52,218 nucleotides of DNA from Planctomycetia bacterium. GTDB taxonomy: Bacteria; Planctomycetota; Planctomycetia; Gemmatales; Gemmataceae. Position numbers and translations under genes: made by a program. The DNA lies in the NCBI GenBank assembly GCA_005799265.1, contig SYHD01000006.1:1-52218 (forward strand), in the 5' to 3' direction. Below the pieces are notes generated by a model that saw only the letters and a list, made by a program, of their open reading frames with translations, was not told where the DNA came from and searched no databases. Of the stretch, positions 1 through 52,218 are shown piece after piece. Position 1 is the first letter of the stretch. Each line of letters opens with the position of its first letter.

Positions 1-1
1 C

Positions 2-139
2 GGCATCTGCGGTGAACACGGCGGCGATCCCGACAGCGTCGTCTTCTGCCATAAAGTGGGCATGGACTACGTGAGCTGCTCGCCATTCCGCGTGCCGATT
101 GCGAGATTGGCGGCGGCGCAGGCAGCGCTGGGGAAATGA
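2..139 (+). CDS. ppdK: Pyruvate, phosphate dikinase, C-terminal end (partial)
   Basis: The window opens inside a gene whose last 45 codons are visible. The peptide begins [16 protein letters not shown] and continues with [19 protein letters not shown], which is the conserved C-terminal PEP/pyruvate-binding TIM-barrel end of pyruvate, phosphate dikinase. In this family the Cys of the CGEHGGDP segment is the catalytic acid/base for pyruvate enolate, and it is present here. The enzyme interconverts pyruvate + ATP + Pi and PEP + AMP + PPi in the cytoplasm. The frame runs off the left edge. A strong hairpin terminator follows 21 bases after the stop, so this is the last gene of its transcript. Assignment is firm despite the short length because the segment is highly diagnostic. 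Confidence 0.93.
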
Positions 140-160
140 GCGAAGTGCGATTCGAGAAAA

Positions 161-191
161 GCCCGCGCCGATGGCCGCGGGCTTTTTTTTT
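161..191 (+). terminator. Rho-independent terminator of ppdK
   Basis: A 7-bp GC-only stem (GCCCGCG at 161-167 pairs with CGCGGGC at 176-182) with an 8-base loop is followed by nine T residues (183-191). It lies just after the ppdK stop, in the right orientation to end that transcript. Confidence 0.9.
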
Positions 192-260
192 GTGGGAGGC
201 CGCAATGAACGCGAAGGAGCCAACGATGAAGGGACAGCGGCCGAGCACGCGTGAGTAGAG

Positions 261-1127
261 CTACTCATTCCTCGGCCGAAGCTTCGCCGCGCTATGCGCG
301 CAGCCGCCCCATAGCGTCGTAACACCCGTGCTCTCGGAGGTGCAGCAGACGACGGCGACCAACTCGCCGGTGTCGGCGCGGAAGATGCCGGAACCCGAAT
401 CCCCGCTGGAAACGGAGAGACGCATGCGCATCTGGCCGTTGCTGTCGGGACCGTCGATCACGTAGCCGGCCTCCTTGTTCCCCGGCCTGTCAATTCCGTA
501 GCCCACGTGCCAGACAACCGTCTTCGCCGTCGGCGTTTCGTCAGCGAGTAACGCAAATGCCAGGTCGTCGGCCTGGCTGTCTGTGATCATCCAACAAACG
601 TCGGCAACGACATTGCGTGCGGTCACGACAACTTTGATATTGCGGCCGTCCTTGAGAAGGATCGCTCCGGTGCTGCCGACGCCGCCAGTGCAATGCGCGG
701 CGGTCAGCACGTCCCATCGTCCATCAGGCCGCCGCGGGCCGACGATGGTGGCGGTGCAACCGGATGAGCCAAATCGGAGGCGGACCGTGGCAAGCTCCGG
801 ATCGACGCGCGGCTTCGCGGCCGACGGCTCTCCCTCGACGATGACGATGCAATACGCCGGATCGCTCGGACCGTCCTTGCCGCAAGTGTAGGCAGCGATC
901 TTGTAGCGACCGACCTTGGCGCCCAGCAGGATGGCAGTCTTGCCGTTGGAATCGGGGATCAGGTCAAGATCATCGTGCAGATTCAGCCATTTGACGGGCG
1001 TGTCGCTGACGGCCTCGATACGGGCAAGACGCGATACTTTCACCTTCAACTCGGCAGGCAATTTAACTTGAGCGCGGGCCGGCAGCGCAAACGCGATTAG
1101 CATCAGCATGGCAAGGATGGGACGCAT
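261..1127 (-). CDS. Secreted trypsin-like serine protease (S1 fold)
   Basis: Predicted 288-residue exported protease. The N-terminus is a signal peptide (MRPILAMLMLIAFALPARAQ). The C-terminal two thirds carry an S1 catalytic triad: His145 in TAAHC, Asp188 in ADDLAFALL and Ser244 in SSGDSGSG. The roughly 110 residues between signal peptide and protease domain have no family I recognise. The ATG at 1127 is preferred over an in-frame TTG 15 bases upstream because GAGGAG sits 7 bases before the ATG. The protein has paired Cys residues (TAAHC, GSSGC, VVCC), consistent with an extracytoplasmic location. Substrate is unknown. Neighbours on both sides are on the plus strand, so it is probably a single transcription unit. 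Confidence 0.85.
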   Translation of the reverse strand: MRPILAMLMLIAFALPARAQVKLPAELKVKVSRLARIEAVSDTPVKWLNLHDDLDLIPDSNGKTAILLGAKVGRYKIAAYTCGKDGPSDPAYCIVIVEGEPSAAKPRVDPELATVRLRFGSSGCTATIVGPRRPDGRWDVLTAAHCTGGVGSTGAILLKDGRNIKVVVTARNVVADVCWMITDSQADDLAFALLADETPTAKTVVWHVGYGIDRPGNKEAGYVIDGPDSNGQMRMRLSVSSGDSGSGIFRADTGELVAVVCCTSESTGVTTLWGGCAHSAAKLRPRNE

Positions 1128-1345
1128 GGGATGGCTCCTCAAAGAGATGTTCCGGGACTTGATCGAAACGAGTTATCGCGTAGACCGTAGGTTGATCGTA
1201 ACATCGCGCTTGAGGGTTTTCAAAGTCCGTTGTACCGGTGAAGCATTTGTCGCGGGCTCCTGCAAAGCTCCTGTTGCACGCTCCATCATCAAGCGAGTAT
1301 AAAGGATGCAAAGTCGCCTCGATCGCACATGCGAAATGGTGAACC

Positions 1346-1789
1346 ATGCCCAAACTCTGGAAAAAATCGCGCGGCAAGCTGGGCTTCCTCGAACCGCTGA
1401 TCGGCGCCTGGGTCGCCGACGCCGTCACGCCGATGGGGCCCGTCCGCTGCACGCGCGTCTTCGAGAAATTTGGCGCTGCCTACGTCAAGCTCCACTCGCA
1501 ATGGGAGTTCGGCAAAGGCGTTTACCAGGAGATCGCCTTCATCGGCGTCGGCGACGACGGCAAGGTAGCTTTTTGGTCCTTCACCAACGACGGCAAACGC
1601 TCACAAGGAACCGTCGCCGACGTCAGCGATCTGCACGCCGAGGCCATCGGCTTCGAGGCCCAGATGCCCGCCGGCCTGGCGCGCATGGGGTACTGGCCCG
1701 ACGGCGTCGGAGGCTTTTTCTGGGTCGTCGAATCGAAAACGAAGAAGGGCTGGAATCGCTTCGTCGAACATCGCTATCGGCCGCAGTGA
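1346..1789 (+). CDS. Conserved hypothetical protein, DUF1579-like
   Basis: 147 residues, no signal peptide and no membrane segment. The pattern of alternating beta-strand-like stretches and phrases such as LIGAWVAD near the start and GYWPDG near the end recall small lipocalin-like proteins of the DUF1579/SRPBCC kind, but I cannot name a function. GGTGA sits a few bases before the ATG. It precedes the DsbD-domain-like gene by about 50 bases on the same strand, so the two may be co-transcribed. The gene is real on codon-usage grounds (strong G/C third-position bias); the family label is tentative. Confidence 0.6.
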   Translation: MPKLWKKSRGKLGFLEPLIGAWVADAVTPMGPVRCTRVFEKFGAAYVKLHSQWEFGKGVYQEIAFIGVGDDGKVAFWSFTNDGKRSQGTVADVSDLHAEAIGFEAQMPAGLARMGYWPDGVGGFFWVVESKTKKGWNRFVEHRYRPQ

Positions 1790-1841
1790 TCTTGCGCGCT
1801 CTTCAAAATGACCACGCAAAGGCAATACACGGAGGTGAATG

Positions 1842-2270
1842 ATGTCGATTGTGTGTCTCATCTCACTGTTATTGGCGGGGCAAACACCGGTCGAGCCAAA
1901 GAAATACACGCCGCCACCGAACTGGCAGCGCGCTGTCGAGATCAATCCGGAGCCGATCAAGTGTGACGATAAGGGCGTCGAGATCGTGACGATTCGCATG
2001 AAGATCAACAAGGACCACTTCGTCTACGCCACGCCGCAACCGGACGAAACCTTTCGGCCTACCGAGGTTAGGCTGTTAGCGAAATCGAAGGACCCAAACA
2101 CGCGCGTCGAGGTGACCTATCCGAAGGGACGGGAAATTTCGGATGGACCGTTCCGATGGTCCAAGTATGAGGGGGACATCGCCATCGTGGCAATCGTGCA
2201 CCGTGCCAAAGGGGACGACAGTCCGCTCGAGTGCACGCTGCGGTTTCATCCGATGCATAAGTACGTCTGA
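1842..2270 (+). CDS. Small exported protein resembling the DsbD N-terminal domain
   Basis: 142 residues with a short hydrophobic N-terminus (MSIVCLISLLLAGQ) that looks like a signal peptide. The body (IKCDDKGVEIVTIRMKINKDH, then FVYATPQ and later GPFRW) resembles the periplasmic alpha domain of the thiol:disulfide interchange protein DsbD (DsbC/DsbD-N type beta sandwich), which accepts electrons from the membrane part. The second of two adjacent ATGs (1842) is preferred: GGAGG at 1831-1835 lies 6 bases before it and only 3 before the ATG at 1839. There is no attached membrane or thioredoxin domain, so it would be a stand-alone version. Family assignment is by general resemblance only. Confidence 0.55.
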   Translation: MSIVCLISLLLAGQTPVEPKKYTPPPNWQRAVEINPEPIKCDDKGVEIVTIRMKINKDHFVYATPQPDETFRPTEVRLLAKSKDPNTRVEVTYPKGREISDGPFRWSKYEGDIAIVAIVHRAKGDDSPLECTLRFHPMHKYV

Positions 2271-2305
2271 ATGATGCCCGCGCGCGTGAGTTTCACGCTC
2301 TCCAA

Positions 2306-2379
2306 GTAGGGTGCGTCGCAGCGCAGCGGAGACGCACCACGCCCTTGCAACGACGTGGTGCGTCCTCGACGCACCCTAC
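2306..2379. repeat. Hairpin repeat with GTAGGGTGCGTC arms
   Basis: GTAGGGTGCGTC at 2306-2317 is exactly complementary to GACGCACCCTAC at 2368-2379. A second pair is nested inside (GACGCACCACG near 2331 with CGTGGTGCGTC at 2354-2364). The right arm contributes the TAG stop codon (2376-2378) of the minus-strand sialidase, so the element abuts and defines that gene's 3' end. Confidence 0.85.
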
Positions 2380-3533
2380 TTCATGCGATCCAACTCGTCC
2401 AACTTCAAACGCACGCTGACGATATACGGCATCTCGTCGGGCGTCCAATGGCCATACGTCGTCGTCACGATTGTGTCGTCGGACAGCACTTCGACCGGCG
2501 GGTACGCGCAATCGTAGCCCTTGTGGTTCTTCATCAGACGCACGCGATATTGCCCTTCACGGCTCTTGACGATATCGTCGTACGTGCCCACCCAGGCGAC
2601 CCAATCGCCCTTCGTCTTGCTATCGAGGGCCATGTCGCGGAAGCTGATGAAGAGACGCCCATCCTTGGTGTAGCGTGCGGTGTGGCGATCGCCCGTCAGT
2701 GCGCCCGGCAGTTCGCGCGGCTTTGTCCACGTCTCGCCCTCGTCGTCGGAGAAGATGACGTGCGAATTGAGCTTACGGCTGCTTTCGCGCAACAGCACGG
2801 CGATTTGCTTGCCGTCGGGCGAGCGGACCAGGCCCGGTTCGCACAGCCACGCGCCAGGCTTCTCGGCGATCACGCTCGGCTTGCCCCAGGTGAGACCGCC
2901 GTCCTTGGAGAGCGTCTTGTAGACGCGGTACTCGCGCGGCTCGCGTTTCTTGCCGTCAAGCCCGTAAGCGCCCGTGTGGAAGAGCGCCATGTAGTCGCCG
3001 TTCTTGAGGCGTATGACGCTCGCCATCGCAACGGTGCCGCCGAAGGCGCCGATCGCTCTCAAGTCACTCCAGCTTTTGCCGTCGTCGGGCGAATGGGCCA
3101 TGCGAATCGGATAGATGCCGGAGAAGATGACGAGGTGGTTGTGCCCCGCCCCCTCACCCCCGACCCCTCTCCCTGGGGGCGAGGGGGGACTAATGGTGCG
3201 ATAGAGCGTGGGCGTTTCCTGCGAGGTCGCCCAATTTGCCGGCGTCGGCAGTCGCTCGCTCCAAGTCAGGCCGGCGTCGGTCGAACGCTTCATGACGATC
3301 GCACCTTTGCCGTGGCCCTTGGGATAGACGATCAGCATCGTCTTGCCGTCCTCGAAGAGAAACGTCGACGGATGACCAAGGTACTGGCCCTTCTCGCGAT
3401 CGACGATGATTTGCCGATGCTTTTGCTCCGCGAGGTCGATGAGCGGGATCGTGTAACCGCGCGGGATTTTCTCCTGAGCGGGCAGAAACGGAGTAGCGGC
3501 GAACAGCAGAGTAACGGCAAAGTTGCATCGCAT
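2376..3533 (-). CDS. Secreted sialidase / BNR-repeat exo-alpha-sialidase family
   Basis: 385 residues. A signal peptide (MRCNFAVTLLFAATPFLPAQ) is followed by a six-bladed-propeller-type sequence with four Asp boxes: STDAGLTW, SPDDGKSW, SKDGGLTW and SDDEGETW. The ATG at 3533 has GGAGG 8 bases upstream; an upstream in-frame TTG is not needed. The protein closely matches the C-terminal half of the two-domain sialidase at 40875-43127 (shared REKGQYLGHP, VYPKGHG, NSHVIFSDDEG, TTYGHW). Relative to that paralogue it carries an extra Pro/Gly-rich stretch (SPPSPPGRGVGGEGAG) encoded by a hairpin repeat, and its stop codon comes from another repeat. The canonical RIP arginine motif is not obvious at the N-terminus, so true sialic acid specificity is inferred from family and context. 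Confidence 0.85.
   Translation of the reverse strand: MRCNFAVTLLFAATPFLPAQEKIPRGYTIPLIDLAEQKHRQIIVDREKGQYLGHPSTFLFEDGKTMLIVYPKGHGKGAIVMKRSTDAGLTWSERLPTPANWATSQETPTLYRTISPPSPPGRGVGGEGAGHNHLVIFSGIYPIRMAHSPDDGKSWSDLRAIGAFGGTVAMASVIRLKNGDYMALFHTGAYGLDGKKREPREYRVYKTLSKDGGLTWGKPSVIAEKPGAWLCEPGLVRSPDGKQIAVLLRESSRKLNSHVIFSDDEGETWTKPRELPGALTGDRHTARYTKDGRLFISFRDMALDSKTKGDWVAWVGTYDDIVKSREGQYRVRLMKNHKGYDCAYPPVEVLSDDTIVTTTYGHWTPDEMPYIVSVRLKLDELDRMK
3145..3190. repeat. CCCCTCTCCC-type repeat inserted in the sialidase gene
   Basis: The stretch is almost pure C then G on the plus strand: CCCCTCACCCCC, then CCCCTCTCCC (3164-3173) and GGGGGCGAGGGG. It forms an imperfect hairpin and is read in frame as a Pro/Gly-rich loop. 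The paralogous domain at 40875-43127 has a short ordinary segment (VDAKETKR) in its place, which marks this as an insertion. The same core recurs at 27778-27811. Confidence 0.75.
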
Positions 3534-3594
3534 GGAAAACGCCTCCAAGTTATCATTCGCAGATAGTGTAATCTATTGACGCCGCGCCCGTGGT

Positions 3595-3628
3595 CTGGGT
3601 TCCTCGCTTGCGCTTCGGGTTAATGTCA
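3595..3628. repeat. Interspersed repeat containing CCTCGCTTGCGCTTCGGGTT
   Basis: The sequence is read as NPKRKRGT on the minus strand, a string that I recall from many spurious short planctomycete ORFs because the repeat is abundant in those genomes. It lies just upstream of the hydrolase start at 3656. Only one copy is visible in this window, so calling it a repeat rests on prior knowledge. Confidence 0.5.
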
Positions 3629-3655
3629 GGGGCGACTGCGAGAAAAATAACAAAC

Positions 3656-4522
3656 ATGAAACGATGGTTGCTCCGAATCACGCTGATCGTCCTTGCTGCC
3701 GTCCTACTCTTCGTCGGCGGGTCGTGGCTCGCCGCGCAACGACTGACCCGTGCTCGGCCAAGCGTGGTCGGCAAGGCGCCAAGTGATTTTCCCTATCCCG
3801 TCGAATCGATCACCTTCACGACGCGTGATGACCACGCCCTCTCCGGTTGGCTCGTGCCCGCGGACGAGCGCGATCGCGCCGTCGTCCTCCTGCACGGCTA
3901 TACCGGCAATCGCAAACACATGCTGCCACGCGCTCGATCCTTGCGTGCCCACGGCTACACCGTTCTGCTCTACGATGCGCGCGCCTGCGGCGAGTCGGCC
4001 GGCGCGTGCGTCACCTTCGGCTATCGGGAACGCGAAGATGTGATCGCCGCCGTCAAGTTCCTGAAGGATCGCGGCCACGAGCGCATCGCTTGCCTGGGCG
4101 TATCGCAAGGCGGCGCCACGATCCTGTTCGCGGCCGAGGACCTGCAGGGCGTCACGTGCGTCATCTGTGAAAGCGTCTACGATGAGATGACGCACGCCGT
4201 CGATCGCCGCCTGCGTCGCTACACCGGCATCCCCGGCTGGCTCGGCGCATCGCTGCTGATCCCATTCGCGGAGCACCGGCTCGATCTGTCAATCGATGAC
4301 GTCAAGCCGATCGCTCACATCGCCAAGCTCCCCTGTCCGGTCTACATCATCAGCGGTGACCACGACGACCGCACCTTGACGGAAGATACCCAACGTCTCT
4401 TCGACGCCGCGCGCGTGCCGAAGGACCTGTGCCTGATCGAGGGCGCCGGGCACGAGGATCTCTTTCGCCATGCGGGCTATGAAGAGAAACTGCACGCCTA
4501 TCTGAAGAAGCACCTCGAATGA
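3656..4522 (+). CDS. Membrane-anchored alpha/beta hydrolase
   Basis: 288 residues. The N-terminus has one membrane segment (about residues 6-27) that would anchor or export the protein. The rest is an alpha/beta-hydrolase fold: oxyanion-hole HG at 80-81 (LLHGYTGN), nucleophile Ser150 in GVSQG, acid in SGDHDDRT and histidine in GAGHEDLF, in the usual order. The ATG at 3656 is used because residues before it derive from a repeat and the signal-like segment starts there. Substrate is not evident; families of this type include dienelactone-hydrolase-like and cephalosporin-deacetylase-like esterases and the FrsA/BAAT group. The stop lies about 110 bases before the downstream UGA-containing gene. 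Confidence 0.82.
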   Translation: MKRWLLRITLIVLAAVLLFVGGSWLAAQRLTRARPSVVGKAPSDFPYPVESITFTTRDDHALSGWLVPADERDRAVVLLHGYTGNRKHMLPRARSLRAHGYTVLLYDARACGESAGACVTFGYREREDVIAAVKFLKDRGHERIACLGVSQGGATILFAAEDLQGVTCVICESVYDEMTHAVDRRLRRYTGIPGWLGASLLIPFAEHRLDLSIDDVKPIAHIAKLPCPVYIISGDHDDRTLTEDTQRLFDAARVPKDLCLIEGAGHEDLFRHAGYEEKLHAYLKKHLE

Positions 4523-4629
4523 ACCCTGCCGTTTTTCTGGCTGATCGTGCGGCCCGCGTCTACAATGTCGTGGTCCAACATCGCGCCAAGAGCCAAGCGA
4601 CGGATTTTTTTCAGCAGGAGAACATCAAC

Positions 4630-6030
4630 ATGTTCCAACGCATGATGCTGGTTACTTTGGGCACGGCACTCACCTTCTCGGCGTCTATGGCACAGGCGCC
4701 CAGCCGTGACGCAATCAAGCTCGACCTCGCGCCGCAGACCGTGGCGAGGCTGCACGCCCTCATTCGCCCGCACGACAACGAATGGCGCCATCTCAAGGTC
4801 GCGTGGCTCACCGACGTTGTCGCCGCGCGCAAGAAGGCGGCCGCGGAGGATAAGCCCATCGTCATTTGCTACACCGGCGGCGCGGGCTACAACGAGCCGC
4901 TCGGCGTTTGCTGAAGTGCCGCGGCTCACCACCTGGCAGGTGGTTCGGCTAACTACTCCGATTCGGCGATCAAGCTCCTCAACGAAAAATTCGTCTGCTT
5001 CGCGCCGGGCTGGTACATCAACACCAAAGATCCCACCTACCAGGAGGCGTGGAAGCGATTCTACGTCGCCAAGTCGCGGCCCGACGAAGGCAGCGGCTGG
5101 CTGCGCGGCACTCAACTGGTGCTGATGACATCATCCGGCGACCTGTTGCAAGGTTCGGTCAAGGGGCGCGATGGACTGGAAAAAGGCCTTCAGGAAGTTC
5201 TCGAAGCCTATGCGAAACTCCCCGAATCCAAACGCCGGCCCAAGTTGGTCGATGGCGAGGTCAAGCCGCAACCGGAGCCGCCGACGAACGGCCTGGTATT
5301 GACGATTTACGATCGTCCTCTGGTCCGCGACGCGAAGTACCTGTATCGCCTGCCCGATGGTGACGATTTCGGCGGTCTGCGCACCCACGCTCCGCACGGC
5401 CAGCGCAGCTCGCTCTGGCTAAAGGAAGAGGAATGGAAGTCGCTGGTGCCGCGCGATCCGAAGGTAGGTCAAGTATTCAAAGCCCCGACGAAGCTCGCCA
5501 AGCGCATCTGGCTCTACGGCCTGGTGCCGCAAACGCTGTGGGTCGTGGAGGAATCGTGGAGACCCGATTCCGTCCAGGCAGGCGAATTGCTGGTCACGGT
5601 CGAGGCGGTCAGTGCCCAGACGGTCCGCCTGCGCATGCACGGGTCCGTGCTGCTCTCCGCTCCAGGCGTGCTGCACACCTGGCCCGAGCGCAAGTTCGTC
5701 AAGAACATTGAGAATCGTTACGACGCCCGCCTCGAAGGCGTGCTCGAATTCGACCGCGTCAAGAACAAGATCACGCGCTTTGACGTGGCCTCACTGGGCG
5801 ACTTCAGCGGCCGCTGGTTCGCCGGCAACAAGGGCTGGCAGGAAGCCACGCGCGCGGCGCCGCTGCCGTTGGGATTCGCCATCGAACTCGATCCGACCGC
5901 GTACGACCTCGCGGCCGAGCGCCGTCGGCCGCGTTCGTTCATGCACGCGTACATCTTCCGGGGTCAAGAGGCGCATTATTGGGATCCCGATCTATGGCTG
6001 GACGAATGGAAGAAACGGCAGCGGCAATAG
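4630..6030 (+). CDS. Candidate selenoprotein: exported thioredoxin-related protein with in-frame UGA
   Basis: Read through a single TGA (4912-4914), this is a 466-residue protein; codons before and after the TGA are in the same frame and no other stop interrupts it. It starts at ATG 4630 with AGGAG 9 bases upstream and a signal peptide (MFQRMMLVTLGTALTFSASM). Residues 80-130 resemble a thioredoxin-like fold: EDKPIVICYTGG, then EPLGVC-U-SAAAHH with U at residue 95 directly after a Cys, then LLNEKFVCFAPGW. The remaining 330 residues (including a Trp-rich C-terminus) have no family I know. A hairpin 20 bases after the TGA fits the bacterial SECIS pattern, so TGA is best read as selenocysteine giving a Cys-Sec pair. 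The alternative is a nonsense mutation in a dying gene, but the 371 codons downstream are intact. Annotation pipelines would split it at the TGA. Confidence 0.75.
4915..4954 (+). promoter_or_regulatory. Putative SECIS hairpin for the UGA at 4912
   Basis: Upper stem ACCACCT (4928-4934) pairs perfectly with AGGTGGT (4938-4944) around a GGC apical loop (4935-4937). A lower stem GCCG (4918-4921) pairs with CGGC (4946-4949). The first loop base is G and lies 20 bases after the UGA. Bacterial SECIS elements have the loop about 16-37 bases after UGA, a short stem and a G in the first two loop positions; all three hold here. Confidence 0.7.
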
Positions 6031-6058
6031 CATAACGAGGCCGAGCCGCAACCGGGTA

Positions 6059-6132
6059 ACGGAGAACCGAGGACTGACAACCGAGCATGAAAACGCAAGG
6101 ATGGTTTCTCTCGCTCATACTCGGTTCTCCGT
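6059..6132. repeat. Hairpin repeat, ACGGAGAACCGAG arms
   Basis: ACGGAGAACCGAG (6059-6071) is exactly complementary to CTCGGTTCTCCGT (6120-6132) with a 48-base interior. It sits between the UGA gene and the SGNH hydrolase. No T-run follows on the plus strand, so it looks like an interspersed repeat rather than a terminator. Confidence 0.7.
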
Positions 6133-6201
6133 TTCCAGGTGTCTGTCAGCGTGGAGTATAATAGCGTTCGGAATAGTTGCACAGGTTGCGGGCGAGGGGC
6201 C

Positions 6202-7119
6202 ATGGTCATGTGGATCCGTTTCGTTCTGTGCCTCTTGATGTTTCATCTTGTCGCTACCATCGGGACCGCCCAGGATGCGAAGCCTGCCAAGGTGCGCGTA
6301 CTGCTCCTGGGGGACAGTACCGTCATCGGGACCTTTTGCCGCAACCTGTATCCGAAAGCCGATCATCTGGAGGACGTCGTCCGCAAACTGCTGGCAGCGG
6401 AGCCGGATCTTCCGCCGGTCGAAGTGCTCAACCGCGGCGTCAACGGCGATATGGTCAGCCTGCTGCTGGCCCGACCGCAGCGCTACGAAAGCGACGTCAT
6501 CAAGCAGCCGCCGCTGGACTTCATCTTCCTGCGTTACGGTTTGAACGACATACGCCATGTGAAAGATTTCCAGACGGAGTTTCCGGCCAGCTATAAGAAG
6601 CTGATCGCGCGGCTGCGGGCGGACCAGCCCAAGGCGGAGATCGTGCTGGAGACCGTCATCCCGTTTTTCAGCGACGAACGGAACCGGACGATCAATGACC
6701 ACGTGCGCGCCATTGCAGCGGCGGAGAAGTTGCCGGTGCTCGACCAGCATGTTCCGTACGCCGCCGAGTTGACGAAAGGCCCGAACATGCTGTTCTGGCG
6801 TCGGCTGCCGCTGAAGGAGATTCCCGCCAAGTACCACGCCTTGATCCCGCCCGCATCGATCCGTGGCGACGTCGTCTACGTCGGCGATAACTTGCTGGAC
6901 GTCCATCTGGCCAAGGTGCCGGACTGGTTCAAGGACCGCCACCCGAATCTCGCCGGCTATCAGGTCCTCGGCAACCAGATCGCGGACTACCTGGGTCGGC
7001 GACTGCGCGCGAAAGCCAAGGCAGGCAAGCTTGACGTACCCGACAGAAGCCGAATCGGCCTGTTAGCCGGACGCGCAAGCGACGGATTTTCCATGTCCGT
7101 CGCTTGCGCGTCCGGCTAA
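6202..7119 (+). CDS. Exported SGNH/GDSL-type hydrolase with repeat-encoded C-terminus
   Basis: 305 residues starting at ATG 6202 with a signal peptide (MVMWIRFVLCLLMFHLVATI). SGNH blocks are present in order: GDST with nucleophile Ser39, the glycine block NRGVNGD, the Asn block RYGLNDIRH, and the Asp/His block DRHPNLAGYQ near residue 250. These enzymes are esterases, often acting on acetylated carbohydrates. The last 20 or so residues (LLAGRASDGFSMSVACASG) and the TAA stop are encoded by a 59-bp hairpin repeat (7062-7120), so the original 3' end has been replaced or extended. The next gene starts 69 bases later on the same strand. Confidence 0.85.
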   Translation: MVMWIRFVLCLLMFHLVATIGTAQDAKPAKVRVLLLGDSTVIGTFCRNLYPKADHLEDVVRKLLAAEPDLPPVEVLNRGVNGDMVSLLLARPQRYESDVIKQPPLDFIFLRYGLNDIRHVKDFQTEFPASYKKLIARLRADQPKAEIVLETVIPFFSDERNRTINDHVRAIAAAEKLPVLDQHVPYAAELTKGPNMLFWRRLPLKEIPAKYHALIPPASIRGDVVYVGDNLLDVHLAKVPDWFKDRHPNLAGYQVLGNQIADYLGRRLRAKAKAGKLDVPDRSRIGLLAGRASDGFSMSVACASG

Positions 7120-7120
7120 C
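7062..7120. repeat. GTTAGCCGGACGCG hairpin repeat, copy 1
   Basis: A 25-bp perfect stem (7062-7086 with 7096-7120) around a 9-base loop; arms begin GTTAGCCGGACGCGCAAGCG. Copies 2 and 3 are at 24097-24156 and 52150-52207. This copy overlaps the end of the SGNH hydrolase gene and contains its stop. Confidence 0.95.
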
Positions 7121-7188
7121 AAGTGACTTTTGTCGGTGGCGTCAAGCTGAGAAGGAAGCGCCTACCCATTCCTGAACTGGAGCAAGTC

Positions 7189-8343
7189 ATGTCTGAAATC
7201 ATGGTTCCCAGCCGGCGCGAAGTGTTGACGTCGGCGGGCGCTTTGGCCCTGGCAACGGCAGCGAACGCGGCGGTCCCACCGCAGGCTGCCCCGCGGGTTT
7301 ACCGCATCGGCGTCATCTCCGCGTCCATCGACGGCAAGCCGCAGATCACGAACGGCCATACCTGGCACTTCGCGCAGTATTTTCATCCGGAAATCAACCT
7401 TGCCGCCATCCGTAAGTTTCTCGATCCCGGCTCGGCGCGCGGCTTCGAACGCTACTTGCGCAATCCTCGTTATTCTTTCGATCAACTCCCGTTCCCCGAT
7501 ACGCGCATCACCCATGTATACGCCAATCCCGCCGACGGGCTCGATCGCTACACCCAGGCGTTCCCCGGCGTCCGCATCGCCAAGACGTTGGACGAGTTGG
7601 TGAAGGAAGTCGATGCCGTCTGGCTGGGAGACGCCAGTGGCCGAGGCAATGATCATTATGATCTGCTCGCGCCGGCGCTGCGCCGAGGGTTGCCATGCTT
7701 CTGCGACAAGCCGATCGGCGGCACCGTCGCGGAAACCCAACGAATTCTCGATCTGGCCACGAAGCACAAGGCCCCTCTCATGTCTTCGAGCATCTTTCGC
7801 TATCAGTTCGGCATGGAGCAGGCCCTACGCCTGCGCGACTCGACCGATGTCGGTCCGCAACAAGTCGGCTCCTTGCAGTTCGTCCTGGCGAGCATGGCCG
7901 GGGGATATTCGGAGCGGGGCTGGTTCATCTACGGCCAACATCCGATCTGGAGCGTGGTAACTCTGTGCGGCCCTGGCGCGGAAGCCGTCAGTTTGTACGC
8001 CCGGGAAAACACCGCACACGCCCTCATCACCTACAAGGATCGCATGCCCGCCGAAGTCTGGTACGGCCGGCCGGACATCATCGGGCAGTATAATCACATC
8101 ACCGCGTATTTCGCGCGGAGGTCCTACGCCTGGACGCCGGCCATCGAAGGGGACTTCCAGTATGGCCATCACTACGAGATGTTTCGCATGGCCCACACGT
8201 TTCGCGAAATGATCCGCACGCGCCGGGAGCCGGTCCCGCACCGGGAAATCCTCGAGGTGACCGCAATCGTCCACGCCGGCGCCAAGTCGCTCGAAGAGAA
8301 GAATCGCCGGGTGCTGCTCGAAGAAGTGCTGCCGAAAAGGTAG
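7189..8343 (+). CDS. Gfo/Idh/MocA-family oxidoreductase with Tat-type signal
   Basis: 384 residues. The ATG at 7189 begins a leader with twin arginines and a hydrophobic stretch (SRREVLTSAGALALATAANA), pointing to Tat export of a cofactor-loaded enzyme. Downstream, RIGVISASIDGK starts a Rossmann-like region, and CDKPIGGTVAETQRILDLA is the family's EKP-like helix with Lys in DKP. Proteins of this family bind NAD(P) and oxidise or reduce sugars and related polyols; exported Tat members are common in planctomycetes. The classical GxGxxG is not clear, so cofactor binding is inferred. It follows the SGNH hydrolase closely and may be co-transcribed. Confidence 0.82.
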   Translation: MSEIMVPSRREVLTSAGALALATAANAAVPPQAAPRVYRIGVISASIDGKPQITNGHTWHFAQYFHPEINLAAIRKFLDPGSARGFERYLRNPRYSFDQLPFPDTRITHVYANPADGLDRYTQAFPGVRIAKTLDELVKEVDAVWLGDASGRGNDHYDLLAPALRRGLPCFCDKPIGGTVAETQRILDLATKHKAPLMSSSIFRYQFGMEQALRLRDSTDVGPQQVGSLQFVLASMAGGYSERGWFIYGQHPIWSVVTLCGPGAEAVSLYARENTAHALITYKDRMPAEVWYGRPDIIGQYNHITAYFARRSYAWTPAIEGDFQYGHHYEMFRMAHTFREMIRTRREPVPHREILEVTAIVHAGAKSLEEKNRRVLLEEVLPKR

Positions 8344-8500
8344 GTTGTAGGTGCGGCGTCTGCCAACCCGAGGACAGCGCATGGCAATTTCAGGATCACA
8401 ACAGGAATAGAATGGTTGCGAATCGTAAAGTAATGTCCCTACGCTCTTCGGCCCGCGGAGAAGGCGCCATCGCGAATGCCGCGAACCTCCCGCGCGCATG

Positions 8501-8528
8501 AAAACAGGAGAACCTCGCGGTTCTCCTG
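8501..8528 (-). terminator. Rho-independent terminator of the minus-strand gene at 8566
   Basis: A 10-bp perfect stem (CAGGAGAACC 8505-8514 with GGTTCTCCTG 8519-8528) and a four-base loop. On the minus strand it is followed by TTTT (8501-8504), which fits termination of the gene starting at 9078. Confidence 0.8.
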
Positions 8529-8565
8529 CGTGCAACATTCAAAGCTATTCAGTTCGTGATCACAC

Positions 8566-9078
8566 TTAATAACGGAAGCGGTACGGCATGAACAACGGCG
8601 CGGGCGATGTGTACACGGCCGATGGCGGCGGCGGACTGTACTGTTCCGGCGGCACTTCGAGAATGAGCCGGCTGGCTTCGTACAGAACCACGGCATAAGG
8701 AGCCGCGGCAGGTCTCTGCGCATATCCCGGTTGCGCCGGCATCTGGATCGACTCGACAGTCACCGCCCCACCGCCAGGCAGCGCGATGACCATCGGCGTG
8801 CCCGGACGGAACACCGGGGCGTATGGGCGATGCGGATGAACGCGCACGGTCAGCGACGTATTCGCCGGCAAACGCATCACGGAAGCGCTTAGCAACGGAT
8901 CCTGTCCAACATCCCCGTGCGGCGCAAAAACCCCTCCTGGATGTGGCGTGATCGGCGCCATCGGCTGCAACCGTTCGATGGTCAACACCGCGCCCTTCGG
9001 TAATTGAATTACAACGGTCGGCGGTTCAGGACCAACCTGACCAAGACTCAGTGCCATCACCAAACTGACTATGGACAT
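8566..9078 (-). CDS. Secreted Pro/Gly-rich hypothetical protein
   Basis: 170 residues. The start at 9078 has CACCTCC (complement GGAGGTG) 5 bases upstream; the in-frame extension beyond it has no ribosome-binding site and lies in an AT-rich leader. A hydrophobic N-terminus (MSIVSLVMALSLGQ) suggests export. The body has regularly spaced Pro, Val and Gly with three similar phrases (VVIQLPKGAVLTIE, VMRLPANTSLTVRV, MVIALPGGGAVTVE), about 50 residues apart, which look like a threefold short beta-repeat. I recognise no family. A terminator follows, so it is monocistronic. Confidence 0.65.
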   Translation of the reverse strand: MSIVSLVMALSLGQVGPEPPTVVIQLPKGAVLTIERLQPMAPITPHPGGVFAPHGDVGQDPLLSASVMRLPANTSLTVRVHPHRPYAPVFRPGTPMVIALPGGGAVTVESIQMPAQPGYAQRPAAAPYAVVLYEASRLILEVPPEQYSPPPPSAVYTSPAPLFMPYRFRY

Positions 9079-9401
9079 GGACGCACCTCCAGAAGAAATG
9101 CGACTTGCCTGGCGCTTCTCTGTTGGGAAGTTGCGGCAAGAAGACAGGGGTTTGCTGGCTGGTGGAGCATCTCTCTTCGTTAATATAGGATAAATAGTTA
9201 AACTTGTGAAGATCAGATTGGCCGTTATTTCAAAAAAAACCGACAAAACAGGAAAAATCGAATCAGCTAATCCTTCCTAAGATGTGGTGATTCTGACCTG
9301 GGCTTCGGACCGTGCGACTGGAAGCCGGTAGCATGGCAACTCGTTCTCGATACGTACATTTTTTCCATCAACAACCAGTCCGCTTGGAGGGTACGAGCGA
9401 T
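9079..9401. other. Intergenic, AT-rich leader; no gene seen
   Basis: The first 160 bases are unusually AT-rich for the window (runs such as TAATATAGGATAAATAG and an A8 tract near 9232-9239) and probably hold the promoter of the minus-strand gene at 9078. I see no convincing coding sequence in the remainder. Confidence 0.4.
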
Positions 9402-9673
9402 GCCGAACAGCCCCACCCCCGTTATGTATCTGCTGGCCGGCAACGGCGGGATGGCGAGTTGGTGGCGGGATGTGCTGCCACATTTTCGGACGTTCCAGCC
9501 CTGCCCTCTCGACACGACGCCAATTCCTGTCGCACGGCGCGACGCTGCTGCGCGAATTGCACAAGCCGTCGGCAATCATGCCGAGCAACCCGGCGGATCT
9601 ACACGACAAAACGATTACGTTTGTGGACGGCCGAATCGAGATGATTGACGGCGCGGGCGTGCCTCGGGCGTGA
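9402..9673 (+). pseudogene. Degenerate coding remnant (hydrolase-like start, ABC-ATPase-like end)
   Basis: Two reading frames carry protein-like text without a complete gene. One begins MPNSPTPVMYLLAGNGGMAS at 9402 and resembles the start of an alpha/beta hydrolase. The other, ending at the TGA before 9673, reads LLRELHKPSAIMPSNPADLH and then DKTITFVDGRIEMID, which resembles the end of a LolD/MacB-type ABC ATPase. Neither is long enough to function. I treat the stretch as decayed sequence; identities are weak. Confidence 0.3.
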
Positions 9674-9742
9674 GATCGTGCCCACCAGCGTCGTTCTACG
9701 TCATTGACCGAGGCGCCGGCCGACGGTAGAATTGATGGGGTC

Positions 9743-10228
9743 ATGTTCGACATCCAGCACGATTCCCCGGTTCCGATTCACGAACAGATCACCAACCAGA
9801 TCAGGGCCCATGTCGCATCCGGGGCTCTGCGGACGGGTGCGGTGTTGGCGGAGTATCGTGCCTTTGCGCAGCAGCTCTTGACGAATCCACAGGTGGTGGC
9901 ACGAGCCTATGCGGATCTCCAGGCGGAAGGCGTGTTGACCAAGGACTCCGCCGGCGCCTTGGCGGTGAGCGCCGGCGCGGACGTCATTTGCCGGGAACGG
10001 ATGCGCATCATCGCCAACGAACATTTACGCCGGGCGGTCGCGCTCGGCGTCGCCTGTGGCCTGGGCGATGCCGAGATCGAGAACTCCGTGGCCGCGGCGC
10101 TGGCCGCCAGTAAGATTCAGCCGTTGTCCGCCGATGAAATCCTTCAGGCGATCAAGAAGCCGACCCATGAATCCAGCCATCGAGCTACACAAGGTATCCA
10201 AGACCTATCCCGGAAAAAAAGCCCTTGA
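9743..10228 (+). CDS. GntR-family (YtrA-type) transcriptional regulator
   Basis: 161 residues starting at ATG 9743. Residues 1-70 are a winged-helix DNA-binding domain of GntR type: SPVPIHEQITNQIRAHVASG, then RTGAVLAE and VVARAYADLQAEGVL. The small C-terminal part, without a FCD or UTRA effector domain, is typical of the YtrA subfamily, which usually represses a linked ABC transporter. That fits: the next gene is an ABC ATPase whose start lies 62 bases inside this gene in another frame, followed by a permease. Its ligand and operator cannot be read from the sequence. Confidence 0.85.
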   Translation: MFDIQHDSPVPIHEQITNQIRAHVASGALRTGAVLAEYRAFAQQLLTNPQVVARAYADLQAEGVLTKDSAGALAVSAGADVICRERMRIIANEHLRRAVALGVACGLGDAEIENSVAAALAASKIQPLSADEILQAIKKPTHESSHRATQGIQDLSRKKSP

Positions 10229-11060
10229 TTCCCTTAGCCTCGACATCCCGGCGGGCTCGATCTTCGCCCTGCTCGGCGATAACGGCGCGGGCAAGTCGAC
10301 CACCATTCGCATCCTCAATGGGCTGACTCCTCCGGATAGCGGTTACGCCCGCGTCATGGGCCGCGACGCCTGGCGCCACGCCTCCGAGTTGCGGCAACGC
10401 ATCGGCTACGTGCCGGAGCGGCCGAAATTCTACGATTGGATGACTATCAGTCAGATCGGTTGGTTCACGTCCGGGTTTCAAGGCAAAGGCTATCTGGACC
10501 GCTATCTGAGGCTCGTCAAACAGTTCGCCCTCGATCCGGGCGCGAAGCTCAGCGTTCTATCGAAGGGGCAGTACGCGAAGGTCGGTCTGGCGCTGGCGCT
10601 GGCCATCGATCCGGAAGTGCTGATCCTCGACGAGCCGACTTCGGGGCTTGACTTGCTGGTGCGGCGTGAATTTTTGGCAAGCATGGTGCGTCTCGCCGGC
10701 GAGGGGCGGACCATTTTGATTTGCAGCCACCAGGTCGCCGAGATCGAGCGAATCGCCAGCCACGTCGCGTTTCTGCATGCGGGCCGGGTCCTCTTGGCGG
10801 CGCCGCTCGATAATTTGCGCGACCTCTTGATCCGCATTCGGTTCCGCAGCGACAACGGCCGACCTGATGGCGCGCTTCTGGGCACGGTCTTACAGGAGCA
10901 GCGCGTCGGCGCGAAATGGCAAGTGATCCTGCGCGAGCCAAACCGCGCGGCCCTGGATCGCCTGCGTGTCGAACCGGGCATCCACGACTATGAGGAAGCG
11001 CCGCTGGCCCTGGAAGAGATCTACGTCGCCTTATTCGCGCGCGAAGGGAGCGCCTCATGA
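10167..11060 (+). CDS. ABC transporter ATP-binding protein
   Basis: 297 residues. The start MNPAIELHKVSKTYPGKKAL at 10167 is the standard beginning of an ABC ATPase. Walker A is GDNGAGKST (37-45), the signature is the variant LSKGQ, Walker B is EVLILDEPTSGLD, and the H-loop His is in ICSHQVAEIE. It overlaps the regulator upstream by 62 bases and the permease downstream by 4 (ATGA), so the three are translationally coupled. It should energise the fused permease encoded next, at the inner face of the membrane. The transported substrate is unknown; YtrA-linked systems often concern antibiotics or cell-envelope stress. Confidence 0.92.
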   Translation: MNPAIELHKVSKTYPGKKALDSLSLDIPAGSIFALLGDNGAGKSTTIRILNGLTPPDSGYARVMGRDAWRHASELRQRIGYVPERPKFYDWMTISQIGWFTSGFQGKGYLDRYLRLVKQFALDPGAKLSVLSKGQYAKVGLALALAIDPEVLILDEPTSGLDLLVRREFLASMVRLAGEGRTILICSHQVAEIERIASHVAFLHAGRVLLAAPLDNLRDLLIRIRFRSDNGRPDGALLGTVLQEQRVGAKWQVILREPNRAALDRLRVEPGIHDYEEAPLALEEIYVALFAREGSAS

Positions 11061-13906
11061 TGCTCACCCTGGCCTGGAAAGAAGTGCGCGAACACCAGGG
11101 CATCTGGCTAACGATGGTCGTCCTGACAGTCGGTCTCGGCTTGGGACTGGCCAAGATCGTCGCGGCGGAGGATGCGGCCATGGCGGTGTCGGTCGTCGGG
11201 CTGACCCTATTAGGATTGTCGGCTACCTATGGCGTGGTCTGCGGCTCCATGATGTTCGCCGGCGAGCAAGAAGGCGGCACCCTGGTGTTCCTGGACATTT
11301 TTCTCGGGCGGCGCGACCTGCTGTGGCTGGGAAAGGTCGCGATCGGGATCGTGTTTGTGGTGACGCAGACGCTGGTGGTTGCCCTGGCGATGCGACTCTT
11401 GCGCCAGGACTCGCCGAGTTGGGTCATGGCGCTGGCGGGCGATCCTTTCGGGGAAGCCGAGGCCAGACAGGTGTTGCACGCGGACCGGAACGTCTGGTTC
11501 CTGATCCTGCCGATCGTGGCGTTGGAAGCGTATGCGTGGGGCCTGCTTGGTTCGTCGCTCTCGCAGCGGGTGCTGGCGGGCGCCACCGTCGCGGCGTTTG
11601 CCGCCACTCCCGTCTGGGGTGTGGGCATCGTGGCGACCCCCGTGGTCTTTTTGCTGATTCGCTTGCTTGCGATGTTGGTCATCCTGGTATTTTCGTACTG
11701 GAATTTCCTCGGTCAAACTCAGGAACCGGCACGCACGCCGCCGCAACCCGCGGGACCGTTTGATCCGAAGGACCGATTTTTTGAAGTCTGGCGTGAATTC
11801 GAACCAGTCGACAATTCCTCTCACGCTGTAGGACAGACTGGAAAGCCTATCGTACACGCGCCGCCTGCGGAAGTCGCACTGCCCAGTGTGTCGTTGCCTT
11901 GTCCCACTGCTCCGACACCTCCTGGCGCTCGGTTGGTCGAGGATACGTCCCACGGACCGAAGCCCACTCAGGCGAACTCGCCACACGAAGTCCTTTGGTG
12001 GCTCACTCTCGAACAAGCGAAACCTGTCCTGTGGAGCCTCCTGGCGGCCTGTCTGTTGATCGGGCTTCTGTTGCGCGGCAATGCCCAGGTGCTTTGGCCG
12101 TTCACGACGCTGCTGCTCGGCGTGGTGTGCGGCGTCCTCACGTTCGCGCCGGAGCAGCGCGATCTGTCGTTTCAATTCCTGGCGGCGCAGCACTTTCCCT
12201 TGAAGCTGATCTGGCGGTTCAAGATTCTATTCTGGTTGACGATCGCCGTGCTGGCGGCGGTTGCCATCGTGTTCGTTCATCTGGTGGGCATCCTGTTGCG
12301 CCAAGGCCAGAACGTCCCCGACGGCGGATTTGGGGGAACCTTGCCGAAACTCATGGGCCCGACGCTGTTCTATTGCGTTTGGCTCCCTTACGGATTTTGC
12401 ATCGGTCAATTGGTGGTTTGGTTCTGCGCCAAAAACATCCTGGCGCTCCTGGTCTCGAACCTGGTCGCCGCGGGTGCGCTGGGATTGTGGTTTCCTTCAC
12501 TCCTGTGCGGCGACATGAACGGCTGGCAGTTGGGGGTGACGCCGATCGTCATGCTGCTGGCTACCTGGTTCTTGATGCGCGCCTGGGCCGGCGGCCGCAT
12601 CAAGGAACGCAAGCCATTGCTGGGCTTGATCGCTTGCTCCGCCGCCGCCGCCGTGTGGGGGTTCGTCAATTTCGGTTACCGCGCCTGGGAGATTCCGGAT
12701 GTCGGCGCACCCTTCGACCCGATCGCCTTCCGGGTCGACCTCCCGCGCGGCAAGGACAACGCAGCGGCTGCGGCGATTCAGCAGGCGGCCGTGCTATTCG
12801 AGGACCCGAACGAACCAAAAGAGCGCTGGCTAGCTTTGATCGCCGAGGCGTCGCGCCTGCCCACCGGCATGCTTGAATCTCCTCGCACCGATGGCCAATC
12901 GGCCGAGATGAGGCATCTCCCCACGTGTCGCATCATGGTCGGCGAACTGCTGCGCGAGGCACAACGTAAAGAGGCCGGCCCCGCCTTCGCACATCTCGCT
13001 CAGATCCTCGCCCTGTCACGCAACCTGCGCAACAAGGCCCCGCTCGAATCGTATATCACCGGCATCCAGACGGAGGACAATTCGCTAGACGGTCTCGACC
13101 TGTGGTTGGCGCGCGGTCGGCCCGATCCCAAACAATTGCGGCGAGTCCTCGACGAACTGAACCGTCATGCCGACGCAACGCCACCGCCGCTGGACTGCCT
13201 GCACACGGATTGCGTTCGTTCGGGGGGCCTGCTCGACAACGCGAATAACTGGACTCTGGCGGCGCCCGGCTCAAACGAACGGATGCGCGAACGCTGGCTG
13301 GCCGGCAGCATCGCGACCTCCCTCGAATTGCCGTGGGAAGCCGAACGCAAGACGCGCATCTGGCAGCTCGTCTGGGCTGGGCTGTTCCGCGCCGTCGCGA
13401 CGCCGCACTGGCAATTGTCGCCCACGTCCGAAGTCCTGGATGCGCACAAGAGTGCCACGCGAAAAATCCTCCACGCCTGGCTCCCCGCCGAATCGGGGCT
13501 GAGACGCGCGGACCTGGCCCGCATCGTCGATGCGTCATGGCTCGCCGACGAACGGCTCTTCCTCGACGTGACGCCGCTGCGCGCGGCCGCCATCCGCGCC
13601 CGCTGGCGCATGGATGCGACGCGCCAGGCGATCGCCCTGAGCCTCTATCAGATCGAGCAAGGCAGGCCAGCCGGCAACCTGCAAGACCTGGTTCCGCAAT
13701 ACCTGCCGACCGGGCTGCCCATCGATCCCTACAGCGGGCAATTCTTCCGCTACCGCAGCGCGCCGCAACCTGCGGTCCTCTGGAGCACCGGTCCCGATCG
13801 CATCGACCACGACGGCCGCAATCACGGCGGCCGACTCGCCGACGCCGATCCCCTGTGGTCGCGTGGCGAACTGGATCTGATCCTGGCGGTGCCGCAATGG
13901 CCGTAG
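11057..13906 (+). CDS. ABC-2 type permease fused to a large C-terminal domain
   Basis: 949 residues. The first part (roughly residues 1-550) has many hydrophobic segments interrupted by a Pro-rich polar loop (about 215-320) and starts MMLTLAWKEVREHQGIW, typical of ABC-2 permeases. The remaining 400 residues are soluble-looking. Its last 80 residues (YQIEQGRPAGNLQDLVPQYL, then DPYSGQFFRYR and a TGPD motif) match a short module often seen at the C-terminus of planctomycete membrane and pseudopilin-like proteins. The C-terminal region presumably lies outside the cytoplasm. The gene is coupled to the ATPase by a 4-bp overlap. A fusion this long is unusual for the family; the domain's role is unknown. 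Confidence 0.8.
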   Translation: MMLTLAWKEVREHQGIWLTMVVLTVGLGLGLAKIVAAEDAAMAVSVVGLTLLGLSATYGVVCGSMMFAGEQEGGTLVFLDIFLGRRDLLWLGKVAIGIVFVVTQTLVVALAMRLLRQDSPSWVMALAGDPFGEAEARQVLHADRNVWFLILPIVALEAYAWGLLGSSLSQRVLAGATVAAFAATPVWGVGIVATPVVFLLIRLLAMLVILVFSYWNFLGQTQEPARTPPQPAGPFDPKDRFFEVWREFEPVDNSSHAVGQTGKPIVHAPPAEVALPSVSLPCPTAPTPPGARLVEDTSHGPKPTQANSPHEVLWWLTLEQAKPVLWSLLAACLLIGLLLRGNAQVLWPFTTLLLGVVCGVLTFAPEQRDLSFQFLAAQHFPLKLIWRFKILFWLTIAVLAAVAIVFVHLVGILLRQGQNVPDGGFGGTLPKLMGPTLFYCVWLPYGFCIGQLVVWFCAKNILALLVSNLVAAGALGLWFPSLLCGDMNGWQLGVTPIVMLLATWFLMRAWAGGRIKERKPLLGLIACSAAAAVWGFVNFGYRAWEIPDVGAPFDPIAFRVDLPRGKDNAAAAAIQQAAVLFEDPNEPKERWLALIAEASRLPTGMLESPRTDGQSAEMRHLPTCRIMVGELLREAQRKEAGPAFAHLAQILALSRNLRNKAPLESYITGIQTEDNSLDGLDLWLARGRPDPKQLRRVLDELNRHADATPPPLDCLHTDCVRSGGLLDNANNWTLAAPGSNERMRERWLAGSIATSLELPWEAERKTRIWQLVWAGLFRAVATPHWQLSPTSEVLDAHKSATRKILHAWLPAESGLRRADLARIVDASWLADERLFLDVTPLRAAAIRARWRMDATRQAIALSLYQIEQGRPAGNLQDLVPQYLPTGLPIDPYSGQFFRYRSAPQPAVLWSTGPDRIDHDGRNHGGRLADADPLWSRGELDLILAVPQWP

Positions 13907-14023
13907 GTCAGGCTTGCTGTGCGCTCTTGAGACCTCGCCGCGCGATTTCAAGCGAATTACCCCTCGCATTCCGTTTCGATCCGTTTATAATGCACTTCAG
14001 TCACCCGCCTGCGGAGCAAGGAA

Positions 14024-14094
14024 AAAGGCAAAAGTAAAAAGACAAAGGTGAGGTCGCACTTACTTTTTCCTTCTGCCTTTTTACTTTTGCCTTT
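14024..14094. repeat. AT-rich hairpin repeat
   Basis: AAAGGCAAAAGTAAAAAG (14024-14041) is exactly complementary to CTTTTTACTTTTGCCTTT (14077-14094). Its base composition contrasts with the GC-rich surroundings. It lies 46 bases before the start of the haem/WD40 gene, so it could also shape that leader. Confidence 0.8.
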
Positions 14095-14140
14095 GTTCCA
14101 TCCCGCCTCGGCTCACGTTTTTCAGCTAGGAGTCTCTGCC

Positions 14141-15628
14141 ATGATTCGGAATCGCTTCTCGTGCTACTGCATTCTTTGCGCCCTTTTCGGTCTCGCGCTG
14201 GTCATGCTCTTGATCGTCACGCCGACCACGGCTCACGGCCAAGGGGGCAAAGGCGGCGTCAGCTTCATCAATGATGTCGCGCCGATCTTGCAGAAAAACT
14301 GCTTCGCCTGCCATGACGCCAAGAAGAAGAAGGGCAAGCTCGAAATGACCACCTGGGAAGCGTTCCGCAAAGGCGGCAGCCGTGAAGACCCGATCGTGCC
14401 CGGCAAGTCGGGCGAGAGCGGCATTATCAAGGTGCTGACCTCGAACGACACGGATCGCATGCCTCCCAAGGATGCCGGCGAATCGCTCAAGAAGGATCAG
14501 ATCGCCCTCATCGCCAAATGGATCGACGAAGGGGCGAAGCTCGACGCCGGCATCGACAAGAAGGCCGACTTGGTGCGCGAACTGCGCGTCCGCTTCGTGG
14601 CACCGCAGCCACTGGTGTCGTACAAGTTCCCGGCCCTCATCAACGCGATCGCCTTCACGCCCGACAGCAAGAAGCTCGTCGTGGGCGGCAATCACGAGTT
14701 GACGGTGTGGGACGCCGCGACGGGGCAGCCGATTCGCCGCATCTTCACGCGCGCCGAACGCGCCCATGCGATGCAGTTCATGCCCGACGGCAAACTCGCG
14801 GTGGCCGGCGGCCGGCCCGGACAGGAAGGCGACGTGCGCATTTACGACATCAACGCCGGCACAGCGAAAGCTCACGGCGGCGTGCCCTCGGTGGACGGCG
14901 TCAACGATAAGACCGTGTTCCTCAAGGAGTTGTTGCAAGTCGAGGATTCGATTCTCGCCCTGGCGGTCAGCAACGACGGCAAGAAGATCGCCGCCGGCGG
15001 GACCGATCGTATGGTGCGCGTGTTCGACGTGGCTTCGGGCATGACGGAGCACGCGGTCGAGAATCACGCCGACTGGATCCTCGGCGTCGCCTTCACGCCA
15101 GACGCGACCAGGGTGGCGACGGCGAGCCGCGACAAGACGGCCAAGCTGTGGGACCTCAAGGGCAAGGAGTCCTTGCTGACGTTCCCCGATCATCAGAACA
15201 TCGTCAACAACGTGGCGATGACGCCCGACGGCGTGTTTGGCCTCTCCGCCGGCGAGGACGGCACGATCCGCATCTGGCAAGCAACCGACAAGGCCAAGGC
15301 GATCGGCAAGGTCACGAAGTCGATGGCCGGCCACGGCAAGGCGGTCTTCCGTCTGGCAAGCTACAACGGCGCCAAGCCGCTTGTCGCTTCATGCAGCGCC
15401 GACATGTCGGTAAGACTATGGGATCCGATCGGCGGCGTCGCGCTCAAGACGCTGACGGGCCACACCGATTGGGTGTACGCCGTTGCCATCAGCCCCGACG
15501 GCCAATTTGTGGCTGGCGGCGCCGCCAACGGCGAGGTGCGCGTGTGGAAGACCGACGGCACCGCCGTCGTCAACTTCAACGCGACGCCGGGCTACGTCGC
15601 GCCGAAGATCGAGACGCCGAAGAAATAG
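14141..15628 (+). CDS. Planctomycete cytochrome-c (PSC1) domain fused to WD40 repeats
   Basis: 495 residues from ATG 14141. After a signal/anchor segment (residues 10-33) comes a haem-binding domain with CFACH at 54-58, in the context FINDVAPILQKNC and later MPPKDAGESL, which is the planctomycete cytochrome C (PSC1) pattern. Residues from about 150 onward form WD40 blades, seen as repeated phrases: NAIAFTPDSKKLVVGG, ILGVAFTPDATRVATAS with RDKTAKLWDLKG, NNVAMTPDG with GTIRIWQATD, and YAVAISPDGQFVAGG with GEVRVWKTDG. Such proteins are exported and presumed to take part in electron transfer or surface scaffolding; no activity is proven. Confidence 0.88.
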   Translation: MIRNRFSCYCILCALFGLALVMLLIVTPTTAHGQGGKGGVSFINDVAPILQKNCFACHDAKKKKGKLEMTTWEAFRKGGSREDPIVPGKSGESGIIKVLTSNDTDRMPPKDAGESLKKDQIALIAKWIDEGAKLDAGIDKKADLVRELRVRFVAPQPLVSYKFPALINAIAFTPDSKKLVVGGNHELTVWDAATGQPIRRIFTRAERAHAMQFMPDGKLAVAGGRPGQEGDVRIYDINAGTAKAHGGVPSVDGVNDKTVFLKELLQVEDSILALAVSNDGKKIAAGGTDRMVRVFDVASGMTEHAVENHADWILGVAFTPDATRVATASRDKTAKLWDLKGKESLLTFPDHQNIVNNVAMTPDGVFGLSAGEDGTIRIWQATDKAKAIGKVTKSMAGHGKAVFRLASYNGAKPLVASCSADMSVRLWDPIGGVALKTLTGHTDWVYAVAISPDGQFVAGGAANGEVRVWKTDGTAVVNFNATPGYVAPKIETPKK

Positions 15629-15660
15629 AAGACTGTTGTCTTCCGCGCGCGGATCGATCG

Positions 15661-15722
15661 TAGCACCGAAGGTGCGAAAACAAACCAACCCAGGGCTGAG
15701 CACAGCGCCGCCCTGGGTTTTC
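15661..15722 (+). terminator. Hairpin with T-run after the haem/WD40 gene (also an interspersed repeat type)
   Basis: AACCCAGGGC (15687-15696) pairs with GCCCTGGGTT (15710-15719), followed by TTTT on the plus strand (15718-15721). It can terminate the upstream gene. The wording around it (TAGCACCGAAGGTGCG, then the CCCAGGGC...GCCCTGGG pair) is also a repeat type I know from planctomycete genomes, so it may serve both roles. Confidence 0.65.
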
Positions 15723-15862
15723 CTGTCAGCCCAGGCCAGAGGCTTGAGCATGGGCATTCCTTAGAACAAGACTCTATCGGTGAAGGGTGACGAGTCGGCC
15801 AGCGCAGCGAGGAAGTTGCATGACCGACAGCGGACGCCAGCGCAAACCGATGCGACTTGACA

Positions 15863-16402
15863 TCACGACGTTGACGCCCCGCGTTCCCCCGCCTCCTTGC
15901 TCAGCCGCGTCAAAAAACGCAACATGTCGCGCGCGGAGATGATGCTCACCGGCTTGCCATTTTCCAGCACCGGCACGTGGCGATAGCCGCCCGCGTCCAT
16001 CTTTTGCAAGACGAAGTTCAACGTGTCCGTGGTCGACACCGATTCGGGCCGCGGCGTCATGAACTGCGTGATCGGCAGCTTGGCGAAGCCATTCTCCAGG
16101 CCGACAATTTTCTTGAGCAAATCACGTTCACTAAAGATGCCCGTCAGATTTCCTTCCGCGTCCACGACCAGAAGGGCGCCGACGTTCGAGGACGTCATCA
16201 GCGCCATCGCTTCGCCGATGCTCGCCTTCTCGCCGATGGTGACGGGAGGGTGCTGCTTGAGCGTCTTGACTTGATCGTACATAACGCTGCGTTCGACCTG
16301 GTTTTCCGGGTGAGGCAAATCGAACAAAGCGAACGGCTGCTTGCAATGCCTGCAAACTTCATCGCCCGGCAGATTCTTGTGACAGCAGGATGGACAGATC
16401 AT
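15863..16402 (-). CDS. CBS-pair protein with N-terminal zinc ribbon
   Basis: 179 residues starting at ATG 16402. Residues 1-25 form a zinc ribbon (CPSCCHKN ... CRHCK). Then come two CBS motifs: first around PVTIGEKASIGEAMALM with GIFSERDLL, second around SVSTTDTLNFVLQKM and ISARDMLRFL. CBS pairs bind adenosine nucleotides and regulate partner proteins. It is the last gene of a minus-strand group: CBS protein (19998), OFOR alpha (19419), OFOR beta (17502), this gene. Conserved placement would suggest nucleotide-dependent control of the oxidoreductase; this is inference. A longer start is encoded by repeat sequence and is rejected. Confidence 0.85.
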   Translation of the reverse strand: MICPSCCHKNLPGDEVCRHCKQPFALFDLPHPENQVERSVMYDQVKTLKQHPPVTIGEKASIGEAMALMTSSNVGALLVVDAEGNLTGIFSERDLLKKIVGLENGFAKLPITQFMTPRPESVSTTDTLNFVLQKMDAGGYRHVPVLENGKPVSIISARDMLRFLTRLSKEAGERGASTS

Positions 16403-16472
16403 GGTTGCCGCCTGCCGTTTGCGGCTTAGCATTCGTACTCAAGCACGCGAGCGCTAAGCTGCAGACGGCAAT
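16403..16472. repeat. CGAGCGCTAAGC-type hairpin repeat, abutting the CBS gene start
   Basis: TTGCCGCCTGCCGTTTGCGG with GCTTAGC on the left pairs imperfectly with GAGCGCTAAGCTGCAGACGG on the right. Related copies are at 19420-19482, 25386-25437, 29373-29435 and (partial) 31307-31328. Three of them lie directly upstream of minus-strand start codons. Confidence 0.75.
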
Positions 16473-16494
16473 ATCGTGGATCACCATTGATTTT

Positions 16495-17502
16495 CTACGC
16501 CACGAGCCATGATTCGTCACCCGTCAATAGCGATTCGAGATCGCGCGTCGGCCGGGCCTGGCGCGATTCGTCCAGCGACTGCTCAAAAGTCGGCCGTTGC
16601 ACGCTGCGGAAAACGCCGAGGCATTCGGGGAATGCCGGGCCAATCAGCCGGCTCAACAAGAACGCCAGCGTCGGCTCGGCGGCCTTTTCGTCGTGGATCA
16701 GCACGTCGTCGATCGTGATGCCATGCCCCAGCGTGACCACCTCCGGTTCAAAGCCGTTCAAGCGTAGGCCCTGATTACGATCTTTGCCGAAGAGGAGCGG
16801 ACGACCATGTTCAAGATAAATCAGGCTGTCGGCCTTGAGGGTCGTGTCGGTGGCGTACTCGAAAACGCCATCGTTGAAGATCTTGCAGTTCTGGTAGATC
16901 TCGACCAGCGCCGTCCCGCGGTGAGCGGCGGCGCGTTCGAGCATCTCACTCATGTGATTGACATCGACGTCGATCGTGCGCGCCACGAAACTCGCCTCGG
17001 CGGCGAGCGCCAACGAAAGCGGGCGCAGCGGCGTCTCGAAGGAGCCTTCCGGGCTCGTCTTGGTGCGCGTGCCCGGGCGCGACGTCGGCGACGCCTGCCC
17101 CTTGGAGAGTCCGAAGACCTCGTTGTTGATGAGGATGATCTTCAGATCGACATTGCGGCGCAGCGCATGGACGAGATGATTCGTCCCCGCCGAGAGCGCG
17201 TCGCCGTCACCGGTGACGATCCAGACCTGCACGTTTTCGTTGGCGAGCCGAAGCCCCGTCGCCAATGCTGGAGCTCGGCCCAGCGAGCCGTGGAATCCGA
17301 AAGTGTTTAGATAATGCGGCAGGCGGCCGGCGCAGCCGGGGCCGGCGATGAAGGCGAGGTTCGCACGCGGCACACCCAGGTCGGCGAGAACGATCTTCAT
17401 CTGGGCCAGGATGGAGAAATCGCCGCAACCAGGGCACCAACGTGCCTGCTGATCGGAGGTAAAATCTCCCGGTGTCAAGGTCGGCAACGGCGTCGTCGGC
17501 AT
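16495..17502 (-). CDS. 2-oxoacid:ferredoxin oxidoreductase, beta subunit (TPP-binding)
   Basis: 335 residues from ATG 17502. RWCPGCGDFSILAQMK near the N-terminus is the beta-subunit CPGCG motif, and the thiamine-pyrophosphate motif is VTGDGDALSAGTNHLVHALR through KIILINNEVFGLSKGQ. There is no ferredoxin domain. With the fused gamma-alpha subunit upstream (17557-19419) it forms the enzyme that oxidatively decarboxylates 2-oxoglutarate or pyruvate to acyl-CoA with reduction of ferredoxin in the cytoplasm, likely of the KorAB type given the two-subunit layout. The alpha gene ends 54 bases upstream, so they are co-transcribed. Confidence 0.93.
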   Translation of the reverse strand: MPTTPLPTLTPGDFTSDQQARWCPGCGDFSILAQMKIVLADLGVPRANLAFIAGPGCAGRLPHYLNTFGFHGSLGRAPALATGLRLANENVQVWIVTGDGDALSAGTNHLVHALRRNVDLKIILINNEVFGLSKGQASPTSRPGTRTKTSPEGSFETPLRPLSLALAAEASFVARTIDVDVNHMSEMLERAAAHRGTALVEIYQNCKIFNDGVFEYATDTTLKADSLIYLEHGRPLLFGKDRNQGLRLNGFEPEVVTLGHGITIDDVLIHDEKAAEPTLAFLLSRLIGPAFPECLGVFRSVQRPTFEQSLDESRQARPTRDLESLLTGDESWLVA

Positions 17503-17556
17503 AGGTATTATCTCGCAGTGCAAGCGTCGCGCTCGCACGGACCAAAGGCGCAATCG

Positions 17557-19419
17557 CTACGGAGCCAACATCGCCTCAATTTTTTGGGCGATTTCACTCA
17601 CGAGGAATGGCTGGCCTTGCACCTTGCTCAAGCTCATGGCATCAACCAGGTATTCCGCGCGCAGCAGGCGGCACAGTTGCCCGGCATTCAATTCTGGCAC
17701 AAGGATCTTGCGATACCGCTTGAGCACGGCGCCGGTGTTGCTCGGCAAGGGATGCAGATGCCGCACATGGGCGTGGGCGACGCGCAACCCCTTCGCCTGG
17801 CAGCGCGTCACCGCGTCGCGAATCGCCCCGAATGTACTGCCCCAACCGACGACGAGTAGGTCGCTGGAGATTGGGCCGTGCGTTTCCAGCGGCGCGATCT
17901 CATCAGCAAGACTCGCGATCTTGGCGGCGCGCAGGCGCACCATCTGTTCGTGGTTGAGCGCTTCGTAGCTGACGTTGCCCGTGCGCGCGTCCTTCTCAAG
18001 TCCGCCTGTGCGATGTTCCAGTCCCGGCGTCCCCGGAATTGCCCACGGCCTGACGCCGCGCTCGTCGCGCGACAACAATTCACCCTGAAGTGCCTGCGCC
18101 ATGTCGATGGCAGGCACCTCGGCCACGCTCGGCACGCGCCACGCCTCGGCGCTGTTTGCCAGGTGGACGTCCGACAGAATGATGACGGGAGACATGGACC
18201 GAACCGCCAAACGCACGGCTTCGAGCACGATCGCAAATCCGTCGGCGGGGGTCGCGGGCGCCAGGACGATGAGCGGGCTCTCGCCGTTGCGGCCGAAGAG
18301 CGCCTGCAAAAGATCGGCCTGTTCAGTCTTCGTCGGCATGCCGTTGCTCGGGCCGGCACGCTGCACGTCGATGACGATGCAAGGAAGTTCGCTCATGACC
18401 GCCAGGCCGAGAGCTTCCGATTGCAATACCAGGCCAGGCCCGCTCGTCGCCGTCGCGCCGAGCGCGCCGCCAAATGCGGCGCCGATGGCAAGATTAAGTG
18501 CGGCGCTGTCGTCCTCGGCCTGGACGACCTTGACGTTGGCGTGCGGCTTATCGAAAAGCTCATGAAGCAACTCGCTCGCCGGCGGCGCGGGGAACCCGGC
18601 GAAGATCAGCGGCCGCGGCGATTGCTCCGCGGCAGCGGCGATTCCGAGAGCAAGGGATTCAATTCCCGTTACGCTTCGATAACGCCCGGCCGGCAGCGCG
18701 GCCTTGGCGATGCGGTAGCGCGTCGGCAGTTGACCGCTCATCTCGCCGTAGTGATAGCCGGCCTTGAGCGTGCGCGTGTTGGCCTCGATCATCGCGGGAT
18801 TCTTGACGTAGGTCTCGCGAATCCACTTGAGCGTCGGTTCGAGCGGGCGATCGTAGAGCCAACAGACGATGCCGAGGGGGAAAAAATCCTTGCAGCGATT
18901 CGCCTCGCGCGGGATGAGATTGACCGGGGCAACGGCTGCGAGACTGAATTGCGTCATCGTCGCCGCGAGCAGGCGATAAGCTCCAAGCGAGCCGTCCTGA
19001 AGCGGATTGGACCTATAGCCTGCCTTCGCGAGTTCGTCCGGCGTGAAGGCATCGGCGTTGGCGATGAGGATGCCGCCCGGTTCGAGATCGTTCAGGTTGG
19101 CGCGCAGCGACGCGGGATTCATGACGACGAGCGTGTGCAGAACGTCGCCCGGCGTGTGGATCGGCTGCGAACTGACATGAACCTGGAAGCCGCACGCGCC
19201 GGCGAGGGTGCCGGCCGGCGCGCGGATCTCGGCCGGCAGATCGGGGAGCGTGAAGACCGCGTTGCCGTGGCTGGCCGAGCCGCTTGTGAACTGGGCGCCG
19301 ACGAGTTGCATGCCGTCGCTGGCATCGCCGGCAAAACGCACCACAGCCGCGGCGAGATCCTCGATCTTGGCTCGCGCGGAAGGCGTTGGTCCGGAGCTGG
19401 AAGGGACGACTGCCATCAT
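17557..19419 (-). CDS. 2-oxoacid:ferredoxin oxidoreductase, fused gamma-alpha subunit
   Basis: 620 residues. The N-terminal ~190 residues are the gamma domain (VVRFAGDASDGMQLVGAQF, and the FQVHVSSQP stretch). The rest is the alpha (pyrimidine-binding) domain, with GNEA-type core replaced by ATSGPGLVLQSEALGLAVM and DVQRAGPSNGMPTKTEQADL, both hallmarks of KorA/PorA alpha subunits. Two adjacent ATGs at 19419 and 19416 are possible; the frame upstream of them is repeat-derived. It precedes the beta subunit in an operon-like order. Substrate (2-oxoglutarate versus pyruvate) is not certain; the gamma-alpha fusion favours the 2-oxoglutarate type. Confidence 0.92.
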   Translation of the reverse strand: MMAVVPSSSGPTPSARAKIEDLAAAVVRFAGDASDGMQLVGAQFTSGSASHGNAVFTLPDLPAEIRAPAGTLAGACGFQVHVSSQPIHTPGDVLHTLVVMNPASLRANLNDLEPGGILIANADAFTPDELAKAGYRSNPLQDGSLGAYRLLAATMTQFSLAAVAPVNLIPREANRCKDFFPLGIVCWLYDRPLEPTLKWIRETYVKNPAMIEANTRTLKAGYHYGEMSGQLPTRYRIAKAALPAGRYRSVTGIESLALGIAAAAEQSPRPLIFAGFPAPPASELLHELFDKPHANVKVVQAEDDSAALNLAIGAAFGGALGATATSGPGLVLQSEALGLAVMSELPCIVIDVQRAGPSNGMPTKTEQADLLQALFGRNGESPLIVLAPATPADGFAIVLEAVRLAVRSMSPVIILSDVHLANSAEAWRVPSVAEVPAIDMAQALQGELLSRDERGVRPWAIPGTPGLEHRTGGLEKDARTGNVSYEALNHEQMVRLRAAKIASLADEIAPLETHGPISSDLLVVGWGSTFGAIRDAVTRCQAKGLRVAHAHVRHLHPLPSNTGAVLKRYRKILVPELNAGQLCRLLRAEYLVDAMSLSKVQGQPFLVSEIAQKIEAMLAP

Positions 19420-19482
19420 GTTGCCATTTGCCGCTTGCGGGTTAGCGTTCGCAATCGAGCAGGTGAGCGCTAAACTCAAAGC
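19420..19482. repeat. CGCTAA(G/C)CCGCAAGCGG repeat, upstream of the OFOR alpha start
   Basis: Reads TTGCCGCTTGCGGGTTAGCG then GAGCGCTAAACTC on the plus strand, matching the core of the copies at 16403, 25386 and 29373. It directly precedes the OFOR alpha ATG and would otherwise be read as an N-terminal extension. Confidence 0.65.
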
Positions 19483-19533
19483 GGGAATACGGGGAAATCA
19501 TTTGCAACACATCGGAAATAAATCGACGAGGCG

Positions 19534-19998
19534 CTAGGCGCCTTCGCGCTTGGGCTGGTAGGGCTGGGAATGAGGCGGCAGATTGTAAACCATCGTGGGA
19601 AAGTGTTCGACGAGGTAATGCACGATTCGCTTCACCGACAGGATTCCCACCGGCTTGTCATCGATCACCACGGGCAAATGTCGATAGCCTCCTTTTTGCA
19701 TGTACCTGATCGCGCAACTGATCGAGTCCTTCGGATGCACCGACACCGGGTCGGGCGTCATGCACTCCTCAATCGGCGTCGTCACCGGCAATCCTTGCGC
19801 GAGAACGCGCCGCAATAGATCGCGTTCCGTGAAGATGCCGACGATACGCCGCTGTTCGCAGACCAGCACGCAGCCGACCTTCTTCTCGCGCATCAGCTTG
19901 ACGGCGTCCGCAACCGGCTGGCCGCGCTGAACGATCAAGGGCTGTGACGGATACAGCCGCGATACCGTTTCGCCTTTGAGATTGCGTGCAAGGTCCAT
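19534..19998 (-). CDS. CBS-pair domain protein
   Basis: 154 residues from ATG 19998, composed almost only of two CBS motifs: LIVQRGQPVADAVKLMREKK with VGIFTERDLLRRVL, and VSVHPKDSISCAIRYMQKGG with VGILSVKRIVHYL. There is no zinc ribbon, unlike the CBS protein at the other end of the OFOR genes, but the segment GGYRHLPVV is nearly shared, so the two are related. It heads the minus-strand group CBS, OFOR alpha, OFOR beta, CBS. The role is probably nucleotide sensing linked to OFOR or energy status; that is inference from position. Confidence 0.85.
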   Translation of the reverse strand: MDLARNLKGETVSRLYPSQPLIVQRGQPVADAVKLMREKKVGCVLVCEQRRIVGIFTERDLLRRVLAQGLPVTTPIEECMTPDPVSVHPKDSISCAIRYMQKGGYRHLPVVIDDKPVGILSVKRIVHYLVEHFPTMVYNLPPHSQPYQPKREGA

Positions 19999-20035
19999 AT
20001 CGTCTCTCGCTTTCCCTTGACGTTCTAGTAATTCC

Positions 20036-20116
20036 GACCACGGACAGCGAGGGCAAGGGATTGCCACAAAGCGTCGGCATGTGGTACAACAATAAAAACA
20101 ATCTCGATCCGTGGTC
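20036..20116. repeat. Inverted repeat GACCACGGAC / TCCGTGGTC
   Basis: GACCACGGAC at 20036-20045 is complementary to TCCGTGGTC at 20108-20116. The same arms in opposite order flank 22521-22581. It occupies the divergent gap between the CBS gene (start 19998) and the methyltransferase (start 20133), where promoters for both must also lie. Confidence 0.6.
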
Positions 20117-20132
20117 TATTGCCGCAACCGCC

Positions 20133-20825
20133 ATGAGCGAGCGCACCTTCACTCCGCCGCCCCCGGAAGTTGTCCTCGACAAGCTCGGGCCTATTCTGCG
20201 CGAGACGGTCATCGTCGAAAGGCGCACCTTCCTGATCGATCATCCCGGCGAATCGGATCGGCTCGCAAAACACCCGGCCGTGCGCGCGGCGTTCGAGCGC
20301 GACGCGTACATGCCATACTGGGCCGACCTGTGGCCCGCGGCGCGCATGCTCGCCAAGGCCATCCTGCGCGAAACGTGGACGCCTGGGACCGAGGCGATTG
20401 AGTTGGGCTGCGGTCTGGGCTTGCCCGGTATCGTTGCCCTGTCAATGGGGCTGCGCGTGACCTTCAGCGATTATGACGCCTGTGCGTTGCGCTTCGCCGC
20501 CGATAACGCTCGGCTCAATGGCTGCGCCGGCTTTCACACGTTGCAACGAGATTGGCGCGCGCCGCCGGACGATTTGAAAGTGCCGGTGCTACTGGCTGCC
20601 GATCTCGTGTACGAACTGCGCAACGTCGCGCCGCTCGTCGCGTGCATCAAGAAGCTACTCGCTCCGGGCGGGCTGTGCTTGTTGACCGATGTCGATCGGA
20701 TTCCGTCCGCTGCGCTCAAGGAACTCCTGCAAGCTGAGGGATTGCCGTACACGACGAAGCTGATGCGCGCCGGCGAACCTGGCGGCCTGCGCGTGAAGGG
20801 GACGCTGTATCGCATAACGCTGTGA
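20133..20825 (+). CDS. Class I SAM-dependent methyltransferase (METTL16B/METTL21-like)
   Basis: 230 residues from ATG 20133. The SAM-binding motif I is EAIELGCGLGLPGIVALS (residues 88-105), preceded by MPYWADLWPAARMLA, which is typical of the lysine/nicotinamide methyltransferase-like group (PF10294-type). Motif II-like FSDYD and motif IV-like LAADLVYE follow. Substrate could be a protein or small molecule. An ATG at 20079 is also in frame but falls in repeat-flanked sequence. Gene stands alone on the plus strand, divergent from the CBS/OFOR group. Confidence 0.82.
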   Translation: MSERTFTPPPPEVVLDKLGPILRETVIVERRTFLIDHPGESDRLAKHPAVRAAFERDAYMPYWADLWPAARMLAKAILRETWTPGTEAIELGCGLGLPGIVALSMGLRVTFSDYDACALRFAADNARLNGCAGFHTLQRDWRAPPDDLKVPVLLAADLVYELRNVAPLVACIKKLLAPGGLCLLTDVDRIPSAALKELLQAEGLPYTTKLMRAGEPGGLRVKGTLYRITL

Positions 20826-20958
20826 TCTTCTCTTGGCGAAATGCCATCTCATTCGGTAGGATGCTCTTACGAGCCACGCCCGTTAGGGAGCGATGAAATC
20901 ACACAGCGCAAGCGCGGCGATCCCTGACGGTGGCAGCTCGCCGAGAAAGGATGCAAAC

Positions 20959-21468
20959 ATGATCGTAATCAAGCAAATGCAATCTCTTGCCGTGGTCATG
21001 GTTCTCGGCACTTCGTTTGGCCTTGCCCAAGAGAAGATGGAAGTGGTCCCGGTCAAATACGAAGGCCTCAAGCAAGAGATCCAGAAACATCGCGGCAAGG
21101 TCGTTGTCGTCGATTTCTGGTCGACGAGCTGTCCCCCTTGTATGAAGGCTTTCCCTGATTTCATCGCAATGCAGAAGCGGCACGCCGACAAGGGGATGGT
21201 TCTCATTACTGTCTCTTTCAACGAATTGGAAGACATGAACTTGGCAGTCAAGTTCATCAATCGACACCCGGGCCCGGTGCGCCACCTGTTGCTGGACGAG
21301 CCTACCGAGTTGAAAGAAAAGAAATTTGATTACGTGGGCCTGCCCTTCTATTATGTTTTCGACCGCCAGGGCAGATGGGTGCGCTTCCGCGCGGCCGACG
21401 CCAAGGACAACAAGGTCGATTACGCTCATCTGGAGCAAGTCGTCGTCAAGATGCTTGGCGAGAAATAA
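20959..21468 (+). CDS. Exported thioredoxin-like protein (TlpA/ResA type, CPPC)
   Basis: 169 residues starting at ATG 20959 with AAAGGA a few bases upstream and a signal peptide (MIVIKQMQSLAVVMVLGTSF). The thioredoxin fold has its active site as FWSTSCPPC, followed by MKAFPDFIAMQ, and a cis-Pro region near YVGLPFYYVFDRQGRW. It should act as a thiol:disulfide oxidoreductase outside the cytoplasm. A tandem paralogue starts 61 bases downstream and aligns closely (both have VKYxGLKQE and HRGKVxVVDFWS) but carries TGA in place of the first active-site Cys. The pair looks like a local duplication followed by a Cys/Sec exchange. Confidence 0.9.
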   Translation: MIVIKQMQSLAVVMVLGTSFGLAQEKMEVVPVKYEGLKQEIQKHRGKVVVVDFWSTSCPPCMKAFPDFIAMQKRHADKGMVLITVSFNELEDMNLAVKFINRHPGPVRHLLLDEPTELKEKKFDYVGLPFYYVFDRQGRWVRFRAADAKDNKVDYAHLEQVVVKMLGEK

Positions 21469-21529
21469 TGGCGCCCTCCGAATCCTCCGTTTGCCACGCC
21501 GTAAGCGGCATCTTCACCTAGGACAAACC

Positions 21530-22036
21530 ATGACACGCGCGCTCGTTTCCCTCGGGCTGATCACGACTCTTTGCACGGCGATGAGCCCGGCGCAGGACAA
21601 GCCCATCACGATGGTTGCGGTAAAGTATGATGGCCTGAAGCAGGAAGTGCTCAAGCACCGCGGCAAAGTGCTGGTCGTGGATTTCTGGTCCTTTGACTGA
21701 GGGCCGTGCAAATCCAACTTCCCGCATCTGGTCGAGATGCACCGGAAGAACTCCCATCGGGGCCTGGCCGTCGTCGCTGTTTCGCTCGATGACGAGCAGG
21801 CCAAGGTGAACGAAGGGAACAAGTTCTTGCAAGAAAAGAAATCTCCGTTCGTCAATCTGCTGCTCGATGAGCCGCATGCGGTCAGAGCGGATAAGCTGGG
21901 CTTCAACTTCGCGCCGTGCTACTTCGTATTCGATCGGCAGGGCAGATGGGTTCGCCTGCGCGGCGACGACTACGATCCGGCTGAACTCCCCAAGGAACTC
22001 GACAAAGTCATCTTGCGCATGCTTGACGAGAAATAA
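21530..22036 (+). CDS. Candidate selenoprotein: thioredoxin-like protein with U-G-P-C active site
   Basis: 168 residues when the TGA at 21698-21700 is read through. It starts at ATG 21530 with a signal peptide (MTRALVSLGLITTLCTAMSP). Residue 57 is the TGA: FWSFD-U-GPCKSNFPHL, exactly where TlpA-type thioredoxins have the first Cys of WCxxC (the upstream paralogue has FWSTSCPPC). The rest is an intact thioredoxin fold (FVNLLLDEPHAV, then FAPCYFVFDRQGRWVRLR). A hairpin with a GGTCG loop lies 29 bases after the TGA. I read TGA as selenocysteine forming a Sec-x-x-Cys redox pair. The stop codon overlaps the next gene's ATG (TAATG), so continued translation past the TGA also couples to the downstream gene. 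Confidence 0.85.
21718..21748 (+). promoter_or_regulatory. Putative SECIS hairpin for the UGA at 21698
   Basis: Upper stem GCATCT (21724-21729) with AGATGC (21735-21740), apical loop GGTCG (21730-21734); lower stem CTTCC (21718-21722) with GGAAG (21744-21748) across a small internal loop. The loop starts 29 bases after UGA and begins GGU, like classical bacterial SECIS loops. Confidence 0.78.
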
Positions 22037-22521
22037 TGCACACCACCGATCCGCATAAGAGCCTGGCCGCCGCCCTGGGCCGCATTCCGAGCGGCCTCTT
22101 CATTCTGACGCTCCACCGCGACGGCATCGAGACCGGCATGCTCGCGAGCTGGGTACAGCAGTGCTCCTTCGCGCCGCCGCTCATCAGCGTCGGCGTGCAG
22201 CGCGGCCGGCCGATCATCGCGCTGTTGCCGAAGGACGCCGTCTTCACGCTCAACATTCTCGAAGCGGCCCAGACGGACATGATCGCCCACTTCGGCAAGG
22301 GCTTCGCGCTGACGGACGACGCGTTCAAGGACCTGGACATTGCCAAATCGCCGCCGTACGGCCCGATCCTGCAAGAAGCTCTCGCGTATTTGCACGCCAG
22401 GATCATCGAACGCGTGACGACGGGCGATCATGAGATGCTCATCGCCGAGGTCAGCACAGGCGCGTTGCTCGACGACGGCCAGCCGATGGTGCATATTCGC
22501 AAGAATGGGCTCCACTATTAG
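22036..22521 (+). CDS. Flavin reductase-like (FMN-binding split barrel) protein
   Basis: 161 residues beginning at ATG 22036, which overlaps the TAA of the upstream thioredoxin-like gene (TAATG). The sequence ALGRIPSGLFILTLHRDG, then MLASWVQQCSFAPPLISVGV and FTLNIL, is typical of the flavin reductase domain (PF01613), which binds FMN and, in stand-alone form, reduces flavin with NAD(P)H or receives electrons from a partner. Overlap with a thioredoxin-like selenoprotein candidate suggests a shared redox role, although the flavin protein has no signal peptide whereas its neighbour does. The partner is therefore uncertain. Confidence 0.85.
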   Translation: MHTTDPHKSLAAALGRIPSGLFILTLHRDGIETGMLASWVQQCSFAPPLISVGVQRGRPIIALLPKDAVFTLNILEAAQTDMIAHFGKGFALTDDAFKDLDIAKSPPYGPILQEALAYLHARIIERVTTGDHEMLIAEVSTGALLDDGQPMVHIRKNGLHY

Positions 22522-22581
22522 TCCGTGGTCCGTGGCAATGAACACGACGAGAACGAGTCCAGCTACCGAACGACCACGGAC
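22521..22581. repeat. Inverted repeat GTCCGTGGTC / GACCACGGAC
   Basis: GTCCGTGGTC (22521-22530) and GACCACGGAC (22572-22581) are exact complements and fill almost the whole gap between the flavin reductase-like gene and the next start. The same 10-mers occur at 20036-20116. Confidence 0.75.
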
Positions 22582-22585
22582 GACT

Positions 22586-22996
22586 ATGTCCTGCCACATC
22601 TGCCAAGCCGAAGCCGTATCGCGCTGCTACACCTGCGGCGAGTTGGTGTGCGCGCAGCATAGCCAGGGCAAGACGTGTTCGCGCTGCACGACGGCGATCG
22701 CTGAGGGGGATCCGCGTGGCGATCGCATCTCCGCGACGCCGATGGAGGCGAAGGCCAACCATGGCTGGTGGCGGCCGCAGCAAGCCGACGAGTATTTGCC
22801 GCCGGCGTGCTATGCGTGCCAGGGTCTGGCGCGCGGCGTGTGCAGAAACTGCGCCAGCCGATATTGCGCTGAACACGCCGGAGCGAACGGCCTGTGTAAG
22901 CAGTGCGGCCAATCGGCGATGCTGGGCGTGTACGTTCTGGCGGGCCTCGCGGCGGTTGTCATGGTGATCCTGGTTGTGAACTGGCTATTTGGTTGA
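22586..22996 (+). CDS. Small membrane protein with double B-box-like zinc fingers
   Basis: 136 residues from ATG 22586. Two Cys/His clusters, CHICQAEAVSRCYTCGELVC then CSRC, and CYACQGLARGVCRNCASRYC then CKQC, look like B-box-type zinc fingers. The last ~23 residues are a membrane segment (MLGVYVLAGLAAVVMVILVV). It would sit at the inner membrane with zinc fingers in the cytoplasm. Planctomycetes encode many such proteins of unknown function. Its last 12 bases overlap the convergent LOG gene on the other strand. Confidence 0.75.
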   Translation: MSCHICQAEAVSRCYTCGELVCAQHSQGKTCSRCTTAIAEGDPRGDRISATPMEAKANHGWWRPQQADEYLPPACYACQGLARGVCRNCASRYCAEHAGANGLCKQCGQSAMLGVYVLAGLAAVVMVILVVNWLFG

Positions 22997-23542
22997 TTCC
23001 GCCATCGCCGTCTCGAGTCGTTGCAGCATCTTTTCGACATCGCTTTCGACGATCAGCAATTCGCGATTCTTCGCCTTGACGAAATCCTCCGCGATGGCCC
23101 TGTCGATCCACGTCAACAGCGGATCGAAGAAGCCGGCGCTGTTGAGAAGACCAATCGGCTTGGCGTGGAACTTGAGCTGAGCCCAGGTGAGGATCTCAAA
23201 CAACTCATCGAGCGTGCCAAACCCGCCGGGCAGCGCGAGAAAGGCGTCGGACAGCCCGGCCATGAGCGCTTTGCGGTCGTGCATGCTTTCGACGATGCGC
23301 AGGTCGGTCAGCTGCTGATGGGCCAATTCACGTTCGACGAGCGCCTTCGGGATAACGCCGGTTGTCGAGCCGCCGCCCGCCCGCACTGCGTCGGCGAGCA
23401 CGCCCATAAGGCCGACGTGCCCTGCCCCGAAAACCAGGCCAAAGCCTCGCCGCACCATGGCCGCACCGAGTTGGCGCGTTTCCTCGGCATAAACCGGCGC
23501 CGTTCCCGTCCTTGAGCCGCAAAAGACGCAGAGCTGTTTCAT
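22985..23542 (-). CDS. LOG family protein (TIGR00730, cytokinin riboside 5'-monophosphate phosphoribohydrolase-like)
   Basis: 185 residues. Start MKQLCVFCGSRTGTAPVYAE and motif PGGFGTLDELFEILTW (the PGGxGTxxE signature) identify the LOG/lysine-decarboxylase-like family. These enzymes hydrolyse N6-substituted adenosine 5'-monophosphates and AMP to the base and ribose 5-phosphate. The first glycine-rich motif is GAGHVGLMG, a mild variant of GGGxxGLMG. Start at 23542 excludes a long in-frame N-terminal extension with no family match. It is cytoplasmic and appears to be a single-gene unit, convergent with the zinc-finger gene. Confidence 0.9.
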   Translation of the reverse strand: MKQLCVFCGSRTGTAPVYAEETRQLGAAMVRRGFGLVFGAGHVGLMGVLADAVRAGGGSTTGVIPKALVERELAHQQLTDLRIVESMHDRKALMAGLSDAFLALPGGFGTLDELFEILTWAQLKFHAKPIGLLNSAGFFDPLLTWIDRAIAEDFVKAKNRELLIVESDVEKMLQRLETAMAESTK

Positions 23543-23611
23543 GGGTTTAACCTTTGCAAGACCTGACCTTCCAGGTACACTCACTACAGTGTAGGCACTT
23601 CGGAGGGTACC

Positions 23612-24076
23612 ATGAGCGAACTTCTCAACAGCATCTTCAGCAAGGAACCGAGCCGCGAAGTCTTGATTCTGGCGATGGCCGGGCTGATCTTGTTGACGTT
23701 GCTGATCGCGTTGCCGCAGCTCCTGCGCGCCAACCTGCGCAAGGCCGAGATGTGGCACGATCAACGGGTGAAATCGCTGGAGAAAGGCATCCCGCTGCCG
23801 CCGGAGGACGATCGCACGCGCATGGCAGCCCGCATTGCGCTGATCGTGCCGTCCGTCGTAATCATTTCAACCGCGACGGTGACGAGCTTCCTGGTCGTCT
23901 ACGAGTCGCCGTATCTATTCGCCGTTTCCCTGGCGATCTGGGTTGTCGCCGGCGTGGTGAGCCTGGCGGCGATCACCGGCGGCGTGGCCCTGATGGGCCG
24001 CCTGGCCCTCCTGCAGGCGGGCGAGATCGACGAGGAGGAAGAAGCGGAGCCGTCGGAGCACTCCTATATGAAATGA
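23612..24076 (+). CDS. Small two-helix membrane protein, unknown function
   Basis: 154 residues; GGAGGG sits 6 bases before the ATG. Three hydrophobic segments are visible: residues about 15-33 (ILAMAGLILLTLLIALPQLL), 72-95 (IALIVPSVVIISTATVTSFL) and 105-135, with an acidic C-terminal tail (DEEEEAEPSEHSYMK). The region between the first and second segments is charged and faces the cytoplasm if the tail does. I do not recognise a family. A hairpin repeat follows 20 bases downstream. Confidence 0.7.
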   Translation: MSELLNSIFSKEPSREVLILAMAGLILLTLLIALPQLLRANLRKAEMWHDQRVKSLEKGIPLPPEDDRTRMAARIALIVPSVVIISTATVTSFLVVYESPYLFAVSLAIWVVAGVVSLAAITGGVALMGRLALLQAGEIDEEEEAEPSEHSYMK

Positions 24077-24096
24077 CCTATTGTTCGGCGTGCCTA

Positions 24097-24156
24097 GTTA
24101 GCCGGACGCGCACGCGACGGGTTTTTCGATGTTCGTCGCTTGCGCGTCCGGCTAAC
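24097..24156. repeat. GTTAGCCGGACGCG hairpin repeat, copy 2
   Basis: Arms GTTAGCCGGACGCGCACGCG (from 24097) and TTGCGCGTCCGGCTAAC (to 24156), with one mismatch relative to the 7062 copy. It lies between the convergent ends of the membrane protein and DUF1444 genes, five bases from the latter's stop. Confidence 0.93.
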
Positions 24157-24160
24157 AGCG

Positions 24161-25372
24161 TCATTCTTCCACACGCAGCAGCTCAATTTGCGCCGTCGAG
24201 GGAAATTGATCGACATAATAGCGTTCCGGATACCACCCCTTCGCCTTCAGCAAAGCGCCGGCAACTTCAACCACGCGGGACCAATTGGCCCGCGCCACCG
24301 CCTCGCCTATGTTTTCTCCGTCGGCGACGAAAAAGAACACCTCATCCGTGCGCGGCAACAGCGAGACCACATCCTTCGACCACACCGAGTAGCTGCGTAC
24401 TTCGCCCGTCTCCTGGTCTTGCCGGGCGCTAAAGCTGGCGACGAAGATGTCCTCGTCTTTCGTCTCGTAAATGTCGTTGAGCAGTTCCTTTTGCTCCTCG
24501 TAATCCTGCCCGATCGCCTGGACCCACATGAGTTGATACTTCGCGAAGTCGGGATGTTCGGGCGCCGGCATGAACGGGACCCACGCATCCCCGTCCAAAC
24601 GCAGGGCGATGCCGTTCATGGGGCGCGGACCCTGCAACGCTTCCTCGGCTAACGCGGCGATGGCGGACAGGCCGGTCTCATCGTCGGCGCCCGTCAAGAG
24701 CAGGGTATCGCGGTTGGGAATCATGACGACGAGGTCGCCGTGAACTTGATGTTGGCGCAGGTACTCGTGCAGCAACATCCTGGCGGAGTCGTGATTGTCT
24801 CGCCAGGGAGATTGCCAAACGCCGGGGATGATGCTTCCGAGTTTCTCCTGGCTAATGGCAACGAGGTTCGCACGGGCCCGGATCGAGGCTTCCTCGAAGC
24901 TGACTTGCCAGGTCTCCAGGTAGCTCGGCTGAATCTGATGGATTGACTCGGGCAGATCGTACACCAGGCCGACGGCGAAATGCTCGGCCAAAATGGTTAG
25001 AGGAAAATCGGGCCGATCGATGCCGCGGCGTTCGAGTTCCAGCTTGGTCATCTCGAAGTAGCCGCGATTGCGCACCGCCGGCAGAAGATGCGGCGCCGCA
25101 GTCTGGTAGTCGTCAGGGACTTCGCTGTTGCGCGCAAACCACACGCGCACGAATCGTTGGACGATCCCGTCCCGGATTTCCGGCGCCGCGCCGCAATACT
25201 CGCCGTAGGCATTGCCCAGATTCAGGAGATCGGCGCCGTCCTCCTCGATGACAATGCAGAAGCCCTCCGCATCATAGCGCAGCGTTTGCGTCTCGCCGGC
25301 ATCCTTGATCGCCTTGATGACGGCGTTGGCGAAGGCGTCCTTGCTGATGGGATTCGTCGAGGGAAAATTCAT
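24161..25372 (-). CDS. DUF1444 (YtpQ-like) family protein
   Basis: 403 residues from ATG 25372. The pattern is DUF1444: an N-terminal domain with KDAFANAVIKAIKDAG, a middle part with FEEASIRARANLVAISQEKL, and TLLLTGADDETGLSAIAALA late in the sequence. The function of the family is not known; in Bacillus the homologue is YtpQ. No signal peptide or membrane segment. Codons upstream of the chosen ATG are supplied by a repeat (25386-25437). The gene ends next to a hairpin repeat. Confidence 0.8.
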   Translation of the reverse strand: MNFPSTNPISKDAFANAVIKAIKDAGETQTLRYDAEGFCIVIEEDGADLLNLGNAYGEYCGAAPEIRDGIVQRFVRVWFARNSEVPDDYQTAAPHLLPAVRNRGYFEMTKLELERRGIDRPDFPLTILAEHFAVGLVYDLPESIHQIQPSYLETWQVSFEEASIRARANLVAISQEKLGSIIPGVWQSPWRDNHDSARMLLHEYLRQHQVHGDLVVMIPNRDTLLLTGADDETGLSAIAALAEEALQGPRPMNGIALRLDGDAWVPFMPAPEHPDFAKYQLMWVQAIGQDYEEQKELLNDIYETKDEDIFVASFSARQDQETGEVRSYSVWSKDVVSLLPRTDEVFFFVADGENIGEAVARANWSRVVEVAGALLKAKGWYPERYYVDQFPSTAQIELLRVEE

Positions 25373-25385
25373 GAGAGCAACTCGT

Positions 25386-25437
25386 TCTGCCGCTTGCGGC
25401 TTAGCGCTCGGCGTCGAGCCCGCCAAGCGGCAAGCGA
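25386..25437. repeat. CCGCTTGCGGCTTAGCGCTCG repeat upstream of DUF1444
   Basis: TGCCGCTTGCGGCTTAGCG with GCCAAGCGGCAAGCGAC nearby forms a compact hairpin. It shares its core with copies at 16403, 19420, 29373 and 31307 and is 13 bases from the DUF1444 start codon. Confidence 0.75.
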
Positions 25438-25447
25438 CAATCAAGGG

Positions 25448-26827
25448 CTACAGAAGATACATGGTCGCAATCGTGAAGTAGATGACGATACCCGTCACGT
25501 CCACAAACGTCGCGACGAATGGGCTCGACGCGATGCCCGGATCGACGCCGATACGGCGAAAAATCAGCGGCAGCATCGAGCCGACGATCGTTCCCCAGAT
25601 GCAAATGCACACAACCGCCTGAAAGATCACCAGGCCTAACGTGAAAGCTGCCGGCGGCTGTTCGCCCGCGTGATCGTAGACAGCGTGCGTGGCCAAGGCA
25701 ATCATAAAACCGATAGCACCGAGGCTCAAGCCCAAGGCCAGCCCCATCTGCAGCTCGTGGCGTAACACACGCAACCAGTCACGCTCGCTCACCTGCCCCA
25801 GGGCCAACGCGCGCGTGATGAGCGTGGCTGCCTGGGAACCCGAGTTGCCCCCCGTGGAGATGCACAACGGCACGAACAGTGCCAGCAAGGCCACGGTGCT
25901 GATAGCGTGCTGAAATCGCGACATCGCCCACACCGTGAAGATGCCGCCCACGAACAGGCACGACAACCAGAACGCCCGTCTTCCCCAGACAGTCACGAAC
26001 GACGTTTCCAGGTAGTTTTCCGTAATTGGCCCGACGGCACCCATGCGATGGACGTCTTCGGTCGCCTCCTGAACGACAACGTCAATGACGTCGTCATGCG
26101 TGATGATGCCGACCATGCGATTTTGATCATCGACGACGGGAATCGCGATGAGATCGAACTGCGCCATCGTCTTGGCAACTTTTTCGGGGTCCTCGTTGGC
26201 GCGGACCGAGACGACTTGGTTCTCCATGATGTCGCGGATCAAGGCGTGCCGCGCGGCCAAGATCAAAATACGCAGCGACACGACGCCCGTGAGCCGATGC
26301 TGCTCGTCGAGGACGAAGATGTAGTAGATCGTCTCGCTTTCGGGCGCCTGCAAACGCAGCCGATCGAGGGCTTCCGATGCAGTCAACCCTGGTGGTAGCC
26401 AGGCGTAATCGGTCGTCATCAACGCGCCGGCGGTGTTCGCCTCTTGGCTCACCAAGGTCGCGATGTCGCGGCGATTGGCCTCATCGACAAGCCGAAGCAA
26501 GCTCTCCGTCACCTTCGGCATCAAGCGGCGCATCAAATCGACGCGATCGTCGTGCGACATCTGTTCGATCAACTCGGCCATATGCTCGCGGCCCGTGCCT
26601 TCGACCATCTGCACTTGCCAATCGATCGGGAAATACTCGAAGATGGCTGCCTGATGCTTGATGCGGGTGTGCTTGAGAAATCTCCAGACCTGTTCGACAG
26701 GCAAATCGCACACCAGCGCGTCGCCGACGGTTGCGGGATGCAGCGATTCACAGAACTCCTTCATGCCATGGGCGTCGTTCTCTTGAAGGAGATACTTCAC
26801 TTCCGGCGTAAATAACGGATTCGGCAT
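25448..26827 (-). CDS. mgtE: Magnesium transporter MgtE
   Basis: 459 residues. The N-terminal superhelical domain (residues ~1-130), a CBS pair (GVVSLRILILAA, later GIITHDDVIDVVVQEA) and a five-helix membrane domain (from about residue 285) occur in the standard order. Signature stretches include MTTDYAWLPPGLTASEAL in the CBS region and PLCISTGGNSGSQAATLITR in the pore region. MgtE is a Mg2+ channel gated by Mg2+ binding to its cytoplasmic domains. Start at ATG 26827 is the usual position before the first helix; upstream residues come from a repeat. It is followed 75 bases later by DUF1444 on the same strand. Confidence 0.95.
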   Translation of the reverse strand: MPNPLFTPEVKYLLQENDAHGMKEFCESLHPATVGDALVCDLPVEQVWRFLKHTRIKHQAAIFEYFPIDWQVQMVEGTGREHMAELIEQMSHDDRVDLMRRLMPKVTESLLRLVDEANRRDIATLVSQEANTAGALMTTDYAWLPPGLTASEALDRLRLQAPESETIYYIFVLDEQHRLTGVVSLRILILAARHALIRDIMENQVVSVRANEDPEKVAKTMAQFDLIAIPVVDDQNRMVGIITHDDVIDVVVQEATEDVHRMGAVGPITENYLETSFVTVWGRRAFWLSCLFVGGIFTVWAMSRFQHAISTVALLALFVPLCISTGGNSGSQAATLITRALALGQVSERDWLRVLRHELQMGLALGLSLGAIGFMIALATHAVYDHAGEQPPAAFTLGLVIFQAVVCICIWGTIVGSMLPLIFRRIGVDPGIASSPFVATFVDVTGIVIYFTIATMYLL

Positions 26828-26859
26828 GATAGGGTCCCGATGGAATTTTCCCGAGGGGT

Positions 26860-26902
26860 ACGTCTCCAACGTACCCATGACATCACGACACGTTGGAGAC
26901 GT
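26860..26902. repeat. ACGTCTCCAACGT hairpin repeat
   Basis: ACGTCTCCAACGT (26860-26872) is complementary to ACGTTGGAGACGT (26890-26902). It sits between mgtE and the CYTH-PanC frame and encodes the last residues (GHVSNVS) and the TGA stop of the latter. I recall the GHVSNV translation from many planctomycete repeat-derived ORFs. Confidence 0.85.
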
Positions 26903-28358
26903 GCCCGACGTCAATCAGCATGTTATCAATCAATCGCGTCGTTCCGAAGTAAACTGCGAGCGCGACCAGCACTTCTCCCTGCAAACGCTCGATCGGCTGA
27001 AGCTGCCCGAAATCGACAATCGCTACATAATCGACGCGCGCGCCCGGCGTTGCATCGATCAATGCGCGCGCCGCGCGGATCAACGGCTCCGCTTGCCGTT
27101 CGCCGGCGTCGATTCGGGCTCGAATCAACTCCAACGCGCGAAAGAGCACGGTCGCGTGCCGGCGCTGCTCCGAGTCCAGGTAGACGTTGCGCGAACTGAG
27201 CGCCAAGCCGTCGGCCGCGCGCACGATCGGACAGATGCGCAACTCGACAGGCACATCGAGGTCGCGAACCATCTGCATGAGCAATCTGGCTTGCTGGGCG
27301 TCCTTCTGCCCGAAGTACGCGACATCCGGCTGCAAGATATTGAACAGCTTCAAGACGACCGTGGCCACGCCGCGAAAATGCCCAAGACGCGCCGCACCGC
27401 ACAGCACGTTCTGCATTTCGTTCACCTCGACAAAAGTCTTGAACGAGGCGGGATACATGACCTCCGGCGTAGGCTGAAAGACGAGATCGACGTTCGCCCG
27501 CGCACACAGCGCGACATCCGCATCGAACGGGCGCGGATAGCGCGACAGATCCTCCTTTGGGCCGAACTGCGTCTGATTGACGAAGATCGACACGACAACG
27601 AAATCAGTCTCGCGCCGCGCCGTCTGGATCAAACTTTCGTGCCCGGCGTGCAAGGCGCCCATCGTCGGCACGAGGCCGATACGTTTGCCTTGAGTGCGCG
27701 CGGCCGCGATGGCGTTGCGGGTGTCGGCGACAGTTGTTGTGATCGTTGGAGTCAAGCGACTTCTTTCTTGTATTTCTCTCCTCTCCCCCGGAGTACCGAG
27801 GGAGAGGGGAGGAAGATTCGCTAGCACCATCTCCAAATACGAGCGCTGCTCGCTCGACGTCAGCCCCAGTTCGCGCGTCGTCTGCAAGATCACGTCTTGT
27901 GCGCGTTGCTTCTGTTCCGCGTTCGTGACGATTTCGATTTCGACAAATCGGCCCAGCGATTCGACCTCATCGCAACATGCTTGCAGCGCGAAACCACCGC
28001 GCTGGAAATCGTAGCAGGTTCGCCGCTTCTTCACCACGGCAGTCGGCCGATAGCCGAGCGCGACGGCGAGCCGGCGCCATTTGTCTGCGGCTTCGGCGCC
28101 TGGCTCCAGGGCGAGCTCGATCTCCGTGCGCGTCTTGGCGAGACCGCCTTGCTTGGGGCCTTTGTAAGTGATGCGATTCTGGATACCGATGCAGCGCAGG
28201 CGAAACGCTTCATCCGTCCGCGCGAAATCGCGATCCGGAGCGTTGAAGTAATGGTCCGCTTCCTCAATCGCCAGCTGCGGCGTCGCGCGCCAGTTCGCCA
28301 TGTGCTGTTCGAGCGCGCTGAAGTCGCTAACCGAAAATTTCATCTCGATTTCGAGCAT
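26883..28358 (-). CDS. panC: CYTH-domain (adenylate cyclase class IV-like) / pantoate-beta-alanine ligase continuous frame
   Basis: 491 residues. Residues 1-181 are a CYTH triphosphate-tunnel domain: EIEMK (the ExExK motif) at 3-7, RLR and YKGPK basic pairs, and FVEIEI near 139. Residues 202-491 are pantoate-beta-alanine ligase: LVPTMGALHAGHESLI, FVNQTQFGPKEDLSRYPR, GAARLGHFRGVATVV, FGQKDAQQ and ALSSRNVYL. PanC condenses pantoate and beta-alanine with ATP. Linker residues 182-201 (PPLSLGTPGERREIQ) come from a CCCCTCTCCC-type repeat. A TTG at 27753-27755 (residue 202) could start PanC alone; no ATG lies near. The C-terminus and stop also come from a repeat. Whether one fused protein or two are made is unclear. 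Confidence 0.85.
   Translation of the reverse strand: MLEIEMKFSVSDFSALEQHMANWRATPQLAIEEADHYFNAPDRDFARTDEAFRLRCIGIQNRITYKGPKQGGLAKTRTEIELALEPGAEAADKWRRLAVALGYRPTAVVKKRRTCYDFQRGGFALQACCDEVESLGRFVEIEIVTNAEQKQRAQDVILQTTRELGLTSSEQRSYLEMVLANLPPLSLGTPGERREIQERSRLTPTITTTVADTRNAIAAARTQGKRIGLVPTMGALHAGHESLIQTARRETDFVVVSIFVNQTQFGPKEDLSRYPRPFDADVALCARANVDLVFQPTPEVMYPASFKTFVEVNEMQNVLCGAARLGHFRGVATVVLKLFNILQPDVAYFGQKDAQQARLLMQMVRDLDVPVELRICPIVRAADGLALSSRNVYLDSEQRRHATVLFRALELIRARIDAGERQAEPLIRAARALIDATPGARVDYVAIVDFGQLQPIERLQGEVLVALAVYFGTTRLIDNMLIDVGHVSNVS
27778..27811. repeat. CCTCTCCCCCGG hairpin repeat inside the CYTH-PanC frame
   Basis: CTCCTCTCCCCCGG (27778-27791) pairs with CCGAGGGAGAGGGGAG (27796-27811) with small mismatches. 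It lies exactly between the CYTH and PanC domains and contains no stop in the translated frame. It shares its core with the insertion in the sialidase gene at 3145-3190. Confidence 0.85.
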
Positions 28359-28525
28359 GGTTGCATCCTGAATTCGTTTAACTCTCACAACCTTTCGCGC
28401 GAACACCAATCGCAAAACCCCGAAAACTCGCCTGCCGCGGCGTCCGTCCCTTGTGTAGAATTAACGTATTCGGCCCGGTCCATCCAGGCGCTTCACGAAG
28501 AATTAACGATCCCCGCGAGGAACGC

Positions 28526-28858
28526 ATGAGCGAATTCCATACCGTGTGCAAAGTACAAGAGCTGCGCGAAGGCGAAGGCAAGACCGTCGCCGTCGGTAAG
28601 AAGCTGGTCGCCGTCTTCCTCGTGGAAGGCAATCCCTTCGCCATAGACGATTGCTGCCCGCACATGGGGGCGTCCCTGAGCGGCGGTTACGTCGAGAGCG
28701 GCATCGTCACCTGCCCGTGGCACGCCTGGCGCTTTCGCGTCACCGATGGGACCTGGGCCGACAACCCGCGCATCAAAATTGGTTGCCATTCCGTCCGCGT
28801 CGTCGGAGATGACGTGCAAGTTCAACTCGCCAGCCCAACCGCGGAGAGAACCTCATGA
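28526..28858 (+). CDS. Rieske [2Fe-2S] ferredoxin-like protein
   Basis: 110 residues from ATG 28526 (GAGGAA upstream). The Rieske ligands are C44-P-H46 (CCPHMG) and C63-P-W-H66 (CPWHAW). Small proteins of this type (NirD/BphF-like) shuttle electrons in the cytoplasm. Its stop overlaps the start of a c-type cytochrome gene by 4 bases (ATGA), so the two are co-translated and probably belong to one electron-transfer function, though the cytochrome is exported and this protein has no signal peptide. Confidence 0.9.
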   Translation: MSEFHTVCKVQELREGEGKTVAVGKKLVAVFLVEGNPFAIDDCCPHMGASLSGGYVESGIVTCPWHAWRFRVTDGTWADNPRIKIGCHSVRVVGDDVQVQLASPTAERTS

Positions 28859-29364
28859 GTCCGTATTTTCGCGCCGCCGTCGCGGCCCTACTCTTGTCGC
28901 TCGGTGCCATCGCGCCGGGTCTTGCTCAAAATGCGGGACCTGCCAAGATCGTCCCAAAACTTGAACCCGTTGCGGAGACGCGACTGCTTATGGAAGGTCT
29001 GGCCCACGCCAACTTTCGCGGCCTGGAGCGCAATCTCGCGAAGAATCCAATCGACGGCCAATCCTGGGTCTTCGCGCGCGGCCAGGCGCTGTTGATTGCG
29101 GAGACGGCGAATCTGTTGATGCTACGGCCGCCGAAGAGTCCGAGCAGCCAGCCCTTCTGGTTCGGACATTCGATGGACATGCGCAATCAGTCGATGTCGC
29201 TGGCCCAGGACTTGGCGAAGAAGGACCTCGAGCGCGCCAAGGCGGGGATGCAGCAGGTCGCCAACAGTTGCAATCGCTGCCATCAGACCTTCCGCGTCAA
29301 CGCCGACATTACGCCGTTCGCGCAGCCCGAGCCGCCGCCGGTGCGCAAGGTGTCGATCGAATAG
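28855..29364 (+). CDS. Exported cytochrome c (class II-like, C-terminal haem)
   Basis: 169 residues. A signal peptide (MSPYFRAAVAALLLSLGAIA) is followed by a mostly helical region; the single haem motif CNRCH is near the C-terminus (139-143), as in cytochrome c'/c556-type four-helix proteins. The segment WVFARGQALLIAETANLLML is a typical second helix. It should carry electrons outside the cytoplasm. Overlaps the Rieske gene by 4 bases. The C-terminal tail (FAQPEPPPVRK) is Pro-rich and probably disordered. Confidence 0.88.
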   Translation: MSPYFRAAVAALLLSLGAIAPGLAQNAGPAKIVPKLEPVAETRLLMEGLAHANFRGLERNLAKNPIDGQSWVFARGQALLIAETANLLMLRPPKSPSSQPFWFGHSMDMRNQSMSLAQDLAKKDLERAKAGMQQVANSCNRCHQTFRVNADITPFAQPEPPPVRKVSIE

Positions 29365-29372
29365 TGATTCGT

Positions 29373-29435
29373 TTAGCGCTCGCGTTGAAGCGACGATCGA
29401 TCTGATGCTTTAACGCGAGCGCTAAGCCGCAAGCG
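29373..29435. repeat. TTAGCGCTCGCGTT hairpin repeat
   Basis: TTAGCGCTCGCGTT (29373-29386) pairs perfectly with AACGCGAGCGCTAA (29412-29425), extending to about 19 bp with one wobble, and is followed by GCCGCAAGCGGCG. It lies after the cytochrome gene. The right arm matches the in-gene fragment at 31307-31328 in 20 of 22 bases. Confidence 0.9.
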
Positions 29436-29580
29436 GCGTTTCGATAAAATACTCGCACCCATCGAACGAATAACCCATTAGACGATTTTCCGTATGCGCT
29501 TGACGGCGGCATGCGGGTCGATTACTACATTCTTTGCAGGGTATCGCCAACTTTCGTTTACTTCGAAAGGCTGACACGTC

Positions 29581-30501
29581 ATGTCCACGTCAAATCCACA
29601 AGCCGGCAAACCCCCGACTCCTCCGCCAGCGGCCCCTACTCCGCCCTCCGCGGCGCCGGCATCCAAGCCAGTCGGGCCGCCGCAGAAACGGCAGATCTTC
29701 ATCGTCAGCCACTCCACTCTCTTCTACTGGTGGCCGGTGTGGGCGTTCGGTTTCTTGATGTTCATCATCTCCATCTTGTCGGGTCAAGACATGGCGATCG
29801 TGCCGAGGGATTCCAAATTCACGGAAGTACTAAAGGACAGAGAAGGAAAGCCGAAAAAAGACTCGGAGAAAGTCACGATCGATGGCTTTGATGGGCCGCG
29901 CCAGGTCGTTGTCCTGCCGATAGGCGAGAACGCCGCCACAACCAAGACACTACACATCAGCGGCAGCAAGAATGTGGGCGTGGTCTTTGTCGCGATCCTG
30001 CTTTTGGTCATCGTCATCACCAATATCCCCCTGCGCGGGCTGTGGTCCTTCATCGTCATCCTGTTCATCATCTTCTTCACGATCATCTTCTCGATCATGG
30101 AGTGGTGGGCCATCATCTTCGACATATTCACCCTTCTCGACATCCGCATCAATGCGGCCGGCTATCTCGTCATTTCTTCGATCCTGTTCATCCTGTGGCT
30201 CGTTGTCTTCTTCCTTTTCGATCGGCAGATCTACATGATCTTCGAGCCGGGACAAATGCGCGTGCGCCAGGCTATCGGCGACGCCGAGACCAGCTATGAC
30301 ACCACGGGCATGACGACGATGAAACAGCGCGGCGACCTCTTCCGGCACTGGATCCTCGGCCTCGGGTCAGGCGATCTCATCGTCAGAACCTCGGGCGCGC
30401 ATCCGGTAGAGATTCACATGAACAACGTGCTCTTCATCGGCGGCAAGCACGAGCAAATCGAAGAGCTGCTGCGTTCGCGCGAGGTCGTCGCAGGCGACTG
30501 A
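29581..30501 (+). CDS. Multi-pass membrane protein with Pro-rich N-terminus, PH-like
   Basis: 306 residues. Residues 1-35 are Pro/Ala-rich and likely disordered in the cytoplasm. Hydrophobic segments are at about 49-64, 133-150, 155-175 and 195-215. The C-terminal ~80 residues (MIFEPGQMRVRQAIGDAETS, then DLIVRTSGAHPVEIHMNNVL) resemble the bacterial PH domain of DUF304-type proteins. I cannot give a function. The sequence between segments 1 and 2 is charged and includes DSKFTEVLKDREGKPKKDSE. The gene is preceded by a repeat-bearing gap and followed by another hairpin repeat. Confidence 0.7.
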   Translation: MSTSNPQAGKPPTPPPAAPTPPSAAPASKPVGPPQKRQIFIVSHSTLFYWWPVWAFGFLMFIISILSGQDMAIVPRDSKFTEVLKDREGKPKKDSEKVTIDGFDGPRQVVVLPIGENAATTKTLHISGSKNVGVVFVAILLLVIVITNIPLRGLWSFIVILFIIFFTIIFSIMEWWAIIFDIFTLLDIRINAAGYLVISSILFILWLVVFFLFDRQIYMIFEPGQMRVRQAIGDAETSYDTTGMTTMKQRGDLFRHWILGLGSGDLIVRTSGAHPVEIHMNNVLFIGGKHEQIEELLRSREVVAGD

Positions 30502-30529
30502 AGCGGATCGTAACGTCGTGCATTTCGCC

Positions 30530-30593
30530 ACAACGCCACAGGCGTACGTGGGAGGGGATAGTGTTCCCCATCCACGCACGCCTGTGGCGTTGT
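30530..30593. repeat. ACAACGCCACAGGCGT hairpin repeat
   Basis: ACAACGCCACAGGCGT (30530-30545) pairs perfectly over 16 bases with ACGCCTGTGGCGTTGT (30578-30593). It fills the gap before the DUF1549/DUF1553 gene. No T-run follows, so it is not a clear terminator. Confidence 0.92.
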
Positions 30594-30638
30594 AGTTTGA
30601 CGGTTTCCGTCAGGCAAAGTGCCGATTACAATGAGCGT

Positions 30639-32957
30639 ATGGAAACCGCCATGCGATCAATCCTTCTTGCCTTGCTTCTCCTCTCCACAACGGCGTTCTC
30701 TGCACGCGCGCAGCCAAACCCTGAGGACCGTGCCGCGCAGCTTGAGTTCTTCGAAAAGAAGATCCGCCCCATTCTGGTTGATAATTGCTACGAATGCCAC
30801 GGCGGCGCGAAGATCAAGGGCGGCGTTCGACTCGATCGCAAGGCCGCCGTCTTCAAGGCGACCGATGAGCCGTTGATCGTGCCGGGGCATCCCGAGAAGA
30901 GCTTGCTCGTGCGCGCAATTCGTCACGAGATCGAGCACAAGATGCCGCCGCCGCCCAAGGCGAAGCTGTCGGTGCAGGCGACCGCCGACATCGCGACGTG
31001 GATCAAGCTCGGCGCCGCCTGGCCGGACGATAAAACCAAGAGCGTCGAAACCGATCCGCGCAAGCACTGGGCATTTCAGCCGGTGCAGAAGCCGGCCATA
31101 CCGATGGTGAACGGTCAGCGTAAGCCGGCTGGTGAGTGGGCCAACAATCCGATTGACGCGTTCATTCTGGCAAAACTGGATGAGAAACAGGTTACGCCGA
31201 ATCCGGTTGCCGATCCCCGTACGCTCCTTCGACGCGTGCAGTACGATCTTGTCGGTTTGCCGCCGACCTATCAGGAAATGGAAGCATTTGCCGCGGCGTG
31301 GGATCGCGCGAGCGCTAAACGGCAAGCGCTGTGGGATGACGTCGTTGACAAGCTGCTCGCGTCGCCTCAACACGGCGAGCGCTGGGCCCGACACTGGCTT
31401 GATTTGGCGCGCTACTCCGACACCAAAGGCTACGTCTTCCTGGAAGAACGCCGCTACCCTTATGCCTACGCTTATCGCGACTGGGTGGTAAAAGCTCTGA
31501 ACGATGATTTACCGTACGATCAATTCCTGATCCAGCAAATCGCCGCCGACCGGCTCGTCGCCAAGGGCCAGGCCCCCGTAAGCAGTCAGGCGGCGATGGG
31601 CTTCCTCACGCTCGGCCGACGCTTTCTCAACAACATTCACGACGTCACCGATGACCGCATCGACACGCTCACACGCGGCATGCTCGGCCTCACCGTTGCG
31701 TGCGCCCGTTGCCACGATCACAAATACGACCCGATCTCGACCAAGGAATACTACGGCTTCTACGGCGTCTTCATGAGTTCGCTCGAGCCGAAGGAACTTC
31801 CGCTCCTGGGCGAGCCGACCGTGACGAAGGAATACGTCACGTTCCAAGAAGAACTGCAGAGACTCGAAAAAGCGGTGAACTCGTATCAAGCGAAGTTCAA
31901 GAAGGAGCTTGACGAGAAGAACCGCAAGCATCGCGATGAGCTCAAATCGCTAGAGAAGAAAGTCGAAGCGTTCCAGGCGAATTCGTCCGCCGCGCCGCCG
32001 CGCGGCATGGTGATGATCGATCGCCCCAATCCCGGCGATTCGCGTGTCTTGATTCGCGGCGCTCCGGGCAATCTCGGACCGGTCGCGCCACGCCAGTTCC
32101 TCGCGATCCTTTCACCTGACAAGCCGAAGCCGTTCACCGACGGCAGCGGCCGACTCGATTTGGCGCGCGCCATCGTCGACAAGAACAATCCGCTCACGGC
32201 GCGCGTCTTCGTCAACCGCATCTGGATGCACTATTTCGGCACGGGCCTGGTGACGACGCCGAGCAACTTCGGCCTGCGCGCCGAGCCGCCGAGCCATCCA
32301 GAGCTGCTCGACTATCTCGCATGGCGTTTCATGGAGGACGGCTGGTCAATCCGCAAGCTGCATCGCTTGATCGTCACTTCAAGAACGTATCAGATTTCGA
32401 GCGCAGAAAACGCCAAGGCCCGCGAAGTCGATGCCGACAATCGCTGGTATGCGCGGGCCAATCGCCGCCGGCTCGACTTTGAAGCGTTGCGCGATTCACT
32501 ATTGATGGCCGCGGGCAATCTCGACCTCAAGATGGGTGGCGCCAGCGTGGACATCACCAAGGCCCCCTGGAGCAAACGCCGCACACTGTACGGCTTCATC
32601 GATCGTCAGAACCTCCCCGGCATCTTCCGCACGTTCGACTTCGCAAGCCCCGATGCCTCGACGCCGGTGCGATATCAAACGACGGTGCCGCAGCAGGCCC
32701 TCTTCCTGCTCAACCATCCGTTCGTGCAGGAGGAAACTCGCGTCCTCTTGAATCGGCCGGAGTTGAACGTGAAGGATCAGGCCGACAGGATCCAGGGGCT
32801 CTATCGCACAGTCTACGGACGCAGCGCGGATGCCGAGGAAGTGCGCATCGGCCAGCAATTTCTCGCGTCGGCGACCGTCGGTACGGTCGGGCTGACGCCA
32901 TGGGAACGCTACGCGCAGGCGTTGTTGCTGGCGAACGAGTTTGCGTTTGTCGATTGA
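30639..32957 (+). CDS. PSC1 cytochrome/DUF1549/DUF1553 protein
   Basis: 772 residues (or 768 from a second ATG at 30651). A signal peptide (MRSILLALLLLSTTAFSARA) precedes a planctomycete cytochrome-c-like domain with haem motif CYECH in KKIRPILVDNCYECHGGAKI. DUF1549 follows (NNPIDAFILAKLDEKQVTP, HGERWARHWLDLARYSDTKG, and VACARCHDHKYDPIST), then a charged helical stretch near residues 400-450 (likely coiled coil), then DUF1553 (NPLTARVFVNRIWMHYFGTG, TPSNFGLRAEPPSHPELLDY). Such proteins are paired with DUF1501 proteins in planctomycetes, as here, 73 bases downstream. Function is unproven. Residues SAKRQAL come from a small repeat fragment. Confidence 0.93.
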   Translation: METAMRSILLALLLLSTTAFSARAQPNPEDRAAQLEFFEKKIRPILVDNCYECHGGAKIKGGVRLDRKAAVFKATDEPLIVPGHPEKSLLVRAIRHEIEHKMPPPPKAKLSVQATADIATWIKLGAAWPDDKTKSVETDPRKHWAFQPVQKPAIPMVNGQRKPAGEWANNPIDAFILAKLDEKQVTPNPVADPRTLLRRVQYDLVGLPPTYQEMEAFAAAWDRASAKRQALWDDVVDKLLASPQHGERWARHWLDLARYSDTKGYVFLEERRYPYAYAYRDWVVKALNDDLPYDQFLIQQIAADRLVAKGQAPVSSQAAMGFLTLGRRFLNNIHDVTDDRIDTLTRGMLGLTVACARCHDHKYDPISTKEYYGFYGVFMSSLEPKELPLLGEPTVTKEYVTFQEELQRLEKAVNSYQAKFKKELDEKNRKHRDELKSLEKKVEAFQANSSAAPPRGMVMIDRPNPGDSRVLIRGAPGNLGPVAPRQFLAILSPDKPKPFTDGSGRLDLARAIVDKNNPLTARVFVNRIWMHYFGTGLVTTPSNFGLRAEPPSHPELLDYLAWRFMEDGWSIRKLHRLIVTSRTYQISSAENAKAREVDADNRWYARANRRRLDFEALRDSLLMAAGNLDLKMGGASVDITKAPWSKRRTLYGFIDRQNLPGIFRTFDFASPDASTPVRYQTTVPQQALFLLNHPFVQEETRVLLNRPELNVKDQADRIQGLYRTVYGRSADAEEVRIGQQFLASATVGTVGLTPWERYAQALLLANEFAFVD
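31307..31328. repeat. Repeat fragment inside the DUF1549 coding region
   Basis: The 22 bases CGCGAGCGCTAA-ACGGCAAGCG match the right arm of the hairpin at 29373-29435 (29414-29435) at 20 of 22 positions and translate in frame (RASAKRQA) between the DUF1549 N-terminal part and the HGERWARHW motif, where homologues I know have a shorter linker. Confidence 0.6.
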
Positions 32958-32966
32958 TTCCAGATC

Positions 32967-33011
32967 CTGAAGCGCAAGCGAAGGATGATGCATCCTTCAT
33001 TTACGCTTCAG
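32967..33011. repeat. Compound hairpin between DUF1553 and DUF1501 genes
   Basis: Two nested stems: outer CTGAAGCG (32967-32974) with CGCTTCAG (33004-33011); inner GAAGGATG (32980-32987) with CATCCTTC (32991-32998). It lies within the 73-base gap of a co-directional pair and has no T-run, so it could be an mRNA-processing or stability element, or another repeat. Confidence 0.75.
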
Positions 33012-33030
33012 AATCCGAGAGGAATGCGTC

Positions 33031-34470
33031 ATGAATACAGCTTTCCAGTCTTTCCTCACGCGCCGCGAATTGCTCACGCGCAGTGGTCTCGGCTTCGCTT
33101 CGCTCGGCCTAATGCAGATGCTCGCGTCGCGCGGCGAACTGGCGGCCGTGCAAAACTCGCCCGGCCTGTCGCCATTGACGCCGCGCCAGCCGCACTTCCC
33201 CGGCAAGGCGAAACGCGTCATCCATCTATTCATGAATGGCGGCCCTTCGCACGTCGATACGTTCGACCCGAAACCCGCTCTCGCACGCTACGCTGGGCAA
33301 CTGCTGCCGCGGCCGAATCTGCGCACGGAGCGACCCACCGGTGCCGCATTTCCGTCGCCGTTCCGATTTCGGCGTCATGGGCAGAGCGGCATCGAGGTCA
33401 GCGAGCTGTTCCCGCACGTCGCCGCGAGCATCGACGACATCTGCGTCATTCGCTCGATGTACGCCGACGTGCCGAATCACGAGCCATCGCTACTCCTGCT
33501 CAACTGCGGCGACGCCCGGCAAGTACGGCCCAGCCTCGGCTCGTGGGTCACCTATGGCCTCGGCAGCGAGAATCAAAATCTGCCCGGCTTCATCGCCATG
33601 TGCCCCGGCGGCTATCCGATCCAGGAATCGCAAAACTGGCAGTCGGCGTTTCTTCCCGGCGCCTATCAAGGGACGTACATCGACACGCAGCATCAGCAGC
33701 TCGACCGCTTGATCGAGAACATCCGCAACACCGCTGTCACGCGCGAGCAGCAACGGCAACAGCTCGACCTGTTGCAGCAGCTCAATCAACGGCATCTCGA
33801 AAAACGCTCCAACGACGCTCAGCTCGAAGCCCGCATCCAATCGTTTGAGCTCGCCTACGGCATGCAGCGCGACGCCGAGGACGCCTTCGACATCAGCCGA
33901 GAACCGCAGCACATCCGCGACATGTACGGCCCCGGCGTCCACGCCCGGCAAATCCTGATCGCGCGCCGCCTGCTCGAAAAAGGTGTGCGTTTCATCCAGA
34001 TCTGGCACGGTCAAGGTCAACCGTGGGACAACCACGACGATCTCGAGGTCAACCATCGCCGCCTCGCCCGGCAATGCGATCAACCGATCGGCGCCTTGCT
34101 CAAGGACCTAAAGCAGCGCGGCATGCTCGACGACACACTGGTAATTTGGGGTGGCGAGTTCGGGCGCACGCCGACGGTCGAGCTGCCGACACCCGGCGCG
34201 AACGCCGGCCGCATCAACGGCCGCGACCACAACCACTGGGGCTACACGACCTGGCTCGCCGGCGGCGGCGTCAAGGGCGGCCACGTCCACGGCGCGACCG
34301 ACCCGTTCGGCTTCCAGGCCGTCGAAAACCGCGTCCACGTCCACGATCTGCAAGCGACCATTCTATGGCTGCTCGGCTTCGACCACGAACGCTTCACGTA
34401 CCGCTATGCGGGGCGCGATTTCCGCCTGACCGACGTCGCCGGACGGGTAGTGCATGATTTGATTGCGTGA
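33031..34470 (+). CDS. DUF1501 family protein with Tat signal
   Basis: 479 residues; GAGAGGAA precedes the ATG. Tat-type leader FLTRRELLTRSGLGFASLGL. The DUF1501 pattern is clear: KAKRVIHLFMNGGPSHVDTF near residue 60, DPKPALARYAGQ, and the alkaline-phosphatase-like end part with LVIWGGEFGRTPTVE and GRDHNHWGYTTWLAGGG containing likely metal-binding His and Asp. Members belong to the alkaline phosphatase/sulfatase superfamily and are exported folded. It follows the DUF1549/DUF1553 gene, the standard planctomycete pairing; substrates are unknown. Confidence 0.94.
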   Translation: MNTAFQSFLTRRELLTRSGLGFASLGLMQMLASRGELAAVQNSPGLSPLTPRQPHFPGKAKRVIHLFMNGGPSHVDTFDPKPALARYAGQLLPRPNLRTERPTGAAFPSPFRFRRHGQSGIEVSELFPHVAASIDDICVIRSMYADVPNHEPSLLLLNCGDARQVRPSLGSWVTYGLGSENQNLPGFIAMCPGGYPIQESQNWQSAFLPGAYQGTYIDTQHQQLDRLIENIRNTAVTREQQRQQLDLLQQLNQRHLEKRSNDAQLEARIQSFELAYGMQRDAEDAFDISREPQHIRDMYGPGVHARQILIARRLLEKGVRFIQIWHGQGQPWDNHDDLEVNHRRLARQCDQPIGALLKDLKQRGMLDDTLVIWGGEFGRTPTVELPTPGANAGRINGRDHNHWGYTTWLAGGGVKGGHVHGATDPFGFQAVENRVHVHDLQATILWLLGFDHERFTYRYAGRDFRLTDVAGRVVHDLIA

Positions 34471-34889
34471 GAGTGGCTCGGTCAGAGAATTACAGCGGTC
34501 CGAACGGTATTCAAATTACGAAAAAACACCGCGCGAGACATTTCGTTGTACGGCCCGCACCACCGGGACGAAACTGTATGGTTCGCTTGGCGGGTTGGCC
34601 TACGCGGACCCGCGGACAATCTTAGCAAGCTTTGGATGACGGTCCATTAGCCGCTGTTGCACGCGGACAGTAGTTTGATTTGTTCACGCCTTTCAAACCC
34701 AGGGGTTAACGAAAAACTGCGAACCCGTTCGTCGTTCTTCCGCCATTCTCCGCAACGAGTTGCGTCGCGTTCGACCGACGGCGGCACATTGGAGATGCAT
34801 GTGATTACCCTGCATCGAGGAAAGTTGGCAGAACAGCACATTGGCCTTGCACAGAAAGTCCGACAACCACGGTAAAATTATTCGGAAGT
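34471..34889. other. Intergenic gap with no recognised gene
   Basis: About 420 bases between the convergent ends of the DUF1501 gene and the NanA-type lyase. Short frames exist but none shows homology or a ribosome-binding site. Base composition is less GC-rich than the flanking genes. I see no hairpin with a T-run that would end either transcript. Confidence 0.4.
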
Positions 34890-35804
34890 TTAGGATCGGG
34901 TCCAATCAATAAAGCCAAGTTGTTCAAGGCTGATTTGTAGCTTCCCCTTCTGATCTGTTGTCAAGTCCGTATTCGGGAGACGTGCGGGGCCGACTTCGAC
35001 GCCCAGGAAACCCATGGCGGCCTTGGCGGCAGCCATGTAGCCGAATCCGGCCAGGAGTTCGATGAGTTGCACCGAACGGTACTGTTCGGCGCGGGCCGTC
35101 ACCAGATCGCCTCTCTCGAACGCGGCGATCATTCGATTGTAAATGGGGGCCGCGAAGTTGTAACTGCTTCCGACACCGCCAACCGCACCGCAAGCAAGTG
35201 CCGCCAGCAGGTACTCATCCACGCCCCACGGGATGTCGTATCGCCCGCCTTGGGCCTGAAGACACTTCTGGTAGGCCATCAGGTCTGGGTTCGTGAACTT
35301 GATGCCGGCCAGCGTCGGGATGCGTTCCCGGGCGTGGGCCAGGAACTCGGGCATCGGGAACGACACGCCGGTCAGCACCGGGATGTCGTAGAAGTAGAAT
35401 GGCGTCCCCGGTGCGACCCCGGCGATGTCGGCACAGCACGCAATCAAGGCGTCGAGCAACTTCGGCTTGAAGTAACTCGGAGCCAGAGCCGCGATGGCGT
35501 CGGCACGGAGTTCCTGGGCCTGAGCCGCCAACGTGCGGGCGTCGGCGAGGCAATTCGAGCCGACGTGAACGACCAGCCGCATCTCTGAGCCACGCGCGAC
35601 CTCGCTCCAGCGTTTCGCCAGGGCGAGGCGTTCTTCGACTGTGAGCGAGTGGCTCTCGCCCGTGCTACCCCCGATGAACACGGTCTTCACGCCGTTGCGG
35701 AGAAGGTGTTCGGCCTGCCGTTCGATGGCTGGGAGATTCAGTTGGCCGTCCGCGTCAAACGGCGTGTGAGTCGCGGCGACGAGGCCGTGCAGTTTAATCG
35801 TCAT
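34890..35804 (-). CDS. nanA: N-acetylneuraminate lyase / DHDPS-family aldolase
   Basis: 304 residues. TIM-barrel aldolase of the DapA/NanA family: GGSTGES at 45-51 (carboxylate-binding), Tyr139 in FYFYDIP, and Schiff-base Lys169 in LAGIKFTNPD; Tyr and Lys positions match those of NanA (137 and 165 in the E. coli enzyme). The reaction would be Neu5Ac to ManNAc plus pyruvate. Context is decisive over DHDPS: it is the last gene of a run with sialidase, sialic acid esterase, epimerase, mutarotase and transporter. Its ATG overlaps the MFS stop by 4 bases. A longer in-frame extension is only a shadow of the MFS gene. Confidence 0.92.
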   Translation of the reverse strand: MTIKLHGLVAATHTPFDADGQLNLPAIERQAEHLLRNGVKTVFIGGSTGESHSLTVEERLALAKRWSEVARGSEMRLVVHVGSNCLADARTLAAQAQELRADAIAALAPSYFKPKLLDALIACCADIAGVAPGTPFYFYDIPVLTGVSFPMPEFLAHARERIPTLAGIKFTNPDLMAYQKCLQAQGGRYDIPWGVDEYLLAALACGAVGGVGSSYNFAAPIYNRMIAAFERGDLVTARAEQYRSVQLIELLAGFGYMAAAKAAMGFLGVEVGPARLPNTDLTTDQKGKLQISLEQLGFIDWTRS

Positions 35805-37075
35805 CGAGGTTGCTCCTGTGAGGCGACTACGGGCCGGGGCCGAATGAGCAGCACCAGCACGACGGAAATAATGGCGAGGCCGGCGAAGCCGCCGAAGATC
35901 ACATTGAGCGGCACCTGGCGGTCCCGCAACGCACCGAAGCCCCAGTCGGCCAAGCCGCCGAAGCTGATGCTGACAAAGTTCATGATGCCGTAGCCGGTCG
36001 CCCGCAACTGAGGTCGCACGATCTGCGACAGGATGGGCATGTTGTTGCAGTCGAAGAACCCCCAGCCCAGCCCGAAGACGATCAAGAAGGTGATGGCGAC
36101 CGCCAACGAACCGGCGTTGCCCACGCCGAAGATCGCCGGCACGATCAGGCTCATGCCGATGGCACTGGCGTAGATTCGGCCACGCTCGTTCGTTCTCATC
36201 CAGCGATCCGCCAGCCAACCGCCGGCCACCACGCCGAGGATGGCCGCGACTTGCCAATACAAGGTTGCCGCCACCCCCGCTTGCCCCTGGCCGATGTCGA
36301 ACTGTCTCTTGAGAATCGATGGCATCCAGTCCCGCACCACCCACCCGGCCATCGCCGGCAAAGTGAAGTACAAGACCAGCAGGATGAAGGAGAAGTTGAC
36401 CAACAACTCCCTGCCCGCACCGACTGGGGAGAGCCGTGGAGCCGCCAGCCGCTCCTCCGACTTCGGTGCGTCTCGAAGCAGAATCACCAGCGGGATCGCG
36501 TAGAGCATCCCGAAGCCGCCGCAGGCCGTGAAGGCGCGTCGCCAGCCGAGGTTGGGATCGGCGGCGACGTACCCGCCGAAGCCGCCGACAATCACGCCGA
36601 GGTAGATCGCCATTTGGTGCAGGCCCACGGCCCGTGAGCGGGTGTGGCCGGTGTGGTAGTCGGCGATCAAGGCCAACGCCGCCGGGATGTAGAACGCCTC
36701 GCTGATGCCCATGAGCGAACGCGCCCAGAGCAACTCGTTGTAGGTCGTGACGTGTCCGGTCCACCACGTCACTGCCGACCAGACGAACAAACTGCCGCAA
36801 ATGGTGAGGCGGCGGCTGAACCGATCCGCGATGTACCCGCCGATGAGGCTGAACACCGCGTAGACCCACTTGAATTGGCCGAGCATGAAGCCCCACAATT
36901 CCTCCCGGTTCTCGGCCTCGCCCAGGCTGGGGATGGAGGTCATGACGGAGGTCTGCATCGACGCCAGCATCTGCCGGTCGAGGTAGTTCAACAACGCGAC
37001 GGGCATGAGCAGCACGACGACCAGCCACGCCGTCCGGGGTACACTCGAAGCAGGGGATAGCATGGGCGTGGTCAT
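35801..37075 (-). CDS. MFS transporter, probable sialic acid/hexuronate importer
   Basis: 424 residues with 12 predicted membrane segments and the MFS fingerprint after helix 2 (GGYIADRFSRRLTICGSL). N-terminus LVVVLLMPVALLNYLDRQML is close to that of hexuronate/spinster-type MFS members. Located between the mutarotase-like gene (4-bp overlap) and nanA (4-bp overlap), so its most likely cargo is free sialic acid or its degradation product. E. coli's NanT is also an MFS symporter. Substrate is inferred from position, not from residues. Confidence 0.88.
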   Translation of the reverse strand: MTTPMLSPASSVPRTAWLVVVLLMPVALLNYLDRQMLASMQTSVMTSIPSLGEAENREELWGFMLGQFKWVYAVFSLIGGYIADRFSRRLTICGSLFVWSAVTWWTGHVTTYNELLWARSLMGISEAFYIPAALALIADYHTGHTRSRAVGLHQMAIYLGVIVGGFGGYVAADPNLGWRRAFTACGGFGMLYAIPLVILLRDAPKSEERLAAPRLSPVGAGRELLVNFSFILLVLYFTLPAMAGWVVRDWMPSILKRQFDIGQGQAGVAATLYWQVAAILGVVAGGWLADRWMRTNERGRIYASAIGMSLIVPAIFGVGNAGSLAVAITFLIVFGLGWGFFDCNNMPILSQIVRPQLRATGYGIMNFVSISFGGLADWGFGALRDRQVPLNVIFGGFAGLAIISVVLVLLIRPRPVVASQEQPR

Positions 37076-38103
37076 TTCTTACCCCCCGGTATGAAGTTCC
37101 ACACCTCCGGGGAGCGGACGCCGGGCCGCATCTCGCCGCTCGGAACCACCCACGTCCTGTTCCACATCACGCACGGGACGGTCACCCGTGGGGCGGATAC
37201 CTCGCCGGCCTCGACCCACTTGTTCGACTTCATGTCATATCGCAGCACCTTCTTGCCGAAGCCGCGATGCTTTTCGGGATCAACGCCGACCTGGGAGCCG
37301 TCGTCGCCGCCGAGGATGTAGAAGCCCGAGGCGTCGGCGGGGGCGGGCGAAGGCGCAGCCACGACGGGATAAGGCAAGTCGGCCACCCGCTTCCAGCCCT
37401 TGTCGGGGTCGTAGCGGTAGGCGTCCTTGAGATAACGCCGCTCGATCTTCTCCCCTTTCCCGACGACGAGATCGACGCCGCCAACGATCCAGAACGCCCC
37501 GTCGAAGCCCGCCGCGACCGCCAGCATCCGTCCGCTGCCGGGGCAAGCGTCGATCTGTCTCCATTTCGGTTCCTTGGCCGACAGGTCGAGCCTCCAGGCA
37601 GTCTTCGCGGTGTCCTTGGAGTCGGGCTTCTCCTGGCCACCGGCGACATACAAGTTGTCGCCGACCAACGCCCCGCAGGCGTTGGCGAGCGGCTTCGGCA
37701 GCGATGGGAGTTTGGTCGTAACGAGCTTGCCCGTCTTCCAATCGAGGCGGAAGGCATCGGCATAATGCCGGTCAGCGTCACTTCCGCCGACACACACCAC
37801 GCTGTCGCCGTGCGTCACACTGACGCCGTACCCCAGCGGACGGGGCAGCTTGCCGGCATTCTTCCACTCCCCGTCCGGCTTCTCCAAAACGAAGACGCTG
37901 TCGTACCAGATCTTTTTGCCGCCGTCCCACGGCTTCTTGTCGGGGAAGTTAGCACCGCCCGCGACAAGGAGCGCGTCGTTACTGACCCCGGCAAAGGGGC
38001 CAGCGAACCCCTCCTTGTCCGGCAGCGAAGGCAGTTGCTTCCACTCCCCGGCGAGGGCATCGGCGCCAGCGAAGATCGTGACCATCATCAAGATCGTCCT
38101 CAT
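37072..38103 (-). CDS. Kelch-repeat protein, probable N-acetylneuraminate epimerase/mutarotase (NanM-like)
   Basis: 343 residues with signal peptide (MRTILMMVTIFAGADALAGE). Six kelch-type blades are seen as repeated GG and W spacing: LLVAGGANFPD, VVCVGGSDADRHYADAFRLD, NLYVAGGQEKPDS with AWRLD, FWIVGGVDLVV with AYRYDPDKGW, and FYILGGDDGSQVGV with VLRYDMKSNKWVEAG. NanM in E. coli is a periplasmic kelch propeller that speeds conversion of alpha- to beta-sialic acid after sialidase release. Gene order between epimerase and MFS genes, with 4-bp overlaps on both sides, supports that role. A long upstream frame is a shadow of the epimerase gene. Confidence 0.86.
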   Translation of the reverse strand: MRTILMMVTIFAGADALAGEWKQLPSLPDKEGFAGPFAGVSNDALLVAGGANFPDKKPWDGGKKIWYDSVFVLEKPDGEWKNAGKLPRPLGYGVSVTHGDSVVCVGGSDADRHYADAFRLDWKTGKLVTTKLPSLPKPLANACGALVGDNLYVAGGQEKPDSKDTAKTAWRLDLSAKEPKWRQIDACPGSGRMLAVAAGFDGAFWIVGGVDLVVGKGEKIERRYLKDAYRYDPDKGWKRVADLPYPVVAAPSPAPADASGFYILGGDDGSQVGVDPEKHRGFGKKVLRYDMKSNKWVEAGEVSAPRVTVPCVMWNRTWVVPSGEMRPGVRSPEVWNFIPGGKK

Positions 38104-39317
38104 TGGGTTTGTCCTTCCTTCCCGGCGTCCGACTCCAACAGTTTCCAGCAGCACCACAGCATCCGGGGCAGATGGAATGGCCCCTTCCACATGTTGCCCT
38201 TGAGCCGTGTCGAGATGCGGCCATCGCGGTGGAGGTAGCCGTACCACTCGCCGAACTCCGGGTCGGGAAAGTGGCGGAAGCTCCACTCATGAACCTGTCG
38301 ATGCCAGCGGGCGTACTTCTCGTCGCCGGTCAGTTTCCAGGCGAGCAGTGTGGCGATGATGGCCTCACAGTGCGGCCACCAGAACTTCATGTCGTGCCAG
38401 TATTCCTGCACCGGCAGGCCGCGCAGGTCGCGGAAGTAGAAGATGCCGCCGAACTCTTCGTCCCAGCCCCGCTTCCACATCCAGTCGAGGATCGTCAGGC
38501 CAATGCCAATGAGATGGCGGTCGTCACGCCGGTTGCCTTCGTGCATGATGAACCACGCCGCTTCAAGGGCGTGACCGGGGTTCAGTTGCCGACCATCGAA
38601 GTGGTCGATGATCTCGCCGTTCGGCCCGACCACCTCCATGACGGCCTCGTACTCGGGCTTCAGGAAGAACCGCTCGATCCGCTCGACGGCCCAGTCGATC
38701 CACGCCGTACACGTCCGGCCTTTCACCACCACGTCGCCAAGGTTTTCGCGGAGTTCCTGAGCGGTGGCGATGCCGATCATCAGCGGCCCGATGCCCATCA
38801 TCGGACGGGTCGCGGCATCGACCTTCGGCGGCATCCGGCCCGGATCGAACGAATGACTCAGGTAGGTATCGAAGAACGCAACGGCGGCGGCGGCGGCCCG
38901 TGAATCCCCGCTGGCCTTGGCCAACGCGGCGTTGGCAATGGCGGCGAATGACTCGCTGTAGACATACCGCCGCATGCGCAATGGTTGCCCATCGCGGGTG
39001 ACAGTGAAGTACAACTTGCCACCGGGGCCGCTACCGTGCCGCCGCAGGAACTCGACACCGCTCCGAGCAGCGTCGAGCCACTCGGGCTTCTTCTCGACGG
39101 TGTTGAAGAGCGTGGCAAACATCCACGCTCCACGGCCTTGAAACCAGATCGATTTGTCGGTGTCGATCACCGTGCCGTCGCGGTCGAGGGCGGTCAGGAA
39201 GCCGCCGTGTTCGCGGTCCAGGCCGTGCCGCAGCCAGAACGGGATCACGTCGCCGAGCAGGGTGTCACGGTATGTTTCAGCGAGGGCCGTCTGGCCCTCC
39301 TGTTTCGTCAAGTCCAC
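38100..39317 (-). CDS. N-acylglucosamine 2-epimerase (AGE/RnBP family)
   Basis: 405 residues with a GTG start. (alpha/alpha)6-barrel epimerase signatures: LDREHGGFLTALDRDGT, WFQGRGAWMFATLFN, the His of NPGHALEAAWF and that of WWPHCEAIIA, both catalytic in the family. It would convert ManNAc (from NanA) to GlcNAc in the cytoplasm. This route bypasses the NanK/NanE kinase-epimerase path of enterobacteria and resembles that of Bacteroides. It follows the O-acetylesterase by 4 bases and overlaps the kelch gene by 4, so expression is coupled. Confidence 0.92.
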   Translation of the reverse strand: MDLTKQEGQTALAETYRDTLLGDVIPFWLRHGLDREHGGFLTALDRDGTVIDTDKSIWFQGRGAWMFATLFNTVEKKPEWLDAARSGVEFLRRHGSGPGGKLYFTVTRDGQPLRMRRYVYSESFAAIANAALAKASGDSRAAAAAVAFFDTYLSHSFDPGRMPPKVDAATRPMMGIGPLMIGIATAQELRENLGDVVVKGRTCTAWIDWAVERIERFFLKPEYEAVMEVVGPNGEIIDHFDGRQLNPGHALEAAWFIMHEGNRRDDRHLIGIGLTILDWMWKRGWDEEFGGIFYFRDLRGLPVQEYWHDMKFWWPHCEAIIATLLAWKLTGDEKYARWHRQVHEWSFRHFPDPEFGEWYGYLHRDGRISTRLKGNMWKGPFHLPRMLWCCWKLLESDAGKEGQTQ

Positions 39318-39321
39318 GGGT

Positions 39322-40872
39322 TCATTTCCTTGGGAGTGTCAGCAAGAATGTCGAGGCAGGCAGGCTTTCTCCGTTCGTCAGATTGCCGGTCGAGAATGGT
39401 TGCCAGCCGTAGCGGGCCGTCACGGGTTGCGCGATGATGTTGTTGGTGAGCGTGATGGTATCCCTCCCGATCTCGACATCGGCAGCCCGGAACATCCCGT
39501 CCTCGCCAGCGATCTCGAACCCGGCTGCCGACCTGCCGTTGCTTGTCTTCAACCCCGCGTCCGGATGGTCGAACGTCACGACGAGGCCCGATCCTTCCCG
39601 CCTAACCGACTTGGCCAGCGGTCCACTGTAGGCCACCTTCTTGTCGTAGGTCCGAGCCAACGCCCACAAAGCGAGGCGATGCCCGACTTCTTTCTTATTG
39701 CGGGGATGCACATCGGTAGGGTGGCCGAGGTCGCTGGTCACGGCCATGCCCATGTTCGGAATCTCCGTGAGCATGCGCCGCTGGCCATCTCGAAACTCGG
39801 GCCAGTGCTGCGCTTTATACCCCTTCTCGGTCCCAATGCTGGAAAGCTGGCAAAACAGGAAGGGGAACTCGCCGATGCCCCACTGTTTCCGCCAGTCGGC
39901 GACGAGCAGGGGGAACAACCGGTCGTGCTGTCGAACTCGACGCAAATCCAGGGAGTTGCTTTCCCCCTGATACCAAATGACGCCTCGGATCGAGAAGGGA
40001 ATCAACCGAGCGATGCCAGCGTCCCATAGAAATGCCGGCTTGAACGGGTGGTTCGGCCCCGCTTCGTCTTTCGGAAAATCAATCTTGCCCTTGAGAGCGA
40101 CGGCAAGGTTCTCACGGCCCCGCTGCCGACACCACGCTTCTTGGTTGTCGTTTTCCAGCCAGTTGCCCTTGAGCAGCGGGGCTAACTCCTTGTCGGCGGC
40201 CATCGCCTCCCGGCGAATCCAGGCTTCGGTGGGACTGCCACCGACAGCAAGATGGATCACGCCGACCGGCACTTTGAGCGTTTCATGAATCTCTTTGGCG
40301 AAATAGTAGCCGACCGCCGAGAAATCCTTGGCAGATTGTGGTGAACAAGGCTGCCATTTCCCCTGATAGAATTTTTCGGGCGTCAGCCGTTTCAGCTCGT
40401 CAGGTCCGAACGCCTTTGCGGAGGAATACTGACCAGCGTGAGCAAGATTGAGCAATCGCAACTGGGGATGCTCGGCTTTGGGCAACTCGGCCTTGGCATG
40501 GGCTTCCATGGCCATCGCGAATTCCATATTCGACTGTCCAGCCGCGATCCAGACTTCACCGACCAGAACATCGCGAACGAGCAACATATCCCTCCCCGCA
40601 ACCACCTTCAACTCACGGCTTTCAGCGTCGGCTTTCATCGCGTCGAGGGTGACGGACCACTTGCCCTTGTCGTCGGCCTTCACCTCCTTGCGCTGATCGG
40701 CGAACATGACCGTGACGGGAGTTCCGGGGTCGGCGGTCCCCCACACCGGAACGGGGACGCCCCGTTGAAGCACCATCGAATCCGCGAACAACTCATGCAG
40801 CGAAGGTGGCGCGGCGCAAACAGACGCAGGTACGAGAAGGAACGCGAACCCCAGCGTGAGATTTCGCCACAT
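39322..40872 (-). CDS. Sialate O-acetylesterase (SASA family)
   Basis: 516 residues. Signal peptide MWRNLTLGFAFLLVPASVCA. SGNH-like esterase with nucleophile Ser114 in AAGQSNMEF, the GVIWYQGESN block and a His in DLGHPTDVHPRNK. The Ig-like N-terminal part (SLHELFADSMVLQRGVPVPV) is standard for the family. It removes O-acetyl groups from sialic acid so that sialidase and lyase can act. It begins 2 bases after the sialidase stop, so translation is coupled. Location is extracytoplasmic. Confidence 0.92.
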   Translation of the reverse strand: MWRNLTLGFAFLLVPASVCAAPPSLHELFADSMVLQRGVPVPVWGTADPGTPVTVMFADQRKEVKADDKGKWSVTLDAMKADAESRELKVVAGRDMLLVRDVLVGEVWIAAGQSNMEFAMAMEAHAKAELPKAEHPQLRLLNLAHAGQYSSAKAFGPDELKRLTPEKFYQGKWQPCSPQSAKDFSAVGYYFAKEIHETLKVPVGVIHLAVGGSPTEAWIRREAMAADKELAPLLKGNWLENDNQEAWCRQRGRENLAVALKGKIDFPKDEAGPNHPFKPAFLWDAGIARLIPFSIRGVIWYQGESNSLDLRRVRQHDRLFPLLVADWRKQWGIGEFPFLFCQLSSIGTEKGYKAQHWPEFRDGQRRMLTEIPNMGMAVTSDLGHPTDVHPRNKKEVGHRLALWALARTYDKKVAYSGPLAKSVRREGSGLVVTFDHPDAGLKTSNGRSAAGFEIAGEDGMFRAADVEIGRDTITLTNNIIAQPVTARYGWQPFSTGNLTNGESLPASTFLLTLPRK

Positions 40873-40874
40873 GC

Positions 40875-43127
40875 TTACTTCTCCTTCTTCTCGGGCTGCT
40901 TTTTCGCCAGTTCATCGACCTCTTTTAACGTGAATCGCACGCTCAGGATGTACGGCGATTCCTTGGGCATCCAGTGTCCATAAGTCGTCACGACGAACGT
41001 GCCGTCGGGCAGCAGTTCCACGCCGGGATAGGCACAGTCACCGCTCTTGTAATTCTTTTTGAACCGAATGCGGTATTGCCCCTCTTTGGCATTGACGAGA
41101 TCGTCGTACGTTCCGACCCAGCCGACCCAGTCGCCGGCAGTTGGGCTATGTTGGCCTTTGGTGGGAATGTCGCGGAAGGACACGAACAGCCGACCGTCCG
41201 GGCCGTACTTCGCCACATGACGATCACCGTTGAGCGAGGCGGCCAGTTCGCGCGGCTCGGTCCACGTCTTGCCTTCGTCGTCGGAAAAGATGACGTGCGA
41301 GTTTTTCTTGTGGAAGTTCTCACGCAGCAGGACGGCGATTTGCTTGCCATTTGGCGAACGGATCGCGCCGGGTTCGCAGAGGAAGAGCTTGTTGGATTTG
41401 AAGATCGTTTCGGGTTCGCTCCACGTCAACCCACCGTCCTTTGATACGACCTTGTACAAGGTGGAAGTTGTCGTGGCCTTGCCGCCCTTCTTGATGAACC
41501 GCCCGTCGTCGTGGAAGAGAGCCATGTACTGACCCGCGCCGGTCTTCAACGCGATCACCGACGCCATCGTGACGATTCCGCCCCAGTTGCCGACCGCCTT
41601 CAACTCCGACCACCTTTTACCATCGTCCTCGCTGACGGCCATCCGCGCTGGATACAGCCCGCTAAACAGAATGATCCGCTTCGTCTCCTTGGCATCAACC
41701 ACCCGATGGAGCGTCGGAGTTTCCAGCGAAGTTTCCCAGTTCTTCGGCGTCGGCAGTCGGTCGGACCACGTCTTGCCGCCGTCCTCACTCCTCTTGTACA
41801 AGATGGGACCGCGCCCATGACCCTTGGGATAAACGCACAGGATTGTCTTGCCATCTTCGAGCAGAAGAGTTGTCGGGTGGCCCAGGTACTGTCCCTTCTC
41901 TCGATCCACGATTACCTGACGTTCCTTTTGATCGTTCAGGTCGATCACAGGAATCGAGAAGGCGGCAGTAGGCTGGGTTGGCTGAGCTTTTGCTTCCAGC
42001 CAGTCGAGCGAAAGGCGAGCAAAGACAATGCGATGGGCGTTATCGACTTCGTACAGACAGCCGATGGTCCCGTCCGACAACCGCGTCAAGCAGGAGTAGG
42101 CGAAGCTGTCCTTGTGCAACACCCGCTTCACGGGCCACGTCTTGCCCTCGTCGTAGCTGACGAAGACTGTCCCGTTTTCGCGTTTGGTGCTTTGTGGCCC
42201 GGAGTACAGCAGTCGGCTCTTTTCTCCGTCCGCAGGGTCGGTGTACCGCAGGACCGAACCCATGCAACCAGGATCGACTTGTTCCGGCACGTCGTCAACC
42301 TTCGACCATGTCACTCCTCCGTCCGCGCTCACGCATGTTTTCCGCACCGCCTTGCCCGCCCACCGCCGAACGTTGAACCGGATTGATCCGTCCTTCAACT
42401 CCACGAACTGAGCCTCATTTACGGTGCTGTTTTTCTTTCCCTTTGAGTCGATCAACCCACCGGGAGCCACCTCGCCCATCTGCCACGTCTTGCCCGTGTC
42501 GTCGCTGTAGATGGCGTAGATGTTCCACACCCCGAACGGCCCCTCGTTGAACGGGATCAGGATGCGGCCCGCATGTTTGCCGTGCCGAAGCTGGATGCCG
42601 ATGCCCGGCCCGCCGGCGACCGTCGTGACGACCTTCTCCCGCTTCGTCTCCTTCGTGATGTCCCGAGGTTTCGTCCACGTCACTCCGTCGTCGTCGCTGG
42701 TGATGACCAAGTTGCGAACAATCAGGTCGCCCTCGTAGCCCGGCTGAATCTTGCCGCTCCGCTCGCCGACGCCCGCCGGATAGGACTGATACATCAGCAG
42801 CACCTGACCACCCTGGCGTTCGACGACGGCACACGGGTTGTTCAACGCCCGGTCGCCGTCCTCCGCGATGATGGCGATCTTGCCCCAGGTTTTACCGCTA
42901 TCCGTGCTGCGTTTCAGGACGATCTTGTTCTTGGCCTGATCGGCATCAGCGGCCCGGCCTTCGGCGAAGGCGAGGACAGTGCCTTTCTTGCTGACGACGA
43001 CAGACGGGATGCGGATCGACGCGAACCCGTCCGCCTTCGGCACGAACACGTCCGCGACCTCGGGTTCGGCTCCGAACCCCGTTAATGGGACGAACAGAAG
43101 GATCAGGGCGAGTCGGGTCCGCGACAT
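40875..43127 (-). CDS. Two-domain sialidase (tandem BNR propellers)
   Basis: 750 residues from ATG 43127 with a signal peptide (MSRTRLALILLFVPLTGFGA). The N-terminal half (about 20-376) has the RIP motif (FASIRIPSVVV) and four Asp boxes: STDSGKTW, SDDTGKTW, SADGGVTW and SYDEGKTW. After a short PTQPTAAF linker, the second half (about 389-745) has four more: SEDGGKTW, SEDDGKRW, SKDGGLTW and SDDEGKTW, and closely resembles the stand-alone sialidase at 2376-3533. The second half lacks a clear RIP. Two complete propellers in one secreted chain are unusual. Longer frames upstream are overlap with the lipoprotein and DUF1559 genes on other frames and are rejected. First structural gene of the tight part of the operon. 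Confidence 0.9.
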   Translation of the reverse strand: MSRTRLALILLFVPLTGFGAEPEVADVFVPKADGFASIRIPSVVVSKKGTVLAFAEGRAADADQAKNKIVLKRSTDSGKTWGKIAIIAEDGDRALNNPCAVVERQGGQVLLMYQSYPAGVGERSGKIQPGYEGDLIVRNLVITSDDDGVTWTKPRDITKETKREKVVTTVAGGPGIGIQLRHGKHAGRILIPFNEGPFGVWNIYAIYSDDTGKTWQMGEVAPGGLIDSKGKKNSTVNEAQFVELKDGSIRFNVRRWAGKAVRKTCVSADGGVTWSKVDDVPEQVDPGCMGSVLRYTDPADGEKSRLLYSGPQSTKRENGTVFVSYDEGKTWPVKRVLHKDSFAYSCLTRLSDGTIGCLYEVDNAHRIVFARLSLDWLEAKAQPTQPTAAFSIPVIDLNDQKERQVIVDREKGQYLGHPTTLLLEDGKTILCVYPKGHGRGPILYKRSEDGGKTWSDRLPTPKNWETSLETPTLHRVVDAKETKRIILFSGLYPARMAVSEDDGKRWSELKAVGNWGGIVTMASVIALKTGAGQYMALFHDDGRFIKKGGKATTTSTLYKVVSKDGGLTWSEPETIFKSNKLFLCEPGAIRSPNGKQIAVLLRENFHKKNSHVIFSDDEGKTWTEPRELAASLNGDRHVAKYGPDGRLFVSFRDIPTKGQHSPTAGDWVGWVGTYDDLVNAKEGQYRIRFKKNYKSGDCAYPGVELLPDGTFVVTTYGHWMPKESPYILSVRFTLKEVDELAKKQPEKKEK

Positions 43128-43183
43128 AGGGTATCCTTTCGGGATGCGGGTGTGGCGTTGTTCACGGGTCGCAAACGAGCGGC

Positions 43184-43612
43184 CTACGGATTCTTCTTGG
43201 TCTTCTGGCCAGGTACGTCGAGTTGGAGCGGCGGTTGGTCTTTCGTCACGTCCATCTGGGTCGTGTGTTCCTCGAACAGCAGGTTGCCGAACGGAGTGAA
43301 CGGTTCCGGGTTCACCCCGTCGCCACCGGTGATCCGCACCACCTGTGCGCCTAGCACCACCCGCTTGTGGGACTGCCGGGTGTCGAACTTGCCATCCTTG
43401 ATGTCGGCGTGTCCTTGTTGGCCACTGTTGCCCCTCGCCGGGTCCGGCTCGAACACGATCAGGCCGAGTGGGATCGGTTTGCCGTCCACCGTTACCGTGC
43501 CGTTTACATGGACGAGGTTCGGGTCGCCGCCGTGCCCACAGCCGGTTAGGGCGCACAGGCTGACGAGAGCGCCGACGCAAGCGAGACCAGTCAGGTATCG
43601 AGATGGTCGCAT
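43184..43612 (-). CDS. Lipoprotein with carboxypeptidase-regulatory-like domain
   Basis: 142 residues. A lipobox (LTGC) follows a hydrophobic stretch, so the mature protein is lipid-anchored at a membrane. The body (HVNGTVTVDGKPIPLGLIVF, PDPARGNSGQQ, FDTRQSH) is the short beta-sandwich repeatedly found in planctomycete lipoproteins and related to carboxypeptidase regulatory-like domains. Role unknown. It sits between the DUF1559 gene and the two-domain sialidase, 56 bases before the latter, so it may help present or assemble surface enzymes; that is speculative. Confidence 0.8.
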   Translation of the reverse strand: MRPSRYLTGLACVGALVSLCALTGCGHGGDPNLVHVNGTVTVDGKPIPLGLIVFEPDPARGNSGQQGHADIKDGKFDTRQSHKRVVLGAQVVRITGGDGVNPEPFTPFGNLLFEEHTTQMDVTKDQPPLQLDVPGQKTKKNP

Positions 43613-43710
43613 GGTAGCTCCGTCTGGTTGCACACCGCCGACGCTGTGGCGGCGACAACGGGGTCGCGGCCACGGCGTTTCGGGTGGGCGTTGGGGGATG
43701 GGTGTTGGGT

Positions 43711-44616
43711 TCAGTTGTCGACCTGGACTTCGCTGCCGTCCATGCTGGCGGTCGCCTTGTAGACCACCAGAGCGACAGTCTCCCGGACGAACCGTACCGA
43801 CCCGTCGCCCAGCAAGAAATGAGCGCCGCCGAGGTGCTGGCTGCCAAAGCTGATGTCATTGAAAATGCCGTTGTACGGCGTGTTGATCGCGTTTTGCACG
43901 TTTCGGCACCCGGCCATGCCGTTGCCATTCCCGACCCCGCGAACCCAATCCGCCCCGTCGCTGGCCAGGAAGCTCCCGTTCCACCAGACCGACACCTCCC
44001 CGACCATCAAGGTGTTCGAGGCCCCGTCGGTGAAGCTGGTGAACCGGGTCTTGGAGTCCCGACCGAGGATGCCCTGGAGGGCGAACCCGCCCTGTCCGGT
44101 AGGCGTGGTATTCACCTGGTAGGCCGCGCCGGTCGCCGGGTTGAATCCCTTGGGACCCGCCACGCCGTGATAATCCGAGGTGAACGTCTTCCTGCCATCG
44201 ACCAGGGTGCTGGAACCGTTCGCCGCGATGGAGTTGCCCTGGCTCGGGCAGTTGTAGACCAAGATGCGGTTGAGGGCGTGAACCATCTTGTTCGGGCCTT
44301 CCCGGTTCGGGCCGCCGTTCCAAGCCCCAGCGCCGAGATCGAACATCATGAAGAGATTGTTCTGTTCGATGTAGGGCAGGATGTACACCCGCCAGCTCAG
44401 CCCGTTGTCCACCCTGGCCCCGACCGGGAACTCCTTGTTCGCGTCGTGATACCCATACAGGGCGATGCCGATCTGCTTGAGGTTGTTCTGGCACTGCACC
44501 CGCGCGGCGGCAACGCGGACCCTTTGGACGGCGGGGACGAGTATGGCGATCAGGATGGCGATGATGGCGATGACGACCAGCAACTCGATGAGCGTGAACC
44601 CGCGTCGAGCGTTCAT
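43711..44616 (-). CDS. DUF1559 family protein with type IV pilin-like N-terminus
   Basis: 301 residues. Prepilin cleavage/methylation motif RRGFTLIELLVVIAIIAILI at the start, then the DUF1559 body: RVAAARVQCQNNLKQIGIAL, GYHDANKEFP, WRVYILPYIEQ, and the C-terminal GGAHFLLGDGSVRFVRETV. Planctomycetes encode dozens of these per genome; they are thought to be secreted by a type II/IV-pilus-like machine, with unknown function. It lies just downstream of the GntR regulator (71-base gap) and is probably transcribed with the sialic-acid genes. Confidence 0.95.
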   Translation of the reverse strand: MNARRGFTLIELLVVIAIIAILIAILVPAVQRVRVAAARVQCQNNLKQIGIALYGYHDANKEFPVGARVDNGLSWRVYILPYIEQNNLFMMFDLGAGAWNGGPNREGPNKMVHALNRILVYNCPSQGNSIAANGSSTLVDGRKTFTSDYHGVAGPKGFNPATGAAYQVNTTPTGQGGFALQGILGRDSKTRFTSFTDGASNTLMVGEVSVWWNGSFLASDGADWVRGVGNGNGMAGCRNVQNAINTPYNGIFNDISFGSQHLGGAHFLLGDGSVRFVRETVALVVYKATASMDGSEVQVDN

Positions 44617-44687
44617 GAAACGACTCCAGAAAGAGGAAAAGAAAGCCCCCCGTCCCCGGGCACTGGCCGGGACGGTTACAGCCTGAT

Positions 44688-45407
44688 TCAACCACCGTTG
44701 CGGCGGTGGCTCCGAAGGTAATCCAACACCGTCTTGCGGCCCTTCTGGATGTGGACACTCATCAGCCGGCGAGCGGAGTCGGCGTCCCGCTGCCGGAGAG
44801 CCTCGGCGATGGTGGCGTGGTCGCAGCAGGTTTCCTCGGCGACGGCCAGCGTCAGAATTGCGGCCCGGTGACGCTGCACCCCGAACACCTGCCCGAGCGC
44901 CGTGTAGTCCTCAATGACTTTGGCGAGGAGCCGATTGCGGGCGGCAACGACAATGACCGAGTGAAACCGTTCCTCGCAGTCGAGCCAGCGGTCTAGCATC
45001 CCCTCCGTCGCCATCTGTGACTTCTGGCAGCGGATCGTAGTCAGGATGGCCTCGAACTCCGCCCGGACCTCTTCGAGCACGTCGAGTTGGTTCTGCGTGA
45101 TGTTGCGGGCGGCCTCGGCGGCGGCGCAACTCTCGACCGCTTCCCGCAGGACGTACAGTTCCTCCAAGTCCTGAGGACTCGACTTGCGGACGAACGCCCC
45201 GGCACCGGGGACGTGATCGACCAACCCCTCGGTCGCCAACCGGTGGATCGCCTCTCGGACGGGGGCGAGGCTGACGTCCATCGCCTGCGCCAGCGTCCGA
45301 TTCACAAGCTGCGCCCCGGCCTCCAACTCGCCAGTCAGCACCTTGCGGCGAAGCTCCCGGTAGGTTTTTTCCGACAGTGTGTCTTGCACGGGGTTATTGC
45401 CTCTCAT
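44688..45407 (-). CDS. GntR-family regulator (FadR/FCD subfamily), probable sialic-acid cluster regulator
   Basis: 239 residues from ATG 45407. N-terminal winged helix (SEKTYRELRRKVLTGELEAG, then RTLAQAMDVSLAPVREAIHRLATEGLV) followed by an all-helical FCD ligand-binding domain with likely metal-binding residues (LYVLREAVESCAAAEAARN, ERFHSVIVVAARN). In E. coli the sialic acid regulator NanR is also of this subfamily. It is the first gene of the minus-strand run, and four 10-bp tandem repeats and a promoter precede it, so autoregulation is plausible. The frame could extend into the repeats but the chosen ATG is the sensible start. Confidence 0.87.
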   Translation of the reverse strand: MRGNNPVQDTLSEKTYRELRRKVLTGELEAGAQLVNRTLAQAMDVSLAPVREAIHRLATEGLVDHVPGAGAFVRKSSPQDLEELYVLREAVESCAAAEAARNITQNQLDVLEEVRAEFEAILTTIRCQKSQMATEGMLDRWLDCEERFHSVIVVAARNRLLAKVIEDYTALGQVFGVQRHRAAILTLAVAEETCCDHATIAEALRQRDADSARRLMSVHIQKGRKTVLDYLRSHRRNGG

Positions 45408-45420
45408 AAAATGAAATGCC

Positions 45421-45465
45421 CGATCGTGTTCGATCGTGTTCGATCGTGTTCGATCGTGTTCGATC
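45421..45465. repeat. Four tandem 10-bp repeats CGATCGTGTT, candidate operator array
   Basis: CGATCGTGTT occurs four times head to tail without error (45421-45460) and is followed by a partial fifth (CGATC). Ten bases is close to one helical turn, so identical faces are presented on one side of the DNA. Each junction holds ATCG-TGTT-CGAT, an inverted-repeat-like half-site pair. The array lies between the probable promoter and the start codon of the GntR gene, where bound regulator would block transcription. Confidence 0.75.
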
Positions 45466-45468
45466 AAA

Positions 45469-45499
45469 TAGATAGTGACAGAATAGTGGTCGAAGTCAA
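45469..45499 (-). promoter_or_regulatory. Probable sigma70-type promoter of the GntR gene
   Basis: On the minus strand TTGACT (45494-45499) is followed after 19 bases by TATCTA (45469-45474). The spacing is slightly long. Transcription would start near 45461, right at the tandem repeats. Confidence 0.5.
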
Positions 45500-45609
45500 G
45501 GGCAATCAGGAATTTTTTTTTCAGCCTTGTTTTGCTGGCAACGTGGCCCGGCCTGGGCTACCCGTTCCCCGAAGCGCCGGGGCATCGGACGACAGGGGTT
45601 GCTGATGAG

Positions 45610-45831
45610 ATCCGTTGCGAGCGCAAGTTGGCCGAGCCGAAGCTGCGGCAACCGCAACGCAAGGCGCTGACGATTTTGCAAAATCATTGGGCGGGCCTGA
45701 CGGTGTTTGTGAACCATCCGGAAGTGCCGATGGACAACAACAAAGCCGAACGTCGCCAGCGTGGCCCAGTGGTAGGCCGCAAAAACTTCTACGGCTCTGG
45801 CGCGTTGTGGAGCGGCCGTTTGGCGGCGTAA
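45610..45831 (+). pseudogene. IS66-family transposase C-terminal remnant
   Basis: About 74 codons ending in a stop match the C-terminus of the IS66 DDE transposase: HWAGLTVFVNHPEVPMDNNK, then AERRQRGPVVGRKNFYGSGA. The remaining N-terminal ~400 residues and the accessory genes are missing, so it is a dead fragment. It marks the boundary between the sialic-acid cluster and the heparinase-like gene and indicates past IS activity. Confidence 0.82.
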
Positions 45832-45837
45832 CCGGCG

Positions 45838-48800
45838 TTATTTCACAACAAAGCGGCGCGGCCCGGAATCGATACGTACGCGCAAAGTCGTCTTATCCGA
45901 ACGAATCAACTGCACACCATCGCTTTCGACGAATTGCCCTTGAAATCGGTTCGGTAGCGAGATCTCAAGTTCGCGTGCCTCGCCGTCGGTGCGGACTTCG
46001 AGCGAGCCCATTCCTCCAGTCCACGACAGCGATACCGGACCTGTGCCGCGCACGCCGAGTCCGCTCCGGTGCTGCAGCAACTTACCTTCGAGCAAATGCA
46101 GTTCCAGCTTGTTGTCGTAGCGGGACCGCATGCCAGCGCGGCCGACAAACGTGATGTCACCATCCAAATTAATCGAGCGCTCGTCCGGGTAGACGAACAG
46201 CCACTCGTTCACACCATCGTGGTGAATGATGACGCTCTCTCCTTTCTCTAGCGTGATGCGCGGCGCCGGCTCCGTGGGGCGGCGCGGATAGAGGATGGCG
46301 CCGTACTGGCCGCCGCTCGCGCTAGCGAGGCGAATCACGTTTTGCTGCATCAGGTGGCGGCGTGGGACTTCCACTTCCGTGATGCCAGGCGCCGGCTCGG
46401 TCTGCTTAGCTGTGCCGTTTTTGCCCGGAGTGGACGGATCGCCGAAGCCGAACATCTCCGTCGTCGGCGTTGCGTCCGGGCCCACGAAGAAGCGGACGGT
46501 CATGTCGACGCCATACTGACCCGTCACTTCGGCTTGCTGTTTCTGGAGCCGCAGCTTGTTCGATAACGTCCACAGGTTCCAGTCGGTCGCTCGCGGATCT
46601 TTCACGGCATCGCGCACAATCAAGTAAACACCATCACTCGGGGCGGGGCGCTTGACGAACAGGACCTGTCGCTGCCAACTGTTTTGCGGGACTTCGCCAT
46701 CGCCATCCTTCGGGGGAAAGTCCTTGTCGTGATAGACGCGCGAACGTGCATAATCGACGCGCGGCGACAGGGCCACGTTCATCACTCGGCCCTTGTACGC
46801 GAATCGCTTCATGCGCGCCACCGAGACACAGTTGTGCATCCAGGCTTCGGTGATTTGTGGCGTATACATCGACGGCCAATCAACGACCAGCGGCGCTCCC
46901 TTGGCAAAGAAATAAAGCGACCCCAGGTCGAAGTTGTAATGTCCGAAGCCGAACGAATCCTGATGAATCGCCAGGTAGCTCTCGCCCGGCGTGTTGAAGG
47001 CATGACGAAAGATGACGCCGAAACCGCGCAGGTGGCGCGAGTTGCCGTCAATCGGCACGACCGGGACAGGTCCGTCCTTTTCGCCGAGCGACCAAAGGAT
47101 CTGGCCCATTTCCTTCGGGTGTTTGTCCTTGAACACCGGCACCAACGTCTTCCAATAGGTAGGACGTGCCCGCTCGGCGAATTTGTCGGTACGCAAGTCG
47201 AAGCAGTCGCCGAATTCGGGGAGGTGGCGCACATTGCCGACGCGCGGATCGGGAGGCGTCACCATATGCGCGTGCGCCATGGCGAGGCGCAACAGCCGGC
47301 CATCCGAAAGAAGATCGCCCAGGCCCGTGCGCCGAAGCTCCAGCGCGGCGCGCAGGATCGGATTGATGCCGCCTCCGTCGTAGCCGGGGCACTCGATCCA
47401 GGCGCCGTCTGGCGAGGTTGAGTTGACCAGGTTTTCGCGCACCGCCTTGAAGCCAACGGCTGCCCACTGTTTCGCCATTGGATGATCGACCAGCTCGACG
47501 GAGCCCATCAAGATGGACGCATTGCCCATGTAAATCATGTTGGGATTGGCCGGCCCGATCCAGTTGCCGGCGGGCCAATAATCCGGATCGGTCTGCTTGT
47601 ACATCTCAAAGGCGGCCGCGGCGCGGGCGCTCAGCACTTGATCGGGCGGAAGTTTCTTCACGAACTCGCGATAGCGATTCCAGCCATCTCCTTCGCCGGT
47701 CCAGGTCTGGTGCACGTGAATGTAGGTGTCCTCCCAGCGGTGTCCGCCGCGCAGAAATTGCTCGGCGAAGTACGGCATGGTGCCGCGTCCGCGGCTGGCG
47801 ACCGCGTACTTCTTGCCCGCTTCGTAGCGGACCGCGCCCCAGTCCAGCACCCAGTTCTTGACCTTGTCGAGCGGCGTCTCGCCCCACTGATTGTTCAAGA
47901 GCAGCGCGTCGAAGTAGCCCTCGAGCCGTCCTTCGCCTCCCTGGCCGCGCGGCACGATCATGTCCTTCTTGCCCCCGGCAAACAGGCCCCACTCGCGACT
48001 GCCATGGGCGAGAAAAAAACGCGCGACCAGGCCCGCGTCCTTGTCCCATGCGAGCGGGACAAATGTGTGATGCGGACGATCCCATTTTGATAGAAACCGT
48101 GGAAACAGCCCCACGAACGGCGCCTGCTCGGCGCCCTCGCGCCACGTGCCAACGATGTTGCACGCAGATGAAATGTAATGCATCTGGGCCGGCGTCAGGT
48201 ACGTCCCCTTGAATTCCGGCCCCGGCTCGACGAAGTGTCCGCGCGAACCGAGCACGCGCTTGCTATAGACGTGTGTCGGTTTCAGTCCCGCGCCGAGCGC
48301 AAGATGGAACACGTCCCCCTTGGCCGGATCGGTCTCATACGCGGTGACCTCAGGCAGATGCCGCTCTTCACGCACGAGCACGACTTGCTGCCCGGCCGGC
48401 ACGCGGATATCCACGGTGTAATGCCTGCCGTCGTCGAATTCGTAACGGATGCGCGCCCATGCCAGCACCGGACCGGAGGCGAGCAACTCGGTCTTCCAGG
48501 AGCGCACCTTTCGCGCTCCCGTCCACCAGCCTTTGCCGACCCAGCCCGTATTGGTTCCTTGCAATGACAGTATGGGAGCAGGCGCCGCCGAGAGCGGTTG
48601 CACGGTGTCCGCTCGACTTTCGCCTGCTGGAATAGCGACACCGATCTTCGAGGTTTGCAGCAGCCAGCGATTCGCATCCTTCTTTACCGTCAGGTCCGTG
48701 GGCATTTCCTTGGGAGAGGCAGCCAACAGGCGAAAGCGATATTGCCCAAACGGTTGAAGGCCCGTGATCAAGGCCAGACGGACAGCCACGACTTTCTTCT

Positions 48801-49029
48801 GGTCATTGGTCAGCCGTTCCAGGATCTGAACCGTCACCGGCTGGCCGTCCTGATCGACCACCGTAAACGGTTGCTCGAAATCGACAGGCGTTTTCAGGTC
48901 GAGCCGATAGGTGAGCAGCTCATTGTTCCACTGGTGCCCGAGGCTGTCATGCAATTCCCATTCAGCCAAGAGCGGGCGTTGGCCGACGCCAAGCGTCGAA
49001 CCGATAAGCAACAGACAGGCCAGATTCAT
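45838..49029 (-). CDS. Large secreted heparinase II/III-like protein
   Basis: 1063 residues. Signal peptide (MNLACLLLIGSTLGVGQRPL). The middle part (AAFEMYKQTDPDYWPAGNWI, AVGFKAVRENLVNSTSPDGA, GYDGGGINPILRAALELR) looks like an (alpha/alpha) toroid, and the segment RHAFNTPGESYLAIHQDSFG with HYNFDLGSLYFFAKGAPLV is the heparinase II/III-type beta-sandwich start with its catalytic-region His/Tyr. The rest is all beta. Polysaccharide lyases of PL12/PL15/PL21 types share this layout. Substrate may be a uronic acid-containing glycan. It lies between two transposon remnants and points the same way as the sialic-acid cluster but is separated from it by 370 bases and its own likely promoter. Confidence 0.65.
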   Translation of the reverse strand: MNLACLLLIGSTLGVGQRPLLAEWELHDSLGHQWNNELLTYRLDLKTPVDFEQPFTVVDQDGQPVTVQILERLTNDQKKVVAVRLALITGLQPFGQYRFRLLAASPKEMPTDLTVKKDANRWLLQTSKIGVAIPAGESRADTVQPLSAAPAPILSLQGTNTGWVGKGWWTGARKVRSWKTELLASGPVLAWARIRYEFDDGRHYTVDIRVPAGQQVVLVREERHLPEVTAYETDPAKGDVFHLALGAGLKPTHVYSKRVLGSRGHFVEPGPEFKGTYLTPAQMHYISSACNIVGTWREGAEQAPFVGLFPRFLSKWDRPHHTFVPLAWDKDAGLVARFFLAHGSREWGLFAGGKKDMIVPRGQGGEGRLEGYFDALLLNNQWGETPLDKVKNWVLDWGAVRYEAGKKYAVASRGRGTMPYFAEQFLRGGHRWEDTYIHVHQTWTGEGDGWNRYREFVKKLPPDQVLSARAAAAFEMYKQTDPDYWPAGNWIGPANPNMIYMGNASILMGSVELVDHPMAKQWAAVGFKAVRENLVNSTSPDGAWIECPGYDGGGINPILRAALELRRTGLGDLLSDGRLLRLAMAHAHMVTPPDPRVGNVRHLPEFGDCFDLRTDKFAERARPTYWKTLVPVFKDKHPKEMGQILWSLGEKDGPVPVVPIDGNSRHLRGFGVIFRHAFNTPGESYLAIHQDSFGFGHYNFDLGSLYFFAKGAPLVVDWPSMYTPQITEAWMHNCVSVARMKRFAYKGRVMNVALSPRVDYARSRVYHDKDFPPKDGDGEVPQNSWQRQVLFVKRPAPSDGVYLIVRDAVKDPRATDWNLWTLSNKLRLQKQQAEVTGQYGVDMTVRFFVGPDATPTTEMFGFGDPSTPGKNGTAKQTEPAPGITEVEVPRRHLMQQNVIRLASASGGQYGAILYPRRPTEPAPRITLEKGESVIIHHDGVNEWLFVYPDERSINLDGDITFVGRAGMRSRYDNKLELHLLEGKLLQHRSGLGVRGTGPVSLSWTGGMGSLEVRTDGEARELEISLPNRFQGQFVESDGVQLIRSDKTTLRVRIDSGPRRFVVK

Positions 49030-49343
49030 ATAGTCTCCAATCTTGTCTGTACCGGGATCCTTGGCATGGCTTGGTCACTTGAAACCGGCAAACACGCCCA
49101 GTCAATCTGGCGTTAAACGCGGGAAGGCGGGTTTTTTCCTGGAATTTCGTGCGAAAGCGTCATTGAAGATTGTAGGTTCAAACAGCTAGGAAAGGAGAGA
49201 AAGGCGAGAAACACACTCGACGGAGTGCCAATCTTCACGGAGAAAGCCACAAGAGGTTGGCTGGTCCAAAGGAGCGTTTGAATTGCTTGGCCAAGGGCAA
49301 AGCCGACGTCGATGGCATCATCGCCCAATTGTGTCGCCGCGCC
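49030..49343. other. Gap upstream of the heparinase-like gene; no gene seen
   Basis: A frame on the minus strand (49113-49496) exists but overlaps the IstB remnant antisense and has no family resemblance. The region should hold the promoter of the gene starting at 49029; I cannot point to clear -35/-10 boxes. Confidence 0.35.
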
Positions 49344-49628
49344 GGCGCCGAACTGCTGTTCCAGGTGTTCGCCGATCGTTAGGGGGGTCGCAGTTTGCTC
49401 GAGATCAGCAACCTCGCTTTTAGAGAAAGGAAGCAAGAGTTTCATGGTGAACGGATGAGTGCGGCTTTGTTGGATCGCTTGACGCACAGTTGCCACATCT
49501 TCGAGATGACCGGCGAAAGCTACCGCTTCCTCGAGTCGCTGAAGATCAAGAAGAGCCGTAAGGCCGAGGAGAAGACACGCTTCCAGCCTTGCCGCTTTGG
49601 GCCGGACCGGATCAAACTGAAGCTGTAA
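49344..49628 (+). pseudogene. IstB (IS21 helper ATPase) C-terminal remnant
   Basis: In one frame: GAELLFQVFADR, a TAG stop at 49380, then LLEISNLAFRE and MSAALLDRLTHSCHIFEMTG with ESYRFLESLK. This is the C-terminal end of the IS21-family IstB ATPase, interrupted by an in-frame stop and with the N-terminal Walker domain gone. After about 49560 the match fades. No IstA is left. With the IS66 fragment at 45610 it brackets the heparinase-like gene. Confidence 0.75.
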
Positions 49629-49776
49629 TGACCGGAACTGACGCTTCGCCGTTTACACCAGGGTTTACTCAATCTCTGAGCACACGAATGATGCCGCTGA
49701 CAAAAATCTGACAAGATGAACACTAATGGATGAACAAACAAAACGAGCGGAGCGCTTGACGTAAACCTTGATGGTG

Positions 49777-49817
49777 ACAAAACAAAACAACCACTGACCT
49801 TCTCGGTCAGTGGTTGT
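49777..49817 (-). terminator. Rho-independent terminator of tRNA-Ala
   Basis: A 13-bp perfect stem (ACAACCACTGACC 49787-49799 with GGTCAGTGGTTGT 49805-49817) and a five-base loop lies 7 bases after the tRNA 3' end on the minus strand and is followed by TTTTGTTTTGTC. Confidence 0.92.
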
Positions 49818-49824
49818 CTGAAAG

Positions 49825-49897
49825 TGGAGCCGAAGGGGATCGAACCCTCAACCTCTAGAATGCCATTCTAGCGCGCTCCCAATTGCGCCACGGCCCC
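49825..49897 (-). tRNA. tRNA-Ala (GGC anticodon)
   Basis: Cloverleaf on the minus strand: acceptor GGGGCCG with CGGCTCC, D-arm, anticodon stem CTAGA with TCTAG and loop ATGGCAT (anticodon GGC, reads GCC), T-loop TTCGATC, discriminator A. The CCA end is not encoded. A good promoter and terminator flank it. Confidence 0.95.
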
Positions 49898-49910
49898 AGC
49901 GAACTCCTTT

Positions 49911-49939
49911 AAGATATGGCGTTGCGCCGCTACCGTCAA
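49911..49939 (-). promoter_or_regulatory. Sigma70-type promoter of tRNA-Ala
   Basis: On the minus strand TTGACG (49934-49939) and TATCTT (49911-49916) are separated by 17 bases, and the tRNA starts 14 bases after the -10 box. Confidence 0.82.
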
Positions 49940-50023
49940 TCGCAGCCGCCGCCAAGCTCGCACGTCGTGAAACGACTGCGCCGAGTCGGCCAAGCGCTCC
50001 CTTCCGATCGCGGCTCGTCGATT

Positions 50024-51304
50024 TTAACGTTCCCCAATGCAATATAGTACCTGATCCACACGCAGGAGCAGTCGCCCCGCGCTCACCGCTGGGCTGGCGT
50101 TGATGTGGATTCGCTTGCCCAGCGTGCTTTCCGCCAGCACCTTGAACTCCGGCTGTGCGGCGACCACAAAGGTGCGCGCGAGCCGGTCCGTGTAATAGAT
50201 CCGCCCGTCCGACAAGATCGGCGAGGAATAGACCTGGCCGGCCGATCCAACGCGCTCCGCATAGACGATGCGTCCCGACTTCGCTTCGGCACAGTAGGCG
50301 ATGCCGAGTTGATCGCTCATCCAGTAGAGATGCCCCTCGTGATAGATCGGCGAGGTCACGTTTGAGCCCTTGTCGCTTTTCCACAGACGATGCGACTGCG
50401 TGACATCGCCGCGCCCGCCCGCGCGAACGGCCAGGCCCACGATACCGGAGCGGCCGCCGAGGCAGTAGACGACCCCGTCATGCGCGACCGGCGTCGGCAC
50501 CATGTACCAGCCGATCTCCGTATTGCACGACCAGAGCTTCTCGCCGTTCGCCGGATCGATGCCGAAGATCTTGCCGATCATCGCGATGACAATCTCCGCT
50601 TTGCCGTTGACATCGACGACCAACGGCATGTGCCAGGATTCACGAATGCCGGGAGTTCGCCAGACTTCCTTGCCCGTCATCTTGTTGAGCGCAATCAAGG
50701 CATCACTCTCGATGCTGGCGTTGACCAGAACGAGATCACCGTGAATGGCCAGCGGCGCGGCCGAACCCCAGCCGTTCAAACGCGCGCCGACGTCCGCGTG
50801 CCAGAGTTGCTTGCCGGCGTGATCGAACGCGAACACCCCCGATTTGCCGAAGAAGGCATAGACGCGATCCTGGTCCGCGACCGGCGTGCTGGTCGCATAG
50901 CCGTGCTCCTCGCGGATGGATGCCTGTTCGGGCAGCTTGCTCGGAATTGTGCGATCCCAGAGCAGCTTGCCTTCCTTCGCATTGAGGCAAACGATCTGAC
51001 GTTTGAGGTTTTCCATGCTGCCAACGGGTTGGCCGGGCACTTTGAAGCCGCTGAAGCACGTCAGGAAAATGCGTTCGCCGAAGACGATCGGACTCGACGT
51101 CCCGGCGCCGGGCAACTCGACATTCCAGAGGATGTTCTTGTCGGCGGCCCAGGTGAGCGGAAGGCCTTTCTCGGCGCTTACGCCTTGGCCGGTCGGACCG
51201 CGAAACTGCGGCCAATCTGATGCTCTCGCGACCGCACAAACGCCGAGGATCCAAAGACTCGCCATTACCAGCAGCCGCCGCGCAAGTATCAGGGATTCTC
51301 GCAT
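50024..51304 (-). CDS. Secreted PQQ-like beta-propeller (BamB-like) protein
   Basis: 426 residues from ATG 51304 with a signal peptide (MRESLILARRLLVMASLWIL). The mature start DWPQFRGPTGQGVSAEKGLP is typical of planctomycete outer-membrane-protein-assembly-like propellers. Blades show repeated W-rich phrases: GKLLWDRTIPS, GKQLWHADVGARLNGWGSAA, GKEVWRTPG, GEKLWSCNTEIGW. These are PQQ-like repeats without a dehydrogenase domain. Such proteins are very common in planctomycetes; function is unknown. Downstream of the partial DUF1553 gene on the same strand by 65 bases. Confidence 0.88.
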   Translation of the reverse strand: MRESLILARRLLVMASLWILGVCAVARASDWPQFRGPTGQGVSAEKGLPLTWAADKNILWNVELPGAGTSSPIVFGERIFLTCFSGFKVPGQPVGSMENLKRQIVCLNAKEGKLLWDRTIPSKLPEQASIREEHGYATSTPVADQDRVYAFFGKSGVFAFDHAGKQLWHADVGARLNGWGSAAPLAIHGDLVLVNASIESDALIALNKMTGKEVWRTPGIRESWHMPLVVDVNGKAEIVIAMIGKIFGIDPANGEKLWSCNTEIGWYMVPTPVAHDGVVYCLGGRSGIVGLAVRAGGRGDVTQSHRLWKSDKGSNVTSPIYHEGHLYWMSDQLGIAYCAEAKSGRIVYAERVGSAGQVYSSPILSDGRIYYTDRLARTFVVAAQPEFKVLAESTLGKRIHINASPAVSAGRLLLRVDQVLYCIGER

Positions 51305-51369
51305 TGAAGCTCCCTTGGATTGATCGTGCATCAACCCTAGTCAAATACTATTTCGCCCGCCGACGATCA

Positions 51370-52218
51370 TCACCGCTTGAACACAAACTCCAGAGTGTTC
51401 ATCAACGTCCACGCCAGGTCCTCCGCGGCCTGACGCCTTTGCCCCGCGTTGCGCTGCAAGAACTCCAGCGATGAGCGGCGTTCCCCTTCATACGGCAAGC
51501 GGCTGTAAAACGTCAGGTAGATCTCCTCCACCAGCTCAGCGTCGCTTTTCTTTTCACGCAGCCACCTGGCGATGTTGCCACGCTCGTGCGTGAGCTTGGC
51601 GTGCAGCTCCGGCGAGTTAAGCAAGTGCAAGACCTGCGACACGCTCGGCTCGATGACGCGCTCGCACTCGCAAGCCGTGATGCGCTGCGGTCGGCCGTAG
51701 AGCTTCAAGAAGTAATGCGTGACCTTGCTGTCCCAGAGTTGGATGGCACGCGTGCCCGGCGGGGCACCGCCGAATTTTTCCGGCACGCCCAGCGTTTGGC
51801 TGACCATGTCGAGCATCACCTCCGCGTCGATGCGGCGGAAGAGACTGCGTGAATAGTTCATCTCGTCCTTCTCGTTCGTCGCGTTCGGCTTCGCGCTGAG
51901 CTGATACGTGCGTGATTTGGTGATGGCGCGGATGAGCTGCTTGACATCGAACTTCGTGGCGACGACGTGCTTCGTCAAGGCATCGAGCAGCTCCGGATTA
52001 CTCGGCGGATTCGTGTCGCGCACGTCATCGATCGGCTCGACCAGGCCGCGGCCGAGGAAGTGGGCCCAGGTGCGGTTCGCGAGATTGCGGGCGAACCACG
52101 GATTTTGCGGCGACGCCATCCACTCCGCCAGCGCGATGCGGCGATCCGTGTTAGCCGGACGCGCAAGCGACGGATCCTTCAATACGTCGCGTGCGCGTCC
52201 GGCTAACGGGGGTGGGAG
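51370..52218 (-). CDS. DUF1549/DUF1553 protein, 3' part (partial)
   Basis: The frame is open from the right edge of the window (codon 52216-52218) to the stop at 51370: 282 codons visible. It is the DUF1553 part: RRIALAEWMASPQNPWFARN, LANRTWAHFLGRG, LDALTKHVVATKFDVKQLIR, ATNEKDEMNYSRSLFRRIDA, then LHLLNSPELHAKLTHERGN. A 58-bp hairpin repeat (52150-52207) lies within the frame and adds LAGRARDVLKDPSLARPA just before the domain, with no stop created. A TTG at 52180 could be mistaken for a start; it falls inside the repeat. Upstream DUF1549 should lie beyond the edge. Confidence 0.9.
   Translation of the reverse strand, partial: LPPPLAGRARDVLKDPSLARPANTDRRIALAEWMASPQNPWFARNLANRTWAHFLGRGLVEPIDDVRDTNPPSNPELLDALTKHVVATKFDVKQLIRAITKSRTYQLSAKPNATNEKDEMNYSRSLFRRIDAEVMLDMVSQTLGVPEKFGGAPPGTRAIQLWDSKVTHYFLKLYGRPQRITACECERVIEPSVSQVLHLLNSPELHAKLTHERGNIARWLREKKSDAELVEEIYLTFYSRLPYEGERRSSLEFLQRNAGQRRQAAEDLAWTLMNTLEFVFKR
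52150..52207. repeat. GTTAGCCGGACGCG hairpin repeat, copy 3, inside a coding frame
   Basis: Left arm GTTAGCCGGACGCGCAAGCG from 52150, right arm GTGCGCGTCCGGCTAAC to 52207. Same family as 7062-7120 and 24097-24156. It is translated through in the DUF1553 gene in an orientation and phase that avoid its TAA/TTAG stops. Confidence 0.92.

Follow-up and report, generated by a model that had tools for sequence, protein, structure and literature searches.

The window, i.e. the whole 52,218-nucleotide stretch of planctomycete DNA that we analysed, contains a thioredoxin-like gene of the ResA/TlpA/AhpC-TSA type (21530..22036, + strand) which, with a probability that we put at about 0.95, encodes a selenoprotein. 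The gene is a single frame of 168 codons plus TAA, and its sole internal stop is a TGA at codon 57 (21698..21700, +), predicted to specify selenocysteine (Sec) as the first residue of a UxxC motif. The active site reads FWSFD-U-GPC, where the TGC codon at 21707..21709 (+) encodes Cys60, the expected resolving residue of the UxxC, which is conserved among homologues. This is what the original prediction had described, i.e. one TGA at the first Cys of a CxxC motif followed by intact sequence and a TAATG overlap: the frame runs on to the TAA at 22034-22036, which overlaps the following ATG at 22036 by one base. It had also been said that a gene caller would split the gene, and a plain open-reading-frame list indeed does so, giving a 99-aa ATG-started frame at 21737-22036. 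By eye, the hydrophobic N-terminus of the product reads as a signal peptide.

Protein family

The protein scored over the Pfam gathering cut-offs of AhpC-TSA (44.1 bits), Thioredoxin_8 (42.4), Redoxin (36.6) and Thioredoxin (26.2), and its best matches in a PDB profile search were the DsbE-like 3gl3, followed by 3kcm and ResA. The ResA, DsbE and TlpA proteins (PDB 3gl3, 1st9, 1jfu) share its redox motif and are among the best structure-profile matches; however, they have Cys where the window protein has Sec, and its NCBIfam scores are far below the cut-offs for ResA (NF002854, 41.2 bits against 170) and DsbE (TIGR00385, 40.5 against 123.15). The model that is closest by name, the ResA-like selenoprotein NF041054 (WAxxUGC), aligns with residues 4-144 (E 2.1e-08), but at 33.8 bits against a cut-off of 300; in addition, the window protein has UxxC and not UGC, and 168 residues against the 354 positions of the model. 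A scan of five proteins of the family (four Sec, one Cys) placed none of them over any NCBIfam family cut-off. The alignment of the Sec family has an invariant proline at 129, presumably where the thioredoxin cis-proline is expected. As the AlphaFold model was built from only two sequences and has a mean pLDDT of 38.4, the fold and the redox partner are assigned from sequence families only. The product appears to be a secreted-looking thiol:disulfide oxidoreductase similar to ResA/TlpA, and we regard a ResA-like role as reasonably likely.

Conservation of the TGA codon

A search of 59 genomes (the window's own included) with the read-through protein returned at least 23 homologues with one internal TGA, and in all 23 of those listed, four of them divergent, the TGA takes the place of the first active-site Cys. 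The full set of 34 Sec genes from 33 genomes consists of 30 loci with the hairpin described below, which were fetched via the hairpin itself, and the four divergent ones. The TGA of all 34 falls in one alignment column. In the 21 Cys-form rows, which are those in the fetched loci and so a subset of the Cys homologues from the protein search, this column holds TGC (14), TGT (6) and, in a decayed third copy, AAT (1); the residue at this position is therefore Cys or U, as proposed beforehand, in every Sec row and in 20 of the 21 Cys-form rows. Two distant Cys homologues (L039 and L050) were left out of these counts, and eight near-copies were thinned in the reduced alignment sets. Identity to the window protein goes down to 33% (17 aligned), and to 29% for genomes G012 and G030, so the TGA homologues are not recent copies of one mutation. 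Further out, a scan of named genomes gave 80 distant homologues with 25-39% identity in the best segment, Pirellulaceae coming first, and distant.

These comparisons bear directly on whether the TGA stems from faulty sequencing or from a recent nonsense mutation that has turned a Cys gene into a pseudogene, which a draft assembly of 372 contigs and an adjoining, working-looking Cys copy might lead one to suspect. The same column holds TGA in 34 genes from 33 independent genomes, the protein after the TGA is conserved, and the frame downstream is open for 98-108 codons from the His codon of the hairpin at 30/30 hairpin loci, i.e. it meets no stop shortly after the TGA. We therefore regard error or decay as refuted for practical purposes.

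Beside the invariant proline some rows have another redox Cys, which was considered as a feature specific to the Sec form and was dropped: it occurs in 11/34 Sec and 3/21 Cys-form rows, and over independent pairs it has no association with Sec (median p 1, few pairs).

A nearly invariant SECIS hairpin

The apical hairpin of a bacterial SECIS element is present at 21724..21740 (+), with a 6-bp stem and the loop GGUCG (21730-21734), and 29 bases separate the TGA from the loop. The published model of the bacterial SECIS (PMC13188914, section 5) has a stem of 4-16 bp, a loop of 3-9 nt with G in its first two places, a spacing of 16-37 nt and a minimum free energy (MFE) of at most -7.5. The window hairpin (6 bp, GGUCG, 29 nt, apical MFE -8.4) satisfies every constraint, in agreement with the earlier claim of a match in spacing and loop; in two divergent relatives the apical hairpin has MFEs of -4.9 and -4.6, which alone fall short of -7.5. 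The original prediction had proposed a two-part hairpin. Its apical part and the 29-base spacing stood, and the lower stem does form in the window's own fold (extended hairpin, 21718..21748, +), but conservation of that lower stem did not hold up, as its 4-pair helix was paired in 69.6% of cells, against 98.6% for the upper helix, among 23 relatives.

The fold energy of the window hairpin alone is not striking (z -1.62, with 11/200 shuffles folding equally well) and is weak evidence. Stem pairing in one gene is also weak evidence, because it comes rather readily with the peptide PHLVEMH: when synonymous codons were drawn at random for it, 27,531 of 200,000 draws gave 6/6 pairs as well. The case against chance is instead comparative, and lies in the TGA column of the 23 listed homologues and in the TGA that accompanies every fetched hairpin site. 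The hairpin GCATCTGGTNNAGATGCA was found at 31 sites in 29 of the 102 genomes of the order, with 0 matches for the reversed control. All 30 sites that were fetched (the second site of G110 was left out) had an in-frame TGA 9-10 codons upstream and an open frame after it, and G017 keeps the hairpin with one extra codon between the two. Only three loop types, GGTCG, GGTTC and GGTAC, occur across the 31 sites. Outside the order 3 of 391 other genomes matched (sample 392, own included; reversed control 1), none of the three matches being in a thioredoxin frame with a TGA. Within its own genome the window site is the sole exact hairpin among 25 places with up to two mismatches (reversed control 15).

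As genes fetched by the hairpin would make the argument circular, conservation of codons was assessed with the 23 genes that the protein search alone had found. At the six hairpin columns codon identity was 0.81, versus 0.43 at 57 other columns; the Leu at +11 is CTG in 22/23 (identity 0.91), compared with 0.19-0.35 at other Leu columns, and the Val codon of the loop varies (0.45). Most hairpin codons are thus nearly fixed and the SECIS is nearly invariant. The exact hairpin is present in 19/23 protein-found Sec genes, and all six stem pairs form in 32/34 Sec genes (21/23 of the protein-found ones) and in 0/21 Cys-form genes. In two genomes G-C has been replaced by C-G with the stem preserved, and G012 has the closing pair C-GTT-G where other genes have G-GTT-C. 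Covariation support for the stem is thin: it consists of one pair with two both-sided cells (0/500 shuffles reach the cells, 90/500 reach the pair count), and a slide by +2 columns gives an equal covariation score (0.058).

Selenocysteine machinery

The window's genome, a 6.47-Mb draft with a completeness of 87%, contains tRNA-Sec (71.8 bits versus a cut-off of 47; ARAGORN tRNA-SeC(tca)) and selA (8.4e-171), selB and selD, all of them scoring above the respective curated cut-off, so that every one of the four genes for which a search had been suggested, selA, selB, selC and selD, is present. The selD of this genome (L019 1393-3717, contig C302) forms the C-terminal part of a 774-residue frame, the N-terminal half of which has by eye the look of an NADH dehydrogenase-type oxidoreductase, and the loop of this SelD reads RCGGCG, i.e. 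Cys and not Sec. According to PMC4807772, planctomycetes have selenoproteins and Sec machinery, and Gemmata obscuriglobus has the machinery. Since selA (E up to 1e-60) is found in 90/102 genomes of the order, near-universal use of Sec looks like the rule there. Among the 29 hairpin-bearing genomes 25 have selA, and three of the other four have selB over cut-off; G107 (88% complete) carries the gene and has no selA, selB or tRNA-Sec over cut-off.

If the UGA simply terminated translation, it would leave a 56-residue peptide and a C-terminal part restarted at ATG 21737, for which the 99-aa frame does exist. The joined active site would then be missing from either piece and the conserved Cys60 would be in neither; moreover, synonymous sites of the hairpin are conserved, and genes for Sec-tRNA are present in the genome. 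We therefore consider termination as the normal outcome very unlikely, although it may compete with Sec insertion under selenium shortage. Decoding of the UGA as tryptophan, or read-through of a general kind, would account for the open frame alone. However, the 21 Cys-form rows contain no Trp at this column, two genes nearby (those for the methyltransferase and the small Cys-rich protein described below) end in TGA, and the Sec machinery is present, all of which makes such decoding extremely improbable. The selenoprotein reading is upheld: the three kinds of result named in advance as speaking against it, i.e. a genome lacking selB or selC, an unrelated residue in homologues, and disruption of the frame beyond the TGA in variants, did not appear.

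The cysteine twin and the gene neighbourhood

A Cys-containing tandem paralogue with the motif FWSTSCPPC lies at 20959..21468 (+). It is 42% identical to the Sec gene, lacks the hairpin (3/6 stem pairs) and has an N-terminus that is, by eye, signal peptide-like; with its end at 21468 there are 61 bases between the genes, exactly as first described. The neighbouring Cys/Sec pair pointed out in the original prediction is real and genus-wide, with the Cys twin followed by the Sec twin in 5/7 genomes of the genus, the exceptions being G006, with the Sec form only, and G004 (74% complete), with the Cys form only. At this locus a lone Cys form is found in G032 and G028. Other arrangements were also seen: G009 has a third tandem copy (L029 2688-3161) in which the frame is intact and both active-site cysteines are lost (WNTWNVPAIH), and in G026 (L034 72-1670) thioredoxin-like genes occur three times in tandem, where the contig start cuts into the first and the third is the Sec form.

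In Methanococcus maripaludis, Sec and Cys isoenzymes are described within one genome, with the Cys set serving when selenium is depleted (PMC11097638). As at the window locus, the same enzymes occur there in both forms in one genome; however, those pairs are archaeal and mostly belong to energy metabolism, not to the thioredoxins, whereas the window pair is known from genes alone. By this analogy the Cys twin may serve the same function without selenium, at a lower rate or under selenium shortage, a division of labour that we put forward tentatively.

The stop of the Sec gene is overlapped by a flavin-reductase-like gene (PF01613; 22036..22521, +), and a methyltransferase gene (PF10294, Methyltransf_16; 20130..20825, +) precedes the Cys twin. 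A small Cys-rich protein (22589..22996, +), with a C-terminus that is hydrophobic by eye and no Pfam match, is kept after the flavin reductase in several relatives. Counting the window and 33 further Sec loci, many of which end at contig ends or have short flanks, a co-directional flavin reductase occurs at a distance of up to 1.5 kb in 23/34, a Methyltransf_16 gene in 20/34 and both in 18/34; among the loci listed, the order starts with the methyltransferase and ends with the reductase. These co-oriented genes suggest joint expression. By eye, the N-terminus of the flavin reductase has no signal-like sequence, which gives no reason to assume that the two proteins interact directly across the membrane.

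Further upstream, the window contains a two-domain 2-oxoacid:ferredoxin oxidoreductase subunit (POR + POR_N) and a TPP subunit (15863-20067), flanked by a pair of CBS-like genes (one recognised by Pfam and the other by eye). G003 and G005 have this block upstream of their thioredoxin locus, and G002 has part of it.

Exchange of selenocysteine and cysteine

On a tree of 55 proteins the Sec and Cys forms interleave, and a single Sec clade is rejected (p-AU 4.5e-10; the AU tests were performed after the tree had been seen, and the truncated third copy of G026 was left out of trees and codon counts). The best tree has 14 Sec/Cys changes, at least four of them forced by starred branches, and fits either 13 losses or 17 gains, i.e. 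the direction is not fixed. The Cys partners (nine rows including the lone copy of G004) do not form one clade either (p-AU 5e-4; G009_Cys2 and G023_Cys were left out of this second tree), and each of three sets of rows, those from the genus, from G026 and from G084, groups together (100/100, 96/91 and 98/91). From these separate groupings, Sec/Cys tandem twins seem to have arisen at least three times, unless gene conversion mimics that pattern. The two copies of G009 are non-sisters on the best tree, and their sisterhood is compatible with the data (p 0.22).

Remnants of the SECIS in Cys genes were sought and rejected: the best candidate (G033) has 5/6 pairs, which occur at 2.8% of all offsets, and as none of the 21 Cys-form genes keeps the full stem there is no case for a fossil SECIS.

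Two histories can be set against each other. In the first, Sec is ancestral in the order with one near-fixed SECIS, many lineages have reverted to Cys, and the twins are a pair suited to selenium availability. The near-fixed hairpin argues for one Sec origin and many reversions, and the absence of a SECIS remnant in the Cys genes examined gives no help to the reversion case; taken as a whole we find this history rather doubtful. In the second, TGA and hairpin were gained or passed on several times, by transfer or by tandem gene conversion, which side-by-side copies favour. The number of changes on the best tree, four of them forced and their direction open, and the lack of a clear remnant in the Cys genes examined are consistent with this, whereas repeated invention of a near-identical 17-base hairpin, found in 30/34 Sec genes, is unlikely; this count is to be read with the caveat that those 30 were fetched by the hairpin, which is exact in 19/23 protein-found genes. 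Multiple gain is thus a possibility to be taken seriously, at less than even odds.

Discussion

The mechanism that we propose begins with SelB, which together with Sec-tRNA(Sec) would bind the GGUCG-loop hairpin 29 bases downstream, so that the UGA at 21698-21700 is decoded as selenocysteine. The product would then be exported and act as a thioredoxin-fold thiol:disulfide oxidoreductase of the ResA/TlpA/DsbE kind, the family being indicated by profile and the export by the N-terminus. Given the UxxC motif and what is known of how thioredoxins react, Sec57 is expected either to attack a disulfide of the substrate or to become oxidised; reaction with Cys60 would then yield a Sec57-Cys60 selenenylsulfide, to be reduced again by a partner.

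The exchange of Cys for Sec in thioredoxin folds, which the original prediction took as established, is of a known kind. PMC13188914 tabulates UxxC thioredoxin-like selenoproteins, e.g. a Prx-like thiol:disulfide oxidoreductase (PF00578), a thiol-disulfide isomerase-like protein (cd02966) and a redoxin family protein (PF08534), and compared by description these share with the window protein the thioredoxin type, Sec for the first Cys, a downstream SECIS and Cys homologues. Neither 'planctomycet' nor 'gemmat' occurs in the main text of that paper, and in the open-licence literature no paper on this Sec family was recognised by title or abstract start. We therefore describe a conserved Sec family that is newly recorded, within the known kind of UxxC thioredoxin-like selenoproteins. 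It is well supported as a selenoprotein family, four Sec members of which fall under every NCBIfam cut-off, and the window's gene is split in a plain open-reading-frame list. Less ordinary are its rigid SECIS and the frequent exchange of Sec and Cys with tandem twins.

Change from Sec to Cys in bacteria is described as rare and as mostly affecting FdhA and SelD (PMC13188914, section 10), and PMC1794560 counts 15 Sec-to-Cys events in four families. An ancestral Sec with many reversions in this order would, if true, contradict that rarity, and the twins would then be a selenium-availability pair, in which the Sec enzyme serves when selenium is present and the Cys twin in its absence. With Sec and Cys forms side by side in one genome, and one replacing the other at this locus in relatives, the family lends itself naturally to asking why selenocysteine is retained or lost in bacteria, and how strictly SelB reads the SECIS.
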